Origin: Massilia rubra
GTDB taxonomy: Bacteria; Pseudomonadota; Gammaproteobacteria; Burkholderiales; Burkholderiaceae_D
Assembly: GCF_011682065.1 (NCBI RefSeq)
Contig: NZ_VUYU01000037.1
Span: forward strand, 1 to 61,680
Direction: 5' to 3'
DNA: 61,680 bases
The notes under the pieces are model-generated. The model was not told the DNA's origin. It made no database searches and worked only from the letters and a program-made list of their open reading frames with translations. A program made the translations under genes and the position numbers. Positions 1-61,680 of this stretch are shown piece by piece (positions within the stretch are counted from its first letter, which is position 1; the number at the start of each line of letters is the position of its first letter).

Positions 1-535
1 GCTTGCCCTCCCCGCCCCGTTCGAGGCGCTCGATCTCCTTGCGCGCGAAGCCGATGCTGTCGGCACTGCGCACGGGCATGGCCTCGCCCAGCACCTCGCT
101 CAGCGCCATCGGGACCTGCACGGTCGACTCGACCGGCGGCGCCAGCGGCTGGCGCAGCGCGATCGCGTCCAGCGCCAGCCACGGCGCGGGATCGACGCGC
201 GCTTGCGGCAACGCCGCTTGCGCCACCCCGCCCCGCACCAGCCAGTAAGCGCCGGCCGGAAGCGCTTTCAATTCGGCCGCCGTTAGCGGCGCGCTGCTGA
301 GCACTTCACCGACCCGGCACAGCGCCAGCGCGTCGAGCGCTTCCACATGCCGCCAGCGCGGCGCCGGCCAGGCCAGCAGATAGCCGCCCCCAGCCAGGAA
401 CAGCTGCGATCCAGCCTGCCAGTGTCCCAGCACGCGCCGGCGCGCCTCGGCCTCGCCCAGCAGTGGCAAGTCGAACCACAGCGCGCGTACTTCAAGGTAG
501 CCGCTCCACAGCGGTTGGCGAATCTCAATCGACAT
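1..535 (-). CDS. N-terminal part of a bpX6-like protein of the MoxR/vWA/beta-propeller system (3' end outside window)
   Basis: The frame is open from an ATG at 535 to the left edge (about 178 residues seen, no stop). The start is chosen because a GGAG Shine-Dalgarno lies a few bases upstream; an in-frame ATG at 547 would add four residues. The translated part begins MSIEIRQPLWSGYLEV and carries a WFDLPLLGEAEARRRVL stretch and an AWPAPRWRHVEAL stretch. This looks to me like the N-terminal region of the bpX6-type protein of MoxR/vWA/beta-propeller ternary systems, from memory only. It is the last visible gene of the leftward operon, 69 bases after the preceding stop. The rest of the protein cannot be seen, so domain content beyond residue 178 is unknown. 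Confidence 0.6.
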   Translation of the reverse strand, partial: MSIEIRQPLWSGYLEVRALWFDLPLLGEAEARRRVLGHWQAGSQLFLAGGGYLLAWPAPRWRHVEALDALALCRVGEVLSSAPLTAAELKALPAGAYWLVRGGVAQAALPQARVDPAPWLALDAIALRQPLAPPVESTVQVPMALSEVLGEAMPVRSADSIGFARKEIERLERGGEGK

Positions 536-604
536 CGGGAACTCCATTGGGAATGATGTGCGGCAGCCGGGCGTTCGGGCGTGCGAGTGAAGAATAATCG
601 GGCG

Positions 605-2383
605 TCATGCGGTTTCTTCCATGACAGGCAGGTAGTGCATCACCGTCCGTTCGTTGTCCAGCCGGCGCGCGAACAGTTCGTGGCTGCCGGTCAGCAGCCA
701 GCTCATGAACTGGCCGGTCGGCTCCAGCGTCAGGTGGGCAATCGGAAAATGGGCATGCACAATCGTGCGCCGCTGCGTCGCGCCGCGCAGCTCCACCGTG
801 CAGCGGTCGGGATTGATCACCAGCAGCGCCAGTTCGGCGCTGTCGGGCGCCATGCGGGCCACCCCGGTCACCGTGGCGCCGTCGCCGATCACCAGCGTGC
901 GCGAGACGCGGCCCTGCACCAGCAGCCAATCGGTCTGGCTGGTCTGCAGGGCCAGCAGATGCCCGGAGGCGAGGCTATGCACTTCGCCGAACAGCACGCG
1001 CAAGACGGGCCACTCGAACACCAGGTCCTCGACTGGATCCGGTGCGGCGGACTCGTACCGATACAGCCGGGTCACGCCATCGGCCACGCTGGCGTAGAGC
1101 AGCCGGTTCTGGTTCTGGGCCGCGCCGACGACGCCTGCCGCCAGCAGCGCGAAGCCGATCCCGCCAGCGCCGTCGTGGCGCGCGCGCCAGCTGACCAGGC
1201 GCGCGGCGCTATCGATCATCAAGACCTGGTCGAAGTCATTCTTGCGCAGGAAGAAAGTCGGCAGCCAGCCCCCCGACCCGCGCGCCGCCGCGAACTGCCC
1301 TGGTGGCGGGCGCACGCATTCGCAGCGTTCGAACACCCCGCCGAAATGCCGGAACATCAGCTTCCCGCCGCACACGGCCACGTCCGCCACCTTGTCGAAC
1401 CGCGGCCAGATGCCCAGCACGCTGCCGCGCTTTGGCACACGTTGACGCCGCGGCGCCGGGAGCCTGCCGGAGTGCCCCTCCATAAAAGCAAAAATCAGGG
1501 TGCCGCCGTCGGGCCGGCCTGTGACCCAACGCTCCCCGTAGTCTCCAAAGCGCGGCGCATGCTTGAGCGAGGGCGTATTGCGCCCGCCCATGCGGTTGCG
1601 AACCGGCTTGGCCGGCTCGCCGCCCGGATAGCGCAACAGGCGCACCGCGCTGGCCGGCGCCGGCAGCTCCAGCATCAGTTCGCGCGTCCTGCCCTGCTGC
1701 GTGATGCTCACTTGCAGGCCGTCCCCGAGCAGCGGCTGGACGATGGCGGCGCGCGCGCTTTCGCGCCGCATCGCCACGGCGTCGGGCGCGCCCACCTGCC
1801 ATACCTCGGCGTGCGGCTCGAGTCCGGCCAGTTCGCCATTCCAGCCATCGCGCGCGGCGCCGCCGGCACGCAGCGCCGTGCGCGCGTTCATCAGGCGCAT
1901 CAGCGCCGGCTGGCCGCATCCGGCATCGAGCGCACCGGGCGTCTGCAAGATCCCCCAACGGAAGCTGGCGCCTTCCTCGTGCGCGCGGCGCGCCAGCAGG
2001 ATGAACAGCGCCAGGTGTACCAGGCGCGGCTCGCCCAGTTGCGCCGGGCCAGCGTCGAACAGCGCCACGCAGATGCGCGCACGGCGCTCCACGCGCGGCT
2101 CGGGCGCCGAAAACAGCAGCTCGCCGGCGGCGGCGCGGCGCAAGAATTCATCGGGCGCGGCGTCCAGCACCGCCCATTCGCTCAGGAGCAGGCGATGGTA
2201 GGGGCCGCGCCGGGCAATGCCGCCCACCCCGACCGGCGTGCTGTCCGGCGCCGGCGCCACGCCCGCCATGCGGCCCACCAGCGGTTGCAGGCGCAGCAGC
2301 ATGGCGCCCAGCGGCGCGGCCAGTTCCGCCGGCAGCAGCGCCAGCCAGGCGCGCCACGGCGCCAGTTGCGCGGGCAGCTTCAT
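605..2383 (-). CDS. Tandem propeller paralogue A: vWA-like N-terminal module plus beta-propeller (chimeric copy)
   Basis: 592 aa from the ATG at 2383, which overlaps the stop of the upstream paralogue as ATGA. Residues 1-95 (start MKLPAQLAPWRAWL) are almost identical to paralogue B. A conserved LFDAGPAQLGEPR segment followed by ALFILLARRA and WGILQ resembles a von Willebrand A fold lacking the DxSxS metal site (inference). The C-terminal ~340 residues show repeated hydrophobic strand pairs (VLMIDSAARLVSW, LLYASVADGV) typical of propeller blades, plus the array signature PPPGQF...WLPTFF. The propeller half resembles paralogue E (shared PKRG..LG segment) more than B, so the gene appears mosaic. 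Family knowledge: propeller proteins of MoxR ternary systems are thought to be client or effector subunits; the biochemical role is unknown. Confidence 0.75.
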   Translation of the reverse strand: MKLPAQLAPWRAWLALLPAELAAPLGAMLLRLQPLVGRMAGVAPAPDSTPVGVGGIARRGPYHRLLLSEWAVLDAAPDEFLRRAAAGELLFSAPEPRVERRARICVALFDAGPAQLGEPRLVHLALFILLARRAHEEGASFRWGILQTPGALDAGCGQPALMRLMNARTALRAGGAARDGWNGELAGLEPHAEVWQVGAPDAVAMRRESARAAIVQPLLGDGLQVSITQQGRTRELMLELPAPASAVRLLRYPGGEPAKPVRNRMGGRNTPSLKHAPRFGDYGERWVTGRPDGGTLIFAFMEGHSGRLPAPRRQRVPKRGSVLGIWPRFDKVADVAVCGGKLMFRHFGGVFERCECVRPPPGQFAAARGSGGWLPTFFLRKNDFDQVLMIDSAARLVSWRARHDGAGGIGFALLAAGVVGAAQNQNRLLYASVADGVTRLYRYESAAPDPVEDLVFEWPVLRVLFGEVHSLASGHLLALQTSQTDWLLVQGRVSRTLVIGDGATVTGVARMAPDSAELALLVINPDRCTVELRGATQRRTIVHAHFPIAHLTLEPTGQFMSWLLTGSHELFARRLDNERTVMHYLPVMEETA

Positions 2384-4176
2384 GCGCTGTCCGCTTCGTG
2401 CGCCGGCCCCACCCGCAACAGCGGACCGCTGTCGTGCAAGTTCATGACGCATAATTCGTGCGTGCCGGTGAGCCAGCACAGCCGGTCGCTCGAGGGATCG
2501 AGCGTCGCCTGGGCGATCGGCGCCTCGCTGCGCACGATCACCCGCTTGTCGCTTTTTGAAAACAGCTCCAGCGTGAGCCGGTCGGCGGCGAGCACCACCA
2601 GGGCCGGACCGTAAGGCCGGCCACGCGTGACGCCGATCACCGTGGCGTCGTGCGGCACCAGGATCCGGGTACGCCGGTCGATATTCGGGTCGATCAGCCG
2701 CCATTCTCCAATAGTGAGCTGCACCGCGTACAGCCAGCCTTCCGGCGCGCTGCTCAAGCGCGCCTGCAGCGCCGCGAACGCGAATTCGCCGATTGTTTCC
2801 GGCTCGACGGTCCTGGCCTTCAAGGAATGGATCGTGGTGCGCTTGCCGTCGCTGCGGGCGTACAGCAGCGTGTTGGCGCTCTGGCTGGCGCCCACCACCT
2901 TGTCGGCCAGCGCATCGAAACGCACGTCCGGCGCATGCTTCTCGTTGCCGGCGCTCCAGCACACCAGTTGGCCGGCGAGATCGATCATGAACACGCGCGC
3001 GCCGATTCCCTTGGGAGAACGGTCGCTCAGGAAAAACGTCGGCAGCCAGCGGTTCTCGCCCGGCGGCGCGTTGAATTGCTCCGGCGGCGGCTGCGGCACG
3101 CTGCGCGGCGGGCCGAATGCCTGGCCCGGAAAACGCATGAGCGTCAGGTCGGTACCGTTGCCGACCACGCGCGCCAGCACTTTGCCGAACAAAACCACGC
3201 CCAGTTCGGTCGCATCCGGGGTCGGATGGGAGCGGCGCGGCTGGGCCGGGTCGGTGGATGCCGAGGTGGGCACGGCGTGCAGCACGCTGCCGCCGGCCTG
3301 CCTGGCCGCGACGATCCAGTCGCCGCTGACGGCGAAGCGCGGCGCAAACAGCAGCGAGGCGGTGTCGCCCGCGCTCACGTCGCTGCGCAGCGTGGGCGGC
3401 GGCGGCTTGAACGGATCACGCAGCAGGCCCGCGCCGACCTGCGGCGCGGGCAGCTCCAGCTGCAGGCGGCGCGTCTGCCGTGCCTGCGTGATGGCCACCT
3501 CCAGGCTGGCGTCGAACAGCGACTGTCCGATGGCGGCGTGGGCGCTGGCGCGCGCGGTGGCGACGGCGCCGGGGGCGCCCACTTGCCACACCTCGGCCTC
3601 GTCCCCCAGCCCGAGCCCGGCCAGGGCCGCATTCCAGCCGGCCAGGTGCTGCGCGCGGACGCGTTCGAGCGTGCGCGCGCCCATCAGGGAGCGCAGCGCA
3701 TCGCGCCCGCTGTTGGCGTGCAGCCGGTCCGGCCGCTGCAGGATGCCCCATTTGAAATCGGCCGCGCCATCCTGCGCACGGCGCGCCAGCAGGATGAACA
3801 GCGCCAGTTGCGCCAGGCGCGGTTCGCCCAGTTGCGCAGGACCCGCGTCGAACAGCGCCACGCAGGTGCGCGCACGGCGCCGCACGCGCGGCTCGGGCGC
3901 CGAAAACAGCAGTTCGCCAGCCGCCGCGCGGCGCAAGAATTCATCGGGCGCGGCGTCCAGCACCGCCCATTCGCTCAGGAGCAGCCGATGGTAGGGGCCG
4001 CGCCGGGCAATGCCGCCCACCCCGACCGGCGTGCTGTCCGGCGCCGGCGCCACGCCCGCCATGCGGCCCACCAGCGGTTGCAGGCGCAGCAGCATGGCGC
4101 CCAGCGGCGCGGCCCGTTCCGCCGGCAGCAGCGCCAGCCAGGCGCGCCACGGCGCCAGTTGCGCGGGCAGCTTCAT
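2380..4176 (-). CDS. Tandem propeller paralogue B: vWA-like N-terminal module plus beta-propeller
   Basis: 598 aa. ATG at 4176 overlaps the upstream stop (ATGA), and the gene's own stop overlaps the start of paralogue A, so translation is probably coupled across the array. The N-terminal half carries the shared LLSEWAVLDAAPDEF, LFDAGPAQLGEPR and EVWQVGAPGAV motifs. The C-terminal half is a predicted propeller with GGSVLHAV, VFMIDLAGQLVCW and LLYARSDGKRTTIHSL blades and the PPPEQF...WLPTFFL signature. Its propeller is closest to paralogue C, while its first ~130 residues are closest to A, both visible directly at DNA level. No signal peptide or membrane segment is visible, so it is probably cytoplasmic. 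Function inferred only from the linked MoxR ATPase. Confidence 0.77.
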   Translation of the reverse strand: MKLPAQLAPWRAWLALLPAERAAPLGAMLLRLQPLVGRMAGVAPAPDSTPVGVGGIARRGPYHRLLLSEWAVLDAAPDEFLRRAAAGELLFSAPEPRVRRRARTCVALFDAGPAQLGEPRLAQLALFILLARRAQDGAADFKWGILQRPDRLHANSGRDALRSLMGARTLERVRAQHLAGWNAALAGLGLGDEAEVWQVGAPGAVATARASAHAAIGQSLFDASLEVAITQARQTRRLQLELPAPQVGAGLLRDPFKPPPPTLRSDVSAGDTASLLFAPRFAVSGDWIVAARQAGGSVLHAVPTSASTDPAQPRRSHPTPDATELGVVLFGKVLARVVGNGTDLTLMRFPGQAFGPPRSVPQPPPEQFNAPPGENRWLPTFFLSDRSPKGIGARVFMIDLAGQLVCWSAGNEKHAPDVRFDALADKVVGASQSANTLLYARSDGKRTTIHSLKARTVEPETIGEFAFAALQARLSSAPEGWLYAVQLTIGEWRLIDPNIDRRTRILVPHDATVIGVTRGRPYGPALVVLAADRLTLELFSKSDKRVIVRSEAPIAQATLDPSSDRLCWLTGTHELCVMNLHDSGPLLRVGPAHEADSA

Positions 4177-5978
4177 GCGCCGTCCGCTTGGTGCGCCGGC
4201 CCCACCCGCAACAGCGGCGGGCCGCTGTGGTACACGTTCTTGACGCATAGTTCGTGCGCGCCGGTCAGCCAGCACAGCTGGCCGCTCGACGGATCGAGCG
4301 TCGCCTGGGCAATCGGCGCCGCGCTACGGACGATCACCCGCTTGTCACCTTTTGAAAACAGCTCCAGCGTGAGCCGGTCCGCCGCCAGCACCAGCAAGGC
4401 CGGCCCGTGTCCGGTCTGATGCACGGCACGCGTAACGCCAATCACCTTGGCGCCGTGCGGCACCAGGATCCGGGTGTGCCGGGTGGCTTGGCGGTCGATC
4501 AGCCGCCATTCCCCCACACTGAGCTGCATGGCATACAGCCAGCCGTCCTGCGTGCCGCCGAAACGCACCTGCAGCACGGCAAACTCATACTCGCCGATTG
4601 TCTCCGCCTGCACGGCCTTCGCCGCCAGCGAATGAATCGTAGTGTGCTTGCCGTCGCTGCGGGCGTACAGCAGCATGTTGTCGGTCTGGATGGCGCCCAC
4701 CACCTTGTCGGCCAGCGGGTCGAAACGCACCTCATGCATGGAATGCGCGATGCCGGTGCTCCAGCACACCAGTCGATTATCGACATCGATCATGAATACG
4801 CGCGCACCGACGCCGGTGGGAGAATGGTCGATCAGGAAAAACGTCGGCAGCCAGCGATCGAGCCCCGGGGGCACCCGGAAGTGCGCCAGCGGCGGGTGCG
4901 GCACGCTGCGCGGCGGGCCCAATACCATGCATGGAAAACGCATGAACGTCAGGTGTGTGCCGTTGCTGACCACGCGCGCCAGCATCTTGCCGAACAGGAC
5001 CACGCCCAGTTCGGTCGCATCCGGCGTCGGGTGATAGCGGCGCGGCTTGCCGGTCTTGGCGTACACCGAGTTGGGCACGGCGTGCAGCACGCTGCCGCCG
5101 GCCTGCCTGGCCGCGACGATCCAGTCGCCGCTGACGGCGAAGCGCGGCGCATACAGCAGCGAGACGGTGTCGTCCGCGCCGGTCTCGGTGCGCGGCCTGG
5201 GCGGCGCCGGCGGCTTGAACGGATCGCGCAGCAGGCCCGCGCCGACCTGCGGCGCGGGCAGTTCCAGCTGCAGGCGGCGCGTCTGCCGTCCCTGCGTAAT
5301 GGTCACTTCCAGGCTAGAGTCGAACAGCGACTGTCCAATGGCGGCGTGAGCGCTGGCGAGCCCGGTGGCGACGGCGCCGGGCGCGCCCACTTGCCACACC
5401 TCGGCCTCGTCCTCGAGCCCGGCCAGGATCCAATTCCATTCGTCCAGGTGCTGAGCGCCCACGCGCTCGAGCGTGCGCGCGGCCAGCAGGGAGCGCAGCG
5501 CGTCGCGCCCGCTGTTGTCGTGCAGCCGGTCCGGCTCCTGCAGGATGCCCCACTTAAAGTCGGCCGCGCCGTCCTGGGCACGGCGCGCCAGCAGGATGAA
5601 CAGCGCCAGTTGCGCCAGGCGCGGTTCGCCCAGTTGCGCCGGGCCGGCGTCGAACAGCGCCACGCAGATGTGCGCACGGCGCTGCACTTGCGGTTCGGGC
5701 GCCGAAAACAGCAGTTCGTTGGCCGCCGCGCGGCGGATGAATTCATCCGGCGCGGCGTCCAGCACCGCCCATTCGCTCAGTAACAGATGCTGGTACTGGC
5801 CGCGCCGCGCAATGCTGCCGGCGCCGGCCGGAATCGTGTCCGGACAGGCGGCCACGCCCGCCATGCGGCCCACCAGCGGCTGCAGGCGCAGCAGCATGGC
5901 GCCGAGCGGCGCGGCCAGATGCGCAGGCAGCAGCGCTAGCCAGGCGCTCCACGGCGCCAGTTGCGCGGGCAGCTTCAT
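4173..5978 (-). CDS. Tandem propeller paralogue C: vWA-like N-terminal module plus beta-propeller
   Basis: 601 aa from ATG 5978 (ATGA overlap with paralogue D's stop). It starts MKLPAQLAPWSAWL and carries all array motifs: LLSEWAVLDAAPDEF, LFDAGPAQLGEPR, ALFILLARRA, EVWQVGAPGAV, then propeller blades (GGSVLHAVPNSV, VFMIDVDNRLVCW, LLYARSDGKHTTIHSL, LCWLTGAHELCV) with RWLPTFFLIDHSPTG. Blade sequences are similar to B and D, suggesting these three propellers share a more recent ancestor than A and E. It is full length relative to A and B. Cytoplasmic location is inferred from the absence of a signal sequence. Specific role unknown; the operon position points to a subunit or client of the MoxR-driven complex. 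Confidence 0.77.
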   Translation of the reverse strand: MKLPAQLAPWSAWLALLPAHLAAPLGAMLLRLQPLVGRMAGVAACPDTIPAGAGSIARRGQYQHLLLSEWAVLDAAPDEFIRRAAANELLFSAPEPQVQRRAHICVALFDAGPAQLGEPRLAQLALFILLARRAQDGAADFKWGILQEPDRLHDNSGRDALRSLLAARTLERVGAQHLDEWNWILAGLEDEAEVWQVGAPGAVATGLASAHAAIGQSLFDSSLEVTITQGRQTRRLQLELPAPQVGAGLLRDPFKPPAPPRPRTETGADDTVSLLYAPRFAVSGDWIVAARQAGGSVLHAVPNSVYAKTGKPRRYHPTPDATELGVVLFGKMLARVVSNGTHLTFMRFPCMVLGPPRSVPHPPLAHFRVPPGLDRWLPTFFLIDHSPTGVGARVFMIDVDNRLVCWSTGIAHSMHEVRFDPLADKVVGAIQTDNMLLYARSDGKHTTIHSLAAKAVQAETIGEYEFAVLQVRFGGTQDGWLYAMQLSVGEWRLIDRQATRHTRILVPHGAKVIGVTRAVHQTGHGPALLVLAADRLTLELFSKGDKRVIVRSAAPIAQATLDPSSGQLCWLTGAHELCVKNVYHSGPPLLRVGPAHQADGA

Positions 5979-7144
5979 ACAGCTTCCCGGTCCGGCGCCG
6001 GTGCGACTGCCAACAACGTGCCGCCGCCAGAGAGGTCGATGACGCTCAATGCGTTGCGGTCGGTCAGCCAGCACAGGCGCCGGCCCGACCCATCGAGCAC
6101 GGCCTGGGCAATCGGCGCGTCGCTGCGCACCAGCACGCGGGTCTGGTCTTTCCAATGCAGTTCCAGCGTGCGCCGCTGCGCACCGAGCACCAGCAAGGAC
6201 GCCGCCTGCCTCCTGCCCATCAGCAGGCCGCCATGCAAGACAGCGATCACCCTGGCGCCTTCGGCAATCCGGATCCGGATGGGCAGCCTGGCATTGTGGT
6301 CAACCATCTGCCACGTCGTGTCGTCAATGCGCATGGCGTACAGCCAGGGCAAGTGCGCATGGCCGAACAGCACCTGCGCGGCATCGACGTCGAACGTGGC
6401 GATCATGGTTGGCTGTTGCGCCTTTGCCGCCAGGGTATGGATGGTGGTGCGCTGTCCATCGCTGCGGGCGTAGATCAGCAATTTCGGGGTTTGCGACGCG
6501 CCCACCACCTGGTCGGCCACCTCATCGAAACGCATGCCCGTTCCTTGCTTGTGCCCATAGGCGGTCCAGCACACCAGCTTGCGCTCCTGGTCGAGCATCA
6601 GCACCCGCGCGCCGGCGCCGGTGGGAGAGTGATCGATCAGGAAGAACGTCGGCAGCCAGCGGCCCTGGACCGACGGCGCGCGGAACTGCTGCGCCGGGGG
6701 CAGCGGCACGCTGCGCGGCTGGCCGCAGTCCATGCCGGGAAAACGTACGAAGGTCAGCTGCGCGCCATTGCTCACCACGCGCGCCAGTACCTTGCCGAAC
6801 AGGACCACGCCCAGTTCCGCCAGGTGCGGCGTGGCCCGGTAGCGGCGCTGCTTGCCGGGCTGGCCGAGCACGGAGTTCGCCACCGCGTGCAGCACGCTGC
6901 CGCCATCCGGCCTGGGCGCGACCAGCCAGTCGCCGCACAGGGCGAAGCGCGGCGCATCGGTCAGCAAGACGGTATCGCCGACGCTGGGGACCGGGCCGTG
7001 CCGGCGCGTCCGAACCGGCATGCGCGCAGCGCGCGGCAGTCCCGGGTCCAGCTGCGGCGCCGCCGGTTCGGCCGGCGCCAACACCGGCGCGGCGCCCGGT
7101 GGCGCCAGTTGCCGCGACAGCTTCGTGCGCAGCCAGCGCATCAT
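5975..7144 (-). CDS. Tandem propeller paralogue D: propeller-only copy, N-terminal module lost
   Basis: 389 aa. It starts at ATG 7144 (or the next codon, ATG 7141), overlapping the stop of paralogue E. Compared with A, B and C it lacks about 200 N-terminal residues, including the vWA-like module, but keeps the whole propeller (GGSVLHAVANSV, PPAQQF...RWLPTFFLIDHSPTG, VLMLDQERKLVCW, LIYARSDGQRTTIHTL, LCWLTDRNALSV). Residues 7-14 (TKLSRQLAP) align with the MKLPAQLAP start of the paralogues: the ancestral ATG reads ACG at 7124-7126, and an upstream MM start is used instead. The frame and both junction overlaps are intact, so it may still make a propeller-only protein rather than being dead. Confidence 0.72.
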   Translation of the reverse strand: MMRWLRTKLSRQLAPPGAAPVLAPAEPAAPQLDPGLPRAARMPVRTRRHGPVPSVGDTVLLTDAPRFALCGDWLVAPRPDGGSVLHAVANSVLGQPGKQRRYRATPHLAELGVVLFGKVLARVVSNGAQLTFVRFPGMDCGQPRSVPLPPAQQFRAPSVQGRWLPTFFLIDHSPTGAGARVLMLDQERKLVCWTAYGHKQGTGMRFDEVADQVVGASQTPKLLIYARSDGQRTTIHTLAAKAQQPTMIATFDVDAAQVLFGHAHLPWLYAMRIDDTTWQMVDHNARLPIRIRIAEGARVIAVLHGGLLMGRRQAASLLVLGAQRRTLELHWKDQTRVLVRSDAPIAQAVLDGSGRRLCWLTDRNALSVIDLSGGGTLLAVAPAPDREAV

Positions 7145-8811
7145 GGCTGCAGCTCATTGCCGAGCCATGCCGGATGGGCGCGCGTCAGCGGATGCGGCAG
7201 TGCGGCCGGGTCGGGAATCACGTGCAGCAGCAAGCCATCGTCATGCAGAGGGCGTACGCACAGCTCGTGGGTGTCGGCCAGCATCGAGCACAGCAACTGC
7301 GCGCGCAGGTCGGTCACCAGATGAATCATCGGCAGCTCGGTGGCCAGCACCAGTTGGCGCCGCGTGGCTGTGCACACGTGCGCATTCTTGCGGTCGGCGC
7401 TCAATACCAGCAGCGCCGGCTGCTTCGCATCGTTGGCCGATGCCCGCACCAGCGCGATGACGGTGGCGCCGTCATCGACATCGACCGTCTGCATGCTGGC
7501 GCCGGCCGAGAGGAGCCACTGCGTCTCGCTGATCTGCAAGGCCAGCCGGGTAAGGCTGATCATGCCGATGAATTCGCCGAACAGCACGCGCCTGGCGGCA
7601 AAGGGAAAACACAGATCGGCCGTTTGTCCGCGTTGGGTAATGGCGTGGATGGTCGTCCTGCCGTCCGCAATGCTGGCGTAGCCGAGCGTCTGGAAGCCCT
7701 GGGCCACGCTGGCGACATCACTCGCGACCACGCGAAACCGGACCTCGGGTTTGCCGTGCTCGGCAGACCATTCAAGCAAGCGGCCGGCGCCATCGAGCAT
7801 GAAGATGGTCTGCATCCGTCCATGAAACAAGGAGAACGTCGGCAGCCGTGCGCCACCACGTTGGGGAACCTGGAACTGCTCCGGGGGAGGAAGCGGGCAG
7901 GTACGGTTACGCGTGAACTCGCTGGCAAAGCCGTTGAAGATCATGGTCTCGCCACTGACCGCAACCTGGCCCAGGCCAGCGCCGCCACCGAACAGCAGCT
8001 GACCGAGCAGCCTGCCGCGTTTCGGCATGCGCCGCCGCACTGGCATGCCGGCATGCGGCGTGTGCGCGTGGTGCAAGGGAAACTCCAGCGTGCCGCCATC
8101 GAAGCGCGAGGTGAGCACTGCCGTATCCGTCAGCCCGAAAGATGGTGCGTGCGCGGGCGTGGGCGTGTCGCGCAGGCCGGTGCGCAAGCGGCCATTCTCG
8201 GCCAGCGCCGCGACCGGATAGCGCACCAGGCGGTCCACGATGCCGGCCTCCGGCAGCGCCAGGCGCAGCTGGTGTACGTCGCCCTCCCGGGCCAGCATCA
8301 CCTGCAGCGATGCGCCGTCGGGCGCCACGGTCACCGTCACCCGCACCGTCATGCGCGCCAGCGCGGCGCTGTCGGCGCCGCCGACCTGCCATAGTTCATC
8401 GGGCGCATCGCGCGAGGCCTGATCCTTGCTCCACCCATCGATGTCGGCCTGGCTGGGCGGCATGGGCGCGCGCATCGTCAGCAGCGCGCCCAGGGCATGC
8501 TCGTCGGCGCAGAAACGCGACCGGCCCGGCGCTTGCAGAACGCCCCAGCACAGATGCATCCTGGCCGCGCGCGCGCGCCGCGCCAGCAGGATGAACAGCG
8601 CCATGTGCGGCACGCGCGTGGTATCCGGCTGGCCCGGACCGGCGTCGAACATGGCCACGCACCGCATGCGCGGATACGTATCCGGCGCCAGCGGCGCCAG
8701 GTGGCCCAGCAGCGGTTGCAGGCGCGCCATCATCGCGCGCAGCGGATCGGCGAGCTCCGGCGGCAGGCTGTCCAGCCAGGGATCCCAGCGGTCCGGGAGC
8801 AAGGTCGTCAT
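7141..8811 (-). CDS. Tandem propeller paralogue E: shorter vWA-like N-terminal module plus beta-propeller
   Basis: 556 aa from ATG 8811, which overlaps the stop of the small gene upstream (ATGA); a longer frame from 8835 is less likely. It starts MTTLLPDRWDPWLDSLPPEL, clearly related to the other copies but lacking a ~50-residue insert (residues ~45-95 of A). It keeps MFDAGPGQ, ALFILLARRA and ELWQVGGADSAAL. The propeller includes GGTLEFPL, MPKRGRLLG, PPPEQFQVPQ, RLPTFSLFHG, IFMLDGAGRLLEW and GYASIADGRTTIHAI. It is the first propeller gene after the ATPase and the most divergent copy, so it may be the ancestral member (inference). Its propeller is the best visible match for that of paralogue A. 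Confidence 0.75.
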   Translation of the reverse strand: MTTLLPDRWDPWLDSLPPELADPLRAMMARLQPLLGHLAPLAPDTYPRMRCVAMFDAGPGQPDTTRVPHMALFILLARRARAARMHLCWGVLQAPGRSRFCADEHALGALLTMRAPMPPSQADIDGWSKDQASRDAPDELWQVGGADSAALARMTVRVTVTVAPDGASLQVMLAREGDVHQLRLALPEAGIVDRLVRYPVAALAENGRLRTGLRDTPTPAHAPSFGLTDTAVLTSRFDGGTLEFPLHHAHTPHAGMPVRRRMPKRGRLLGQLLFGGGAGLGQVAVSGETMIFNGFASEFTRNRTCPLPPPEQFQVPQRGGARLPTFSLFHGRMQTIFMLDGAGRLLEWSAEHGKPEVRFRVVASDVASVAQGFQTLGYASIADGRTTIHAITQRGQTADLCFPFAARRVLFGEFIGMISLTRLALQISETQWLLSAGASMQTVDVDDGATVIALVRASANDAKQPALLVLSADRKNAHVCTATRRQLVLATELPMIHLVTDLRAQLLCSMLADTHELCVRPLHDDGLLLHVIPDPAALPHPLTRAHPAWLGNELQP

Positions 8812-9233
8812 GCTGCCAGTTCCCGCGCCAGCCACGCCAGGCTGGCCCGGTCGAGCGCAATCGGCTGGCCCAGCGGCAGCACTTGTTCAGGCGCGTCCCA
8901 CAGCAAGAACGGCACGTGCGCGCCACGCCCGGCCAGGTTGGCCAGCACCAGGTCGAGCGGCAGTTGCGGCGCGACGTCGGTGGGCAGCCACAGCATGCGC
9001 TGGAGCGGGTCCGGGGCGCAGTAGCGCGCGCCGTCGACCCACGGCAGCGCGGCGGCGCGCCCGAGCAGCACCAGCATGTCGCGCGTGGCCACCGCCGTCA
9101 GCGCGGCCAGTGCCTCGTCATCGCAGCGCGCCAGGCGCGCCAGTACCTGGCGCATCGCGGCGCCTTGCGAGACTTGCCCGCGCGCTTCCGGCGCGCTGCC
9201 GGCGGGGCGCGCCATCCATCCCAGCGGGCTCAT
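8808..9233 (-). CDS. Small accessory protein of the MoxR/propeller operon
   Basis: 141 aa. The ATG at 9233 shares its A with the TAA stop of the MoxR gene (TAATG), and its stop overlaps the next start, so it is firmly embedded in the operon. It is rich in Ala and Leu, with no signal peptide or membrane segment. Features are an N-terminal MSPLGWMARPAGS, a central ARYCAPDPLQRMLWLPTD and a hydrophobic VPFLLWDAPEQVLPLGQPI. Short proteins between the ATPase and the vWA/propeller genes are typical of bpX ternary systems (possibly the bpX5-type family; I cannot confirm this without a profile search). It may be an adaptor between the ATPase and the propeller proteins; this is inference. Confidence 0.68.
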   Translation of the reverse strand: MSPLGWMARPAGSAPEARGQVSQGAAMRQVLARLARCDDEALAALTAVATRDMLVLLGRAAALPWVDGARYCAPDPLQRMLWLPTDVAPQLPLDLVLANLAGRGAHVPFLLWDAPEQVLPLGQPIALDRASLAWLARELAA

Positions 9234-10354
9234 TACGCGCCCTGCACGGCCACCACCAGCTGCGCGCGGCGCGCCGACAGTTCCGGCGGCAGGTTGTCCT
9301 TGCCGAAGTTGGCGTCGATTTCGCGCAGCAGCGCTTCCGCTGCGCCGCGGAAGGCGTCGCCACGGGCGCCGCCCAGCAACTGGTCGGCGCTTTCGGCCAG
9401 GCGCGCGATGCGTGCCAGCGGCTGCTGCACGGCCGTTTCGACCACCGCGTGCAGGAGCGGATGGCGCGCCTCGGCCAACAGCTCGCGCAGGGTTTCGCGC
9501 GCGCTTTGCTGGCCGGCGGCGCTGGTCACCACGTACACCAGCGGCCACAGGTCGGCGCGGGTGGCCACGCTGCGCCCGGCCAGCACGGCGGCCGCCGCGA
9601 TCAGTTGCTGGGCCTTGACGATGCGCCGGTCCGACAGGATGATCTGCGCCCCGCGCAGCTTGCGCACCGCCTGCGCCAGGTCGGCGCGAACGGGCTGCAT
9701 GTCCACCAGCGGCACCGCGCGGTGCAGGGCGTCGAGCGTGGCCATGTCGGCGCGCGGCGTGATGGCGCGCTGGCCGACCGCCCAGCCGCCGGCCAGCAGG
9801 TCTTCGAGGCGCGCGTCGGGCACCGCCTCGACGAACACGTGCAGCAAAAAGCGGTCGGCGAACGCGGCCAGGCTGTCGTCGTCGGGCAGCGCGTTGGAGG
9901 CGGCCACGCACAGCCGCAGCGGACAGGCGATATGCGTGTGGCCGCGGCGGAACTGGCGCTCGTTGAGAATGCCCAGCAGCGTGTTGAGGATCGCGGTCGA
10001 ACCGAGGAAGACTTCGTCCAGAAAGGCGATGTCCGCTTCCGGCAGCATGCCGGCGACGTCGGTTTCGACCAGCCCGTCGCGCAGCTTGCCCAGGTTGACC
10101 GCGCCGAACAGTTCGGACGGCTCGGTAAAGCGCCCCAGCAGATACTCGAAATAGCGCCCGCCCAGGCTTTGCGCCACGCGCCGCACCACGGCGCTCTTGG
10201 CGGTGCCGGGCGGGCCGATGACCAGCAGGTGTTCCTGCGCCACGGCGCCGAGGATCATCAGTTCGGCCAGGTGGTCGCGGTTGATCAGGCCATCGGCGGC
10301 TTCGCGGATGGCGTCGCGCAGGGTCGCTGCGGCTTGCTTGACTGGGGTATGCAT
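9233..10354 (-). CDS. MoxR-family AAA+ ATPase, RavA-like, heading the propeller operon
   Basis: 373 aa, first gene of the leftward operon. Walker A is GPPGTAKS (residues 47-54), Walker B IAFLDE (about 109-114, D113/E114), sensor-1 region AASNALPDDD and an arginine finger in AFADRFLLHV, so it should hydrolyse ATP. The RFTEPSELFG and ILNTLLGILNERQF segments are typical of the RavA branch of MoxR ATPases, which act as chaperone-like remodelling machines on vWA partners. Here the downstream partners are a 141-aa protein and five vWA-like/propeller proteins. ATG at 10354 chosen because it starts MHTPVKQAAATLRDAI, the usual N-terminal helix before the P-loop. No DNA-binding or membrane segment is seen. 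Confidence 0.9.
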   Translation of the reverse strand: MHTPVKQAAATLRDAIREAADGLINRDHLAELMILGAVAQEHLLVIGPPGTAKSAVVRRVAQSLGGRYFEYLLGRFTEPSELFGAVNLGKLRDGLVETDVAGMLPEADIAFLDEVFLGSTAILNTLLGILNERQFRRGHTHIACPLRLCVAASNALPDDDSLAAFADRFLLHVFVEAVPDARLEDLLAGGWAVGQRAITPRADMATLDALHRAVPLVDMQPVRADLAQAVRKLRGAQIILSDRRIVKAQQLIAAAAVLAGRSVATRADLWPLVYVVTSAAGQQSARETLRELLAEARHPLLHAVVETAVQQPLARIARLAESADQLLGGARGDAFRGAAEALLREIDANFGKDNLPPELSARRAQLVVAVQGA

Positions 10355-10431
10355 GGGCGTGTGCGGTGCGGCTGGGCTCGTGCACGCGTCGGTGCTGCAG
10401 GAACTTTTATTGCCAGGGTTTAAGAATTGTA

Positions 10432-10437
10432 ATTATA
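10432..10437 (-). promoter_or_regulatory. Possible -10 box for the MoxR/propeller operon
   Basis: On the minus strand this reads TATAAT, in an AT-rich island (10405-10470) unlike the surrounding GC-rich DNA, about 78 bases before the MoxR start codon. No good -35 hexamer is seen 16-18 bases further upstream, so a weak or activator-dependent promoter is the most that can be said. The interval 10355-10473 between moxR and the end of pbpC holds no gene. Confidence 0.35.
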
Positions 10438-10473
10438 TCAAACAGAATACGGCTGGCTTGTTGTATTAAGGCA

Positions 10474-12561
10474 CTAATTTGCCTTGCTGCCGCGCACGCT
10501 GAAGCGGGTCGCCGCGACCACCTTGTCGCCGGCGTCGACCAGCGCCAGTTCGTGCTCGCCGGCGACCGGTTGCCAGGCGTGGCTGGCCGCGCCCGCGCCC
10601 AGCGCCACCCCGTCGAGGCGCCAGGAAAGACCCTGCGCGCCCTGGGCGCGGAACACCACCCGCTCGCGGCCGGCCGGAATATCGGGGTCGAGCGCGATCA
10701 CGCCGTCCGGGCCAGGATACAGGATGGCCGCGCGGCGCTTCTCCGTGCCCAGCAAGGTCACCTGCGCGCTCTCGGTGCCGCGCACGAACCATTCGCGGCG
10801 CGGCGCTTCCAGGGCCGGCTGGTAGCTGACCGTTTGCTGCACCAGCCCTGGCGGCGCGGCCGGGGCGCGGCTGGGCAGCGCGCGGTGCAGGCGCTCCATC
10901 ACGTCGCGCCAGACCGGCGCGGCGCCGGTCACGCCCGACACATCCCACATCGGACTGCCGTCGAAATTGCCGACCCAGACCGCCACCGTGTATTTTTCTG
11001 AATAGCCGACGCACCAGTTGTCGCGCATGTCCTTGCTGGTGCCGGTCTTGACCGCGCTCCAGAACGCGGTGGCCAGTTCGTTGCGCAGTCCGAAGGTGAG
11101 GCTGCGCGCGGCCCGGTCCGACAAGATGTCGCCGACGATGAAGGCCGTCTTCGCATCGAGCACGCGGCTCTTCGCCTGCGCGGCGCGCGGCTGCAAGGTG
11201 ACGCTGCCACGCAGGCCGCCGTTGGCCAGCGTGCGGTAGGCGTTGGCCAGCTCCAGCAGCGAAACGTCGCCCGAGCCGAGCGCCAGCGAATAGCCGTAAA
11301 ACGCGGCCGGCTCGGACAGGCTGTCCATGCCGAGCGCGCGCAGGCGCGCATGAAAGCGCTCCAGGCCCGTCAACTGCAGCATGCGCACCGCCGGCACGTT
11401 GAGCGAACTGGCCAGGCTGGTGCGGGTACTGACCCAGCCCTTGAACTGGCGATCGTAATTCTGCGGCACGTAGGGACCGGCGGCGGTGGCGATCTCCAAC
11501 GGCGAATCGTCCTGCGGCGAGGCGGCCGTGATCCAGCCGCGCTCCATCGCCAGCTGGTACAGGAACGGTTTCAGGGTGGAGCCGGCCTGGCGCAGCGCCA
11601 GCACGCCATCGACTTCGCTGGCGCCGCCGTTGGCGACGTAGGCGACGATCTCGCCGCTGTCGTTATCGATGGCCACCAGCGCGCCCTGGGTCACGTTGCG
11701 CTCGCGCAGGGCTGCCAGGTGGGCGTGCAAGGTGTCGACGGCGTCGCGCTGGATGCCCGCGTCGAGCGTGCTGCGCACCTGGCGCGCGCTGCCTTTGAGC
11801 AAGCGCTGGGCCACGTGCGGCGCCTGCGTTGGCGCGGCGGCGGCGGCCGGCCGGCTCAAGGCGGCCGCCACGTCCCACTCGATGCCGGCGCACTTGGCCG
11901 CCGGGTTGATCTCCCTGGCCAGTGCGCAGGCGCGCTGCGCCACCACGCGCGGCGCCGCCGACGGCGCGCGCAGCAGGCTGGCCAGGATCGCCGATTCGGC
12001 CTGGTTCAATCCCGACGGCGCCTTGCCGAACAGGCCCTGCGAGGCCGCGCCGATGCCTTGCAGCTCGCCGCGAAACGGTACCAGGTTCAGGTAGGCCTCC
12101 ATGATCTGGGCCTTGCTCCAGCCGGCTTCGAGTTCGCGCGCGGCGCTGGCCTGGTCCCATTTCTGGCCCCAGCTGCGCCCGCCCGCGCCGGCGCGCAGGC
12201 GCTCGTCGACCAGCGCCGCGAGCTGCATGGTGATGGTCGAGGCGCCGCGCGCGCGGGTGCGCAGCAGGTTGTCCCAGGCGGCCTTGCCGAGCGCGCCCAC
12301 GTCCACGCCGTCGTGCTGCATGAAGCGCCGGTCTTCGGCCCGCACCAGCGCCAGGCGCATGGCCGGCGAAATGTCGGCCAGCCCCACCCATTGGGCGCGC
12401 CGCACCGCCATGTCGATCCGCAGCGAATCGATCGGCACGCCGTGGCGGTCGAGCAGTTGCGCGTCCGACGCGCGGTAAGCCGCCCTGACCTGTTCGGGCG
12501 TGGGCACGGCGTGCGCCGGCGCGGCCAACGCCAGCACAAGCGCCGCGGCAAGGCGGCGCAT
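10474..12561 (-). CDS. pbpC: Penicillin-binding protein 1C (bifunctional peptidoglycan glycosyltransferase/transpeptidase)
   Basis: 695 aa. The signal sequence is MRRLAAALVLALAAPAHA. The GT51 glycosyltransferase domain shows ALVRAEDRRFMQHDGVD (catalytic Glu), GASTITMQLA and AYLNLVPFRGELQGIG. The transpeptidase domain has SxxK in GSTLKPF, SxN in SLN and the KTGTS box. The C-terminal ~90 residues form the beta-rich extension characteristic of PbpC. It polymerises and crosslinks peptidoglycan at the outer face of the inner membrane. The ATG at 12561 shares a base with the stop of the alpha-2-macroglobulin gene (TGATG), the standard pairing for this gene. It is slightly shorter than the E. coli protein (about 770 aa), mainly at the N-terminus. 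Confidence 0.95.
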   Translation of the reverse strand: MRRLAAALVLALAAPAHAVPTPEQVRAAYRASDAQLLDRHGVPIDSLRIDMAVRRAQWVGLADISPAMRLALVRAEDRRFMQHDGVDVGALGKAAWDNLLRTRARGASTITMQLAALVDERLRAGAGGRSWGQKWDQASAARELEAGWSKAQIMEAYLNLVPFRGELQGIGAASQGLFGKAPSGLNQAESAILASLLRAPSAAPRVVAQRACALAREINPAAKCAGIEWDVAAALSRPAAAAAPTQAPHVAQRLLKGSARQVRSTLDAGIQRDAVDTLHAHLAALRERNVTQGALVAIDNDSGEIVAYVANGGASEVDGVLALRQAGSTLKPFLYQLAMERGWITAASPQDDSPLEIATAAGPYVPQNYDRQFKGWVSTRTSLASSLNVPAVRMLQLTGLERFHARLRALGMDSLSEPAAFYGYSLALGSGDVSLLELANAYRTLANGGLRGSVTLQPRAAQAKSRVLDAKTAFIVGDILSDRAARSLTFGLRNELATAFWSAVKTGTSKDMRDNWCVGYSEKYTVAVWVGNFDGSPMWDVSGVTGAAPVWRDVMERLHRALPSRAPAAPPGLVQQTVSYQPALEAPRREWFVRGTESAQVTLLGTEKRRAAILYPGPDGVIALDPDIPAGRERVVFRAQGAQGLSWRLDGVALGAGAASHAWQPVAGEHELALVDAGDKVVAATRFSVRGSKAN

Positions 12562-15500
12562 CAGCGCCCCACTTCCAGCGCCGCATTCGGCAGCTCGCCC
12601 GACAACTCGGGGCTGTACAGCGCTTCGACGCGGGTTGGCGGAAGGTTGAAGCGGCCCTGGTTATTCAGGCGCACGGTGTAGTCGATGCGCCATTTGCCTT
12701 TGGGGACGAAGTCGTAATACGCGCGGAAGGCTTCGAACGTGCGCTCCTCGAATACCGGCCGCAAGCCGCCGCCCTGGCCTTCGGCGCCGGGCAAGGTGAT
12801 GGCGTCGCGCCCCAAGCCGTTGCCGAGCAAGGTGGCGCTGGCCGGAATCGGATCGTCCAGCGCGACCCAGGTCATGTCGGTTTGCGCTTCCAGGTCGAGC
12901 CGCACGCGATACGTATCGCCGCGCGACCACGCGCCCTTGACCTTCTGTTCGATCGGCGTGATGGTCTTGACGATCTTGTAGCCGTTCGACAGCGGCGCCT
13001 TGAGTTCGAGCGCGGCCAGGCTTTGCACGATGGCCCACGGCTTGCCGCCACCGTTGTGCGAGAGGACCAGGTCTTGCTGGCCCACGCCCCACGGATGGTT
13101 GATCACCGAGACGCCGCGCGCATTCCAGTTGGTTTCCTTGACCGTGTTGCCAAGACCCGCGCTGCTGCTGCCGGTGACCGCCTCGCGTTCGAACTTGCGC
13201 GAGAATTTGTCCAGCGCCAGCACGCCCCAGGCGTTGGCCAGGGTCGAGCCCCAGCGCCCTTTTTGCTGGCGGCCCAGCGTGCCGCGCGCCAGGCGCCCCA
13301 TGTCTTCCTGCCAGGCGGCGTCGTCGATCACGGCCAGCAGCAGGCGGTTGGCGTTGGTGTCGGGCGAGGCCATGAGCCACCACCAGTTGTCGTTCGCCTC
13401 GGTGGAAAACGACAGGCCCGCGCCCTGCAGGTTCAGGCGCGCGCGCAGCACTTGCCGCACCTGCGCCAGTTGGGTGTCGCGCTGCGCCAGCGCCGGGCTG
13501 CGTTGCAGGATCAAGTACCAGTCGATGACGGCCGATGTGGGCCACAGGTTCGGCTCGATCGTGAACGATTCGAGCAGTTCCGGCGCCACCGGGCGCGTGC
13601 GCGACAGCGCTTCCAGCGCGGCGATCTTGCGCACCGCCGTGTCGACCCGGGCCACGCGCGCCGGGCGCGTGAGCTTGCCTTCGACGAACTGGCGCAAGCC
13701 GCCCTCCATGCGCTCTTTCAGTGCGGGGGCGAGCGGGAAGCCGGCTTCGGCGCTGACCGACAGCAGGTAGGCGGTCAGGCTGTCGCTGCCCTGGACCTGG
13801 GTCGGGTAGTACTTGAGCAAGCCATCGGCGTCGATCTGCGCCGGCAGGGATGCCGCCAGCTTGTCCCACAGGGCCGCGTCGCGCAGGGCCACGGCGCGCG
13901 ACGCATCCTGCTCGACGCCGCGGTACTGGTAGGCGCTCATGTAATCGCGCACGCCGGGCAGGCTTTCGCCAAGACGGGCGACCAGGGTGGCGCGCACCCC
14001 GCCCTGCCCCGCCAGGGCGCCGGCCGGGGCCTGCACCTTGATCGTTTGCGGCTGTTCGATGCGCACCAGGGTCGACTGCACGGTACGTACCGGCACCGCC
14101 GGCAGCACCTTCTGGCTGATGCGCAGCTTGTCGCTGGCGCCGGCGCTGCGCGCGTCGATGGTCCATGCGAGCGCGCTGGCGCCGGCCGGCACCTGCACAT
14201 CCCAGCCGGCTTCCTGCGCTTGCCCCGGCGCCAGGGCCAGGCTCTGGCGCGCCAGCACCTTGGGCGCGCCGCCGTCGGCCGCCACGCTGGCGCCGAAATC
14301 GACCGTGAGCGCGGCGTCGGTGGTGTTACGCAGGGTGAAGCCGGCGCGCAGGCGGTCGCCTTCGCGCACCAACGCGGGCAAGCCCGGCAGCACGATCAGG
14401 TCCTGGCTGCTGCGGATTTCGGTTTCGCCGGTGCCGAACATGCCGCTGCCGCCGCTGGCCACGGCCACGATGTGAAACGACGTGAGCGTGTCGTTGAGCG
14501 CAACCGGCACGCGCGCTTCGCCTTTGGCGTCGAGCACGATGCGCGCCTTCCAGAACAGCAGCGTATCGAACAGTTCGCGGCTGCCCTGGCCACCGCCGCC
14601 GCCATGCGGCGCCGCCTTGCGCCCGAAGTGGCGCTTGCCGATCACCTGCATCTGCGCGGTCGCGGTGTTTACCTGCAGCGCGCGTTCCTGCATCATGGCG
14701 CTCAACAGGCGCCAGCTCCGGTTCGGCATCAGTTCCAAGAGGCCGGCATCGACCGCCGCCAGCGCCACTTCGGTGCCGGCCGGCGCCGGCGAGCCGTCGG
14801 CGCGCGTGACTTTCACGGTCACGCTGGCGTTCTCGCGCACCTTGTAATCCTGTTTGTCGGTGCTGACCTTGACCTTCAATTCATGCGCGCTCCAGCCTAC
14901 CTGCACCGGCGCGATGCCCAGTTTGTAGGAAGGCTTACCCAGGTCGACCATGGCGGTCGGCTGCACCCCGGCCACGCGCCCGCGCACCACCAGCGCCGAC
15001 ACAAACGCGTTGGGCGCGTATTTGCCGAGCATGGGGATCGTAAATGTCGGCTCCTTGCCGTCCAAGCGGCGTACATAGGTGTCGAGAATGCCTTCGCGTT
15101 CGACCGTGATCAGCGCGGTGGCGTCGCGGAACGGGCTGCGCACCTGGAAGGTGGCGTCCTGGCCCGGCTCGTAGCGCTTGGCCGACGGCAGCAGGTCGAT
15201 GCGGTCGTTGTCGCCGGCCTGGAACCACCAGTCGCCGGCGCCGGCCACCCAGATGTCGCGCTGGGTGACGGCGACGCGCCGCTGGCTGTCGACGGCGCGC
15301 GCGCGCAGGATCAGGTTGCCATCCGCCGGGGTCCTGAGCTCGCAGCGCAGCAAGCCTTTGGCGTCGCTGCGACCCTGGCAGGCGGTGCCCACGCGCTTGA
15401 CTTCGCTGCTGTTTTCATACGCGTAAAAGCCGCCGATCAGGCGCCGCCGGTGCGTGTAGCTGGTGCGCTGGAACAGGTCGACATCGACCGCCACATCGGG

Positions 15501-18191
15501 CGCCGGCTTGCCGCCCACGCCCAGCACCACCACCTCGATGCTGGCGCGGTCGTTGGCGCCGACCGAGTCGTCGGCCTTGATGCCGACCACGTACGACGAT
15601 GGCCACAGGGCGATGCGGGTCGAGCTCGACAGCGTTTCGCCGTTGGCGTCCTGGTACGACAGTTCGGCCACCAGGTCGCGCGCCCGCTCGCCCGTTGGCA
15701 ACTGGTCGAGGTGCACGCGCGCGCCGCCGGCCTTGTCGAGCACCAGCGCGCGGGTGCGCACGTCGGTCACGGCCGGGGCGTTTTCGTCATCCTCGCTGTA
15801 CTCGTCGTCGTCGAAGCGCGCGTCGTCCTGCACGCCTTCGCGCACGTCGCCCGCGCCCAGGGTGTAGTGCTCGTAGCCCGGAAAGTACAGTACCTTTTCT
15901 TCGGTCAGGGTGCGCAGCTTGACCGGCGCCTTGCCGGCCACGCCGCCGGCCAGGTAGCCGAGCTGCAGGTCCAGGTCGAACGCGGTGGCGCCGACCAGCG
16001 GCGCGGACGGGCCGTTCAGCAGCGCCTTCATGGTCGGCACGCGGAACTGCTCGACGCGGAAGGTGCCGGAAAACTGGCCCACGATCTTGATGCTGTACTC
16101 GCCAAGCTTGGCGCCGGCGGGAATGACCCAGTCGTTTTCGGCGCTGCCGCTGGCGTTCCAGCGCAAGGGCAGCTCGTAGGACGTGCCGCTGCCCTGGTGC
16201 AAAACGGTGATGGTGCGGGCCTTGGCCTCGGCGCCGGTGGTGTCGAACTCGAGGCCGCGGCTGCCGCTGCGGCGCAGGAAGTGCTTCATGTGCACCGTTT
16301 CACCGACGCGCAGCAAGGTGCGGTCGAACACGGTGGCGACGATGCTGGTGTTGCCGCCGGGACTGAACGGCAGGTGGAAGCGCCACGGTTCGATCCCGTT
16401 ATCCCAGTCCGACAAGGTGAAGGTGTAATCGCCCCCGCTGCGGGCGCTGACGAACATGCTGCCGGGACCCTGGCGGCAGTCGCCGCTCGCCAGCGCCTTG
16501 TCGATGCGGGCCACGCCGGCGTTGTCGGTCACGCCCTGCCACAGCAGCTTGCCGGCGCAGTCGCGCACCGCCACCGCCGCCCTGGGCACGGGACGGCCCT
16601 TGTCGAGCGAGGTGACCCACACCAGCGAGGAATCGGCGCCATGCTTGAAATGGGCCGCCATGTTGGTCACCAGCGCGGCAGCGCTGACGTAGGCCTTTAC
16701 CTTTTTGTCGAACAGGGCCACGCCCAGTTTGGGGCTGTCGAATTCGACCACGTAAAAGCCGGCCTTGGGCAGCGGGATGCCGATCACTTCGAACGGGCGT
16801 CCGGCAGCCGGCGCGGGCAAGGTGAACGGGTCCGGCTTGCCGCTCTTGAGGCCCGCGAAGACGGATTTTTGATGTTCGTTGCCGGCGTCGCCGTTCAGGC
16901 GCTTGAGCCAGTCCATGACGTCGAGGTCCTGGCGTTCGCCCTGCACGTCCACGCGCAGCATGGCGCCGGCGCTGCGCAGCTTGCCCGACAGCTTCGTTTC
17001 CACATTGCGTACCGTGACCGGCAACAGGCGCTCGGTGCGCGCTTCGATGATGCCGAATTTGGCCGGGAACTTGATCAGCGGCGGCAGCACATCCATCTTG
17101 ATCGTCATCGGGAACTCGTGCTGGTTGACCAGCGCCCGCCCATCTTCGTTCTTGAGCCCAGGCGGCAGCGCCAGCTTCAGGACGCTCTTTTCAGGAAAGG
17201 GACCGTTGAAGTAGAGATTGCTCACCGGGGCCGCGCGCGCGCCGCCGCTGTCACGGTAGGGTGCATACAGCTTGCCGCCGGCGTCGGTGAGGGTGATCTT
17301 TTCGGCCTGCTCGTGCGGGACCGGGGCGTTGAAGGACAGGCGCAGCGGCCGCAGCGGCACGCACGGGCCGCCGGCGGTCAGGTAGTCGCAGCTGAAGCTG
17401 GCGGAAAAATCGGCCCCGGTGGTAAACGCCAGCGCCTGGTCGGCGCCAGAGGCCACGCCCCCCATGCCTTCGATGCCGGCGCCCCACACCAGCGAGACGG
17501 CCGCGCCCGGCGGCAGCTTGCGCTGGCACTGCACCAGCGCCAGCGGCAGCGACGGGTCATCCTTGGCCTTGCCCTTGGGCTGGGCGCCGCCACGCTTGAC
17601 GTACTCCTTGAGGTAACGCTCGACGAAGCCGTGGCGCGCGGCCAGCACCTGCTCGCGTTCGGCCCCGGCCAGCACCCGCACGCCGATGCGCTCGTTGATG
17701 CCTTCCACCCCGCACCAGGCCTTGGCGGCGATGCTGGCCGGGCGCGCCGGGGCGTCGAGCCCGAGGATGAACACCTGCTGCTCGTCGACGGTGTCGCCGT
17801 TGCCCGGGGTGCTCTCGCGCACGCTCGGGCCGCCCGTATCGAACGCAAAGCGCGTCGTGCCGGCCAGCGGCTGGGCGGCCAGGTCGCGCAGTTCGGGCTT
17901 GAGGGTAAAGCTGCAGCGCACGCCCGGCGCCACGTCGCGCGCGAAGTCGTAGCTCCAGATGCGGGCGTCGAGCCAGCGCCCGCTGCCGTCCTGCGCGCAA
18001 TCGACCGTGAACGGCTCGGCCATGCGGGCGTCGCCGAAGGCCACCATGGGGGCCGAAAAGCGCGCCGTGACCTGGCGCACGGCCTTGACCGTGCCGGTGG
18101 GCGTGAAGGCCTCGACCGTGGTCTGCGCCCGCGCGGCCAGCGCCAGGCAAGCCAGGGGAAGCAGACTCAAGAATTTGGACGGGGCGCGCAT
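12561..18191 (-). CDS. Bacterial alpha-2-macroglobulin, thioester cysteine missing
   Basis: 1876 aa with a GGAGA Shine-Dalgarno before ATG 18191. The signal peptide ends near ARA-Q (residue 22); a cysteine at 15 sits in PLAC, a poor lipobox, so a lipoprotein anchor is uncertain. The size, MG-type beta domains and late alpha-helical TED region fit the bacterial alpha-2-macroglobulins that trap proteases in the periplasm and are encoded beside pbpC. In the expected thioester position the sequence is YQYRGVEQ: Gly1425 replaces the cysteine of CxEQ, so no covalent thioester can form. This resembles thioester-less paralogues (YfaS type) although the gene is in the YfhM-type pbpC context. It is cotranscribed and probably translationally coupled with pbpC. 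Confidence 0.93.
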   Translation of the reverse strand: MRAPSKFLSLLPLACLALAARAQTTVEAFTPTGTVKAVRQVTARFSAPMVAFGDARMAEPFTVDCAQDGSGRWLDARIWSYDFARDVAPGVRCSFTLKPELRDLAAQPLAGTTRFAFDTGGPSVRESTPGNGDTVDEQQVFILGLDAPARPASIAAKAWCGVEGINERIGVRVLAGAEREQVLAARHGFVERYLKEYVKRGGAQPKGKAKDDPSLPLALVQCQRKLPPGAAVSLVWGAGIEGMGGVASGADQALAFTTGADFSASFSCDYLTAGGPCVPLRPLRLSFNAPVPHEQAEKITLTDAGGKLYAPYRDSGGARAAPVSNLYFNGPFPEKSVLKLALPPGLKNEDGRALVNQHEFPMTIKMDVLPPLIKFPAKFGIIEARTERLLPVTVRNVETKLSGKLRSAGAMLRVDVQGERQDLDVMDWLKRLNGDAGNEHQKSVFAGLKSGKPDPFTLPAPAAGRPFEVIGIPLPKAGFYVVEFDSPKLGVALFDKKVKAYVSAAALVTNMAAHFKHGADSSLVWVTSLDKGRPVPRAAVAVRDCAGKLLWQGVTDNAGVARIDKALASGDCRQGPGSMFVSARSGGDYTFTLSDWDNGIEPWRFHLPFSPGGNTSIVATVFDRTLLRVGETVHMKHFLRRSGSRGLEFDTTGAEAKARTITVLHQGSGTSYELPLRWNASGSAENDWVIPAGAKLGEYSIKIVGQFSGTFRVEQFRVPTMKALLNGPSAPLVGATAFDLDLQLGYLAGGVAGKAPVKLRTLTEEKVLYFPGYEHYTLGAGDVREGVQDDARFDDDEYSEDDENAPAVTDVRTRALVLDKAGGARVHLDQLPTGERARDLVAELSYQDANGETLSSSTRIALWPSSYVVGIKADDSVGANDRASIEVVVLGVGGKPAPDVAVDVDLFQRTSYTHRRRLIGGFYAYENSSEVKRVGTACQGRSDAKGLLRCELRTPADGNLILRARAVDSQRRVAVTQRDIWVAGAGDWWFQAGDNDRIDLLPSAKRYEPGQDATFQVRSPFRDATALITVEREGILDTYVRRLDGKEPTFTIPMLGKYAPNAFVSALVVRGRVAGVQPTAMVDLGKPSYKLGIAPVQVGWSAHELKVKVSTDKQDYKVRENASVTVKVTRADGSPAPAGTEVALAAVDAGLLELMPNRSWRLLSAMMQERALQVNTATAQMQVIGKRHFGRKAAPHGGGGGQGSRELFDTLLFWKARIVLDAKGEARVPVALNDTLTSFHIVAVASGGSGMFGTGETEIRSSQDLIVLPGLPALVREGDRLRAGFTLRNTTDAALTVDFGASVAADGGAPKVLARQSLALAPGQAQEAGWDVQVPAGASALAWTIDARSAGASDKLRISQKVLPAVPVRTVQSTLVRIEQPQTIKVQAPAGALAGQGGVRATLVARLGESLPGVRDYMSAYQYRGVEQDASRAVALRDAALWDKLAASLPAQIDADGLLKYYPTQVQGSDSLTAYLLSVSAEAGFPLAPALKERMEGGLRQFVEGKLTRPARVARVDTAVRKIAALEALSRTRPVAPELLESFTIEPNLWPTSAVIDWYLILQRSPALAQRDTQLAQVRQVLRARLNLQGAGLSFSTEANDNWWWLMASPDTNANRLLLAVIDDAAWQEDMGRLARGTLGRQQKGRWGSTLANAWGVLALDKFSRKFEREAVTGSSSAGLGNTVKETNWNARGVSVINHPWGVGQQDLVLSHNGGGKPWAIVQSLAALELKAPLSNGYKIVKTITPIEQKVKGAWSRGDTYRVRLDLEAQTDMTWVALDDPIPASATLLGNGLGRDAITLPGAEGQGGGLRPVFEERTFEAFRAYYDFVPKGKWRIDYTVRLNNQGRFNLPPTRVEALYSPELSGELPNAALEVGR

Positions 18192-18431
18192 GGGTTCTCC
18201 AGGTAGGGCGGTGTTCCAGCTTGGGCCCGCGCGGTGCGGCGGGCTTGGCCGGAATCAAGGCAAGGCGGCGAGTGTTGCAAACATCCCGGACGCTGTCAAT
18301 AACATTGATGTTTTGCTACGCCCGCTCACGGACGAGCCTGTGTGCAGTGCGGCAGGTTTATGGTTAGAATGATCCGTTCTATTGCCGCCGCACAGTCCCC
18401 TGCGCGCGCAGCGCCCACTCAAGAGGCCCGC

Positions 18432-19838
18432 ATGACCCTGAATTTCCCCGTGATCCTGAACCTTGCCGTCGCCCTGGGCGTGTGCTTTCTCCTCTATAAG
18501 ATGCAACAGGCGCATGCCTCGTTCACCAAGCGCGTATTTACCGGCCTGGGCGTGGGCGTGCTGCTGGGCGCGGCGTTCCAGCTGCTGTACGGCGCGTCCT
18601 CGCCCGTCATCACCGACACCAATGCCTACCTCGACATCGTCGGCACCGGTTACGTCAAGCTGTTGCAAATGATCGTGATGCCGCTGATTATGGTGTCGAT
18701 CATCGCCGCCATCCTCAAGTTGCGCGACGCGTCCTCGCTGGGCAAGATCAGCGCGCTGACCATCGGCATCTTGATGGCCACCACCATGGTCGCGGCCGGG
18801 ATCGGCATCCTGATGGCCAAGCTGTTCGGCCTGTCCGCCGTGGGGCTGACCGCCACCGCCGCCGAAGTGGCGCGCGGCGACTATTTGAAAGGACACCTGA
18901 ACACGGCGCAGGCGATTTCGCTGCCAGGCATGATCATCAGCTTCATTCCGGCCAACCCCTTCCTCGACATGACCGGCGCGCGCAAGACCTCGACCATCGC
19001 GGTGGTGCTGTTTTCGATTTTCGTCGGGATTTCGGCGACCGGCATTGCGGCCAAGCAGCCCGAAATCTTCGACGCGTTCGAGCGCTTCATCAAGGTTGCG
19101 CACGCGATCATCATGCGCATGGTGACCCTGGTGCTGCGCCTGACCCCGTTCGGCGTGTTCGCGCTGATGACCCAGGTGGTGGCCGGCTCCAACCTGGAGA
19201 GCATCGTCAAGCTGCTCAGTTTTGTCACCGCCTCGTACAGCGCCCTGCTGCTGATGTTCTGCGTGCATTTGCTGCTGATCAGCGCGGCGGGCCTGAACGC
19301 GGCGCGCTACGTCAAGAAGATTTTCCCGGTGCTCGCCTTTGCCTTCACCTCGCGCACCAGCGCCGGCTCGATCCCGATGTCGGTGCAGACCCAGACCAGC
19401 CGCCTCGGCACGCCGGAAGGCATCGCCAACTTTGCCGCCTCGTTCGGCTCGACCATCGGCCAGAACGGCTGCGCCGGCATCTATCCGGCCATGCTGGCGG
19501 TGATGATCGCGCCGACCGTCGGGATCGACCCGATGACGTTCTCGTTCATCGCGCCGTTGATCGCGATCATTACGGTCGGCTCGGTCGGGGTGGCCGGCGT
19601 GGGCGGCGGCGCCACCTTCGCGGCCCTGATCGTGCTCTCGGCGATGGACTTGCCGGTGGCGCTGGCGGGTTTGCTCATTTCGATCGAGCCATTGATCGAC
19701 ATGGGCCGCACCGCGCTCAACGTGAGCGGCTCGATTACGGCCGGCACCGTCACCAGCCGCGTGCTCGGCCAGACCGACATGGCGGTATTTAACAGCGACG
19801 CCGCCGTGAACCTCGATGCCGATGAGAAAGCTGCGTAG
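18432..19838 (+). CDS. tcyP: Sodium/proton-coupled L-cystine transporter, TcyP-like (DAACS family)
   Basis: 468 aa. The ATG at 18432 gives MTLNFPVILNLAVALGVCF, matching the usual start of the TcyP branch of the dicarboxylate/amino acid:cation symporters (about 463 aa). The family is shown by VGTGYVKLLQMIVMPLIMVSI, the LGKIS..TIGIL loop, the serine-rich reentrant segment SRTSAGSIPMSV and the substrate/Na+ site region ASFGSTIGQNGCAG. About eight membrane segments plus two hairpins are expected. It would import cystine, and so sulfur, across the inner membrane. It stands alone between the divergent alpha-2-macroglobulin gene and a phosphatase gene. Substrate assignment is by resemblance to E. 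coli TcyP; another amino acid is possible. Confidence 0.85.
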   Translation: MTLNFPVILNLAVALGVCFLLYKMQQAHASFTKRVFTGLGVGVLLGAAFQLLYGASSPVITDTNAYLDIVGTGYVKLLQMIVMPLIMVSIIAAILKLRDASSLGKISALTIGILMATTMVAAGIGILMAKLFGLSAVGLTATAAEVARGDYLKGHLNTAQAISLPGMIISFIPANPFLDMTGARKTSTIAVVLFSIFVGISATGIAAKQPEIFDAFERFIKVAHAIIMRMVTLVLRLTPFGVFALMTQVVAGSNLESIVKLLSFVTASYSALLLMFCVHLLLISAAGLNAARYVKKIFPVLAFAFTSRTSAGSIPMSVQTQTSRLGTPEGIANFAASFGSTIGQNGCAGIYPAMLAVMIAPTVGIDPMTFSFIAPLIAIITVGSVGVAGVGGGATFAALIVLSAMDLPVALAGLLISIEPLIDMGRTALNVSGSITAGTVTSRVLGQTDMAVFNSDAAVNLDADEKAA

Positions 19839-19944
19839 AAAAAGCACGACAAAAAAGCACCACAAGCGCTTGTATCGTGCGCTGAGCTACCGTCGAATCC
19901 GTCTATGATGACGTCGTGTCAACATTTCAATGGCAGGCGAAACG

Positions 19945-20709
19945 ATGGAACAAAAGTGGCCCCAACAGATCTGGCTGGTCAGGCACGGACAAAGCGCCGG
20001 TAACGTGGCGCGCGACGCCGCCGAGGCGGCGGCCGGCTTGCATATCGACATCGCCGAGCGCGATGTCGACGTGCCGCTCTCCGCGCTGGGCGCCGACCAG
20101 GCGCGCGCGCTGGCGAGCTGGTTCGCGGCCATGCCGGAACACGAGCGCCCGACCGTGGTGCTGCACTCGCCCTACGTGCGCGCGGCCGAGACCGCCCGCA
20201 TCATCATGCAACAGCTCGCTCCCGACAGCCTGGTGGCGGTCCACGTGGACGAGCGCCTGCGCGAAAAGGAATTCGGCATCCTCGACCGCCTGACCGTGCT
20301 CGGCATCCAGCATCAATATCCGGAGCTGTACGAACAGCGCCAGCACGTCGGTAAATTCTACTTCCGCCCGCCCGGCGGCGAGAGCTGGTGCGACGTCATC
20401 TTGCGCCTGCGCAGCATCATCGACACCATCACCCGCGAGTTCTGCAAGGAGCGCGTGCTGATCGTCGGCCACCAGGTCACGGTCAATTGCTTCCGCTACC
20501 TGTTCGAACGGCTCGACGAAGCCGCGATCCTGGCGTTCGACCGCGCCGCCGACGTGCCGAACTGCTCGGTGACCTCGTACAGTTTCAATCCGCACGAAGG
20601 CAAGCACGGCAAGCTCGGCTTGCAACTGACTAACTTTGTCGCTCCCCTGGAAGCGGCAGGCACGCCGGTCACGGTTCAAAAAGATGTGCCCGCTGCTCCG
20701 AAAGCGTAG
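19945..20709 (+). CDS. Histidine phosphatase family protein (phosphoglycerate mutase-like)
   Basis: 254 aa from ATG 19945, preferred because AGGCG lies just upstream; an in-frame ATG at 19930 adds five residues but has no ribosome site. The catalytic LVRHGQSAGN motif is near the N-terminus, the second arginine region is HSPYVRAAETA, the acidic residue sits in REKEFGILD, and the second histidine is in VGHQVTVNCFR. All four core residues of the RHG superfamily are therefore present. Substrate is unknown; family members act on phosphosugars, phosphoproteins or nucleotides. It is followed after 13 bases by the NAD(P)H-hydrate dehydratase gene, so the two are probably cotranscribed and may share a metabolite-repair role (inference). 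Confidence 0.85.
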   Translation: MEQKWPQQIWLVRHGQSAGNVARDAAEAAAGLHIDIAERDVDVPLSALGADQARALASWFAAMPEHERPTVVLHSPYVRAAETARIIMQQLAPDSLVAVHVDERLREKEFGILDRLTVLGIQHQYPELYEQRQHVGKFYFRPPGGESWCDVILRLRSIIDTITREFCKERVLIVGHQVTVNCFRYLFERLDEAAILAFDRAADVPNCSVTSYSFNPHEGKHGKLGLQLTNFVAPLEAAGTPVTVQKDVPAAPKA

Positions 20710-20722
20710 GCGCGCCGGTCCC

Positions 20723-21664
20723 ATGGACATGCCGCTCGCCAGCACCCACATGATCACCATCGACAGCGCCGCCCTGCGCGCCTGGCCGCTGCCGATGCCG
20801 CCGGCCGAAGGCGACAAGGAGCGGCGCGGCCACGTGCTCATCGTGGGCGGCTCGTGCGAAATGCCGGGCGCCGTGATTCTGGCGGCCACGGCGGCCTTGC
20901 GCGCCGGCGCCGGCAAGCTCACCATCGCCACCGGCGCCAGCGTGGCCCAACTGGTGGCGCTGGCCATGCCGGAAGCGCGCGTGATCGGCCTGCGCGAGAC
21001 GGCCGAGGGCGGCTTCGCACGCGACGCGCTGGACGTGCTCGACCCGCTGGCCGACAAGATCGACGCGGTGCTGATCGGTCCCGGCATGCAGGATGAAGCG
21101 GCCACGGCGGCGCTGGTGCGCGCCTTGCTGCCGCGCCTGGCCGGCACCAGCGTGGTGCTCGACGCCAACGCCATGGGCATCGTCACCAATCCCGACCAGG
21201 ACGACGAGGACGGGCCGCCGTTCCGCTTCGCCGAGACGGTGATCCTGACCCCGCACGCGGGCGAAATGGCGCACCTCTCCGGGCGTGCGAAAGACGAGAT
21301 CGTGGCCGATCCGGACGGCGCGGCGCGCGCGGCGGCGCAGGCGTGGAACGCGGTGGTGGCGCTGAAAGGGGCGCGCACCGTGATCAGCGCACCCGAGGGC
21401 GGGCCGTGGCAGCACGAAGGCGGCAATGTCGGGCTGGCCATTTCGGGCTCGGGCGACACCCTGGCCGGCATCATCGCCGGGCTGGCGGCGCGCGGCGCCA
21501 CCCTGGCGCAAGCGACCTGCTGGGGCGTGGCCCTGCATGCCAGGGCCGGCGAACAGCTGGCCTTGCGCTTCGGCGTGCTGGGCTACCTGGCGCGCGAAAT
21601 TCCGGCCGAAATTCCGGCCTTGATGGAGCAGGCAGCGCGTTCGTCGTCCGACGGAATGTCCTGA
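20723..21664 (+). CDS. nnrD: ADP/ATP-dependent NAD(P)H-hydrate dehydratase
   Basis: 313 aa from ATG 20723; ATG at 20750 is an alternative. This is a ribokinase-like fold protein containing only the dehydratase domain (no epimerase domain as in fused NnrE-NnrD). Visible motifs are HVLIVGGSCEMPGAVILAA at the start, GPGM, VLDANAMGI, ILTPHAGEMAHL and the catalytic SGSGDTLAGIIAGL. It repairs the S-hydrate of NAD(P)H back to the cofactor in the cytoplasm. The separate NnrE epimerase is not in the window. The preceding phosphatase gene ends 13 bases upstream. Confidence in the family is high because of the ANAMG and NxxDxLAG-like motifs. Confidence 0.9.
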   Translation: MDMPLASTHMITIDSAALRAWPLPMPPAEGDKERRGHVLIVGGSCEMPGAVILAATAALRAGAGKLTIATGASVAQLVALAMPEARVIGLRETAEGGFARDALDVLDPLADKIDAVLIGPGMQDEAATAALVRALLPRLAGTSVVLDANAMGIVTNPDQDDEDGPPFRFAETVILTPHAGEMAHLSGRAKDEIVADPDGAARAAAQAWNAVVALKGARTVISAPEGGPWQHEGGNVGLAISGSGDTLAGIIAGLAARGATLAQATCWGVALHARAGEQLALRFGVLGYLAREIPAEIPALMEQAARSSSDGMS

Positions 21665-21951
21665 CGCGGCGGGTGCGGCCGGTAGCAAAGTTTGATCCGT
21701 ATCAAATTGCGCGGCCATGGAGGTCAATCTACGTCAGATGCGTAAATAAAGATGAACTGGCGCAGAAGTTGAAAGTCTAATTTTTTACAGTCGAATTCGC
21801 GCATCGGATAACGGGACCGCGTCGCCCACGGCGTCGGTTCCCTGATGGTCCTCACCGGACGGGGATGTATGTCCGGCGGGATCGACCTGGCGCCGTTGCC
21901 TGCGGCAAGTTGCCGGCAGCGGCACTCATTGACGTGACCGAGGAGTAAACA

Positions 21952-22362
21952 ATGAAACCACTCACAACCGCACCAAAAATCATCTTGACCGCGGCGCTGC
22001 TGGCGTCGATGCTCGTTGCCTGCAAGCGCAATGACACCCCCGCCACGGGCACCGGCGACACCACCACGACCACCACGCCGGGCACCACCTCCGGGACCAG
22101 CGGCACCGGCGGCACGACCGGCACCGGCGGGACGGGCACCAGCGGCACCACGGGCGATACCGGCACGTCGGGCACGGGCACGAGCGGCACCGGAACATCG
22201 GGAACATCGGGAACATCGGGCACCGGCGGCACCTCGGGCACCTCGGGTACGTCAGGCACGAGCGGTACTTCAGGCACTTCCGGCACCGGTACCGGCACCA
22301 GCGGCACGTCCGGCACCGGCACCACCGACACGACTCCGCCGGCTGACAAGGACAAGCGCTAA
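21952..22362 (+). CDS. Small lipoprotein with Ser/Gly/Thr low-complexity repeat
   Basis: 136 aa with a strong GAGGAG ribosome site 7 bases before ATG 21952. The signal peptide ends in the lipobox LVAC (Cys at residue 24), so the mature protein should be lipidated and membrane-anchored. Nearly all the rest is built from GTSGTSGT/GTGGT units without charged residues, ending TPPADKDKR. The DNA is correspondingly repetitive (ggcacc/ggaaca triplets), a place where length can change by slippage. No enzymatic domain is visible; such stretches may act as flexible or surface-exposed spacers (inference). The 287-base leader before it (21665-21951) holds no other convincing gene. Confidence 0.75.
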   Translation: MKPLTTAPKIILTAALLASMLVACKRNDTPATGTGDTTTTTTPGTTSGTSGTGGTTGTGGTGTSGTTGDTGTSGTGTSGTGTSGTSGTSGTGGTSGTSGTSGTSGTSGTSGTGTGTSGTSGTGTTDTTPPADKDKR

Positions 22363-22674
22363 GCGCTCACGGCGTCCGCGGACCAGCATGCCGCCGTTTC
22401 TGCCAAGCGCAAAAACGGCGGCGTCGCTACACTGAAAAATCGCGCCCGCCAGGCGAGCACGCCGGGCTCAGACGAACGCGCCACGGTGGCGAGCAGCGAC
22501 AACACGGCCTCACGGTCGCTTGTCTTTGCATAGGCTTCGATATCACCTTGCATCAGTTGATCCTCGCTGGAGTCGCTTGCATCGAGCAAGCATTGTACGG
22601 TGCCTGTCGGGCGCCAGGAGCAATGCTGACACGCGCGATCCGCCCGCACGCATTCCCGGCACGGCGGCAAAGCA
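22363..22674. other. Gene-poor gap with a hairpin
   Basis: 312 bases between the repeat lipoprotein and the ATPase/nuclease gene. A 10-bp perfect stem (22390-22399 with 22413-22422) could end transcription of either convergent gene, though no T-run follows. A minus-strand frame of 103 codons crosses the gap but begins with TTG, has no ribosome site, and shows no recognisable domain; it may be a decayed remnant or chance. Confidence 0.4.
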
Positions 22675-24771
22675 TCAGAAACGCACGTTCAGCCTGCGCT
22701 TGTACACCTCAAGCCGGTTGCGCGCGCGCGTGACGAAGTGCTGGTAGAACAGCATTTCCGCGTAAAGTTCACCATACTGGCGGCCAGTCTTCGGATCGTC
22801 GAGCCGCGCACTTAAAAAATAGCCATCGCTGACCGGAAATTTGGTCCATCCGGGCGCCATCCGGCTTTCGTCCATGCTGTCACCGACCAAATAGCCGTAA
22901 AACCGCTTGATGCGGCCGCCGGACTTCGCCGCCAGCAAGCGCGCGTACTGCGCCAGGTCGTTGACGTGCTCCTGCAACTCGACCCCGGGTGCCTTGAATT
23001 CGATGATGATCGCTGCGCCTTCCTTGCTGAAGATGGCGATATCGGGCCGTTTCAGATGATGAACCTCATTATTGTGGCGGAAAAGTTTTTCAAGGCTCTC
23101 GTCGATATCTGCTTCGAACAGTTTTCCGCCATCCCAAAAAATCGACGACAAGGCTTTATCGGAGGCGATGTGATCGTAGTATTGATACTCTTCGCTGAGG
23201 ATCCAGATATCGTGATCGACCGTATCGCCGCTATCCTTCCCTGTCGGGAAAAAGATATTGTGAATGATCTTTTCGTGATCGCGCCGTTTTCCCGGTGCAT
23301 CCTGCTGGCATTCGAGCATGAGTTGCGTGGCGCGCTGCAGGATATCGAGCATGGCGGTGCGGCGCACCACCAGTTGCGACAGGTTCGCCATGTCCATTGT
23401 CTGCAGGCTGCTGGTGTAGCGCCATGACAGATCGGCGAGCACCTTGCGAAAGTCGCTGCTGCGGGGGTCCAGCTTGAGCAGTTCCTGCTTCATGTCGACC
23501 AGCTTCGAGGTGTCTTGCACGATCTCGTCCTGGAACCTGCGCAGCGTGCGCCTGGCGATATTTTCTTCAGTATCGCCGTAGTGGATCTTGATGTTGGCCT
23601 TCTCCAGCATGGCCCTGGAGATGCCGAACTTCTCTTGCGTCGAACTGATCAACGCCTCGCGGTCGAAATCGGGCGGCGTCAGGATGGCGTAGACCGCGTC
23701 TTCCAGCGACTCGATGATATCCTGCATTGAAAATGCTTCATCGAAGTCCCTGGCATGGCTGCACTCCCTGGGCAGGTCGAAGCCGTCGCGTTGCACGTTC
23801 ACCTTTTGATCGAGCAAGTCACCCTCGACCAGCAGCAGTTCGATTTTGCCGTCGATCGGCCGGCGCCGGTCTGCCGACGACTTCAAAAAGTGTTTCGTCA
23901 ACGAGATGGCAATGGCGGAGTTGGCGCAAAGGGCGACCTCGTGCTCGAGCGAGGGACTGCTGGCCTGGTCCAGAGAATAGCGCGTCAATCTTAGCTCGCC
24001 GGCGGCGATATCGCCGCGGTGGCCGCAGCTCAAGCGGATCGGCAGTACCTGCACGGCGGTGGGCAGATGCTCCGATGTGATCAACTCTTCAGCGCGACTG
24101 GCGCCGGCCACATCGGCAATGACCACCGTGAAATTGCCGATGATTTTCTTCAGCACGATGAACCGCTGCAAGAACGAGGTGTTCAGGACATCATGCAAGG
24201 TGCGTGCGGAAAAGTCGGCGCGCAAGGTAGCCGGGTCGAACACGCCGGCAAACGTTCGTTTCGCCATCCCCTTGAGCGTGACGCAGGTGCCGATATCGCC
24301 CGGGTCCACTTGTGTGAGGAAATCGTTTTCCGTGATTTCACGCGTCTCGGCACGCGCCCTGAGCGTACGCCGCCAGCGGCTGCCGCCGGCATCGAACACA
24401 CTGTCGATAGCAAGCTGCGAGAAGTAATGAAAAAACTGGATCCGGCCCGCGCCCTTGCATTTGCCGATGCCCTGGATCTGCAGATAATCCTTGTAGGTCG
24501 TATCCTTGGTGACGAAAGCCTTGACTTGTTCTTCGCCGAAGCCTGCCCCGTTATCCTTGCACCAGACCACGATCTGCTCGTCCGCATCGGCAAACAGCGA
24601 TCCGTTGACGAACTCCACACCGATTTCGATTCGTAGCGGCGGCGCCTGCGGATCCGCACTGCGTCGTATCAGATACGAGTCGATTGCGTTGGATAACAGT
24701 TCCTCGAAGACGACGTAGCGTTTATGGCTGACGGAAGTATTCTTCAGGCCGCCTTTGATGTCTAGCGTCAT
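22675..24771 (-). CDS. GHKL ATPase with C-terminal PD-(D/E)XK nuclease-like domain; candidate defence protein
   Basis: 698 aa, ATG 24771. The N-terminus has a Bergerat ATP-binding fold: N-box EELLSNAIDS (E23/E24, N28, D31), G1 box DNGAGF (D73, G75, G77) and a glycine-rich lid GIGKCKGAGR (101-110). This arrangement is like Hsp90/MutL/MORC ATPases rather than sensor kinases; no H-box is present. The C-terminal region carries RPDIAIF followed by IIIEFKAPG, i.e. D577 and E591-x-K593, the spacing of PD-(D/E)XK nucleases. The protein is a single gene with no methylase or partner beside it, and its DNA is visibly less GC-rich than its neighbours, suggesting acquisition by transfer. GHKL-plus-nuclease proteins occur in restriction and anti-phage systems (paraMORC-like); the function here is inference. 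Confidence 0.75.
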   Translation of the reverse strand: MTLDIKGGLKNTSVSHKRYVVFEELLSNAIDSYLIRRSADPQAPPLRIEIGVEFVNGSLFADADEQIVVWCKDNGAGFGEEQVKAFVTKDTTYKDYLQIQGIGKCKGAGRIQFFHYFSQLAIDSVFDAGGSRWRRTLRARAETREITENDFLTQVDPGDIGTCVTLKGMAKRTFAGVFDPATLRADFSARTLHDVLNTSFLQRFIVLKKIIGNFTVVIADVAGASRAEELITSEHLPTAVQVLPIRLSCGHRGDIAAGELRLTRYSLDQASSPSLEHEVALCANSAIAISLTKHFLKSSADRRRPIDGKIELLLVEGDLLDQKVNVQRDGFDLPRECSHARDFDEAFSMQDIIESLEDAVYAILTPPDFDREALISSTQEKFGISRAMLEKANIKIHYGDTEENIARRTLRRFQDEIVQDTSKLVDMKQELLKLDPRSSDFRKVLADLSWRYTSSLQTMDMANLSQLVVRRTAMLDILQRATQLMLECQQDAPGKRRDHEKIIHNIFFPTGKDSGDTVDHDIWILSEEYQYYDHIASDKALSSIFWDGGKLFEADIDESLEKLFRHNNEVHHLKRPDIAIFSKEGAAIIIEFKAPGVELQEHVNDLAQYARLLAAKSGGRIKRFYGYLVGDSMDESRMAPGWTKFPVSDGYFLSARLDDPKTGRQYGELYAEMLFYQHFVTRARNRLEVYKRRLNVRF

Positions 24772-24850
24772 GGGAAATCATCGTGTCGATGGATCAGTGA
24801 CACAGTATGGGTCCGATTCGATTCGATTGCAACGCACATCCAACAAAGCC

Positions 24851-24877
24851 GAAGGCGCATCGAAGCGATGCGCCTTC
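24851..24877 (-). terminator. Hairpin terminator after the RND pump gene
   Basis: A perfect 12-bp stem (24851-24862 with 24866-24877) and a 3-base loop lie 11 bases past the stop of the minus-strand pump gene. It is followed on that strand by a T-containing tract (CTTTGTTGG), so it is a plausible intrinsic terminator. Confidence 0.6.
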
Positions 24878-24887
24878 GCTCACTGGC

Positions 24888-27800
24888 CTACGCCCGCTTG
24901 TCGAGCGCCACGGCGCCCGGCGCCACCACCGTGCGGCGGCCGGTCACCAGGCGCACCAGCCACATGACCACGCGGTAGATGAAGCGGCCGAAGGTGAGGA
25001 ACAGAATCACTTCGGCAAACGTCGTCAGGAAGCCCAGCAGCGGGCCGAAACGCTCCGAACGGCGGTGGAACTTGAGGCCCATGCTGTCGACCTTGATTTC
25101 GATGCTGTCGTAGAAAGTCGGCACCACCAGCAAGGTCAGAATGGTCGAGGTAATCGTGCCGCCGATAATCGCAATGGCCAGCGGACGATAAAACTCGCCG
25201 CCCTCGCCCAGCCCCAGCGCCACCGGGAACATGCCGGCGATCAGCGCGAAGGTGGTCATCAGGATCGGACGCAGGCGTGCGCGCCCCGCTTCCATCAGTG
25301 AATCCTCGCGGCTGTGGCCTTCACGCTCGCGCGCACGGGCCGCATCGAGCAGCAGGATCGCATTCTTCGCCACCAGGCCCATCAGCATGATGATGCCGAT
25401 GAAGCTCATCAGGTTGAGCGTGTTATGGGTCAACAGCAGCGCCACCACCACGCCGATCAAGGACAGCGGCAAGGACAGCATCACCGCCAGCGGCGCGGTA
25501 AACGAGCCGAACTGCATCACCAGGATCAGGTACATCAGCCCGATGCCCGACACCAGCGCGATGCCCATTTCGGTAAACAACTCGTTCTGGTCCTGGCCGG
25601 CGCCGCCCAGTTCACGGCCGTAGCCGGGCGGGTAGTCGAAGGTATCGGCCAGTTTCATGGCGTCGCCCGTGACTTCGCCGTTCGAGCGGCCCTGCGCATT
25701 GGCCGACACTGAAATGGTGCGCTTGCCATTCTTGTGCGAAATGCCGGACGGTCCCTTGCCCATGGTGATGGTGGCGATCTGGTCGAGCGGCACCATCTGG
25801 TTGGTGCCGGTCACGGCGATCGGCAAGCGTTCGATATTGTCGGCGCTGACCCGGTCGTCCGGATGCAGGCGCACCGCCACGTCGCGCGTTTCGCCGGTCG
25901 GGTCGACCCAGTCGCCCACTTCGACGCCGGCAAACGCCACCCGCAGCGATTGCGCCGCGTCGTTGACCGAAATGCCCATCGAATTGGCCAGGCCGCGATT
26001 GAGTTCGATCTGCAATTCGTTCTTCGGATCCTGTTCGGACAGGCCGACATCGATCGCGCCCGGCACTTTGCGCAACTGTTCCATATAGGCGTTGGCAATA
26101 TCGAGCAGCTTGCGCGAGTCCGGTCCGGTGAACTGGATCTGGATCGGCTTGTTGGCGCCATTGTTCATATCGTCGAGCACCACGTACTCGGCGCCCACCA
26201 GCTGGCTGATCTTGGCGCGCAGCTCGACCGCGATTTCCTTGGCGCTGCGCGAGCGGGTGGCGCGCTTGCCGATATCGACATATACCTTGCCGCCGCCGGT
26301 GTTAATGAAGGCGTTGGTATCCTTGGTTTCCTTGATCGAGCGCGCCAGTTCGGCCGCCTTTTCCAGCTTGGCGCGCGAATATTCCACGCTCGACGAGGCC
26401 GGCGTGCGCACATCGATCAGCAACTGGCCGTAGTCGGCCGCCGGCAGGAAGCTGGTGCCGCCCATGGTGCCCTGCAGGTACAGGGCGCCGGCGAAGGTGG
26501 CCACGGCGATCACGGTCATCCATTTGCGGTGATGCAAGGCCCAGGCGATCACGTTGCCGTAGCGGTCGGCCTGGCGGTCGAACCACTCGTTAAAGTGATG
26601 CAGCACCAGGGACACGCCTTTTTTCGGCGCCGTGTGGTGATCCGGCGGATCGCCCCAGTAAGCCGACAGCATCGGGTCGAGCGTGAAGGAAATGACCAGG
26701 CTGACCAGCACCGAGCAGGTGACCGTCAGCGCGAACGGACGGAACCACTCACCGGAGACGCCCGGCATGAAGGCCACCGGAATGAACACGGCGATGATCG
26801 AGAAGGTGGTCGAGGCCACCGCCATGCCGATCTCGGCGGTGCCCTCCAGGGCGGCCTTGCGGCGGTCGGAGCCGCGCTGCATGTGACGCACGATGTTTTC
26901 GCGCACCACGATCGCATCGTCGATCAGCACGCCGATAGCCAGCGACAGTCCGAGCAAGGTCATGAAGTTGAGCGTGAAACCGCACAGCCAGACCGCGATG
27001 AACGAGGCGATCACCGAGGTCGGCAAGGACAGCGCCGTGATCAGGGTCGAGCGCCACGAGTTCAGGAAGGCGTAGACCACGAAAATGGTCAGCACGGCGC
27101 CGAACATAAGCGATTCGATCACATTGTTCAGGCTGCGCTGGGCTTCATCGCCGCCATCGCGCGTGATTTCAAGCACGGTGCCTTTCGGCAGTTCTTTTTC
27201 GAGTTCCTTGATCAGCAGCTTGGCCTTCTTGGCCACGCTGACGGTGCTGGCGTCGCGCGAGCGGGTCAGGGTGATGCCCACGTTCGGCTTGCCGCTGCGG
27301 ATGCTCAGGTTGTTAACTTCGGCAAAGCCGTCGCGGATTTCGGCCACCTGGGCCAGGCGCACCACTTCCTCGCCGCGGCGCTTGACCACGATCTGCTGGA
27401 ATTCCTCGGGCGACTCGATGCGGCCCACCAGGCGAATGCTTTTCTCATCGTACTGGCCGCGAATCTTGCCGACCGGCGCGTTGGTGTTTTGCGTGCGCAA
27501 GGCGTTGACCACATCGGACACGGCCACATTGTATTCGCGCAGCTTTTCGGCGCGCAGCAAGACCGACAGTTCGCGCCGCAGCGCGCCGTTGACGTTGACC
27601 GTGGCCACGCCATCGATGCCGCGGAAGCGGTCGGCCAGCACATCCTCGGCCAGGCGCGAGATGTCGGCGTGGGTCTGGCTGGTGGACGAGAGCGCCAGGT
27701 TCAAGATCGGCTGCGTGGCCGGGTCGAGGCGTTGCAGGATCGGTTCGCGCATCTCGGTCGGCAACTTGTAGCGCACGGTGGCGATGGCGTTACGGACCTC

Positions 27801-28118
27801 GTCGGACGCTTCGATCAGGTTCTTGTCGAAGTTAAACTCCAGCCAGAACTGGGCATTGCCCTCGACCGCATTGGCGTGCACATCGGTCACGCCGGAAATG
27901 CTGAGCAGCGACTTTTCGATGCGGTTGATCACTTCGCGCTCGACCGTGTCGGGCGAGGCGCCCGGATACGGAATATTGATCTGCAACACCGGCACTTCGA
28001 CGTCCGGATTCTGGTTGACGCGCAGCTTGCCCAGGGCGATCAAGCCCATGCACATCAGGGCGATGATCATGACAATCGTCGCGATCGGCCGCTTGATACT
28101 GAAATCGGAAAGGAACAT
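24888..28118 (-). CDS. RND-family efflux pump, inner-membrane subunit (HAE1-like)
   Basis: 1076 aa, start MFLSDFSIKRPIATIVMIIALM, the classic first membrane helix of AcrB-type pumps. Two repeats of one helix, a large periplasmic loop and a helix bundle are visible. The proton-relay aspartates lie in GVLIDDAIVVREN (TM4), and late helices include GLVAKNAILLLDAARA. It pumps drugs, detergents or metabolites out using the proton gradient, forming a tripartite complex. It begins 3 bases after the adaptor gene's stop, so the two are an operon. No outer-membrane channel gene is adjacent, implying a shared TolC-like partner elsewhere. It is longer than AcrB (1049 aa), with a C-terminal extension. Substrate unknown. 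Confidence 0.93.
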   Translation of the reverse strand: MFLSDFSIKRPIATIVMIIALMCMGLIALGKLRVNQNPDVEVPVLQINIPYPGASPDTVEREVINRIEKSLLSISGVTDVHANAVEGNAQFWLEFNFDKNLIEASDEVRNAIATVRYKLPTEMREPILQRLDPATQPILNLALSSTSQTHADISRLAEDVLADRFRGIDGVATVNVNGALRRELSVLLRAEKLREYNVAVSDVVNALRTQNTNAPVGKIRGQYDEKSIRLVGRIESPEEFQQIVVKRRGEEVVRLAQVAEIRDGFAEVNNLSIRSGKPNVGITLTRSRDASTVSVAKKAKLLIKELEKELPKGTVLEITRDGGDEAQRSLNNVIESLMFGAVLTIFVVYAFLNSWRSTLITALSLPTSVIASFIAVWLCGFTLNFMTLLGLSLAIGVLIDDAIVVRENIVRHMQRGSDRRKAALEGTAEIGMAVASTTFSIIAVFIPVAFMPGVSGEWFRPFALTVTCSVLVSLVISFTLDPMLSAYWGDPPDHHTAPKKGVSLVLHHFNEWFDRQADRYGNVIAWALHHRKWMTVIAVATFAGALYLQGTMGGTSFLPAADYGQLLIDVRTPASSSVEYSRAKLEKAAELARSIKETKDTNAFINTGGGKVYVDIGKRATRSRSAKEIAVELRAKISQLVGAEYVVLDDMNNGANKPIQIQFTGPDSRKLLDIANAYMEQLRKVPGAIDVGLSEQDPKNELQIELNRGLANSMGISVNDAAQSLRVAFAGVEVGDWVDPTGETRDVAVRLHPDDRVSADNIERLPIAVTGTNQMVPLDQIATITMGKGPSGISHKNGKRTISVSANAQGRSNGEVTGDAMKLADTFDYPPGYGRELGGAGQDQNELFTEMGIALVSGIGLMYLILVMQFGSFTAPLAVMLSLPLSLIGVVVALLLTHNTLNLMSFIGIIMLMGLVAKNAILLLDAARAREREGHSREDSLMEAGRARLRPILMTTFALIAGMFPVALGLGEGGEFYRPLAIAIIGGTITSTILTLLVVPTFYDSIEIKVDSMGLKFHRRSERFGPLLGFLTTFAEVILFLTFGRFIYRVVMWLVRLVTGRRTVVAPGAVALDKRA

Positions 28119-28121
28119 GGC

Positions 28122-29258
28122 TTATTTCCCCTGCACGACGGGTGCGGCGGCGGCGACCTTGCCCGGCGCGAGCTGGACAGCCTGGCCTTCCTTGAACGAC
28201 GAACTCGGATTGCGCATGACGATGTCGCCGGCGGCCAGGCCTTGCTTGACCTCATAATTGCCGGTACGCGTGTCGCGCGGGCCGATCGCCAGGTCGACCT
28301 TGCCGATGGTCTTGTCTTTCAGGCGCCAGACGTAGGCCTTGTCGCCAGCCTTGACCAGCGCGCCTTCGGGCAGCATCAGCGCGGCCTTGGTTTCGGCCTC
28401 GATGCGCCCTTCCCCGTACAGGCCGGACACCTTCGGCACCGCCGAGCCCGGAGCAAAGGCGACCAGCACCTCGACCTGGCGCGTGACTTCGTTGGCGGCC
28501 GGATCGACCCGTTTCACGACGCCGCGAAACTCCTCGCCGGCGTAACCATTGATGCGGAAACTGACCGGCTGGCCGACCTTGACCGCGCTGATGCGGTCGG
28601 CCGAGACGCGCCCCTCGAAGCGCATGCTGGACGGATCTATCACTTTCAGCAATTCCTTGCCGATCGAGGCGGTGTCGCCGGCCGATACCTTGCGTTCGCT
28701 GACCACGCCATCGAACGGCGCGCGCACCACGGTGCGGGCCAGTTGCTGGCGCGCCAGCGCGGCGCGCGACTTGGCGGCCGACACTTCGCTCAGGGCATTA
28801 TTGCGCCGCACTTCGGCGTCATCCATGGCCTGGGCCGAGGTCATGCCCGAAGCGCGCAGGGTTTTCATGCGTTCGAGCTGGCGTTCGGCCTGGTCGAGCG
28901 CCTGCGAGGCGGCGCGCGCCGACTGCTCGGCCGAGCTGAGACTGTCGCGGATGGCGGTTTCGTCGAGCTTGACGAGAATGTCGCCGCGCTGGACCAGGTC
29001 GCCGTTTTCCTTGAGCACTTGCAAGACGACGGCCGAGACTTCGGCGCGCAGGTCGGCCTTGCGTTCGGGCTGGACGGAGCCGGTCACGACCGGGCCGGAG
29101 GCGAGTGAATTCGAGGAAATGGTGAGCAAGTCTTCCGGAGCGACCAGCAGCTGAACGGGCTTGGCATCCTTGCCGTCCTTGGCGGGGTCTTTCTCGCCTT
29201 TACCGCAGGCGGAAAGCGCCGTGGCGATGGCGAGGACGAGCAGTGTTTTGCGCAGCAT
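28122..29258 (-). CDS. RND efflux periplasmic adaptor lipoprotein
   Basis: 378 aa from ATG 29258, chosen because GGAGA sits 6 bases upstream; a longer frame to 29276 lacks a ribosome site. The signal peptide ends in lipobox LSAC, so it is a lipidated membrane-fusion protein. Domain order fits the family: a biotinyl-lipoyl half with RAEVSAVVLQVL and GDLVQRGDILVKLD, a helical hairpin from about residue 100 to 160, a second lipoyl half with VVRAPFDGVVSERKV, then a beta barrel and membrane-proximal domain. It links the downstream pump to an outer-membrane channel. It is the first gene of the two-gene operon; 218 bases upstream without genes separate it from the DUF212 gene. Confidence 0.92.
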   Translation of the reverse strand: MLRKTLLVLAIATALSACGKGEKDPAKDGKDAKPVQLLVAPEDLLTISSNSLASGPVVTGSVQPERKADLRAEVSAVVLQVLKENGDLVQRGDILVKLDETAIRDSLSSAEQSARAASQALDQAERQLERMKTLRASGMTSAQAMDDAEVRRNNALSEVSAAKSRAALARQQLARTVVRAPFDGVVSERKVSAGDTASIGKELLKVIDPSSMRFEGRVSADRISAVKVGQPVSFRINGYAGEEFRGVVKRVDPAANEVTRQVEVLVAFAPGSAVPKVSGLYGEGRIEAETKAALMLPEGALVKAGDKAYVWRLKDKTIGKVDLAIGPRDTRTGNYEVKQGLAAGDIVMRNPSSSFKEGQAVQLAPGKVAAAAPVVQGK

Positions 29259-29476
29259 GGGATTCTCCGGGATCAAATCGGTCAGACGTCTGTAATCAGA
29301 ATGAAAACAACCAGCCGCAAAGTATCCTTGAGACGGGTAGGGACGTCAATTAGCGATCTATCAACCTGGCCGATTCGATGGCTGAACTGCGGATTTGCGC
29401 GACTGAACTGCAAAGTTGCCGTGGTGAACGGCGCTTCGCCCGCATCCCCGGGCATGCCGGGAACGCGGGAAAACGA

Positions 29477-29899
29477 TCAAAAACGCGCGAACAAATGAAA
29501 AATCGCGAAGCCCATGCCGATGCCGGTGCAAATGCCACCCGTGATTTCAACCAGCGTATGGCCCATGCGTTCGCGCAGATGGGTGTGATCGGCGGCGCTG
29601 CCGGCCAGGCGGTTGATCGCCGCCGCCTGGCGCCCCACGTGCTGGCGCAGGCTGTTGGCATCGATCATCACAATAAACGCCAAGGTGACCGCCACGCCGA
29701 ACGCCGGACTGTCCATTCCTTCGCGCAAGGCGATCAGGGTCGCCATGCTGGTCACCACAGAACTATGGTTGCTGGGAAAACCGCCATTGCCGACCAGGTT
29801 GAACGCCCAGCGCCGTTGCCGTGCGCTATTGATCAAAAATTTGATGGGCCCCACCACCAGCCAGGTCAGTACGGGCGTGATGAGATAGCTGATGTCCAT
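29477..29899 (-). CDS. DUF212 (divergent PAP2) membrane protein
   Basis: 140 aa from ATG 29899 with AAGGA 6 bases upstream; longer upstream starts lack a ribosome site. The sequence shows several membrane helices and the family motif GGFPSNHSSVVTSMATL, then IVMIDANSLRQHVGRQA and HTLVEITGGICTGIGMG. These correspond to the PAP2-like phosphatase motifs in altered form (SNHS, H..E), typical of the acid-phosphatase/vanadium-haloperoxidase-related DUF212 family. Biochemical role is not established in bacteria; a lipid-phosphate function is a guess. It is convergently or divergently placed with unrelated neighbours and likely single. Confidence 0.85.
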   Translation of the reverse strand: MDISYLITPVLTWLVVGPIKFLINSARQRRWAFNLVGNGGFPSNHSSVVTSMATLIALREGMDSPAFGVAVTLAFIVMIDANSLRQHVGRQAAAINRLAGSAADHTHLRERMGHTLVEITGGICTGIGMGFAIFHLFARF

Positions 29900-30147
29900 G
29901 CAGGTGTCCTTATCGTCGATGAAGTGCAAAATTGCTGCGTAATCGGCAATTATCGCAGATCGCTCCCCGCCGCAGGCGCCTTCGATCACCTGCGTCACAG
30001 CGCGCGCGCATGGCAAAGGCGGGCGAAACGGATGGCGCACGCGCGCATTTGACCGCTCATCGGGCCGAAAAACCTATTAGAATGACATCACAACGCCGTC
30101 CGCCGGCACCCGCCATCCTGATCGAAGTTTTCCTTAGGAATTAACGC

Positions 30148-31188
30148 ATGCGCCATTTCAGACTCTCTTTCCTTGTCACCTTCGTTCTCCTGGTCGTCGC
30201 GGGCTGGTGGGGCTACACGCGCAGCGGCCTGCCCGGCCTGCTCAACGCGCTGTGGATCGCCGCCGTGCTGGGCGTGCTGGAAGTGTCGCTCTCGTTCGAC
30301 AACGCGGTGGTCAACGCCTCGGTGCTGCGCCATTGGAACGACTTCTGGCGCAAGCTGTTCCTGACGGTCGGCATCCTGGTGGCCGTGTTCGGCATGCGAT
30401 TACTGTTTCCGCTGGTGATCGTCTCGGTCGCCACCGGGCTCGGCCTGCTGGACGTGTGGACCATGGCGATCAACACCCCGGATGAATATTCACGCCACCT
30501 GACCGACAACCACGCCGAAGTGGCCGCGTTCGGCGGCGCCTTCCTGCTGCTGGTCTTCCTCAACTTTTTATTCGACGAAGAGAAGGAACTTCACTGGCTC
30601 GGATGGATCGAAGAGAAGGTAGGCACCTACGGCAGCGAGAGCCTGGCGGTCATGCTGACCTTGTGCGCCTCGTTCGGGGCCATGTACCTGGTGCCGGAAG
30701 CGCGCAAGCTGAGCGTGCTCATCGCCGGCGTGACGGGCGTGGTCATTTACGTCGGTGTGAACTGGATCAGTTCCCTGCTGGAGGAAGAAGAAGCCGACCC
30801 GGGCATCGGGCAAATGGTATCGCGCGGCAGTATCGGCGGGTTTTTGTATCTGGAAGTACTCGATGCCTCGTTCAGTTTCGACGGCGTGATTGGCGCGTTT
30901 GCGATCACCAATGACGTGGTCATCATCATGCTGGGCCTGGCGATTGGCGCCATGTTCGTGCGTTCGATGACCGTGTTCCTGGTCGACAAAGGCACCTTGC
31001 AGGAATTTGTATATCTGGAACACGGCGCGCACTACGCGATCGGCATCCTGGCCTTGATCATGTTCGCCAGCGTGCGCTATCACATTCCGGAGTGGTTCAC
31101 GGGGCTGTCGGGCGTGGCGTTCATCCTGGTGTCGCTGTGGTCGTCGCTGCGCTATAAGAAGCAGCAGGAGGCGCTGGGGGTGGCTTGA
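30148..31188 (+). CDS. DUF475 / TerC-like integral membrane protein
   Basis: 346 aa, ATG 30148 preceded by TTAGGAA. About nine membrane helices. The family signature appears twice as an acidic motif inside a helix: LEVSLSFDNAVVNASVL near residue 50 and LEVLDASFSFDGVIGAF around 240. It also contains the conserved FLNFLFDEEKELHWLGWIE loop. DUF475 proteins belong to the TerC/YkoY superfamily, implicated in metal-ion (Mn2+) export and tellurite resistance context; direct function here is inference. No ter genes lie nearby. The gene stands alone. A possible -10 (TAGAAT at 30077-30082) precedes it, without a well-spaced -35. Confidence 0.87.
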   Translation: MRHFRLSFLVTFVLLVVAGWWGYTRSGLPGLLNALWIAAVLGVLEVSLSFDNAVVNASVLRHWNDFWRKLFLTVGILVAVFGMRLLFPLVIVSVATGLGLLDVWTMAINTPDEYSRHLTDNHAEVAAFGGAFLLLVFLNFLFDEEKELHWLGWIEEKVGTYGSESLAVMLTLCASFGAMYLVPEARKLSVLIAGVTGVVIYVGVNWISSLLEEEEADPGIGQMVSRGSIGGFLYLEVLDASFSFDGVIGAFAITNDVVIIMLGLAIGAMFVRSMTVFLVDKGTLQEFVYLEHGAHYAIGILALIMFASVRYHIPEWFTGLSGVAFILVSLWSSLRYKKQQEALGVA

Positions 31189-31255
31189 TGCCAGGTCGGT
31201 CCTGCCGCGACCATGGCGCCCTGCTGCGCGCCAGAGTCCGGCAGGCCATCGTGCG

Positions 31256-31666
31256 CTATTGTTTTTTGTAAAAACAATCGATGTCCTCGGAATCGATGCA
31301 CATTTTTTGCACGCGGCCTTCGATATTGACGAGCCAGTAGGCGGGCGCCTCCTCCGGCCGGCTGCCGCGCCAGGAGATACCGCTGAACGTCACCCGGCGG
31401 CCAGTGTCGTCGTCGGCCTGCCAGTTCGCTCGTATCACTTCCAGCGGCCGTCCTGGACTGGCCACGGTGAGCGAACATTCACCGCCCGCGCGCAGGGTCA
31501 GCGTATACACACTGGTGTCTTTGTCGAGAACGTAGACGCCAAGCGGATCGATCTTCTTGTCGGCACAGCTGGCCAAGCCGGCAAGCAAGGCTGCGGAAAG
31601 CAAGGTTTTTCCAAGCAGCGATCGGGCAAGCACATGGCACTTCATTGTGCCCGTTGCACCATTCAT
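31256..31666 (-). CDS. Small putative lipoprotein, unknown function
   Basis: 136 aa from ATG 31666 (an internal ATG at 31645 gives 129 aa with the same lipobox). The N-terminal signal ends in LASC (lipobox), after which a short beta-rich domain follows: DPLGVYVLDKDTSVYTLTL, GGECSLTV, VTFSGISW, YWLVNIEGRVQKMCIDSEDIDCFYKK. Three cysteines remain in the mature part, two in the C-terminal CIDSEDIDC, which could form a disulfide. I do not recognise a family. It lies just downstream of the deacetylase/caspase gene on the same strand (31-base gap) and may be cotranscribed with it. Confidence 0.65.
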   Translation of the reverse strand: MNGATGTMKCHVLARSLLGKTLLSAALLAGLASCADKKIDPLGVYVLDKDTSVYTLTLRAGGECSLTVASPGRPLEVIRANWQADDDTGRRVTFSGISWRGSRPEEAPAYWLVNIEGRVQKMCIDSEDIDCFYKKQ

Positions 31667-31697
31667 GACTCGCTCGCCTTACCGCAACCTGGACACA

Positions 31698-34445
31698 TCA
31701 CAGCTTTTCCAACTGCTGCTTTACATACGCTGCGCCCGCACTGGCCGGCGCCAGCGCCATGAAAGTCTGGTAAGCCAGCTTGGCCTTGGCCGCGTCGCCG
31801 GCCTGGAGATGCGCGTCGCCCAGGTTGCGGTAAGCCACGGCGCGCGAGGGATCCATCTTCACGGTATTGTCGAACCAGCGCGCCGCTTCGGCGAACTTGC
31901 CCTGTTTGTAATAGACAAAGCCGAGGTTATTGGCCGCCAGCGCGAAGTCGGCGCGCAGTTTCAGCGCCTCGGTAAACTCCGCCTCGGCCGCCGCGTACTG
32001 CTTCTCCTTAAACAATTGCAAGCCGCGGTCATTGGCGCGCTGGGCCAGCTGGCGTGCCGACGACGGCACCGCCAGCGGCGTGACCAGCTTCTGCTCCTTG
32101 CCCTGCAAGTCCTTGACCGCGACCGGCGCCGTCGGCGGCGTGACACCCGGCTTGTCCTCCATCTTGGGCGCATCCGGGCGCACCGCGTCGAGCTTGGCGT
32201 TGAGCGCGATCGCCTCGGTCGACAACTGCGCCGTCTGCGGATTCAAAAATTCGGCCTCGACCGGCAGCTCGAACACAAAGTCGCCACCTTCCGATCCCGG
32301 CAGGCTGCCGAAGGCCGGCGTCTGGTTCGACACGCCCGCCACCGCCGGCGCCACATAGGCAGCCAGCTCGGTGGCGGTGATCAAGCCGTCGCCATTCAGG
32401 TCGCCCTTGCCCGCCAGTGCCTGCAATAAAGTCCAGGTGAACACCGAGTGGCCGTTCGGCCCGCCGTCCGACACCAACTGGTCGGCGCCGCCGGCAGTCA
32501 GCATCTGGCGCCCGATGCGCCGTGCGTTGTCGCGCAAAAAGGCGCCGCCCCCGCCGCCGCGCGTCAGGCCCAGGCCGCTGTAGCAGGCATCCATCACGAA
32601 CAGCGCATGCTTGGCGGTCAGGCTTTCGGCGATGTTCTGGATTTCGCTCATCGGAATCGCATCGGTGGCGAACTGGGTCGGATCGGAATCGTAGGGCACG
32701 ATGTAACCGAGATCGCGTCCCGAACTGAGCTGGCGGGTAGCGCCATGGCCGGCGAAAAACACGAAGATCCGGTCGTTTTTCTGCACGCCGCCGTGCGCCA
32801 GGCGGTCGTGGAAAGCGCCGAGGATGCCGGCACGGGTGGCGTCGGCATTATTGAGCGAGACCACGCGCTCGGCCGCGAAGCCGAACTTGCCGATCAACAC
32901 TTCGCGCACGCCCTGGGCATCGCGCACCGCGTACTGCAGCTTGGGCCACTTGGGATAGCTGTCGATGCCGATCACGATGGCCCAGGAATTGGCGTAGCCG
33001 GTGCTCACCGCCACTTTCTCGGCGGGCGCGGCGGCTGTGTTGGCGCTGGTGAAATTGGTTCCATCCCAGCCGGCGAACTGGTAACCCTCGGCGATCAGGC
33101 GGTCCAGCACGGCAGGCAGCGCCTTGACCGTGCGCGCGTGGATATCGTGGAACAGGATGATGCCGCGGCCCTCCTTGTCGACCGTGCGCAAGACGCGCTC
33201 GGCGATCGAGGCCGGGACCGGATCGGCCCAGTCGAGCGAATCGATATTCCACATCACCGAGCGCAGGTGCGCGCCTTCGAGCGCGTGCATGCCCTCGCTG
33301 TTGCGGGCGCCGTAGGGAAAGCGGAACAGCGGCGCGCGGCCGGCGTCGATGGCTTTTAACAGCACGTCGGTGTTGAGGATTTCGGCCTTGAGCTTGTCGC
33401 CCGTTTCCTTCGACAACTGCGCGTGCGTGTAGCTGTGGTTAGCCAAGGTATAGCCGCCCGCCTTGAGCTTGCGGCTGACGGCGGCCCCATCGGACAAGGT
33501 CGGCTTGCCAGCGGCGTCGACGCTGCCCAGGTTGCGGCCGACGCTGAAGAACACCGCCGGCACCCCGTACTGCTTGAGGATGGCCGCAATTTCTTCGCTG
33601 TAACGCTTGTGCGGGCCATCGTCGAAGGTCAGCACCACGGTTTTCTTGGGCAGGGAATTGCCGAATATCTCGTTGGGGTCGGCCACGGCCTTGGCCACGG
33701 CCTTGGGCTCGCCCTTGGGCTCGGGCGGCAAGGCCGAGGCCGGATACGGCACGACCACGCCCTGCTCCTTGAGGATGGCTTCGCGCGTGAACAGGGTGTT
33801 CAGGTAGGCCAGGTAGCTGTCCCAGCGCTCGCGTTTGAGCTCGATGGCGCGCGACTCATAGCGGCCGAAGACCTGGCGGATTTCCTTCTCGTAATTGCGT
33901 TCGATCTCGGCCAGGGCGTCGAGATCTTCCGACAAGCGCTTGTGGATCTTAATAGCCGGCAAGCTCGAATCTTTCGCCACCTCGGCCAGCAAGCCTTGCA
34001 GCAACTCGCGAAACGCCAGGCGATCGGCGTCGAACAGGGACTTGTCGGACTCGATAAAGCTGAGCAGGTCGGCGACGGCATCGAAGCGATTCGGCTGGTT
34101 CGACGCCAGCAGCGCGGCCAGGTCGCGTTCGAGCTTCTCCGCGCGTGACTGGTTCTCGTGAAACAGCGTTTGCCCCACCCGCTGCGCCTGTTCGCGTTCG
34201 TTGGCGCGCATGGATTTCTCGTCTGCAAGCAGCACGATAATCTTGCGGTAATTGGCCAACAAAGCGTGCAGATCGGCGGTCAACGGCGCGGCATCAAGGC
34301 GTGGCGCGGCGATGGCGGCGCTCTTGACGGGTGGCGGCGTTGCAGGCGGCGGCGGTGCCGGCTTACGCCCGGCAAACAAAAAGGTCGTCCCAGCCGCGCC
34401 CGCGATGGCAAGCGCAGCGGCGATTTTAATGGGAGTGGAAGTCAC
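31698..34445 (-). CDS. Polysaccharide deacetylase / caspase-like peptidase / EF-hand / TPR fusion protein
   Basis: 915 aa from a GTG at 34445 preceded by AGGTG; the frame is open further upstream, but that part is translation of an intergenic inverted-repeat element. An N-terminal hydrophobic segment (residues 4-23) then a proline-rich stretch suggests export or a membrane anchor. An alpha-helical region follows (~40-230). The NodB domain has TFDDGPH (~275), HSYTH, RFPYGAR and ILFHDIH, all metal/catalytic motifs intact. The caspase (C14) domain has His567 in FAGHGA and Cys621 in MDACYSG. An EF-hand-like DLNGDGLITATEL loop comes next, then three TPRs at the C-terminus. Such a combination may couple wall or polysaccharide modification with regulated proteolysis in the envelope (inference). 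Confidence 0.85.
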   Translation of the reverse strand: MTSTPIKIAAALAIAGAAGTTFLFAGRKPAPPPPATPPPVKSAAIAAPRLDAAPLTADLHALLANYRKIIVLLADEKSMRANEREQAQRVGQTLFHENQSRAEKLERDLAALLASNQPNRFDAVADLLSFIESDKSLFDADRLAFRELLQGLLAEVAKDSSLPAIKIHKRLSEDLDALAEIERNYEKEIRQVFGRYESRAIELKRERWDSYLAYLNTLFTREAILKEQGVVVPYPASALPPEPKGEPKAVAKAVADPNEIFGNSLPKKTVVLTFDDGPHKRYSEEIAAILKQYGVPAVFFSVGRNLGSVDAAGKPTLSDGAAVSRKLKAGGYTLANHSYTHAQLSKETGDKLKAEILNTDVLLKAIDAGRAPLFRFPYGARNSEGMHALEGAHLRSVMWNIDSLDWADPVPASIAERVLRTVDKEGRGIILFHDIHARTVKALPAVLDRLIAEGYQFAGWDGTNFTSANTAAAPAEKVAVSTGYANSWAIVIGIDSYPKWPKLQYAVRDAQGVREVLIGKFGFAAERVVSLNNADATRAGILGAFHDRLAHGGVQKNDRIFVFFAGHGATRQLSSGRDLGYIVPYDSDPTQFATDAIPMSEIQNIAESLTAKHALFVMDACYSGLGLTRGGGGGAFLRDNARRIGRQMLTAGGADQLVSDGGPNGHSVFTWTLLQALAGKGDLNGDGLITATELAAYVAPAVAGVSNQTPAFGSLPGSEGGDFVFELPVEAEFLNPQTAQLSTEAIALNAKLDAVRPDAPKMEDKPGVTPPTAPVAVKDLQGKEQKLVTPLAVPSSARQLAQRANDRGLQLFKEKQYAAAEAEFTEALKLRADFALAANNLGFVYYKQGKFAEAARWFDNTVKMDPSRAVAYRNLGDAHLQAGDAAKAKLAYQTFMALAPASAGAAYVKQQLEKL

Positions 34446-34544
34446 AAAAGACACACCTGTCGGAAGAAGTCCCTTGATTGTATTGCAAATGCCCAACACC
34501 CACAAAATCCCTCCCGCCACACGCTCCAAAACCCCCACAACCGA

Positions 34545-34792
34545 GGTCTGACCTCTGATTAGCAACAATGTTCGCTTCCCAACCGGGGTCAGAGCTTTAA
34601 TCAGCAATTTTGTAAAATTCGGAAAAGCGAAAAGCGAGCAACATAGCTGTACTGAGCCAAAGCGCTTGGTTCTGACGGTAAATGCGTCGACTTTCTTGAT
34701 CAGCTGGCTTAACAATGTTGCGAGTTAAAGCTCTGACCCCGGTTTAGAAAAGGAAAAGAAACGAACAAAAATTGCTAATCAGAGGTCAGACC
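34545..34792. repeat. Nested inverted-repeat intergenic element
   Basis: Two perfect inverted repeats are nested. The outer arms are 21 bp (34545-34565 with 34772-34792), with imperfect similarity continuing about 12 bases outward. The inner arms are 20 bp (34581-34600 with 34725-34744) and contain GGGGTCAGAGCTTTAA. The centre (34601-34724) is AT-richer than the genome and codes for nothing recognised. The GGTCAGA core is a motif I associate with dispersed intergenic repeats of Oxalobacteraceae (memory, unverified). It fills most of the 364-base gap 34446-34809; no transposase is present, so it is a MITE-like or REP-like non-autonomous element. Confidence 0.75.
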
Positions 34793-34809
34793 CTGGTTGG
34801 GGGCGGCGG

Positions 34810-35529
34810 CTATTGGTAGCGGGCCAGGATGGCGGGGATGGCGTTGGCGGCGATCAGGCGCGCGATGGCTTTGTCGACGTCGGCTAACTTGACCTTGCCT
34901 TTGGGCGACACCGCGCACTGGCCCATGTAGCTCTTGACCGCCAGCGGCGGGTGCAGCTCGAGCACCGGGTCGCCCAGCTTTTGCCGGTAGTCGAGGAAAA
35001 ATTTGGCCGTCACCACATGCCGCACCCTTCCCGCCGCCAGCTTGCGCAGGTTGATCAGGGAGTTGGCGCTGTCGTCGCGGATGAAGTCCTTGCCCAGCAT
35101 GCCGTCAAGCTCGGGATGGGAGTAGCCCAGCACTGTACCGATCGGCTGCCCGGCCACATCGGCCACGCTGCGCGGGCGCGTCGCAGTGCGCGTCGTGATC
35201 AACACTTCGGTGATGGGGATGAACGCATGGCTCCAGCCAAACGAGCCGTTGAGCCATTCGGGGACGTAGCTGCACAGAACGTCCGCGCCGCCGTCTTCCA
35301 GCGCGCGCACGATCCGCTTGCGCGGCAAGGCAACGAACACGGCCGTGCGTCCCATGGCGCCAGCCAGCGCTTGCCCGATATCTTTGTGGATGCCTTCGGC
35401 CAGCCGGCCGCGCTCGAAGCGCGCCATCGGCATGTCGGTACTGGTGTCGACCAGCACCGATAGGTCGGCCGCCTGTAATCCCAGCGGGATCGGTAACAGC
35501 AGGGTCAGCAGCAGCCTGGTCGTCGTCAT
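34810..35529 (-). CDS. Periplasmic solute-binding protein (SBP_bac_3 / amino-acid type)
   Basis: 239 aa with signal peptide MTTTRLLLTLLLPIPLGLQAA. It has the layout of family 3 solute-binding proteins: RFERGRLAEGIHKDIGQAL near the N-terminus, a crossover region TATRPRSVADVAGQPIGTVLGY, and a C-terminal DVDKAIARLIAANAIPAILARY helix. No permease or ATPase genes are adjacent, so it may be an orphan binding protein, a sensor partner, or an amino-acid-binding protein using a distant transporter. Ligand not predictable from sequence by eye. Start at ATG 35529 fits the signal peptide. It is not obviously in an operon with the coiled-coil gene upstream (71-base gap). Confidence 0.8.
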   Translation of the reverse strand: MTTTRLLLTLLLPIPLGLQAADLSVLVDTSTDMPMARFERGRLAEGIHKDIGQALAGAMGRTAVFVALPRKRIVRALEDGGADVLCSYVPEWLNGSFGWSHAFIPITEVLITTRTATRPRSVADVAGQPIGTVLGYSHPELDGMLGKDFIRDDSANSLINLRKLAAGRVRHVVTAKFFLDYRQKLGDPVLELHPPLAVKSYMGQCAVSPKGKVKLADVDKAIARLIAANAIPAILARYQ

Positions 35530-35600
35530 GCCGTCGATCTTACCCGCTCACGGCCGACGCCGTGCCGCCAGCCCCATTGCCGTCCACATCGTGCATCGAC

Positions 35601-38600
35601 TCAGCCCTTGTTCGGCGCGGTCAGCCGCCCGAGCACCTGGTGCGTCATGGTAGCGGAGGTGGACCGCTGCGCCGCGCCAGTGGCGCTTTCGCGCTTTTCG
35701 TCGTCGATCGCGTGCCGGGTGACCATCAGGGTGCGCGTGTCGGCCTCCAGGCGGCGCGCTTCGAGCGCGACCAGTTCGCGCCGGGCGTCGGCCATTTCTT
35801 TGGTGGTGAGCGCGCTCTTGCGTTGCATGTCGGCTTGCGCCTGCGCGCTCTCGAGCAGCACGCGCTGGGCGTCGCGCTTGTCTTGCGCGGCCAGGGCGGC
35901 GATTTCTTGCGCGACCTGGAACTGGCGCGCCATGCTGGCCGCTTCGTGCTCGGCTTCGGCCCGCGTGCGCGCCGACAGGCTGGCCGCTTGTTCGGATGCC
36001 AGCCGCGCCGCAATCGCTTGCTCGGCGCGCTGGTCGGCCGCCAGTTGCTGGCGCTGGGTGGCGAGTTTTTGTTCGATCAGCGCCAGCGAGGCACGCTCGG
36101 TCTGCACGCTGGCCCGCTCGGCCTCGGCGCTGTCGCGCTCAAGTACCAGCGCTTCCTGGGCCAGCGTGAGTTTTTGCTGTTCGGCCTCGGCCCGCACTTG
36201 CTGGACCTGGGCGCGCTCGGTGGCTACGCGCGCTTGCGCGGCAAGCGCATCGGCGGCGCGCGTGGCTTGCTCGGTTTCGACCTGGGCCTGCTGCGCCAGC
36301 ATGCGCGCAGCCTCGGCTTCGGTGCGGCGGGCTTGCTCGGCGCCGCTGGCAGCCGCCGCCTGCTGGCGCTTGGCCGCCAGGGTCTGTTCGGCCAGCATGA
36401 CGGCGGCGCGTTCGCTGTCGGCCAGCGCGCGTTCGTGCGCCAGGGCCTCGTCGGCCAGCGCCAGTTTTTGCTGTTCGGCGCGGACCCGCTCGCGCTGCGC
36501 GTCGGCCAGTTCGGTGGCGGCGCGCGCCTGCGCGACGGCGGCGTCGGCAGCGCTTTGCGCCTGCACGCTGTCGATTTCAGCCTGTTGCACCAGCGCGCGC
36601 GTGGCTTCGGCTTCGACCCGCCTGGCTTGCTCGGCGTAGGCGGCGGCAACGGCCATCTGGCGCTGGTCGGCGGCCATCCGCTCGGCCAGCGCCAGGGCCG
36701 CCGTTTCGCTCTCTGCGCGGGCGCGTTCGTCGGCCAGCGCTTGCTCGGCCAGGGCCAGTTTTTGCTGTTCGGCGACGGCGCGCGCACTCTCGGTCTGGGC
36801 CAGGTCGATGGCGGCGCGCGCCTGGGCGGCGATGGCGTCGGCGGCGGCTTGCGCCTGCACGCTTTCGATTTCGGCTTGCTGCACCAGGTGGCGCGTCGCT
36901 TCGGCTTCGCGCCGCTTGGCTTGTTCGGTGCCCGCCGCCAGCTCGGCCAGTTGGCGCTGCCCGGCGGCGTGTTGTTCGGCCAGCGCCAGCGCGTTGCGCT
37001 CGCTCTCGGCGCGGGCGGTTTCCGCCGCCAGGGCGTCGGCGGTCAGCGCCAGCGCCTGTTCGGCCATGGCCAGCGCTTGCTGTTCGGCTGCGGCACGCGC
37101 GCTTTGCGCTTGCGCAAGCTCGTGCGCCACGCGCGCCTGGGCGGCTACCGCGTCGGCGGCGGCCTGCGCCTGGGCGCTGTCGATGTCGGCTTGCTCGGTC
37201 AACACGCGCAGGGCCTCGATTTCGATGCGCTTCGCTTCGGCCAGGCGCTGTTCGGCGTCGGCTTTCTGGCGCAGCAACACGGCCTCCATCTGCTCGGCGT
37301 CGGCGCGCGCCTGGGCCACTGCGGCGGCGCGGGTTTCAGCTTCCAGCCGTTCTTGCAGGCTGACCAGCGCGGCTTGCTCGGCGTCGGCGTGGGCTTGTTC
37401 GGCCAGCGCCAGCGCGCTCGCCTGGGCGGCTTTGTCGGCGGCCAGCGCGCTGGCGCGGCGCTGCAGTGCGACCTGTTCGGCGATCGCGGCCACGGCGGCC
37501 TGGTCGGAGGCGTTCTGCGCGGCGGCCAGGTCGGCGGCGGCCTGGGCCAGGCTGGCGCGTTCTTCGGCCAGCGCACGCGCGCGCTGCTGTTCTTCGGCCT
37601 CCATCAGGGCGGCGGCGGTCGCGGCCTGGTCGGCCAGGGCGCGTTCGTTCGCTTGCGCGATGGCCAGGGTTTCGGCGTCGACTTTCGCTTGCACCAGTTC
37701 GGCGGCGTCGGTTTCGGCCTTGGCGCGCGCCAGGGCCACTTCGCGCAGGCGCTTGTCGACCTCGATCCGTTCTTCGGTCGCGCTCAGGATGCGCGCTTCG
37801 GCGTCGCGCCGGGCACAGGCGCCGGCGGCGGCCATTTTTTCCAGCCGTTCACGGTGCACGGCGGCGTCGCGCAGTTCTTTTTCCGATTGCAGGCGCAGGT
37901 GGATCGACTGGGCCGCCACGCGTTCGGACTCGGCCTGGGCAATCGCAATCGCTTCGCGTTCCTGTTCGATGTGGGCCAGGGCGCGCGCTTCTTCCAGCGC
38001 GCGCGCTTCGGCCACGGCGCGGGCGAAGGCCGAGGCCAGGGCGATCTGGTCGGCTTTTTCGCGCTGGACGGTCAATTCCAGCGCTTCGGATTCGGCTTCG
38101 GCCAGCAGTTCGGCGGTCTGGCGCGCGCCCTTGGCCTGGCGTTCGCGTTCGCGCGCCAGGGTGGTCATGCGGGCGTCGGCGTTGGCGATGTGCAGCACTT
38201 CTTCCTGGGCGGCGTGCACCGCGGCCACCCGTTCGACCGCTTGCAGGCGCGCCTGTTCGGTCTGGGCCAGCAGCGCTTCGGTGGCGCGCGCGGCTTGTTC
38301 GGCCAGCTCGGCTTCGGCGGCGATCTGTTCGGCGGTGCGGCGGCGCGCTTCTTCGTCGGCTTTGAGGCGCGTTTCGGCGGCCAGTTTGATCTGGGTGTCG
38401 GCTTCGACGCGGGCGCGCAGTTCGGCGGTCTCCTGGCGCACGGCGTCGAGGCGCTCGAGGCTGGCCTGGGCGGCGGCGCGCAGGGTTTCGAGGCGGTCGC
38501 GATTGGCTTCGATGGCTTCTTCGGACGCTTGCGCGTTTTGCAGGGCGGCGGCGGCGGCGGCGGCGTCGCTGGCGGCGCGTTCTTCAGCCAGGCCGCGCGC

Positions 38601-38822
38601 GCGCGCTTCGGCGTGGGCGCGGCTTTCGGCGGCGCACGAGGCCTTCGCTTCGGCTTCGACGCGGGCGATGGCTTCGTGGATGGCGCGCATTTCGGACTGG
38701 GCGCGGTCGGGGGCGGCGTCGACGGCAGCCGGGGGCGCGGCGGCAGCCTGGGACGCGGCGCCGTCGGGCGGCAGCGCGATGGTCAGGTTGGCGTCGTCGT
38801 GCGGGGCTGCTGTGGTTTCCAT
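35601..38822 (-). CDS. Giant Ala/Glu/Gln-rich coiled-coil protein with heptad-matched repeats
   Basis: 1073 aa, start METTAAPHDDANLTIALPP. After ~45 residues of Ala/Pro-rich sequence, nearly the whole chain is predicted alpha helix with Ala, Glu, Gln, Arg and almost no Gly, Pro, aromatic residues or Cys. In the second half, a unit beginning EQQKLALAEQALA recurs about every 98 residues (one spacing is 105); both numbers are multiples of seven, so heptad phase is kept through the repeats. No signal peptide, membrane segment or enzymatic motif. It is most likely a cytoplasmic filament or scaffold (inference). The opposite strand is open for 1153 codons, a by-product of this codon usage. The neighbour srkA is on the same strand upstream. 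Confidence 0.75.
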   Translation of the reverse strand: METTAAPHDDANLTIALPPDGAASQAAAAPPAAVDAAPDRAQSEMRAIHEAIARVEAEAKASCAAESRAHAEARARGLAEERAASDAAAAAAALQNAQASEEAIEANRDRLETLRAAAQASLERLDAVRQETAELRARVEADTQIKLAAETRLKADEEARRRTAEQIAAEAELAEQAARATEALLAQTEQARLQAVERVAAVHAAQEEVLHIANADARMTTLARERERQAKGARQTAELLAEAESEALELTVQREKADQIALASAFARAVAEARALEEARALAHIEQEREAIAIAQAESERVAAQSIHLRLQSEKELRDAAVHRERLEKMAAAGACARRDAEARILSATEERIEVDKRLREVALARAKAETDAAELVQAKVDAETLAIAQANERALADQAATAAALMEAEEQQRARALAEERASLAQAAADLAAAQNASDQAAVAAIAEQVALQRRASALAADKAAQASALALAEQAHADAEQAALVSLQERLEAETRAAAVAQARADAEQMEAVLLRQKADAEQRLAEAKRIEIEALRVLTEQADIDSAQAQAAADAVAAQARVAHELAQAQSARAAAEQQALAMAEQALALTADALAAETARAESERNALALAEQHAAGQRQLAELAAGTEQAKRREAEATRHLVQQAEIESVQAQAAADAIAAQARAAIDLAQTESARAVAEQQKLALAEQALADERARAESETAALALAERMAADQRQMAVAAAYAEQARRVEAEATRALVQQAEIDSVQAQSAADAAVAQARAATELADAQRERVRAEQQKLALADEALAHERALADSERAAVMLAEQTLAAKRQQAAAASGAEQARRTEAEAARMLAQQAQVETEQATRAADALAAQARVATERAQVQQVRAEAEQQKLTLAQEALVLERDSAEAERASVQTERASLALIEQKLATQRQQLAADQRAEQAIAARLASEQAASLSARTRAEAEHEAASMARQFQVAQEIAALAAQDKRDAQRVLLESAQAQADMQRKSALTTKEMADARRELVALEARRLEADTRTLMVTRHAIDDEKRESATGAAQRSTSATMTHQVLGRLTAPNKG

Positions 38823-38860
38823 CTTGTTCTCGCTTGGGCTACCGTCCCGGCATGGGAAGG

Positions 38861-38883
38861 CCTGACGTTGATTATCTGTCAGG
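38861..38883. promoter_or_regulatory. Inverted repeat upstream of the coiled-coil gene
   Basis: CCTGAC and GTCAGG are separated by 11 bases, 39 bases upstream of the coiled-coil start and 70 bases past the srkA stop. It could be an operator or a weak terminator for srkA; the sequence cannot distinguish these. Confidence 0.25.
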
Positions 38884-38953
38884 TCGGCCCGCCCCGGCGC
38901 ACGGATCAGACGCGGAAAAGCCGGTCAATTCGGCCGTTTGCCCGGCAGGAGCC

Positions 38954-39958
38954 TCACCACAGCGCCGGCTCGTCCATCAGGGCGATCTGTTCGCGCAGTT
39001 CGAGGATGCGGTCTTGCCAGTAACGTTGTGTATTAAACCACGGGAAGGCGACCGGAAAGGCCGGATCGTCCCAGCGCCGCGCCAGCCAGGCCGAATAATG
39101 GATCAGGCGCAGGGTGCGCAGCGCTTCGATCAGGTTCAGCTGGCGCTCGTCGAAATCGGCAAAGTCTTCGTAGCCGGCCAGGATGTCGCTCATCTGGCGC
39201 ACCATGTCGCTGCGCTCGCCCGAGAGCAACATCCACAGGTCCTGGATGGCGGGGCCGGTGCGGCTGTCGTCGAAGTCGACGAAGTGCGGGCCGTCCGGCG
39301 TCCACAGCACGTTGCCGACGTGGCAGTCGCCGTGCAGGCGCAGCTGGGCCGACTCGCCCGCCCGCGCGTAGCAGTGGCGCACGCCCTCCAAAGCCTGGTC
39401 TACCACGCTGGTGTAGGCGGCCAGCAGTTCGGGCGGGATGAAGTCGTTGGCCAGCAGGTAGTCGCGCGGTTCGCGCCCGAAGGTGTCGATGGTCAAGGCC
39501 GGCCGTTCGCTGTAGCTTTTCAGGGCGCCAACGGCGTGGATGCGGCCGATGAAGCGCCCGGTCCACTCGAGCACGGCGGGGTCGTCGAGCTCGGGCGCGC
39601 GCCCGCCCCGGCGCGGGAACACGGCAAAGCTGAAGCCGCCGAAGCTGTGCAGGGTGCGCCCGCCCAGGGTGAGCGCGGGCACGACTGGGATTTCGCGCTC
39701 CGTCAGTTCCGCGACAAACGCGTGCTCTTCCAGGATGGCGGCGTCGCTCCAGCGCGCGGGGCGGTAGAACTTGGCGACGACCGGGGCCTCGTCTTCCATG
39801 CCGACCTGGTAGACCCGGTTTTCGTAGCTGTTCAGGGCCAGCAGGCGGCCGTCGGCGCGCAGGCCGACGCTCTCTAGCGCGTCGAGCACGCATTCCGGGC
39901 TCAGCTTCGAGAACGGGTGGGTGGCGGGTGTGTCGGGGTCGGGAAATGGCGTCGTCAT
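38954..39958 (-). CDS. srkA: Stress response serine/threonine kinase A (YihE/SrkA)
   Basis: 334 aa, close to the 328-aa E. coli SrkA. It starts MTTPFPDPDTPATHPFSKLSP; the typical family N-terminus with FSKLSPECVLDALESVG is present. Kinase motifs include the ATP loop region ALNSYENRVYQV, the lysine in VVAKFYRP, catalytic LHGDCHVGNVLW and the metal-binding FVDFDD. SrkA is a cytoplasmic protein kinase that dampens stress-induced (Cpx/MazF-related) death in E. coli. The gene is divergent from the YecA-family gene (94-base gap with both promoters). All catalytic residues are present, so it should be active. Confidence 0.93.
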   Translation of the reverse strand: MTTPFPDPDTPATHPFSKLSPECVLDALESVGLRADGRLLALNSYENRVYQVGMEDEAPVVAKFYRPARWSDAAILEEHAFVAELTEREIPVVPALTLGGRTLHSFGGFSFAVFPRRGGRAPELDDPAVLEWTGRFIGRIHAVGALKSYSERPALTIDTFGREPRDYLLANDFIPPELLAAYTSVVDQALEGVRHCYARAGESAQLRLHGDCHVGNVLWTPDGPHFVDFDDSRTGPAIQDLWMLLSGERSDMVRQMSDILAGYEDFADFDERQLNLIEALRTLRLIHYSAWLARRWDDPAFPVAFPWFNTQRYWQDRILELREQIALMDEPALW

Positions 39959-40052
39959 GATCGCTATTGTACGGCGCGCCGCATTTAACAGTACGTCCCG
40001 ATGCGCGAACGCGTTAAACTAGCGGCTTCAACGATCAAGATAAGAACACGCC

Positions 40053-40751
<699 letters not shown>

Positions 40752-40754
40752 ACA

Positions 40755-40833
40755 GCGCAGGCGGGGACCCAGGTTGGTACCGATGCCAGCGACCGAGCGA
40801 CGAACTTGGGTCCCCGCCTGCGCGGGGACGACG
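40755..40833. repeat. REP-like palindromic repeat (copy 1)
   Basis: Inverted arms of 21 bp (40755-40775 and 40803-40823, one mismatch) built on GCAGGCGGGGACCC, followed by GGGGACGACG. A related element lies at 58272-58349. It is placed between convergent gene ends and can fold as a strong hairpin, probably acting as a bidirectional terminator. Dispersed repeats with this CCCGCG.AGGCGGGG core are common in betaproteobacteria (memory). Confidence 0.75.
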
Positions 40834-40860
40834 TTGTGAACGCCTGCTTCTTACCCGCTT

Positions 40861-42045
40861 CTACGCCGCCGACGCCAGTTCCGCCAGTTCCGACAGGCGG
40901 CCCTGGTACAGCGCGGCCACCAGGTCGGACTGGGTCACAATCCCCGCGAAGCGGTCTTCGTCGTCGACCACGGGAATGTGGTGCAGGCCTGCGTTGGCCA
41001 TCAGCGGCACCAGTTCCACGATCGGCGTGCGCACGTGCGCCGTGGCCACCTTGGCCGTCATGATCTGCCCCACCACTTCCGGTTTGTCGGTATGCGTCAG
41101 TCCGCTGCGTTGCAGCAGTGCGCGCAGGCGTTTTCCCAGGCCGCTGTACACGTCCAGGTCGCTGTGGCGCAAGAAATCGGTCTGGGTGACGATGCCGATC
41201 ACCCGCCGAGCCCGGTTCAGCACCGGCAGCGCGTGCACCTGGTGATGCCGCATCAAGCCCCAGGCGTCGGCCAGGGCGGTCCCGAATTCGAGCGTCACCA
41301 CATCGGTCGACATGATCTGCCCGCAACGGATCACGCCGAAGCGGCGCCCGTACGCCGCCGTTTCGGTGGCCAAAATAATGCCTTCGAGGTCGTCGCGGCT
41401 GACGTCGAGCACCTGGTCGTAGCGCGCCAGCACGGCGTCCAGGTCGGTGCTGCGAAAACCCAGGCGCGCGGTCGGCACCTTGTCGGCGGTGTCGTGCACG
41501 TTCTGCATGGCCGATTGCTGGCGGTGCGGATAGCGCCGGCCGGTCAGGTTGTTGACGACCAGGGCCGCGCCCACCATCAGCAGGCAGTTGAGCGCAACCG
41601 GCATCAAGGCGAAACGAAACCCTAGCTCATGCACGGCGGGACCGGCCAGCACCGCCGTCAACGCCACCGCCCCGCCCGGCGGATGCAGGCAGCGCAGCGC
41701 GAACATGGCGGCAATCGCCAGGCCGCCGGCCAGCGGCGCGGCGACCTGGGGCGCCAGGCCCGACTTGACGCAGGCCACCCCCACCAGCGCCGACACGACG
41801 TTGCCGCCGATGACGGCCCACGGCTGGGCCAGGGGACTTGCCGGCAGGCAGAACAGCAGCACGGCCGAGGCGCCCATGGGGGCGATCAGCCACAGGCCGG
41901 CGGCCCCGCCCGTCCAGGTACAGAGCACGCCGGTGAGGATCAGCGCCAAAAAGGCGGCAACGCTGGCGCGCCATTGTTCGAGGCGACCGGCACTGTTGGG
42001 CGGGGGTAATAAAGCGGTGAGCCAGGCGGCGCGCGGGACGGACAT
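40861..42045 (-). CDS. HPP-family membrane protein with tandem CBS domains
   Basis: 394 aa from ATG 42045; the longer frame to 42075 begins with TTG. The N-terminal half has four or five membrane helices with the HPP signature FALRCLHPPGGAVALTAVL and GASAVLLFCLPASPLAQPW. The C-terminal half has two CBS motifs, about residues 240-300 (VTLEFGTALADAWGLMRHHQVHALPV, VIGIVTQTDFLRH) and 325-390 (VATAHVRTPIVELVPLMANAGLHHIPV, GIVTQSDLVAALY). HPP proteins are thought to act in nitrite/anion transport, and CBS pairs usually bind adenosyl nucleotides, so a nucleotide-gated transporter is inferred. No partner genes beside it. Confidence 0.88.
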   Translation of the reverse strand: MSVPRAAWLTALLPPPNSAGRLEQWRASVAAFLALILTGVLCTWTGGAAGLWLIAPMGASAVLLFCLPASPLAQPWAVIGGNVVSALVGVACVKSGLAPQVAAPLAGGLAIAAMFALRCLHPPGGAVALTAVLAGPAVHELGFRFALMPVALNCLLMVGAALVVNNLTGRRYPHRQQSAMQNVHDTADKVPTARLGFRSTDLDAVLARYDQVLDVSRDDLEGIILATETAAYGRRFGVIRCGQIMSTDVVTLEFGTALADAWGLMRHHQVHALPVLNRARRVIGIVTQTDFLRHSDLDVYSGLGKRLRALLQRSGLTHTDKPEVVGQIMTAKVATAHVRTPIVELVPLMANAGLHHIPVVDDEDRFAGIVTQSDLVAALYQGRLSELAELASAA

Positions 42046-42172
42046 GGGCGGTAAACGAGAGCGGGGAAGCCGCAATTACATCACAGATGAGCCAGGAAGG
42101 TGCGGAGGCGCACTATTTTCGTGCAGTTGACGAGCGGAAATGGTGCATTTCCGGCAAGTCGGCGATGGTCGA

Positions 42173-42201
42173 TTGCTGGATCAAACCCGGCACGGTAAGA
42201 T
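42173..42201 (+). promoter_or_regulatory. Predicted sigma70 promoter for the DUF3592 gene
   Basis: TTGCTG (42173-42178) and TAAGAT (42196-42201) are separated by exactly 17 bases. The predicted start of transcription leaves a leader of about 50 bases before ATG 42258. Confidence 0.45.
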
Positions 42202-42257
42202 GGCAATGTTTCCTGTATACACATAAAACAAGCGGCGTGGCGATCAGAAGGAAACGC

Positions 42258-42764
42258 ATGTGGAAAGAAGTCGTGTACGGCGTCGTACTACTGGCAATGG
42301 CGGCATCGCTGCTGCTGTCGGTGCGCGGACTGCGGGTGCTGCGAAGGGCCTGGCAAAGCACGCGCTGGCCGACGGCGTGCGCCCGCATCAGCCGCGCCGG
42401 CATCCTGGAGCGGCACGATGAGGAGGGCCCGAGGGGCTATTGCCCGGATGTGGCGTACACCTTCCTTGTCGAGGGCGTTGCTTACGACGGCGAACGGATC
42501 GCCTTCGGCGTGAAAAAGCTGTACGGCTCGCATGGGTTTGCGCATGCCTACGACCACATTTTGTGCGTGGGGAGGGAGATGCCGGTTCACTATCATCCGG
42601 CAAAACCGGCGATCTCGGTCCTGTATCCGGGAATTACCAGGAACAGCTTCCTGCCTTTGTTGCGCGCAGCCGCGTGCTGTATCTTGCTGGGGCTGGTGCT
42701 GATCGTGCTTCCCCCTGCCCTGGGAGTCGCGCCGATGCTGGCGCCGCTTTTTAACGCCATGTGA
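42258..42764 (+). CDS. DUF3592-like membrane protein
   Basis: 168 aa from ATG 42258 with AAGGA 6 bases upstream; the frame is open further 5' but has no ribosome site. An N-terminal helix (VVYGVVLLAMAASLLLSV) and a C-terminal helix (LLRAAACCILLGLVLIVLP) flank an extracytoplasmic domain of ~95 residues with YTFLVEGVAYDGERIAFGVKK and VHYHPAKPAISVLYPG. The V.Y.V.G..Y.G..I and YnP..P..s.L.pG pattern is that of DUF3592. Function unknown. It is followed after 18 bases by a secreted-protein gene, likely in the same transcript. Confidence 0.75.
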   Translation: MWKEVVYGVVLLAMAASLLLSVRGLRVLRRAWQSTRWPTACARISRAGILERHDEEGPRGYCPDVAYTFLVEGVAYDGERIAFGVKKLYGSHGFAHAYDHILCVGREMPVHYHPAKPAISVLYPGITRNSFLPLLRAAACCILLGLVLIVLPPALGVAPMLAPLFNAM

Positions 42765-42782
42765 TGAATGAAGGTCGACAGA

Positions 42783-43376
42783 ATGAAGAAAGTACTACCG
42801 GCCCTGGGCCTGGGCCTGGGCCTGCTGTGCCATACGGCGCTTGCCGCCGTCGATGACATGCACTGGTTTAAGACCGAGCTCACGTGCGCCGATGCGCGCC
42901 TTACCGTGCGCGCGTTTTGCCAGGAAACCTACCATGCCGACGCCACAGTGCAGTTCAATTCCCTGTGCAGCCGGCAGTCGCTGGTGATCGAGCGCCCCGG
43001 ACAGCGCGCCGTCGTGCGCGACCTGCTCGAGCACCAGTCCCGCCAGGGGGAACCGCCATTGCTGCTGTGGTCGCTGCAATGCGTGGCGGCGGGCGGGAAC
43101 ACCTATCTGTCCGGCCAGATGGCTAACGGCGGCAATTGTCGCGGCTGCGAGCGCAGCGTGCTGCTCGGCCTGGACGGCCGCTGGAAGCACGATGGCCGGC
43201 GCTGGCTGGTTGGCGCACAGGAAAAGCGCATGATCGTCGCGCAGCAAGGTCGCTGGAACGATAGCAAGCAGGTGTTCATCACCAATACCACGCCGGCCCC
43301 GGCATGCACGGTACCGACCGAGGTCAGGTGTGCCGAAGATGACGAGTCGATGAAATCGTCCAGGTCCGATCGATAA
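42783..43376 (+). CDS. Predicted secreted protein, cysteine-containing, unknown function
   Basis: 197 aa from ATG 42783 (an ATG at 42768 adds five residues; GAAGG precedes the inner start). The signal peptide MKKVLPALGLGLGLLCHTALA is clear. The mature part has nine or so cysteines, including NCRGCER and paired CADARL/RAFCQETY, suggesting several disulfides in the periplasm. No catalytic motif or family recognised. It lies 18 bases after the DUF3592 gene and ends at a bidirectional hairpin, so the two form a small envelope operon. Confidence 0.7.
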   Translation: MKKVLPALGLGLGLLCHTALAAVDDMHWFKTELTCADARLTVRAFCQETYHADATVQFNSLCSRQSLVIERPGQRAVVRDLLEHQSRQGEPPLLLWSLQCVAAGGNTYLSGQMANGGNCRGCERSVLLGLDGRWKHDGRRWLVGAQEKRMIVAQQGRWNDSKQVFITNTTPAPACTVPTEVRCAEDDESMKSSRSDR

Positions 43377-43415
43377 GCCGGGCTGGCCCCGGCCACGCCC
43401 CCCGCCAAAGCAGAG

Positions 43416-43457
43416 CGGCCCGGCTGGCGCTCCTGTACAGGAACGCAAACCGGGCCG
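43416..43457. terminator. Bidirectional hairpin between convergent genes
   Basis: The stem GGCCCGG (43417-43423) pairs with CCGGGCC (43450-43456), and within the loop GCG-TCCTGTACAGGA-CGC folds as a second stem. It lies between the plus-strand secreted-protein gene and the end of the minus-strand 57-aa gene; no T-run. Confidence 0.5.
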
Positions 43458-43479
43458 GTCAAGGTACTACGCAGGCGAA

Positions 43480-43653
43480 TTACTGTCCGCGCGGGCCTTT
43501 GTCGGCACCCTGGTGGTCCTTGATGCCGTCGTTCTTGTGGTTGCCGGCGACTTCTTCCGCTTCGGCACGCTGGCGGTTCTTGGTGGCTTCCTGCTGCGCC
43601 TGTTCATTGTCGCGCTGCTGTTGCTCACTTGGGTCGTTGGTGTGCTTGGTCAT
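43480..43653 (-). CDS. 57-aa very hydrophilic small protein
   Basis: 57 aa from ATG 43653, preceded by a perfect AGGAGG at 5-base spacing, which is why I consider this short frame real and strongly translated. The sequence starts MTKHTNDPSEQQQRDNEQ and is almost entirely Gln, Asn, Glu, Asp, Lys and Arg, with no hydrophobic core; it ends DHQGADKGPRGQ. Likely intrinsically disordered. Composition is reminiscent of small stress- or desiccation-related hydrophilic proteins, but I do not recognise a family. It stands alone between a terminator hairpin and the patatin gene. Confidence 0.65.
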   Translation of the reverse strand: MTKHTNDPSEQQQRDNEQAQQEATKNRQRAEAEEVAGNHKNDGIKDHQGADKGPRGQ

Positions 43654-43740
43654 AGAGCCTCCTGTTTGTCTGAGACATAACAATACCCCTTCTCCGCGAA
43701 TCGTTCCGTTCGCCAACCCACGTAAGCGGAGAATTCTTTC

Positions 43741-45831
43741 CTAAGGCACAGTTTGCGGCGGCAAACGCGCCAGCACGGTCTTGAACGGCAGCTTGCCCTC
43801 ATGCGGCGGCCCCAGCAGCGCATCGATGCCGTCGAAGGTCTCGCTCGCCAGCGCCCAGCCCAGCGGCGTGTCGTTGGCCGAATGCATGCCGAACCACAAA
43901 AAGCGTTCCGGCCCGGCGGGCAGGATCACGGCCATGTCGCGCAGCTCGGCCGTCACCGCAAAGGTGGCGCGCGCGCTGCGGGTGTTGAACAGCCCCAGCG
44001 GCGGGGCCAGCAGTTCCGACAGGAAAGTCGTTTCCATGCGCGCGTTGCCCGGGTCTTGCTTGCCCGACGGCGCGATCGCATCCGGCGAATTGCTGATGAC
44101 GATCACGGCCGGGTCGATGTCGTACCCGCGTTCGCGCCATTGCGCCAGCTTGGGACGCAGCGCGAACAGCAGGTCGCGCACCGATTCGACGCCGGAGTTC
44201 TCGAAATAGCCGCCGTCGATCACCCTTCCCCACGGCCGCCTGTCACGCCCCGGCGCGCAGGCCACCAGCGCCTTGCCCTCGTGGCAGGCCGACACCGTGC
44301 CCGCCGGGCTGATGTAGCTGAAGCGCGCACTGTTGTGCACCGCCGTGGCCAGGCTCATGCGGCGCAGGTCGAGCACCGGGTCGAGCGCGTCGTAGGCGTC
44401 GGGAAAGCGCCCGTCGATCGCCAGGTCGCTGGCGATGATGCGGTTGCCGCCGTCGACCAGGGTGGCGTTGAGCAGCAGCGAGGGCACGTTCATGGCGCTG
44501 TCCCCGGCCCACAGCTGGTCGAAGCGCCGGGCGAAGCGCGGGTTGCCGGTGGCGCTTTCCCAACCCTGCGCCCAGGCCGCCTCCATCGCGCGCGCGCGGT
44601 CGGCCGCGGGAATCGCGAACGGCAAAAAGCGTTGCAGCATGTCCGGATAGAAGGCGTAGCCGAGCGTGGGCGAGAGGAAGTCGCGCTGCAAGACCTTGCG
44701 CATGCACGCCTGGTAGGCGCCGTCGCGCGCGCCCCGGGCGCATGGCGCGCCGGCCAGGCCGCTGGCGCCGGCGTCGGCCACCAGGGCGGCAAAGGCGCTG
44801 CTGCCCAGGCTGCCGCCGGAGACGCCGCTCAGCGCGAACAGATGGCGTCCGAAGCGCGCCTCGCTGTCGTCCTGCAGCTTGGCCAGCACCATGCCCGCCC
44901 AGTAGGCGGCGCGGATGCCGCCGCCTTCGGCCGCCACCACGAACAGCGGAAACGGCCGCCCCGGCGCCAGCGCGCCGCTGTCGACCCGCGTTTGCAGCCA
45001 GGCCTCGAGATGATCGTCGATCGGGCGCCGGATCACGGGCGGATCGAGCGGGCCGGCCGGCAGCAGCGTGACCTGGTGGTTGTCGTTCCACAGGCTGAAC
45101 ACGACGAACAGCAGCAGCGGCAGCGCCGCCATCGACGGCAGCCTGGCCTGCTTGAAATAATAGGTCAGCACCAGGTCGCCGAACAGGATCCAGCTGGCAA
45201 ACGCGAAGCACAGCAGCGCGGGGGCGCTGACCAGGCGCGTCACTTCGACCGGCCACAGCCAGACGGCGAACAGCAACATGAAGGTCAGCACGATGGCAAT
45301 CGAGACGGTCAGCACGGTGCGCTGTTGCAGCGATTCGAAGCGGATCGTGGTGGTTTGTCCGTCGAAGCGGCGAAAGCGCGACGCGAACCAGGCGCGCCGC
45401 TTGACCACGAACACGCCCATGGCGAAGGCGGTCATGAAGCACGCCAGCGCCAGCACCGGCTGGCCCATGCGCTGGAACTGGATCGACAACACGCTGGCCG
45501 GCACGATGCCCAGGAAGCGCGGCAGCCACATGCGGATGCCGTTGACGAATGGCGTGTCGGTGCGGTCCAGCAGCGAGGTGCCGTCGAACACGCGCCCGAG
45601 GGTCAGGCGCGCGCTGTACCAGGCGGCGGTGGACCAGGCGGCGACCGAAAAGATAAATACCGGAAAGGTCCAGCCGGGATGGCTGACCAGGCGCAGCGAT
45701 TCGGCGCCCTGGGGGATCAGGGCCAGGCCGGCCGAACAGAGCAAGGTGAGGCTGAAGCTGTAGACGCAGCGCCACAGGATGGAGCCGACTTCCTTGCCGC
45801 GTTCACCAACGACGCGCACGATGATGACCAT
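43741..45831 (-). CDS. Membrane-anchored patatin-like phospholipase
   Basis: 696 aa from ATG 45831 with AAGGAGA 6 bases upstream; an upstream in-frame extension is not translated. The N-terminal ~270 residues contain about six to seven membrane helices (e.g. SFSLTLLCSAGLALI, VLTVSIAIVLTFMLLFAVWLW). The C-terminal catalytic domain has the oxyanion motif GGGIRAAYW, nucleophile elbow GVSGGSLG (Ser338) and the dyad aspartate in DGGYFENSG. The serine and aspartate are both present, so lipid acyl-hydrolase activity is expected, probably on membrane phospholipids. The membrane half is unlike secreted patatins. It precedes an aldo/keto reductase gene on the same strand with only 28 bases between (reductase upstream). 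Confidence 0.87.
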   Translation of the reverse strand: MVIIVRVVGERGKEVGSILWRCVYSFSLTLLCSAGLALIPQGAESLRLVSHPGWTFPVFIFSVAAWSTAAWYSARLTLGRVFDGTSLLDRTDTPFVNGIRMWLPRFLGIVPASVLSIQFQRMGQPVLALACFMTAFAMGVFVVKRRAWFASRFRRFDGQTTTIRFESLQQRTVLTVSIAIVLTFMLLFAVWLWPVEVTRLVSAPALLCFAFASWILFGDLVLTYYFKQARLPSMAALPLLLFVVFSLWNDNHQVTLLPAGPLDPPVIRRPIDDHLEAWLQTRVDSGALAPGRPFPLFVVAAEGGGIRAAYWAGMVLAKLQDDSEARFGRHLFALSGVSGGSLGSSAFAALVADAGASGLAGAPCARGARDGAYQACMRKVLQRDFLSPTLGYAFYPDMLQRFLPFAIPAADRARAMEAAWAQGWESATGNPRFARRFDQLWAGDSAMNVPSLLLNATLVDGGNRIIASDLAIDGRFPDAYDALDPVLDLRRMSLATAVHNSARFSYISPAGTVSACHEGKALVACAPGRDRRPWGRVIDGGYFENSGVESVRDLLFALRPKLAQWRERGYDIDPAVIVISNSPDAIAPSGKQDPGNARMETTFLSELLAPPLGLFNTRSARATFAVTAELRDMAVILPAGPERFLWFGMHSANDTPLGWALASETFDGIDALLGPPHEGKLPFKTVLARLPPQTVP

Positions 45832-45859
45832 CTGGTTCTCCTTGGGTGGCGCGCCGCCG

Positions 45860-46708
45860 CTAGCGCATCGCCAGCGCCTGCCGCTTCCTCGGCGGCGGGA
45901 ACGCCCGGTCCAGGTCCTCCAGGTCGAAGGCGCTAAGCACCACGTCCAGCGCCGCCCGGTTCTCGCGCACATGGGCCGGATCGGCCGCCTTGGGAATGGC
46001 CACCACCCCGTCCTGCCGCAGCAGCCACGCCAGCGCAATCTGCCCCGGCGTACACCCATGCCGCTGGGCCACCGCCACCAGGGCGGGATGAGTCAGCAAG
46101 GCCTGGCGTTCCGGCCCCGCCGACTCCAGCGGCGAGTAAGCCATTACCGGCATGCCCTGCTTGCGCGACCACGGCAGCAAGTCCCACTCGATCCCGCGCT
46201 TGACCAGGTTGAACAACACCTGGTTCGCCGCGATTGCGCGCCCGCCCGGCAAAGCCTCGGCCTCGAGCATGTCGCCCAGGTCGAAATTGCTCACGCCAAA
46301 ATCGAGGATCTTCCCTTCTTTTTTGAGCGCGCCGAAGGCGTCGAGCGTCTCCGACAGCGGCACCGCCCCGCGCCAGTGCAGCAGGTAAAGATCGATGCGG
46401 TCGGTGTTCAAGCGCTGCAAGCTGCGCTCGCACGCCGCCCGCACGCCGCGCTTGTCGGCGTTGTGCGGATAGACCTTGCTGACGATAAACGCCTGCTCGC
46501 GGCGCCCGGCAATCGCCGCGCCCACCACTTGCTCGGCCCCGCCCTCCCCGTACATCTCGGCCGTGTCGATCAAGCCCATGCCCAGATCCATGCCCAACTG
46601 CAGCGCGCCGATCTCGGCCTGGCGCCGCGCCGGGTCTTCCCCCATGTTCCAGGTGCCTTGTCCGAGCGCGGGGAGGACGCTTCCGGACCGCATCGTCACA
46701 GTTTTCAT
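45860..46708 (-). CDS. Aldo/keto reductase
   Basis: 282 aa from ATG 46708 with GGAAGG just upstream. It has the TIM-barrel aldo/keto reductase motifs: GQGTWNMGE, LIDTAEMYGEG (catalytic Asp and Tyr), VSKVYP (catalytic Lys), LYLLHWRG (His), and the NADPH-binding IPKAADPAHVREN near the C-terminus. It reduces carbonyl compounds using NAD(P)H; physiological substrate unknown. The patatin gene follows closely downstream, so it may be cotranscribed. The intergenic region upstream carries a stem-loop that ends the orn transcript. Confidence 0.9.
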   Translation of the reverse strand: MKTVTMRSGSVLPALGQGTWNMGEDPARRQAEIGALQLGMDLGMGLIDTAEMYGEGGAEQVVGAAIAGRREQAFIVSKVYPHNADKRGVRAACERSLQRLNTDRIDLYLLHWRGAVPLSETLDAFGALKKEGKILDFGVSNFDLGDMLEAEALPGGRAIAANQVLFNLVKRGIEWDLLPWSRKQGMPVMAYSPLESAGPERQALLTHPALVAVAQRHGCTPGQIALAWLLRQDGVVAIPKAADPAHVRENRAALDVVLSAFDLEDLDRAFPPPRKRQALAMR

Positions 46709-46830
46709 GTCGCACCTTCCCATCGCTTGTTGCGCAAAAATCATTCTAGAGCAAAAAGCACCAGTTGGCTTGAATGTACCTGGGTCCGCCGGCGGCGCGG
46801 CAGCAACGATACAACAGGAAGGGACAGCAT

Positions 46831-46853
46831 GCCCCGGCCAGGACGGCCGGGGC
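46831..46853 (-). terminator. Strong GC-rich hairpin after orn
   Basis: A perfect 9-bp stem (46831-46839 with 46845-46853) around a five-base loop, 15 bases beyond the orn stop on the minus strand. T-rich tail is weak, but stem stability and position suggest a terminator separating orn from the aldo/keto reductase gene. Confidence 0.5.
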
Positions 46854-46868
46854 GAGAGGCAAAGCAGA

Positions 46869-47453
46869 TTACAGCTTGATGAAATGCTCGCGGTAGTAGC
46901 GCAGCTCTTCGATCGACTCCAAAATATCGGCCAGCGCCGTGTGCTTCTGGTGCTTCTTGAAACCGCTGACGATTTCCGGCTTCCAGCGCTTGCACAGCTC
47001 TTTCAGGGTCGATACATCCAGGTTGCGGTAGTGGAAGAACGCTTCCAGCTTCGGCATGCCGCGCACCATGAAGCGGCGGTCCTGGCAAATGGTATTGCCG
47101 CACATTGGCGACTTGCCGGCGGGAACGTAGTTCTTCAGCCAGGCGATCAGCGCAGCTTCCGCTTCGGCTTCGGTCACGGTCGACGCCTTGACACGCTCGA
47201 TCAGCCCGGAGCGCCCGTGGGTGCCCTTGTTCCACGCATCCATCTTGTCGAGCGTTTCGTCCGACTGGTGGATGGCGAACACCGGGCCTTCGCCCAGGAT
47301 GTTCAGGTGCATGTCGGTGACGACGACGGCCACTTCGATGATGCGGTCGCTGTCCGGCTCGAGGCCGGTCATTTCCATGTCCACCCAAACCAGGTTGAAC
47401 TCATTTGGGCGCGGTAACGCGGCCGGTGCTGCTAAATCAGTGGCATGTGACAT
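46869..47453 (-). CDS. orn: Oligoribonuclease
   Basis: 194 aa from ATG 47453; AGAGAGA lies upstream, and an upstream open extension is not used. The DEDDh exonuclease motifs are present: [15 protein letters not shown] (Asp, Glu), the [10 protein letters not shown] region (Asp), and [17 protein letters not shown] (His and Asp). It degrades 2-5-nt RNA fragments and pGpG, so it also finishes c-di-GMP turnover, relevant to the Wsp system at the right edge. It is divergent from the M48 protease gene with 47 bases between starts. Essential in many Proteobacteria. Confidence 0.95.
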
Positions 47454-47500
47454 AATTCTCTCTTGGCCTAAACAATCCTGCATTTTCTCACAGGCACAGA

Positions 47501-48763
47501 ATGTCTTCACTCGCGTTTTCGATATTGTTCGTTTCTTTCTTCATTTTGAGCCTGCTGCTGCGCTTTTGGCTGTCGACCCGCCAGCTGCGCCACGTAATGG
47601 CCCACCGCGGCGCGGTGCCGGCCAATTTTGCCGAAAAGATCCCTCTTGCGGCACACCAGAAGGCGGCCGACTACACCGCCGCCAAGATCCACTTCGGCCT
47701 GGTCAGCCTGCTGTTCAGCAGCGCCGTGCTCATTGGATTCACCCTGCTCGGCGGCCTGCAATGGCTGGCGCTCGCCCTGCTGCCGCATACCGGCAACGGG
47801 ATCACGTTCCAGATCGCCCTGTTCATCGCCTTTGCCGCCGTCAGCGGCGTGCTCGACATGCCGTTCGACTACTACCGCCAGTTCGTGCTGGAAGAACGCT
47901 TCGGCTTCAACAAGATGAGCCTGGGCCTGTGGCTCGGCGACGCCGTCAAAAGCACGGGCCTGGGCCTGGTGCTCGGCCTGCCGCTGATCTGGGTGGTGTT
48001 GCAACTGATGGAAAAAAGCGGCAAGCTCTGGTGGCTGTACACCTGGCTGGTCTGGCTCGCCTTCCAGCTGATCATGATGGTGATCGCCCCGACCTTGATC
48101 ATGCCGCTGTTCAATAAATTCGAGCCCTTGAAGGATGAGAGCTTACGCCAGCGCATCGAAGGCTTGATGGCGAGGGTCAACTTTGCCGCCAAGGGCCTGT
48201 TCGTGATGGACGGCTCCAAGCGCAGCGGCCACAGCAACGCATTTTTCTACGGTTTCGGCGCCAACAAGCGCGTGGTGTTTTTCGACACCCTGGTCGCCAG
48301 CCTGACCGGCCCCGAGATCGAAGCGGTGCTGGCGCACGAACTGGGCCACTTCAAGCTGCGCCACAACCTCAAGCGCATGATCGTCGGTTCGATCGTCTCG
48401 CTGGCCTTCCTCGCCTTGCTCGGCTACCTGAAAAACCAGGCCTGGTTCTACAGCGGCCTCGGTTTCGATCCGCTGCCGGGCGTGCCGAGCGACGCCGTGG
48501 CCCTGCTGCTGTTCATGCTGGTGTTGCCGGTGTTCACCTTCCTGTTCTCGCCGCTGACTTCGATCAGCTCGCGCAAGCACGAATTCGAAGCCGACGCCTT
48601 TGCCGCCACCCACACCGACGCGCGCGACCTGATTTCCGCGCTGGTCAAGATGTACGAAGAAAACGCCTCCACGCTCACGCCGGACCGCTTGCACTCGACC
48701 TTTTACGACTCGCATCCGCCGGCCAGCATCCGCATCCATCAACTTAACCTGGCGGTACGATGA
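47501..48763 (+). CDS. M48-family (Ste24-like) zinc metalloprotease
   Basis: 420 aa, start [20 protein letters not shown]. About seven membrane helices, with the zinc motif HELGH (H279, E280, H283) following [11 protein letters not shown], and the third ligand glutamate in EFEADAFA. Length and the C-terminal [18 protein letters not shown] motif fit CAAX/Ste24-type proteases rather than HtpX (about 290 aa). It likely cleaves membrane or misfolded proteins at the inner membrane. Its stop overlaps the next gene's start (ATGA), and the same occurs again into rsgA, so a three-gene coupled set is seen. Confidence 0.92.
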
Positions 48764-49092
48764 CCCTGCTCGCACAAACCTGCCGCGCCAACGCCGCGGC
48801 CCTCGACGCCGACGCCATTGCCGCCCTGCTGCCGCAGGTGCCCGGCTGGAGCGTCACCGACGGCAAGCTGGCGCGCAGCTTCCCATTCAAGAATTACTAC
48901 GACACCATAGCCTTCGTTAACGCGCTGGCCTGGATCAGCCACCATCAGGACCACCATCCGGAACTGACGGTCACCTACAAGGAGTGCGCAGTGCGCTACA
49001 ACACCCATTCGGCCGGCGGCGCGCTGTCTGACAACGATTTTATCTGCGCGGCCAAGGCCGACGCGCTGTTCGGCCAGCGGGGCGGCGCATGA
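48760..49092 (+). CDS. phhB: 4a-hydroxytetrahydrobiopterin dehydratase (pterin-4-alpha-carbinolamine dehydratase)
   Basis: 110 aa. The single-domain PCD fold shows [24 protein letters not shown], then the catalytic histidine motif [14 protein letters not shown] and the ending [17 protein letters not shown]. This recycles the pterin cofactor after aromatic amino acid hydroxylation (with PhhA, which is not in the window). It may also function in general pterin repair. Its start overlaps the protease stop by ATGA, and its stop overlaps rsgA's start in the same way. Confidence 0.93.
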
Positions 49093-50009
49093 GCGGCAAG
49101 ATCGCCCCGGCACCGGCGCCCGCCGGCCTGACCGGCATCATCATCGCCGCCCACGGACGCCATTACCTGGCCGACGTGGGCGGACGCAAGCTGCAATGCG
49201 TCACGCGCGGCAAAAAGACGAATATCGCCGTGGGCGACGTAGTCAACCTCAAGATGACGTCGGAAGACCAGGCCGTGATCGAATCGATCACCGAGCGCAA
49301 GACCTTGCTGTACCGCTCCGACCAGTACAAGTCGAAACTGCTGGCGGCCAACCTGAGCCGCCTGTTCATCGTGGTGGCGACCGAGCCCGGTTTTGCCGAC
49401 GACCTCATTTCGCGCTCGCTGGTGGCGGCCGAAGCGGCCGGCATCGAGGCCCACCTGATCCTCAACAAGACCGACGTGGCCGACCTGCTGCCCAAGGCGC
49501 GCGAGCGGCTGCTGGCCTATACCTCGCTCGGCTACCCGCTGCACGAAGTGTCGGCGCGCGCCAATCCGGAGCACGCGGTGGCTACCCTGATGCCGCTGCT
49601 GGAGGGAGAATCGTCGATTTTCATCGGCCAGTCGGGCATGGGCAAGTCGTCGCTGATCAATTTACTGGTGCCGGACGCCGACATCGCCGTGCGCGAAATT
49701 TCGGCGGCGCTCGACACCGGCAAGCACACCACTACCTTTACGCGCCTGTATTCGCTGGGCGAGCATGCCTCGATCATCGATTCGCCAGGATTCCAGGAGT
49801 TCGGGCTGTATCACCTGAGCGAAGGGATGCTGGAACGGGCGTTCGTGGAGTTCGGGCCGTACCTGGGCGGTTGCAAGTTCTACAACTGCCGCCATTTGAT
49901 CGAGCCGCAGTGCGCGATCCTGACGGCGGTGGCCGAAGGCAAAATCGCCAAATTCCGCCACACGCTGTACGGACAGCTGCTGCACGAGTCGGCGCAGACC
50001 TTGTACTGA
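49089..50009 (+). CDS. rsgA: Small ribosomal subunit biogenesis GTPase RsgA
   Basis: 306 aa. It has an N-terminal OB fold ([22 protein letters not shown]-like [10 protein letters not shown]), then circularly permuted G motifs: G4 LNKTD, G1 GQSGMGKSS (residues 180-188), G2 TGKHTTTF and G3 DSPGFQEF. The C-terminal zinc site has [14 protein letters not shown]. It hydrolyses GTP while maturing the 30S subunit decoding centre. The frame begins inside the preceding gene's stop (ATGA). A 187-base stretch follows before the long-hairpin repeat element. Confidence 0.95.
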
Positions 50010-50195
50010 TCCGCCAGCGCGTCGTTCTCGTCATTACCGAAACCCACTTCCCGTCAGGATCTGCCTGACGGATCCGCGCTCGGCCATCGCATGATGGCGC
50101 TGGCGAATGCCGCCCTCGGCTGGCGGGGCAAGGACCTCATCGACCGGCATATCGTCGCCGCGCGCATGCAGATAGGAAACTAAATGCGTGAGTGT

Positions 50196-50404
50196 TGTCC
50201 CTGTTGCCGGCGGGCTCACTGCGGCAACATGTCTCGTTTGGCTGTCTTATTCTGTCTCGTTTTGTCTCGTTTTGTCTCGTTTGAACCGTGCCCGCGCGCC
50301 ACTGTCTAAATGAGACAAAACGAGACAAAAGGAGACAAAAGGAGACAGGAATGGCCCCCCAAACGAGACATGTTGCCGCAGTGAGCCGCCCGGCAATAGG
50401 GACA
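50196..50404. repeat. 209-bp long-hairpin element with 46-bp terminal inverted repeats and GAGACAAAAC-like repeats
   Basis: Terminal inverted repeats of 46 bp (50196-50241 and 50359-50404, 43 of 46 positions match). Inside them the left arm has three to four copies of TGTCTCGTTT in direct orientation (50232-50283) and the right arm has matching GAGACAAAAC/G copies (50312-50346), so the whole unit can fold as a ~95-bp interrupted stem with a ~25-base loop. No open frame uses it. It sits in the 525-base gap between rsgA and the TPR histidine kinase; the bases around it (50010-50195, 50405-50534) hold no gene. It may be a MITE-like element, a bidirectional terminator or an iterated binding site. 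Confidence 0.8.
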
Positions 50405-50499
50405 CGGCTTCCGGGGTTAGTTTACAGGCAGAAACAACGGTAATGCCGCGCGCGCTCGAGCGTTGGCGCAACCATTAGCTGCGCCCCACCTTTTCAGCA

Positions 50500-50505
50500 T
50501 ACAAT
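50500..50505 (+). promoter_or_regulatory. Possible -10 box for the TPR-GAF kinase gene
   Basis: TACAAT 30 bases before ATG 50535; the nearest -35-like hexamer (TTAGCT at 50475-50480) is spaced 19 bases, so the promoter is tentative. Confidence 0.3.
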
Positions 50506-50534
50506 GGCAACACCATCGTAAAGGGGTCCCGGCA

Positions 50535-53372
50535 ATGGAGATGTTCACCGTCGATGTCAACGTTGCACAATGGGAGTCCGCGCTGCCTTCGCTGCGCGGC
50601 ATGGAGCGCTTGCCGGTGCTGCTGCCGCTGGCCTGGCACCTGCGCCAGCGCGACCCGGCGCGCGCCCTCATGCTGGCCGGCGAAGCGCTTTCCCAACTGC
50701 CCCTGTCCGACCTGCCGCCGAGCGACTGCGCCAGCCTGGAGGCGCGCATGCACCTGCTGCACGCCGAATGCGAATGGCTCGACGGCGCGCTCGACCTGGC
50801 CGGCACCCACGCGCAGGAACTACTGGCCCACTTCACGCTCCTGAACGACCATGCCGGCTGCGCCGACGCCCACTGGCTGCTGGCCTGGATCGCGGTCGAC
50901 CGCGGCGACCATGACGGCAGCGACGCCGCCTTCGCCGCCGCCGCCGCCAGCGCCCGCGCCGGCGGCGACGCCTTGCGCTGCGACCTGGCCGAAGCGGCCA
51001 TCGCACGCTGGGCCGTGCTGCGCGACCCCGGCGCCGCCGTCGCCCGCTGGGGCCAGCGCTTCGACGCCGACAGCGCGCGCCTGCACCCGTCCCTGGCCAC
51101 CTGGGTCAACGACTTCCATGGCCTGGCCGCCAGCCAGGCGGCGGACTTCGGCGCCGCCGCCGGCCACTACATGCGCTGCTACGAATCGGCCCTCGACACC
51201 GGCCAGGTGCGCGCCGCCATCACCGCCGCCACCAACATCGGCGAAGACTTCACCATCCTCAACGACCACCACTCGGCGCTCGAATGGGTCCAGTGCGCGC
51301 TCGAACTGGCGCGCCCCACCGGCTGGCCGCGCAGCGTCGGCGCCTGCCTGATGCACAGCGCCGACACCCTGCGCCGCCTCGGCCAGCTCGACGCCGCCCA
51401 CGACATGCTGCAGGAAGCGCTGGTGATCCTCAAACCCCTGGAGAACGCGCGCAGCTACGCCATCGCCCTGCAATACCTGGGCGACCTCTCGCTCGACCAG
51501 GGCAACTACGACGGCGCGCTCGACGCCTTTATCCGCCTGGCGGCGCGCGCCGAAGTGCTCGACCAGTCCGACTTTCGCAGCATCGCGCGGCGCGGCCAGG
51601 CGCATGCCCTGTCGCACCTGGGCCGCGCGGTCGAGGCCATTGCGGTGGCCGCCGACGCCGCCGCCATGGCCGCCGCTCCCGGCTACGCCTACAACCAGAT
51701 CGCCGCCCTGCGCGTGATGGCGCTGATCCACGCCCAGCACACGCTGTCGGCGCCGGCGGGCATGGTCGAACCGAATCCGGTGCTGCACTACCTGCAGCAA
51801 GCCTTGTCGGTGGCGTCGACCATCGAGGGCTACACCGTGCCGGGCGACCTGTACGACGCCATGGCGCGCGAATATGCGGCCACCGGCGACTACGCGCGCG
51901 CCTACGAGGTGGCGCTGGCGGCATCGAGCTCGCGCGAGAAAACCCACAGCCAGGAAGCGACCAACCGCGCCATCGCCATGCAGGTGCATCACCAGACCGA
52001 ACACGCGCGCAGCGAGGGTTACCATCATCGCGAGCTGGCCGAATCGGAAGCGCGCCGCGCCGAGGTGTTGCAGCGCACCAGCGCCACGCTCGAACGCCTG
52101 TCGGCCATCGGCCAGGAGATCACCGCCCACCTCGACGCCGCCGCCGTGTTCCAGGCGCTCGACCGCCACATCCACGGCCTGCTCACGGCCAGCACCTTCG
52201 CCATCTACCTGATCGACGCCGCCGGCGCCGTGCTCAATCGCGCCTTCGGCGTGGAGCTCGGGCGCGAGCTCCCGAGCCACGCGATCGCCCTGTCCAAGCG
52301 CGAAGCGTATTCGGTGCGCTGCCTCGACGAGCGGCGCGAAATCTACATCGAGCACTGGCCCGACGCCGAACACCGCAAGGTGGTGCCGGGCACGATGGTC
52401 AATATGAGCGCGCTGTTCGTGCCGCTGACCGTGGGCGAGCGCGCCATCGGCGTGATGACGGTGCAGGCGCCGCAGTCGCACGCCTACGGCGAGAACGAGC
52501 GCATGATTTTCCGCACCCTGTGCGCCTACGGCGCGATCGCGCTCGATAACGCCGAAGCCTACCGCCAGTTGCAGGATGCGCAGACGCAGCTGGTGTCGCA
52601 GGAAAAGCTGGCCGCCCTCGGCTCGCTCATGGCCGGGGTGGCGCACGAACTCAATACCCCGATCGGCAACAGCCTGCTGATCGCCAGCACCATGCAGGAA
52701 AAGACCGCCGAAATCGAGGCCCAGCTCAACGGCCCTGGCTTGCGCCGCTCGGAACTGGCCGCCTTCATCGCCGACTCGCAAAAGGCATCGGCGCTGGTGC
52801 TGCGCGGGCTGACCAGCGCGGCCGACCTGGTCAACAGCTTCAAGCAGGTGGCGGTCGACCGCACCACCGAACAGCGCCGCTTCTTCAACCTGCAGCAGGT
52901 GTGCCACGAAATCATCGCCACCATGATGAACCGCATCCGCGCGGCCAACCACAGCATCGGGATGGATGTCTCGGACGCGATCGGGATGGACAGTTATCCG
53001 GGGCCGTTCGGCCAGGTGATCACCAATTTCATCAACAACGCGCTGCTGCATGCGTTTGCGCCGGGCCATCGCGGCGTCATGCACCTCAGTGCCGCCATGC
53101 CGGTCGAGGGACGGGTGCTGATCGAGTTCCACGACAACGGCGGCGGCATCCCGCCCGAACACCTGGGGCGCATCTTCGATCCGTTTTTCACCACCAAGCT
53201 CGGGCAAGGCGGCAGCGGGCTGGGACTGTCGATCAGCTACAACATCGTAACCTCCCTGCTGGGCGGACAGATCACGGTGGTCAGCAGCGCGCAGGACGGC
53301 ACCAGCTTCGTGCTCGACCTGCCGCTGACGGCGCCGGCGCATCCGGAATCGGACGTGCCGACGATCTATTGA
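50535..53372 (+). CDS. Soluble sensor histidine kinase with TPR-like and GAF domains
   Basis: 945 aa from ATG 50535 (AAGGGG upstream; an ATG at 50541 is close by). No signal peptide or membrane helix, so it is cytoplasmic. Residues ~20-500 are helical TPR-like repeats (e.g. YAIALQYLGDLSLDQGNYDGALDAF). A GAF domain follows (~545-690; LDRHIHGLLTASTFAIYLID). The kinase core has H-box VAHELNTPIGNS (His704), N-box QVITNFINNALLHAF, G1 DNGGGI, F-box FDPFFTTK and G2 GSGLGLS. It lacks a receiver domain, and no response regulator is adjacent, so its partner is elsewhere. TPR-GAF-kinases of this style recur in the group; signal unknown. Confidence 0.87.
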   Translation: MEMFTVDVNVAQWESALPSLRGMERLPVLLPLAWHLRQRDPARALMLAGEALSQLPLSDLPPSDCASLEARMHLLHAECEWLDGALDLAGTHAQELLAHFTLLNDHAGCADAHWLLAWIAVDRGDHDGSDAAFAAAAASARAGGDALRCDLAEAAIARWAVLRDPGAAVARWGQRFDADSARLHPSLATWVNDFHGLAASQAADFGAAAGHYMRCYESALDTGQVRAAITAATNIGEDFTILNDHHSALEWVQCALELARPTGWPRSVGACLMHSADTLRRLGQLDAAHDMLQEALVILKPLENARSYAIALQYLGDLSLDQGNYDGALDAFIRLAARAEVLDQSDFRSIARRGQAHALSHLGRAVEAIAVAADAAAMAAAPGYAYNQIAALRVMALIHAQHTLSAPAGMVEPNPVLHYLQQALSVASTIEGYTVPGDLYDAMAREYAATGDYARAYEVALAASSSREKTHSQEATNRAIAMQVHHQTEHARSEGYHHRELAESEARRAEVLQRTSATLERLSAIGQEITAHLDAAAVFQALDRHIHGLLTASTFAIYLIDAAGAVLNRAFGVELGRELPSHAIALSKREAYSVRCLDERREIYIEHWPDAEHRKVVPGTMVNMSALFVPLTVGERAIGVMTVQAPQSHAYGENERMIFRTLCAYGAIALDNAEAYRQLQDAQTQLVSQEKLAALGSLMAGVAHELNTPIGNSLLIASTMQEKTAEIEAQLNGPGLRRSELAAFIADSQKASALVLRGLTSAADLVNSFKQVAVDRTTEQRRFFNLQQVCHEIIATMMNRIRAANHSIGMDVSDAIGMDSYPGPFGQVITNFINNALLHAFAPGHRGVMHLSAAMPVEGRVLIEFHDNGGGIPPEHLGRIFDPFFTTKLGQGGSGLGLSISYNIVTSLLGGQITVVSSAQDGTSFVLDLPLTAPAHPESDVPTIY

Positions 53373-53423
53373 CCGGAACTGCGCCGTCACCCGGCGGCGC
53401 TGCCGTCTAAAAAGAGGAAACAG

Positions 53424-53452
53424 TTGCTTCCGGGATTGATTGAACCTATAGT
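53424..53452 (+). promoter_or_regulatory. Sigma70-type promoter positioned for a leaderless start
   Basis: TTGCTT (53424-53429) and TATAGT (53447-53452) with exactly 17 bases between. The expected transcription start, about 7 bases downstream of the -10, falls on the A of ATG 53459, and no Shine-Dalgarno precedes that ATG. This suggests a leaderless mRNA. Confidence 0.5.
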
Positions 53453-53458
53453 TGCCGG

Positions 53459-53923
53459 ATGAATAATCCGTATCAATCCCCGTCAAGCGCCACGATGGCG
53501 CCCGCCCAGCCGCCAGCCAAGCGACCGATCTCGTCCTGGCTGATGATGCTCGTCCTGGTTCTGGTCATGATCTTCACCGCGTTCGGGGCGATCAATACCA
53601 TCATGTTAATGATCGCGTTTCGCAACTGGACGAACGTCCCTTTTTTGTTCAACCTTGCCCTTCGCCTTGCCCTGGTCGCCTTGTGTTTCGGCGCTATGGT
53701 TGGCATCGCACGGCGGCTGCGCTGGGGGCGCTGGCTCGGTTTGTTCGTCATCGCCGCGCTCACGGTCATGATCCTGCTCATGCCCGATACGGCGCAGTAC
53801 GACAATGACGCCCAACGCAGCGGCGGCGCCTTCGGCCGCCTGGTCCTGGGGCCATTGCTGATGGCCTTGTGGGGCTACCGCTTCGGCTTCTCGGCCAAGG
53901 CACGCCGCTATTTTGGCAATTGA
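53459..53923 (+). CDS. Small membrane protein, NPYxSP N-terminus (first of a paralogous pair)
   Basis: 154 aa. The start MNNPYQSPSS is confirmed by the paralogue's MHNPYHPPAS. A short Pro/Ala-rich cytosolic or periplasmic head is followed by four predicted helices: SWLMMLVLVLVMIFTAF, FLFNLALRLALVALCFGAMV, WLGLFVIAALTVMILLM and LVLGPLLMALWGYRFGF, and a conserved tail FGFSAKARRYFGN. No catalytic motif; function unknown. No ribosome site is seen before the ATG. It has its own promoter-like elements placed at the start codon and is followed by its paralogue after a single base. Confidence 0.75.
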   Translation: MNNPYQSPSSATMAPAQPPAKRPISSWLMMLVLVLVMIFTAFGAINTIMLMIAFRNWTNVPFLFNLALRLALVALCFGAMVGIARRLRWGRWLGLFVIAALTVMILLMPDTAQYDNDAQRSGGAFGRLVLGPLLMALWGYRFGFSAKARRYFGN

Positions 53924-53924
53924 C

Positions 53925-54419
53925 ATGCATAATCCCTACCATCCCCCGGCCAGCGCCGCGCCCGACGTCCCCGCCGACCTGCCCGGGCGGCCGCTATCGG
54001 TCTGGCTGTTCCTGCTGATCATGTGGCCGACGACGCTCGCGCTTGCCATCGGCGCGATCCGCTTCAGCTGGTTCAAGCTCGGCGCCATCAACTTCGCCTG
54101 GTTCTCCAGCCCTTTTCCCGCGAGCACGAGTTACCGCCTTCTGGGTGGTATCGCCTGGCGCCTCGCCGTGCTGGCGCTGCTGTTCGCGACGGTGCTCGGC
54201 GCCACCCGCCGCCGCCAATGGGGGCGCTGGCTCGGCATCCTGCTCCTCGGCGCGATCGCGGTCGGAGTGTTTTTCGTGCCGGAGACGACCCCCTACGCCA
54301 GCGAGGACGAACGGGTCCGCACCTTCCTGATCCCCGTCGTCCTGATGGCGACGCTGGTCGCATGGTGGACCTACGCCTTTGGTTTTTCGCGCAAGGCAAG
54401 ACGCTACTTCCGCACCTGA
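53925..54419 (+). CDS. Small membrane protein, NPYxPP N-terminus (second of a paralogous pair)
   Basis: 164 aa from ATG 53925, one base after the stop of the preceding paralogue (a longer TTG start at 53913 is not needed). It shares the N-terminal NPY motif, four-helix layout, the RRRQWGRWLGILLLGAIAV segment (compare RRLRWGRWLGLFVIAALTV in its partner) and the FGFSRKARRYFRT tail. This shows a tandem duplication followed by divergence. Translation probably depends on the upstream gene. Function unknown; possibly one of the many small membrane proteins with NPYxPP heads seen in diverse bacteria. Confidence 0.75.
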   Translation: MHNPYHPPASAAPDVPADLPGRPLSVWLFLLIMWPTTLALAIGAIRFSWFKLGAINFAWFSSPFPASTSYRLLGGIAWRLAVLALLFATVLGATRRRQWGRWLGILLLGAIAVGVFFVPETTPYASEDERVRTFLIPVVLMATLVAWWTYAFGFSRKARRYFRT

Positions 54420-54447
54420 GACGTCGACAGGCGCGTCAACAAGCGCG

Positions 54448-55878
54448 TCAGCGCACCGCGCCGGCCATCTTGAACATGCCCGCCTTGACGTAGATCGTCA
54501 TCAGCTCGGCGCAGGCGGCCTCGTCGACCCCGTGCAGCGCGGCGATGGCTGCCGGCTCGTCTAACGGGGCTCCGGCCACCTTCTTGTAGTTGCCCATCTC
54601 GTCGACCGGCACCCGCACGCAGGCCGGATCCTGCCCGACCTGGCGCATCAGCCAGCAGCGCAGCGGCTCGAGCTGCGCCATGCCGAGCGCCTCCAACACC
54701 AGTGCCTGCGCGCGGCCGCACCAGGGCAGCACTTCCAGCAGCGCCGCCGGCGGGAACTGGCCCAGCTGCTGCGCCAGCGCCGCCATCTGCGCCGGTTCGG
54801 CGTCGTCGACAAAGGCGAGGTGGCGCATCAGGTCGGCCCAGTCATTGACGGTGCGCACGCCCAGCTTGCGCTTGCGCGAAGCCACCCACGTCAATACGCC
54901 GACCAGGGCGTCGGTGCCGGCCAGGTAGCACCATGGCTGCTGCAAGCGGAAGACGGCGGCGCCGCGCCGGTGGATGTCGTAGCAGAGGTCGATCACCTCC
55001 TCCGGCGAAAATGCCTTGCTGGCGGCCAGCTCGCGCAGCCGTTGCGGCAAGCGCGCGCGCAGATTGGCGGTCAACGCCTCCAGCCCCGCCTCGCTCTCGG
55101 GCGTGGCCAACAGATACCAGGGTTCGAGCAGGGGATGGCGCGCGATCACGGCCTCGGCCTGGGCGCTGTCGATCCAGCCGCGCCGCACGCCTTCGACCAG
55201 CAGCGCGCGCACGCGCTGGCACCATTGCGGCCACTCGGCGGTGATATGGAGCGCGCAGGCCCTGGCGCCCGGCCCGCCCTGCGGCGCGAACTCGCCGTCC
55301 GCCAGCAGCCATAGCTGGCCGCCGGCGAGCTGCTCGCACAAAGGGCGCAGCCAGGCCGCCCCGCTTGGATGGTCGAGCGCGGGCCACAGGAATTTTTTGA
55401 TGATGTCCGGATGGTCGCAGCTCAGCGCCGGCGACCAGCCGTGCGGCGCCTGCCGCGTGACCGCCAGCGCGGCGGTACTGGCCAGCATGCCGATCCGTTC
55501 GCTGTCCTGGAACAGGCTGTCCGCGCCCGGATCGCCGATGTGCGGCAGCAGAATCCGGTCGATGGTGTCGCGCAAGGTGCACATCAGCGAGCACAACTTT
55601 GTCCCGTTGGTGGTTTCCGCAAGCATGCCGCGCTCATGCAGGGCGAACTGGCGCATGCAGGCCTTCAGGCCCTCTTCGCCGAACAGCTCGCGCATCGCGC
55701 CCACCCAGCCGCGCCCGGCACCGGCCTCGATCAGCGCCGTGCCGCGCTGGACGAATACCGGCATGAGCGGCAGCGCGAACTGCTGCACCACCTTGAATCT
55801 GGCGACCCAGTCGCAGTCGGGGCTGGCGGCGGCGTGCGCCACGGCGGGGGGGAAATCGGCAAGCGCGAGTTGGGGCAT
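54448..55878 (-). CDS. Hypothetical soluble protein, 476 aa
   Basis: 476 aa, start MPQLALADFPPAVAHAAAS. No signal peptide, membrane helices or recognised motif. It is rich in Ala, Leu, Arg, Trp and Cys. Distinctive stretches are MLAETTNGTKLCSLMCTLRDTIDRILLPH, SCDHPDIIKKFLWPAL and a C-terminal DEMGNYKKVAGAPLDEPAAI. The frame is intact, the only good candidate on its strand, and convergent with the small membrane pair (28-base gap). It is divergent from argF with its promoter region in between (162 bases). I do not recognise a family; no function is claimed. Confidence 0.6.
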   Translation of the reverse strand: MPQLALADFPPAVAHAAASPDCDWVARFKVVQQFALPLMPVFVQRGTALIEAGAGRGWVGAMRELFGEEGLKACMRQFALHERGMLAETTNGTKLCSLMCTLRDTIDRILLPHIGDPGADSLFQDSERIGMLASTAALAVTRQAPHGWSPALSCDHPDIIKKFLWPALDHPSGAAWLRPLCEQLAGGQLWLLADGEFAPQGGPGARACALHITAEWPQWCQRVRALLVEGVRRGWIDSAQAEAVIARHPLLEPWYLLATPESEAGLEALTANLRARLPQRLRELAASKAFSPEEVIDLCYDIHRRGAAVFRLQQPWCYLAGTDALVGVLTWVASRKRKLGVRTVNDWADLMRHLAFVDDAEPAQMAALAQQLGQFPPAALLEVLPWCGRAQALVLEALGMAQLEPLRCWLMRQVGQDPACVRVPVDEMGNYKKVAGAPLDEPAAIAALHGVDEAACAELMTIYVKAGMFKMAGAVR

Positions 55879-55972
55879 GATGGGTACGGGGGCAAGGGTT
55901 ACACGGCAGAATCATCGGCGGCGCTGGACCGTGTAGTATAACGGGTTGCCCCCGGCAAATTTTCAAAACCCT

Positions 55973-55978
55973 TATAAT
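55973..55978 (+). promoter_or_regulatory. -10 box of the argF-argG transcript
   Basis: A perfect TATAAT 62 bases before ATG 56041. The best -35-like hexamer (TTGCCC at 55946-55951) is spaced 21 bases, too far for an optimal promoter, so expression may need an activator. No obvious ARG box was identified by eye. Confidence 0.45.
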
Positions 55979-56040
55979 TGATCCGCAACCCTACGCCAGG
56001 GCCCGGCCGCATGCGGCTCACGCATTCAATCGTTGTGTCT

Positions 56041-56967
56041 ATGCCTACAAATAAACCGATCAAGCATTTCCTCCAGTTTTCCGACTTCACGCTGGCCGAA
56101 TTCGAGTACGTGATCGAGCGCGCCAAGATCATCAAGCGCAAGTTCAAGAACTACGAGGTCTACCATCCCCTGATCGACCGCACCCTGGTCATGGTGTTCG
56201 AGAAAAACTCGACCCGCACCCGCCTCTCGTTCGAAGCCGGCATGCACCAGCTGGGCGGCGCCGCCATCTACCTGAACACGCGCGACAGCCAGCTCGGTCG
56301 CGGCGAACCGGTCGAAGATGCCGGCCAGGTGATGAGCCGCATGTGCGACATCATCATGGTGCGCACCTTCGGCCAGGACATCATCGAGCGCTTCGCCGCC
56401 CATTCGCGCGTGCCGGTGATTAACGGCCTGACCAACGAACACCATCCATGCCAGGTGCTGGCCGATATCTTCACCTTCGTCGAACACCGCGGCTCGATCG
56501 CCGGCAAGATCGTCACCTGGGTGGGCGACGCCAACAACATGCTGTACTCCTGGCTGCAGGCGGCCGAGGTATTCGGCTTCCACCTGAACGTCGCCACGCC
56601 CACAGGCTACGACATCGACCATTCCCTGGTGTCGACCACCCGCTTCACCGTCTTCGACAACCCGTCGGACGCGTGCCAGGGCGCCCACCTGGTCAACACC
56701 GATGTGTGGACCAGCATGGGCTACGAGAAGGAAAACGCGGCCCGCCTGGCGGCCTTCGACGGCTACATCGTCGATGGCGCCAAGATGGCGCGCGCCGCGC
56801 CCGACGCGCTCTTCATGCATTGCCTGCCGGCCCACCGCGGCGAGGAAGTCGCGGCCGAGGTCATCGACGGACCGCAGTCGGTGGTCTGGGACGAGGCCGA
56901 AAACCGCCTGCACGTGCAGAAGGCGCTGATCGAATACCTGCTGCTCGGCCAGATCGAAGCGCAGTAA
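56041..56967 (+). CDS. argF: Ornithine carbamoyltransferase
   Basis: 308 aa from ATG 56041; an upstream in-frame extension lacks a ribosome site and family similarity. The carbamoyl-phosphate loop is KNSTRTRLSFE, other binding motifs are HPCQ (carbamoyl phosphate) and HCLPAHRGEEV (ornithine). It makes citrulline from ornithine and carbamoyl phosphate, step six of arginine biosynthesis. argG follows after 42 bases on the same strand, so they likely form one operon. Length typical for the anabolic enzyme. Confidence 0.96.
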   Translation: MPTNKPIKHFLQFSDFTLAEFEYVIERAKIIKRKFKNYEVYHPLIDRTLVMVFEKNSTRTRLSFEAGMHQLGGAAIYLNTRDSQLGRGEPVEDAGQVMSRMCDIIMVRTFGQDIIERFAAHSRVPVINGLTNEHHPCQVLADIFTFVEHRGSIAGKIVTWVGDANNMLYSWLQAAEVFGFHLNVATPTGYDIDHSLVSTTRFTVFDNPSDACQGAHLVNTDVWTSMGYEKENAARLAAFDGYIVDGAKMARAAPDALFMHCLPAHRGEEVAAEVIDGPQSVVWDEAENRLHVQKALIEYLLLGQIEAQ

Positions 56968-57009
56968 AAATACCTATAACACCATCGTCAACCCAAGATT
57001 GGAATCTCC

Positions 57010-58242
57010 ATGAGCGACATCAAAAAAGTAGTCCTCGCCTATTCGGGCGGCCTGGACACCTCGGTCATCCTGAAATGGCTGCAGGATAACTACAAGTGCG
57101 AAATCGTCACCTTCACCGCCGACCTGGGCCAGGGCGAAGAGCTCGAGCCGGCGCGCGCCAAGGCGATCAAGTTCGGCATCAAGCCCGAGAATATCTACAT
57201 TGACGACGTGCGCGAAGAATTCGTGCGCGACTTCGTGTTCCCGATGTTCCGCGCCAACACCGTGTACGAAGGCGAATACCTGCTGGGCACTTCGATCGCC
57301 CGTCCCCTGATCGCCAAGCGCCTGATCGAGATCACGCGCGCCACCGGCGCCGATGCGATTTCGCACGGCGCCACCGGCAAGGGTAACGACCAGGTGCGCT
57401 TCGAGCTGGGCGCGTACGCGCTCAAGCCGGACGTCAAGATCATCGCCCCGTGGCGCGAATGGGACTTGCTGTCGCGCGAAAAGCTGCTGAAATACGCGGA
57501 AGACGCCGGCATCGCCGTCGACATGAAGCACAAGAACGGCGGCGCGCCCTACTCGATGGACGCCAACCTGCTGCACATCTCGTTCGAAGGCCGCCATCTG
57601 GAAAACCCGAGCGCCGAAGCCGAGGAAAGCATGTGGCGCTGGACCGTCAGCCCGGAAGCGGCGCCGGACCAGGCCGAGTACCTCGACCTCGAATACGAAA
57701 AGGGCGACATCGTGGCCGTCAACGGCGTGCGCATGTCGCCGGCGACCGTGCTGACCGAACTCAATCGCCTGGGCGGCAAGCATGGCATCGGCCGCCTCGA
57801 CCTGGTCGAGAACCGCTACGTCGGCATGAAGTCGCGCGGCTGCTACGAAACCCCGGGCGGCACCATCATGCTGCGCGGCCACCGCGCCATCGAATCGATC
57901 ACCCTGGACCGCGAAGTGGCCCACCTGAAGGATGACCTGATGCCGCGCTACGCGTCGATGATCTACAACGGCTACTGGTGGGCGCCCGAGCGCGTCGCGC
58001 TGCAGACCCTGATCGACCACACCCAGCAAACGGTCAACGGCTGGGTTCGCATGAAGCTGTACAAGGGCAATGTGATCGTGGTCTCGCGCGATTCGAAGAC
58101 CGATTCGTTGTTCGACATGAACATCGCGACCTTCGATGAAGATGGCGGCGCCTACAACCAGGCCGACGCCGGCGGCTTCATCAAGCTCAACGCCTTGCGC
58201 ATGCGCATCGCCGCCGTGGCGCGCGAAAAGCGCGGGCAATAA
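57010..58242 (+). CDS. argG: Argininosuccinate synthase
   Basis: 410 aa. The ATP-binding P-loop [10 protein letters not shown] is at residues ~9-18; the citrulline/aspartate site includes [13 protein letters not shown] and the family region [18 protein letters not shown]. It condenses citrulline (from ArgF next door) with aspartate at the cost of ATP. GGAA before ATG 57010 serves as ribosome site. Length close to other bacterial members (400-447). Followed by a REP-like palindrome then the wsp genes. Confidence 0.96.
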
Positions 58243-58271
58243 AGTTTTAGCAAGACCACGAACCCTTGCTC

Positions 58272-58349
58272 CGTCGTCCCCGCGCAGGCGGGGATCCATG
58301 GCACTTCCGATCCGGGGTGCTATGGATCCCCGCCTTCGCGGGGACGACG
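58272..58349. repeat. REP-like palindromic repeat (copy 2)
   Basis: Near-perfect inverted arms of about 28 bp (58272-58300 and 58321-58349) built on CGTCGTCCCCGCG.AGGCGGG, a form close to the element at 40755-40833. It lies between argG and the wsp operon, where it can terminate the arg transcript. Confidence 0.8.
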
Positions 58350-58401
58350 TTTTTCGGTTGGAGGGTTTGTTGACGACGAAAACGTACCGTGCCATCCCTC
58401 A

Positions 58402-58432
58402 ACGATGTTACATTTATAGAGAACAACATCGT
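58402..58432 (+). promoter_or_regulatory. Inverted repeat around a -10-like box upstream of wspA
   Basis: ACGATGTT (58402-58409) and AACATCGT (58425-58432) flank TTTATAGAG, a -10-like sequence, 18 bases before wspA's ATG. The layout suggests an operator overlapping the promoter of the wsp genes; no clear -35 is seen. Confidence 0.35.
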
Positions 58433-58449
58433 ACCCGGAGAGACCCCCC

Positions 58450-60267
58450 ATGTTTACAGACCTGAGCATCAAGAACAAGCTGTTTCTCGGCTTCGGCGCC
58501 ATCGTCGCCATCATCCTGTTCCTGCTGATCCTGGCCTACAACAATTTCTCCAAGATGTCCGAAGCGAGCCGCTGGGACCGCCATACCCTGGAAGTGCTGC
58601 TGGAAACCAACAAAATCGCCACCAATGTGCTGGAAATCCAGGCCGAAACCCGTGGCTTCCTGTTGACCGGGGAAGAACGCTTCCTCACCCCCGACATCAA
58701 TGAGGAAAAATTCCTCCTGGAGAACATTCGGCGCGCCATCCAGCTCACCGCCGACAACCCGACCCAGCAGGCGCGCGTGAAGACGCTCGAATCGCTGACC
58801 GCCAACTGGCTCAACAACGTGATCCACCCGCTGATCGAACGGCGCCGCGCGTTGGGCAAGGCCAGCGACGGGGTCACCGAACAAGTGGTCCGCTCGCCGG
58901 AACTGGCCAGCGGCTTCCAGTCCGTCAGCCAGGTGCGCAGCCTGATCGACCAGATGACCGACGAGGAAAACGCCTTGTTGAGCGGGCGCACGATCGAATC
59001 GGCGAAACTGCAAAAAACCATGTCCCTGCTGCTCAGCGTGGGCGGCGTGCTGTGCGTGGCGCTGGCCTCGGTCGTGGCCTGGATGCTGGCGCGCGCGCTG
59101 CTCAATCCCCTTAACAATCTGACCGATGCGGTCGGCAAGATCGCGGGCGGTCAACAGTCGGCGCGCGCGGCCGTGGTCTCGCGCGATGAACTGGGCAAGG
59201 TCACCGAAGAATTCAACCGCATGGCGCAGTCGATCCAGGACAGCCAGGCCAACGAGGCGGCCGCCACGAATGCGCTGCGCGCCAATGTCGACGCCCTGCT
59301 CGACGTGGTCTCCAAGGCCGCCATCGGCGACCTGACCGGCACCGTGACGATTACCGGCAGCGACGCCATCGGACGCATGGGCGACGGCTTGAAAACCATG
59401 GTCGGCAACCTGCGCATCCTGCTCAACAACGTGCAAAAGGCCGGCATCCAGGTCACCACCTCGGCCACCGAAATCGCCGCCTCGGCCAAGCAGCAGGAAG
59501 CGACCGGCATCGAACAGGCCCAGACCAGCATCGAAATCCTCTCGACCACCAAGGAAATCTCGGCCAACACCACCCAACTGCTCAAAACCATGGAAGACGC
59601 CACCGCGGTGGCCGACTACACCACCAACGCCACCGCCGACGCCCAGCAAAACCTGAAACGCATGGACAGCACCATGCAGCACATGGTCTCGGCCACCGAT
59701 TCGATCAACGCCAAGCTGGCCGCGCTGTCCGAAAAGGCCAGCAATATCAACAGTGTCTTGACCACCATCACCAAGGTGGCCGACCAGACCAACATCCTCT
59801 CGCTCAACGCCGCGATCGAAGCCGAAAAAGCCGGCGACGCCGGGCGCGGCTTCTCGGTGGTGGCCACCGAAATCCGGCGCCTGGCCGACCAGACCTCGGT
59901 GTCGACCTGGGACATCGAGCAGATGCTCAAGGAGATGCAGTCGGCGGTATCGGCCAGCGTGATGGGCATGGACAAGTTCTCCGAAGAGATCCGGCGCAGC
60001 GTGGGCGAAGTGCGCCAGGTGGGCGAACAGCTCTCGACCGTGATGGACCAGGTGCAAAAGCTGGCCCCCCAGTTCGACCTGGTGCTGCAGGGGATGCAGT
60101 CGCAGGCGATCGGCGCGTCGCAGATTTCCGACACCATGATGCAACTGAACGACGCCACCCAGCAGACGGTCGAATCGCTCAAGGCCACCAGCGAAGCGGT
60201 GCACCAGTTGCAGTACGCCGCCAGCGACCTGCAATCGTCGGTGGCCACCTTCTCGGTCAACGCCTGA
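58450..60267 (+). CDS. wspA: Methyl-accepting chemotaxis protein, WspA-like
   Basis: 605 aa. TM1 (~11-30), a periplasmic four-helix/CHASE3-like domain (~31-190), TM2 (~195-217), HAMP (~218-270), then a signalling domain with hairpin tip VADQTNILSLNAAIEAEKAGDAGRGF. The segment STWDIEQMLKEMQSAVSAS..MGMDKFSEEIRR is the signature of WspA receptors, which sense surface contact and steer c-di-GMP output through WspE/WspR. Ribosome site GGAGAG before ATG 58450. The next genes wspB and wspC support the assignment; the remaining wsp genes are outside the window. Confidence 0.88.
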   Translation: MFTDLSIKNKLFLGFGAIVAIILFLLILAYNNFSKMSEASRWDRHTLEVLLETNKIATNVLEIQAETRGFLLTGEERFLTPDINEEKFLLENIRRAIQLTADNPTQQARVKTLESLTANWLNNVIHPLIERRRALGKASDGVTEQVVRSPELASGFQSVSQVRSLIDQMTDEENALLSGRTIESAKLQKTMSLLLSVGGVLCVALASVVAWMLARALLNPLNNLTDAVGKIAGGQQSARAAVVSRDELGKVTEEFNRMAQSIQDSQANEAAATNALRANVDALLDVVSKAAIGDLTGTVTITGSDAIGRMGDGLKTMVGNLRILLNNVQKAGIQVTTSATEIAASAKQQEATGIEQAQTSIEILSTTKEISANTTQLLKTMEDATAVADYTTNATADAQQNLKRMDSTMQHMVSATDSINAKLAALSEKASNINSVLTTITKVADQTNILSLNAAIEAEKAGDAGRGFSVVATEIRRLADQTSVSTWDIEQMLKEMQSAVSASVMGMDKFSEEIRRSVGEVRQVGEQLSTVMDQVQKLAPQFDLVLQGMQSQAIGASQISDTMMQLNDATQQTVESLKATSEAVHQLQYAASDLQSSVATFSVNA

Positions 60268-60278
60268 GGAGCGGGTCG

Positions 60279-60737
60279 ATGAAAGTGATGGTCTTTCACA
60301 TCGGCGCCGACCGCTACGCCCTGCCCTTGTGGGCGGTGGCGCGGGTGGTGCCGGCGGCCGCCCTGAAAGCCATTCCGCTCGCTCCCGCCTGGGTGGCCGG
60401 CCTGCTCGACCTGCACGGCGAAGCGGTGCCGGTGATCGACCTGTCCAGCCTGGCCGGCGTGCCGCCCGCGCAGCTGTGGTACGACTCGCGCATCATCCTG
60501 GTCGATTACCCGACCAGCGAGGGCGCCACGCGAGCGCTCGGCCTGCTGGCCGAACACGTGGTCGGCGTCGACAGCATCGATGGCGACGCCTTGCTCGACC
60601 CCGGCGTGGGCGGCGCGCCTTTTCTGGGCCAGGTGGCCGCCAGCAGCGCCGGCATGCTGCAACTGGTCAGCCTCGAGCAACTGCTCGCGCCCGACGTGCG
60701 CGCGCTGCTGTTCCAGGACGCGGGAGCGGCGCCATGA
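60279..60737 (+). CDS. wspB: CheW-like adaptor, WspB-like
   Basis: 152 aa. The CheW fold shows MVFHIGADRYALPLWAVARVV, WVAGLLDLHGEAVPVIDLS, and LLAEHVVGVDSID. CheW links the receptor to a histidine kinase of the CheA/WspE type. The gene follows wspA after 11 bases and its TGA overlaps the next ATG (ATGA), supporting translational coupling to the methyltransferase. The two-CheW layout of wsp operons suggests this is the first one (WspB), but WspD cannot be excluded without seeing the rest. Confidence 0.85.
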   Translation: MKVMVFHIGADRYALPLWAVARVVPAAALKAIPLAPAWVAGLLDLHGEAVPVIDLSSLAGVPPAQLWYDSRIILVDYPTSEGATRALGLLAEHVVGVDSIDGDALLDPGVGGAPFLGQVAASSAGMLQLVSLEQLLAPDVRALLFQDAGAAP

Positions 60738-61680
60738 AAGCGCGCGACCTGCTCCAGCAAGTGACGGGACTGAACCTGACCGAGACCGTGGTCGGGCGCG
60801 CCGTCGAACGGCGCATGCAGGCCATCGCGCTGGCCGACGCGCTGGCCTACGAACGCCTGCTCGCCACCAGCGCGCAGGAATTGTCGGCCCTGACCGAACT
60901 GGTGGTGGTGCCGGAATCGTGGATGTTCCGCGATGCCGAAGCGTTTGTCGCGGCCACCGCCTTCATCGTGCGGCGCCTGGACGCCAGCGCCGCGCGCCCG
61001 CTGCGCATCCTGTCGGTGCCGTGCGCCGGCGGCGAAGAGCCGTACTCGATGGCCATGTCGCTGCAAAGCGCCGGCGTGGCCAGCGCCGACATCGCGATCG
61101 ACGCGGTCGACCTGTCCCAGGTGGCGCTGGCGCGGGCCCGCGCCGGCCGCTACACCCGCAACGCCTTTCGCGGCCGCCACCTCGATTTTCGCGATCGCTT
61201 CTTCACCGCGGTCGACGCCGAATACCAGATCTGCGAAGCGATCCGCGGCCAGGTGACGTTCAGCCACGCCAACCTGCTCGACCCGGCCTTTTCCAGCCGG
61301 CCCGGCTACTACGACGTCATCTTTTGCCGCAACCTGCTGATCTACTTCGACGACCCCACCGTGGCCGCCGCCATCGCCAGCCTGTCGCGCCTGCTGGCCG
61401 GCGACGGCATCCTGTTCGCCGGCTACGCCGAAGTGCCGGCGTTCTGCCGCAACGGCTTTGCGGCGCTGCGCGCGCCGGGGGCGTTCGCGCTCGAAAAAAC
61501 CGGCGCGCGCGCGTCCTGGCCGGCGCGCCTGCCGGCACGCCAGCACGTGCGCCCGGCGCGGCCGCTGGCCGCCCCGCCGGCGCCGCCGGCCGCCCCGCGG
61601 CCGTCGCGCGGGCCGGCCCCGGGTGCGCCGCCGCGGGGGCTGCGCCCGGCCCCGGCCGCCCTGCTGGCGCGCGCGCGCCC
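60734..61680 (+). CDS. wspC: CheR-type receptor methyltransferase, WspC-like (3' end outside window)
   Basis: 315 residues visible, open to the right edge. It starts at ATG 60734, overlapping the wspB stop. An N-terminal helical domain with ARDLLQQVTGLNLTETVV and VVVPESWMFRDAEAF leads into the SAM-binding fold: LRILSVPCAGGEEPYSMAM (motif I), AVDLSQVALARARAGRYTRNAF, and YDVIFCRNLLIYFDDPTV. It methylates glutamates of the WspA receptor. After residue ~265 the sequence turns into a Pro/Ala/Arg-rich linker, consistent with WspC proteins that carry a C-terminal TPR domain beyond the window edge. Confidence 0.88.
   Translation, partial: MKARDLLQQVTGLNLTETVVGRAVERRMQAIALADALAYERLLATSAQELSALTELVVVPESWMFRDAEAFVAATAFIVRRLDASAARPLRILSVPCAGGEEPYSMAMSLQSAGVASADIAIDAVDLSQVALARARAGRYTRNAFRGRHLDFRDRFFTAVDAEYQICEAIRGQVTFSHANLLDPAFSSRPGYYDVIFCRNLLIYFDDPTVAAAIASLSRLLAGDGILFAGYAEVPAFCRNGFAALRAPGAFALEKTGARASWPARLPARQHVRPARPLAAPPAPPAAPRPSRGPAPGAPPRGLRPAPAALLARAR

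Follow-up and report, generated by a model that had tools for sequence, protein, structure and literature searches.

A five-copy array of propeller genes in a predicted MoxR ternary system of Massilia rubra, with one mosaic copy

The window analysed here is a stretch of 61,680 nucleotides from Massilia rubra and corresponds to the complete contig C49 of a draft genome (7.57 Mb, 118 contigs). As the original prediction had it, a MoxR gene leads an operon, which lies on the minus strand, followed by the gene for a 141-aa protein and by five related genes, here called P1 to P5, that occupy 8811 to 608. The features are as follows, with the evidence used for each.

10355..10473, no strand: short intergenic region between a penicillin-binding protein gene (stop ending at 10474) and the bpMoxR start; putative operon promoter site
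9236..10354, minus: bpMoxR AAA+ ATPase, 373 aa (PF20030, 291.6 bits; translation)
8811..9233, minus: bpX5 protein, 141 aa, start overlapping the MoxR stop (PF19921, 121.8 bits, cut-off 27)
7144..8811, minus: P1 propeller protein, 556 aa (alignments; 80% identical orthologue in the relative G002)
5978..7144, minus: P2, nearly propeller-only, 389 aa (alignment; relatives P0057 at 94% and P0085 at 92%)
4176..5978, minus: P3, full-length with two modules, 601 aa
2383..4176, minus: P4, full-length, 598 aa; mosaic, with the first ~250 bases P5-like and the propeller P3-like
608..2383, minus: P5, full-length, 592 aa, orthologous to the second G002 copy (79%)
2..547, minus: bpX6 protein, first 182 aa (PF19922, 135.5 bits, cut-off 27)

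This gene set can be read directly from the DNA. The operon had been described as fully coupled, which holds at six of its seven gene junctions (ATGA at five, TAATG at one), where the starts from bpX5 to P5 each overlap the preceding stop, but not at the last, where there is a gap of 57 bases after the P5 stop before bpX6 starts at 547. The partner noticed at the left edge of the window proved to be bpX6, which runs off the end of contig C49; its remaining part lies on contig C76 (4,229 bases) at 78–2306 and is 86% identical to residues 192–944 of the G002 protein. Searching the genome with P3 returned six match rows, all at the operon locus (five genes, P1 in two pieces), and no further P gene elsewhere; the main rows had E values of 9.1e-48 or better, so the relatedness of P1 to P5 is not due to chance. 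At the P5 stop, the ATGA also opens a 27-codon frame (525–608) that ends within the bpX6 start region and whose end is similar to the C-terminal tail of P0013, a P5 relative; it may be what is left of a longer P5, or may act as a coupling leader.

The P-loop of the MoxR protein, GPPGTAKS, matches the GXXXTAKS form of the β-propeller ternary systems; we take this to be the Walker A motif, and FLDEVF the Walker B motif. The PF20030 cut-off of 27 bits is unspecific: among control genomes 12 of 14 pass it and among relatives 77 of 100, and the adjacent housekeeping-type MoxR itself scores 51.4 bits with this profile. System MoxRs were therefore told apart by a gap in score: ten listed ones reach 287–303 bits and the rest 70 or less, except for G088 at 207 bits, where the other proteins of our operon had no BLAST match on the 9.8 kb contig. 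The bpX5 profile exceeded its cut-off in none of the 14 control genomes. RavA proper was considered for the MoxR protein and rejected at 148.6 bits against the equivalog cut-off of 681 for NCBIfam PRK13531; the protein described earlier as RavA-like is bpMoxR. RavA-ViaA is similar in pairing a MoxR-clade ATPase with a partner, but differs in this score and in that the operon proteins here have no Pfam vWA match.

In the excerpted text of Kaur et al. 2020 (PMC7159879), ternary systems of this kind have three components: a MoxR whose P-loop is often of the GXXXTAKS form; a vWA protein in which a propeller strictly follows; and a protein that varies at its N-terminus and typically contains TPR and a propeller. 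The same text gives about four blades for the propellers, notes that in some vWA domains of this type one aspartate or both are missing, and treats a role in conflict as a prediction, the systems being called enigmatic because conventional effectors are missing. The present operon shares with them the GXXXTAKS bpMoxR, bpX5, a second component with a C-terminal β-propeller (the P proteins) and, in third place, a bpX6 protein with a variable N-terminus, TPR helical repeats and a propeller. Given Pfam matches for bpMoxR, bpX5 and bpX6, the original assignment is borne out, and on sequence grounds the operon is identified as the published MoxR–vWA–β-propeller ternary system, a predicted conflict system. 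The bpX2 family, the mark of another subtype, was absent from all 369 class genomes, a result that carries no information given that no control genome matched it either. No PADLOC system was found in the operon, where weak AAA matches were confined to MoxR (best E 0.0003), and P1–P5 had zero Pfam or PADLOC rows at E 0.01; NCBIfam at E 0.1 gave a single row, for P1, at E 0.037 and far below its cut-off. A match to an unrelated housekeeping family was also looked for, and no such family matched P1–P5; neither did any enzymatic or toxin family in Pfam or NCBIfam. Among plasmids, the MoxR search gave 80 records with MoxR-like matches, four of which cover 80% of the protein, all at less than 60% identity.

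On one side the operon is flanked by a gene with transglycosylase, transpeptidase and BiPBP_C domains (called PBP1C), accompanied by alpha-2-macroglobulin, and on the other by a DUF58 gene with its own MoxR. The same flanks are found in the relatives G002, G004, G009, G012 and G016, and in the source genome across contig ends; in G007, MoxR and the PBP1C gene lie some 100 kb apart. No defence-island neighbours were found at the operon flanks. In the close relative G014, the flanking neighbours (92% and 94% identical) are 2.0 kb apart with three DUF805 genes between them (L193, 2301–4400), and tblastn at E 0.01 with the eight operon proteins (bpX6 by its first 182 residues) gave no match there; this is an empty site for the operon.

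The structural model of P3 is mostly helical over residues 1–97 and α/β over 98–255, and is followed at ~264–594 by a propeller of 28 strands, which we read as seven modelled blades, as opposed to the roughly four given in the excerpted PMC7159879 text. The matches in structure searches were propellers, in rows covering the propeller part only, in agreement with the fold that had been predicted. The five genes had also been described as homologous two-module proteins; they are homologous and all five frames are open, but only P3–P5 have both modules. P2 lacks nearly the entire N-terminal module, and P1 lacks the residues matching P3 40–72 and 83–102 (the RRG..SEW and RRA..EL blocks), as does its G002 orthologue; these blocks carry many nearly invariant residues. 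A shared PPPxQF...LPTFF signature is likewise present in part, with LPTFF in four of the five proteins (LPTFS in P1) and a strict PPPxQF in P1, P4 and P5 but not in P2 (PPAQQF) or P3 (PPLAHF). In two other strains the P2 propeller is 94–97% identical and its short N-terminal stretch 53–83%, suggesting that a propeller without the N-terminal module is still of use.

Whether the P proteins contain a vWA domain was approached in several ways. Ahead of the propeller, the model follows a strand-helix-strand-helix-helix-strand order, and Asp110 is invariant among 32 sequences. No operon protein has a Pfam vWA match, and hhalign comparisons of P residues 1–256 and 98–256 with CoxE-type and VWA_2-type alignments (9 sequences kept from 16 loci and 22 from 30, respectively) gave probabilities of 0.1–0.2%, compared to 0.2–0.4% and 0.2–0.7% for the propeller and MoxR controls and 94.7% for the positive control of CoxE against VWA_2. 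Sequence searches of the PDB with the N-terminal and whole P alignments yielded no match at E 10 and E 1.

The two parts of the P proteins evolve at different rates. Mean entropy among 23 Massilia-type sequences was 0.67 for residues 1–97 and 1.17 for 98–255, against 1.24–2.24 for the propeller classes, and across all 120 sequences the N-terminal parts had 1.13 and 1.68 against 1.69–3.13. The N-terminal module evolves more slowly in single-copy systems too, so constraint accounts for part of this contrast. Propeller loops of the AB/CD face vary more than those of the BC/DA face (one-sided p of 0.018 in 120 sequences and 0.0097 in 23), a difference that we regard as suggestive given that this comparison was post hoc, chosen after the means had been seen, and that the assignment of strands to blades is our own.

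We surveyed how often the P gene is multiplied. Of 392 genomes in our sample of the family, 22 had a bpX5 match above the cut-off, and these 22 systems, annotated with iterated profiles, comprise 17 with one P, four with two (G002, G004, G009 and G012) and the source genome with five. A collection of named loci included 34 with a MoxR relative, 32 of them carrying P; removing six repeats of genomes already counted (L091–L094, L102 and L121) and leaving out L110, which ends after MoxR, and L124, where the P match is absent, added 26 loci with one P each, although for L100, which ends inside P, this is a lower bound. They are titled Xanthomonas, Lysobacter, Tahibacter, Comamonas, Myxococcus, Corallococcus, Archangium and others. 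In total, 43 of 48 systems have one P, four have two, all in the same genus as the source, and one has five, so that the run of five is as unusual as first supposed. All 22 family systems have the order MoxR, P, bpX6, as do 25 of the 26 named loci, the exception being L100, which ends inside P. Calls of bpX5 rely on Pfam, as our own profile drifted into out-of-frame MoxR sequence, and refer to the genomes, as distinct from the named loci.

This difference in copy number, a direct observation, extends to close relatives. MoxR is present at E 1e-60 in eight of 17 genomes of the genus; relatives whose MoxR is 89–96% identical have two P copies, and one at 84% has one. Many of the named relatives, whether by protein or by locus, are Massilia. 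Protein records of Massilia strains show larger sets, with copies counted in records that do not give gene order and strains distinguished by their source name and the length of the contig. A 30,408-base contig of Massilia genomosp. 1 encodes relatives of P1 (93%), P2 (92%), P4 (95%) and P5 (85%) together with P0022, making at least five copies; P0022 has no counterpart in the source genome and is closest, among the matches listed, to the single G016 copy (59% in the propeller). A 209,962-base contig of Massilia sp. CCM 8734 has relatives of P3 (96%), P2 (94%) and P5 (84%), thus at least three, and a further 14,396-base contig has at least three P relatives (P0006, P0010 and P0019). These numbers are minima, because 90% clusters may conceal members and the counts rest on the best 120 of 160 rows. 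The content of the array thus differs in a near strain, and an array of five copies fixed in all relatives, which had been raised as a possibility, is not what was found. No such P array, and no experiment on the β-propeller subtype, was found in our search of the literature on MoxR–propeller ternary systems, with subscription papers and supplements mostly outside its reach.

In a tree of the propellers, P2–P4 group together (94/89), while G002_a is the partner of P1 and G002_b that of P5 (100/100 each); the N-terminal tree still places P4 with P3 (100/98). The DNA of P4 and P5, however, differs at just two positions in the first 251 bases, with identity starting at 99% in the first two segments compared and falling through 95% and then 91% in the two after these to 71% at codon 113; most of the propeller is at 44–58%. 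Their synonymous divergence (pS) is 0.09 over codons 1–125, as against 0.15 for the orthologues P5 and G002_b, and rises to 0.46–0.51 in the propeller. Of the sites variable among P3, P4, P5 and G002_b, 70 fall in the first 375 aligned bases, and P4 matches P5 at 54 of them and P3 at 24; of the 569 from base 780 on, it matches P3 at 403 and P5 at 96. This agreement, P5-like early and P3-like late, makes P4 a mosaic, and gene conversion across approximately the first 80–110 codons, a part of the N-terminal module, accounts for the pattern best. A run test flags P4/P5 and P3/P4 (0/2000 each), but because it also flags the orthologues P5/G002_b (1/2000), it is unspecific when taken alone.

A second kind of exchange was observed in a relative. 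The genomes G004, G009 and G012 are about equidistant in three flanking genes (pS 0.09–0.23), and so are residues 1–255 of their b copies (pS 0.19–0.26). The G012_b propeller, in contrast, has a pS of 0.47–0.50 and a pN of 0.29 to those of G004_b and G009_b, which differ from each other by 0.14. Between G004_b and G012_b, pS is 0.20–0.21 over residues 1–255 and 0.50 in the propeller, with 0.12, 0.12 and 0.22 in the three flanking genes. By these distances, G012_b has had its propeller replaced while its N-terminal part is still the orthologous one; a propeller of the G012_b type, 97% identical, occurs in a Massilia sp. P8910 record. Separately, the first P copies at L038 and L040 (copy a of G004 and of G012) have a propeller pS of 0.10, compared to 0.12, 0.12 and 0.22 in the flanking genes and to 0.26, far more, in their own residues 126–255, as if these propellers had been recently transferred. 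A reverse transcriptase near the array was also sought; the genome has five RVT_1 matches (on contigs C107, C64, C37, C41 and C118), with none on C49, C76 or C48. We consider it likely that the variety of P genes was made by recombination and not by reverse transcription.

We estimated ω to evaluate selection on the propeller. By halves, orthologous array propellers gave 0.41–0.67 for G000/G002 and 0.14–0.59 for four pairs among G004, G009 and G012, compared to 0.00–0.45 in eight pairs of single-copy propellers; array propellers therefore change faster on average, although the ranges overlap. MoxR of G000/G002 gave about 0.15. The propeller halves of the paralogues P4 and P5 reached 1.08 and 0.93, values that are weak owing to high divergence. 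No orthologue pair among those computed had ω above 1 in the propeller, which lends no support to positive (diversifying) selection; of the selection for diversity proposed at the outset, what stands is the signs of diversification by recombination.

The likeliest explanation for these results, to which we give a probability of slightly under one half (about 0.47), is that a single ATPase serves several interchangeable adaptors whose propellers are directed at different targets. Through each of the five P adaptors, a target or trigger of its own would reach one common ATPase and bpX6 partner: P3–P5 may dock on the MoxR ring by their conserved N-terminal module, ATP hydrolysis could remodel the P–bpX6 assembly, perhaps through the propeller–propeller contact proposed in the excerpted parts of PMC7159879, and the invader or self molecules recognised would differ from propeller to propeller. 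Having lost N-terminal parts, P1 and P2 would likely be partners or decoys with the usual docking gone. The ATPase, bpX5 and bpX6 are single while P is multiplied and its propeller exchanged, pointing to the propeller as the likely specificity part, and the natural copies make this specificity testable. Several points count against the adaptor reading, however: a simple adaptor would require parts that are missing from P1 and P2, no effector domain is recognised in the operon proteins, and the segment shared by P4 and P5 covers roughly the first 80–110 codons and not the whole module. On the same side stand the absence of a vWA profile match, the ω values below 1 among orthologues, the slower N-terminal module of single-copy systems, and a neighbourhood in which neither a PADLOC system nor defence-island genes were found.

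Two other readings remain serious. One may postulate that the five P proteins are fixed, distinct subunits of a larger complex, assembled or remodelled by MoxR and serving physiology instead of forming a repertoire, much as RavA-ViaA has a physiological role. We think this unlikely, although near strains do keep P1 (93%), P2 (92–94%), P3 (96%), P4 (95%) and P5 (84–85%) as separate lineages, the start/stop overlaps from bpX5 to P5 favour matched amounts, and the operon sits between the same neighbours in five relatives and, split over contigs, in the source genome; a fixed set of subunits is hard to reconcile with two copies in relatives whose MoxR is 89–96% identical and one in the 84% relative, with the empty site in G014 and with the replaced propeller in G012. 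Neutral birth and death, in which tandem duplication under relaxed selection leaves extra copies that provide dosage at most, gene conversion is a by-product and P1 and P2 are decaying, seems to us rather improbable. The parts missing from P1 and P2, the tendency of array ω to exceed that of single-copy propellers, with overlap, and copy numbers of one, two and five across relatives all agree with it, but five frames remain open, ω is below 1 among orthologues, and a P2 whose propeller is kept at 94–97% when its N-terminal stretch is not can hardly be plain decay. That each P copy is a variable effector released by a shared ATPase, as the label effector-like had implied, is very improbable: other ternary systems do have vWA-fused effectors in the excerpted texts of PMC7159879 and PMC8195603, but the variable part here is a β-propeller, which is a fold for binding, matches to enzymatic or toxin families were absent, and the former text calls the systems enigmatic for want of conventional effectors; the P proteins are better read as an amplified component in its vWA–propeller position.

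Taking the adaptor reading further, the array may be a recombination-made bacterial receptor repertoire, in which one AAA+ engine reads a cassette-like set of genes whose ATPase-coupling ends are kept alike partly by gene conversion and whose propeller heads are gained, lost or swapped between strains, resembling antigen receptors but with no dedicated mutator; we hold this extension to be somewhat doubtful. If it is right, paralogue recombination would join reverse-transcriptase mutagenesis as a route by which sensors of bacterial conflict systems are diversified. In the excerpted text of PMC10907252, the VMAP ternary systems are likewise predicted to act in conflict, are centred on MoxR and have vWA-linked targets that are diversified, but their diversity is produced by a reverse transcriptase (DGR), whereas paralogue recombination would be responsible here. 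Relative to the systems in the excerpts of PMC7159879, the present one differs in having five propeller components per MoxR, against one in 43 of our 48 systems. Animal TRADD-N/WD40 expansions combine a shared N-terminal signalling part with C-terminal propellers, and their authors, in the sections of PMC8195603 available, infer recombination; this is an analogy only.

A further observation concerns Archangium lansinium (L104). There, two genes lie between MoxR and the propeller gene, at 13476–14375 and 12228–13457; one matches TsiV (VRR-NUC type VI immunity) at 147 bits, and its neighbour appears VRR-NUC-like by eye, with no Pfam match, such that a toxin–immunity pair may have entered the operon. 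Frames similar to this pair occur in A. violaceum (L108).
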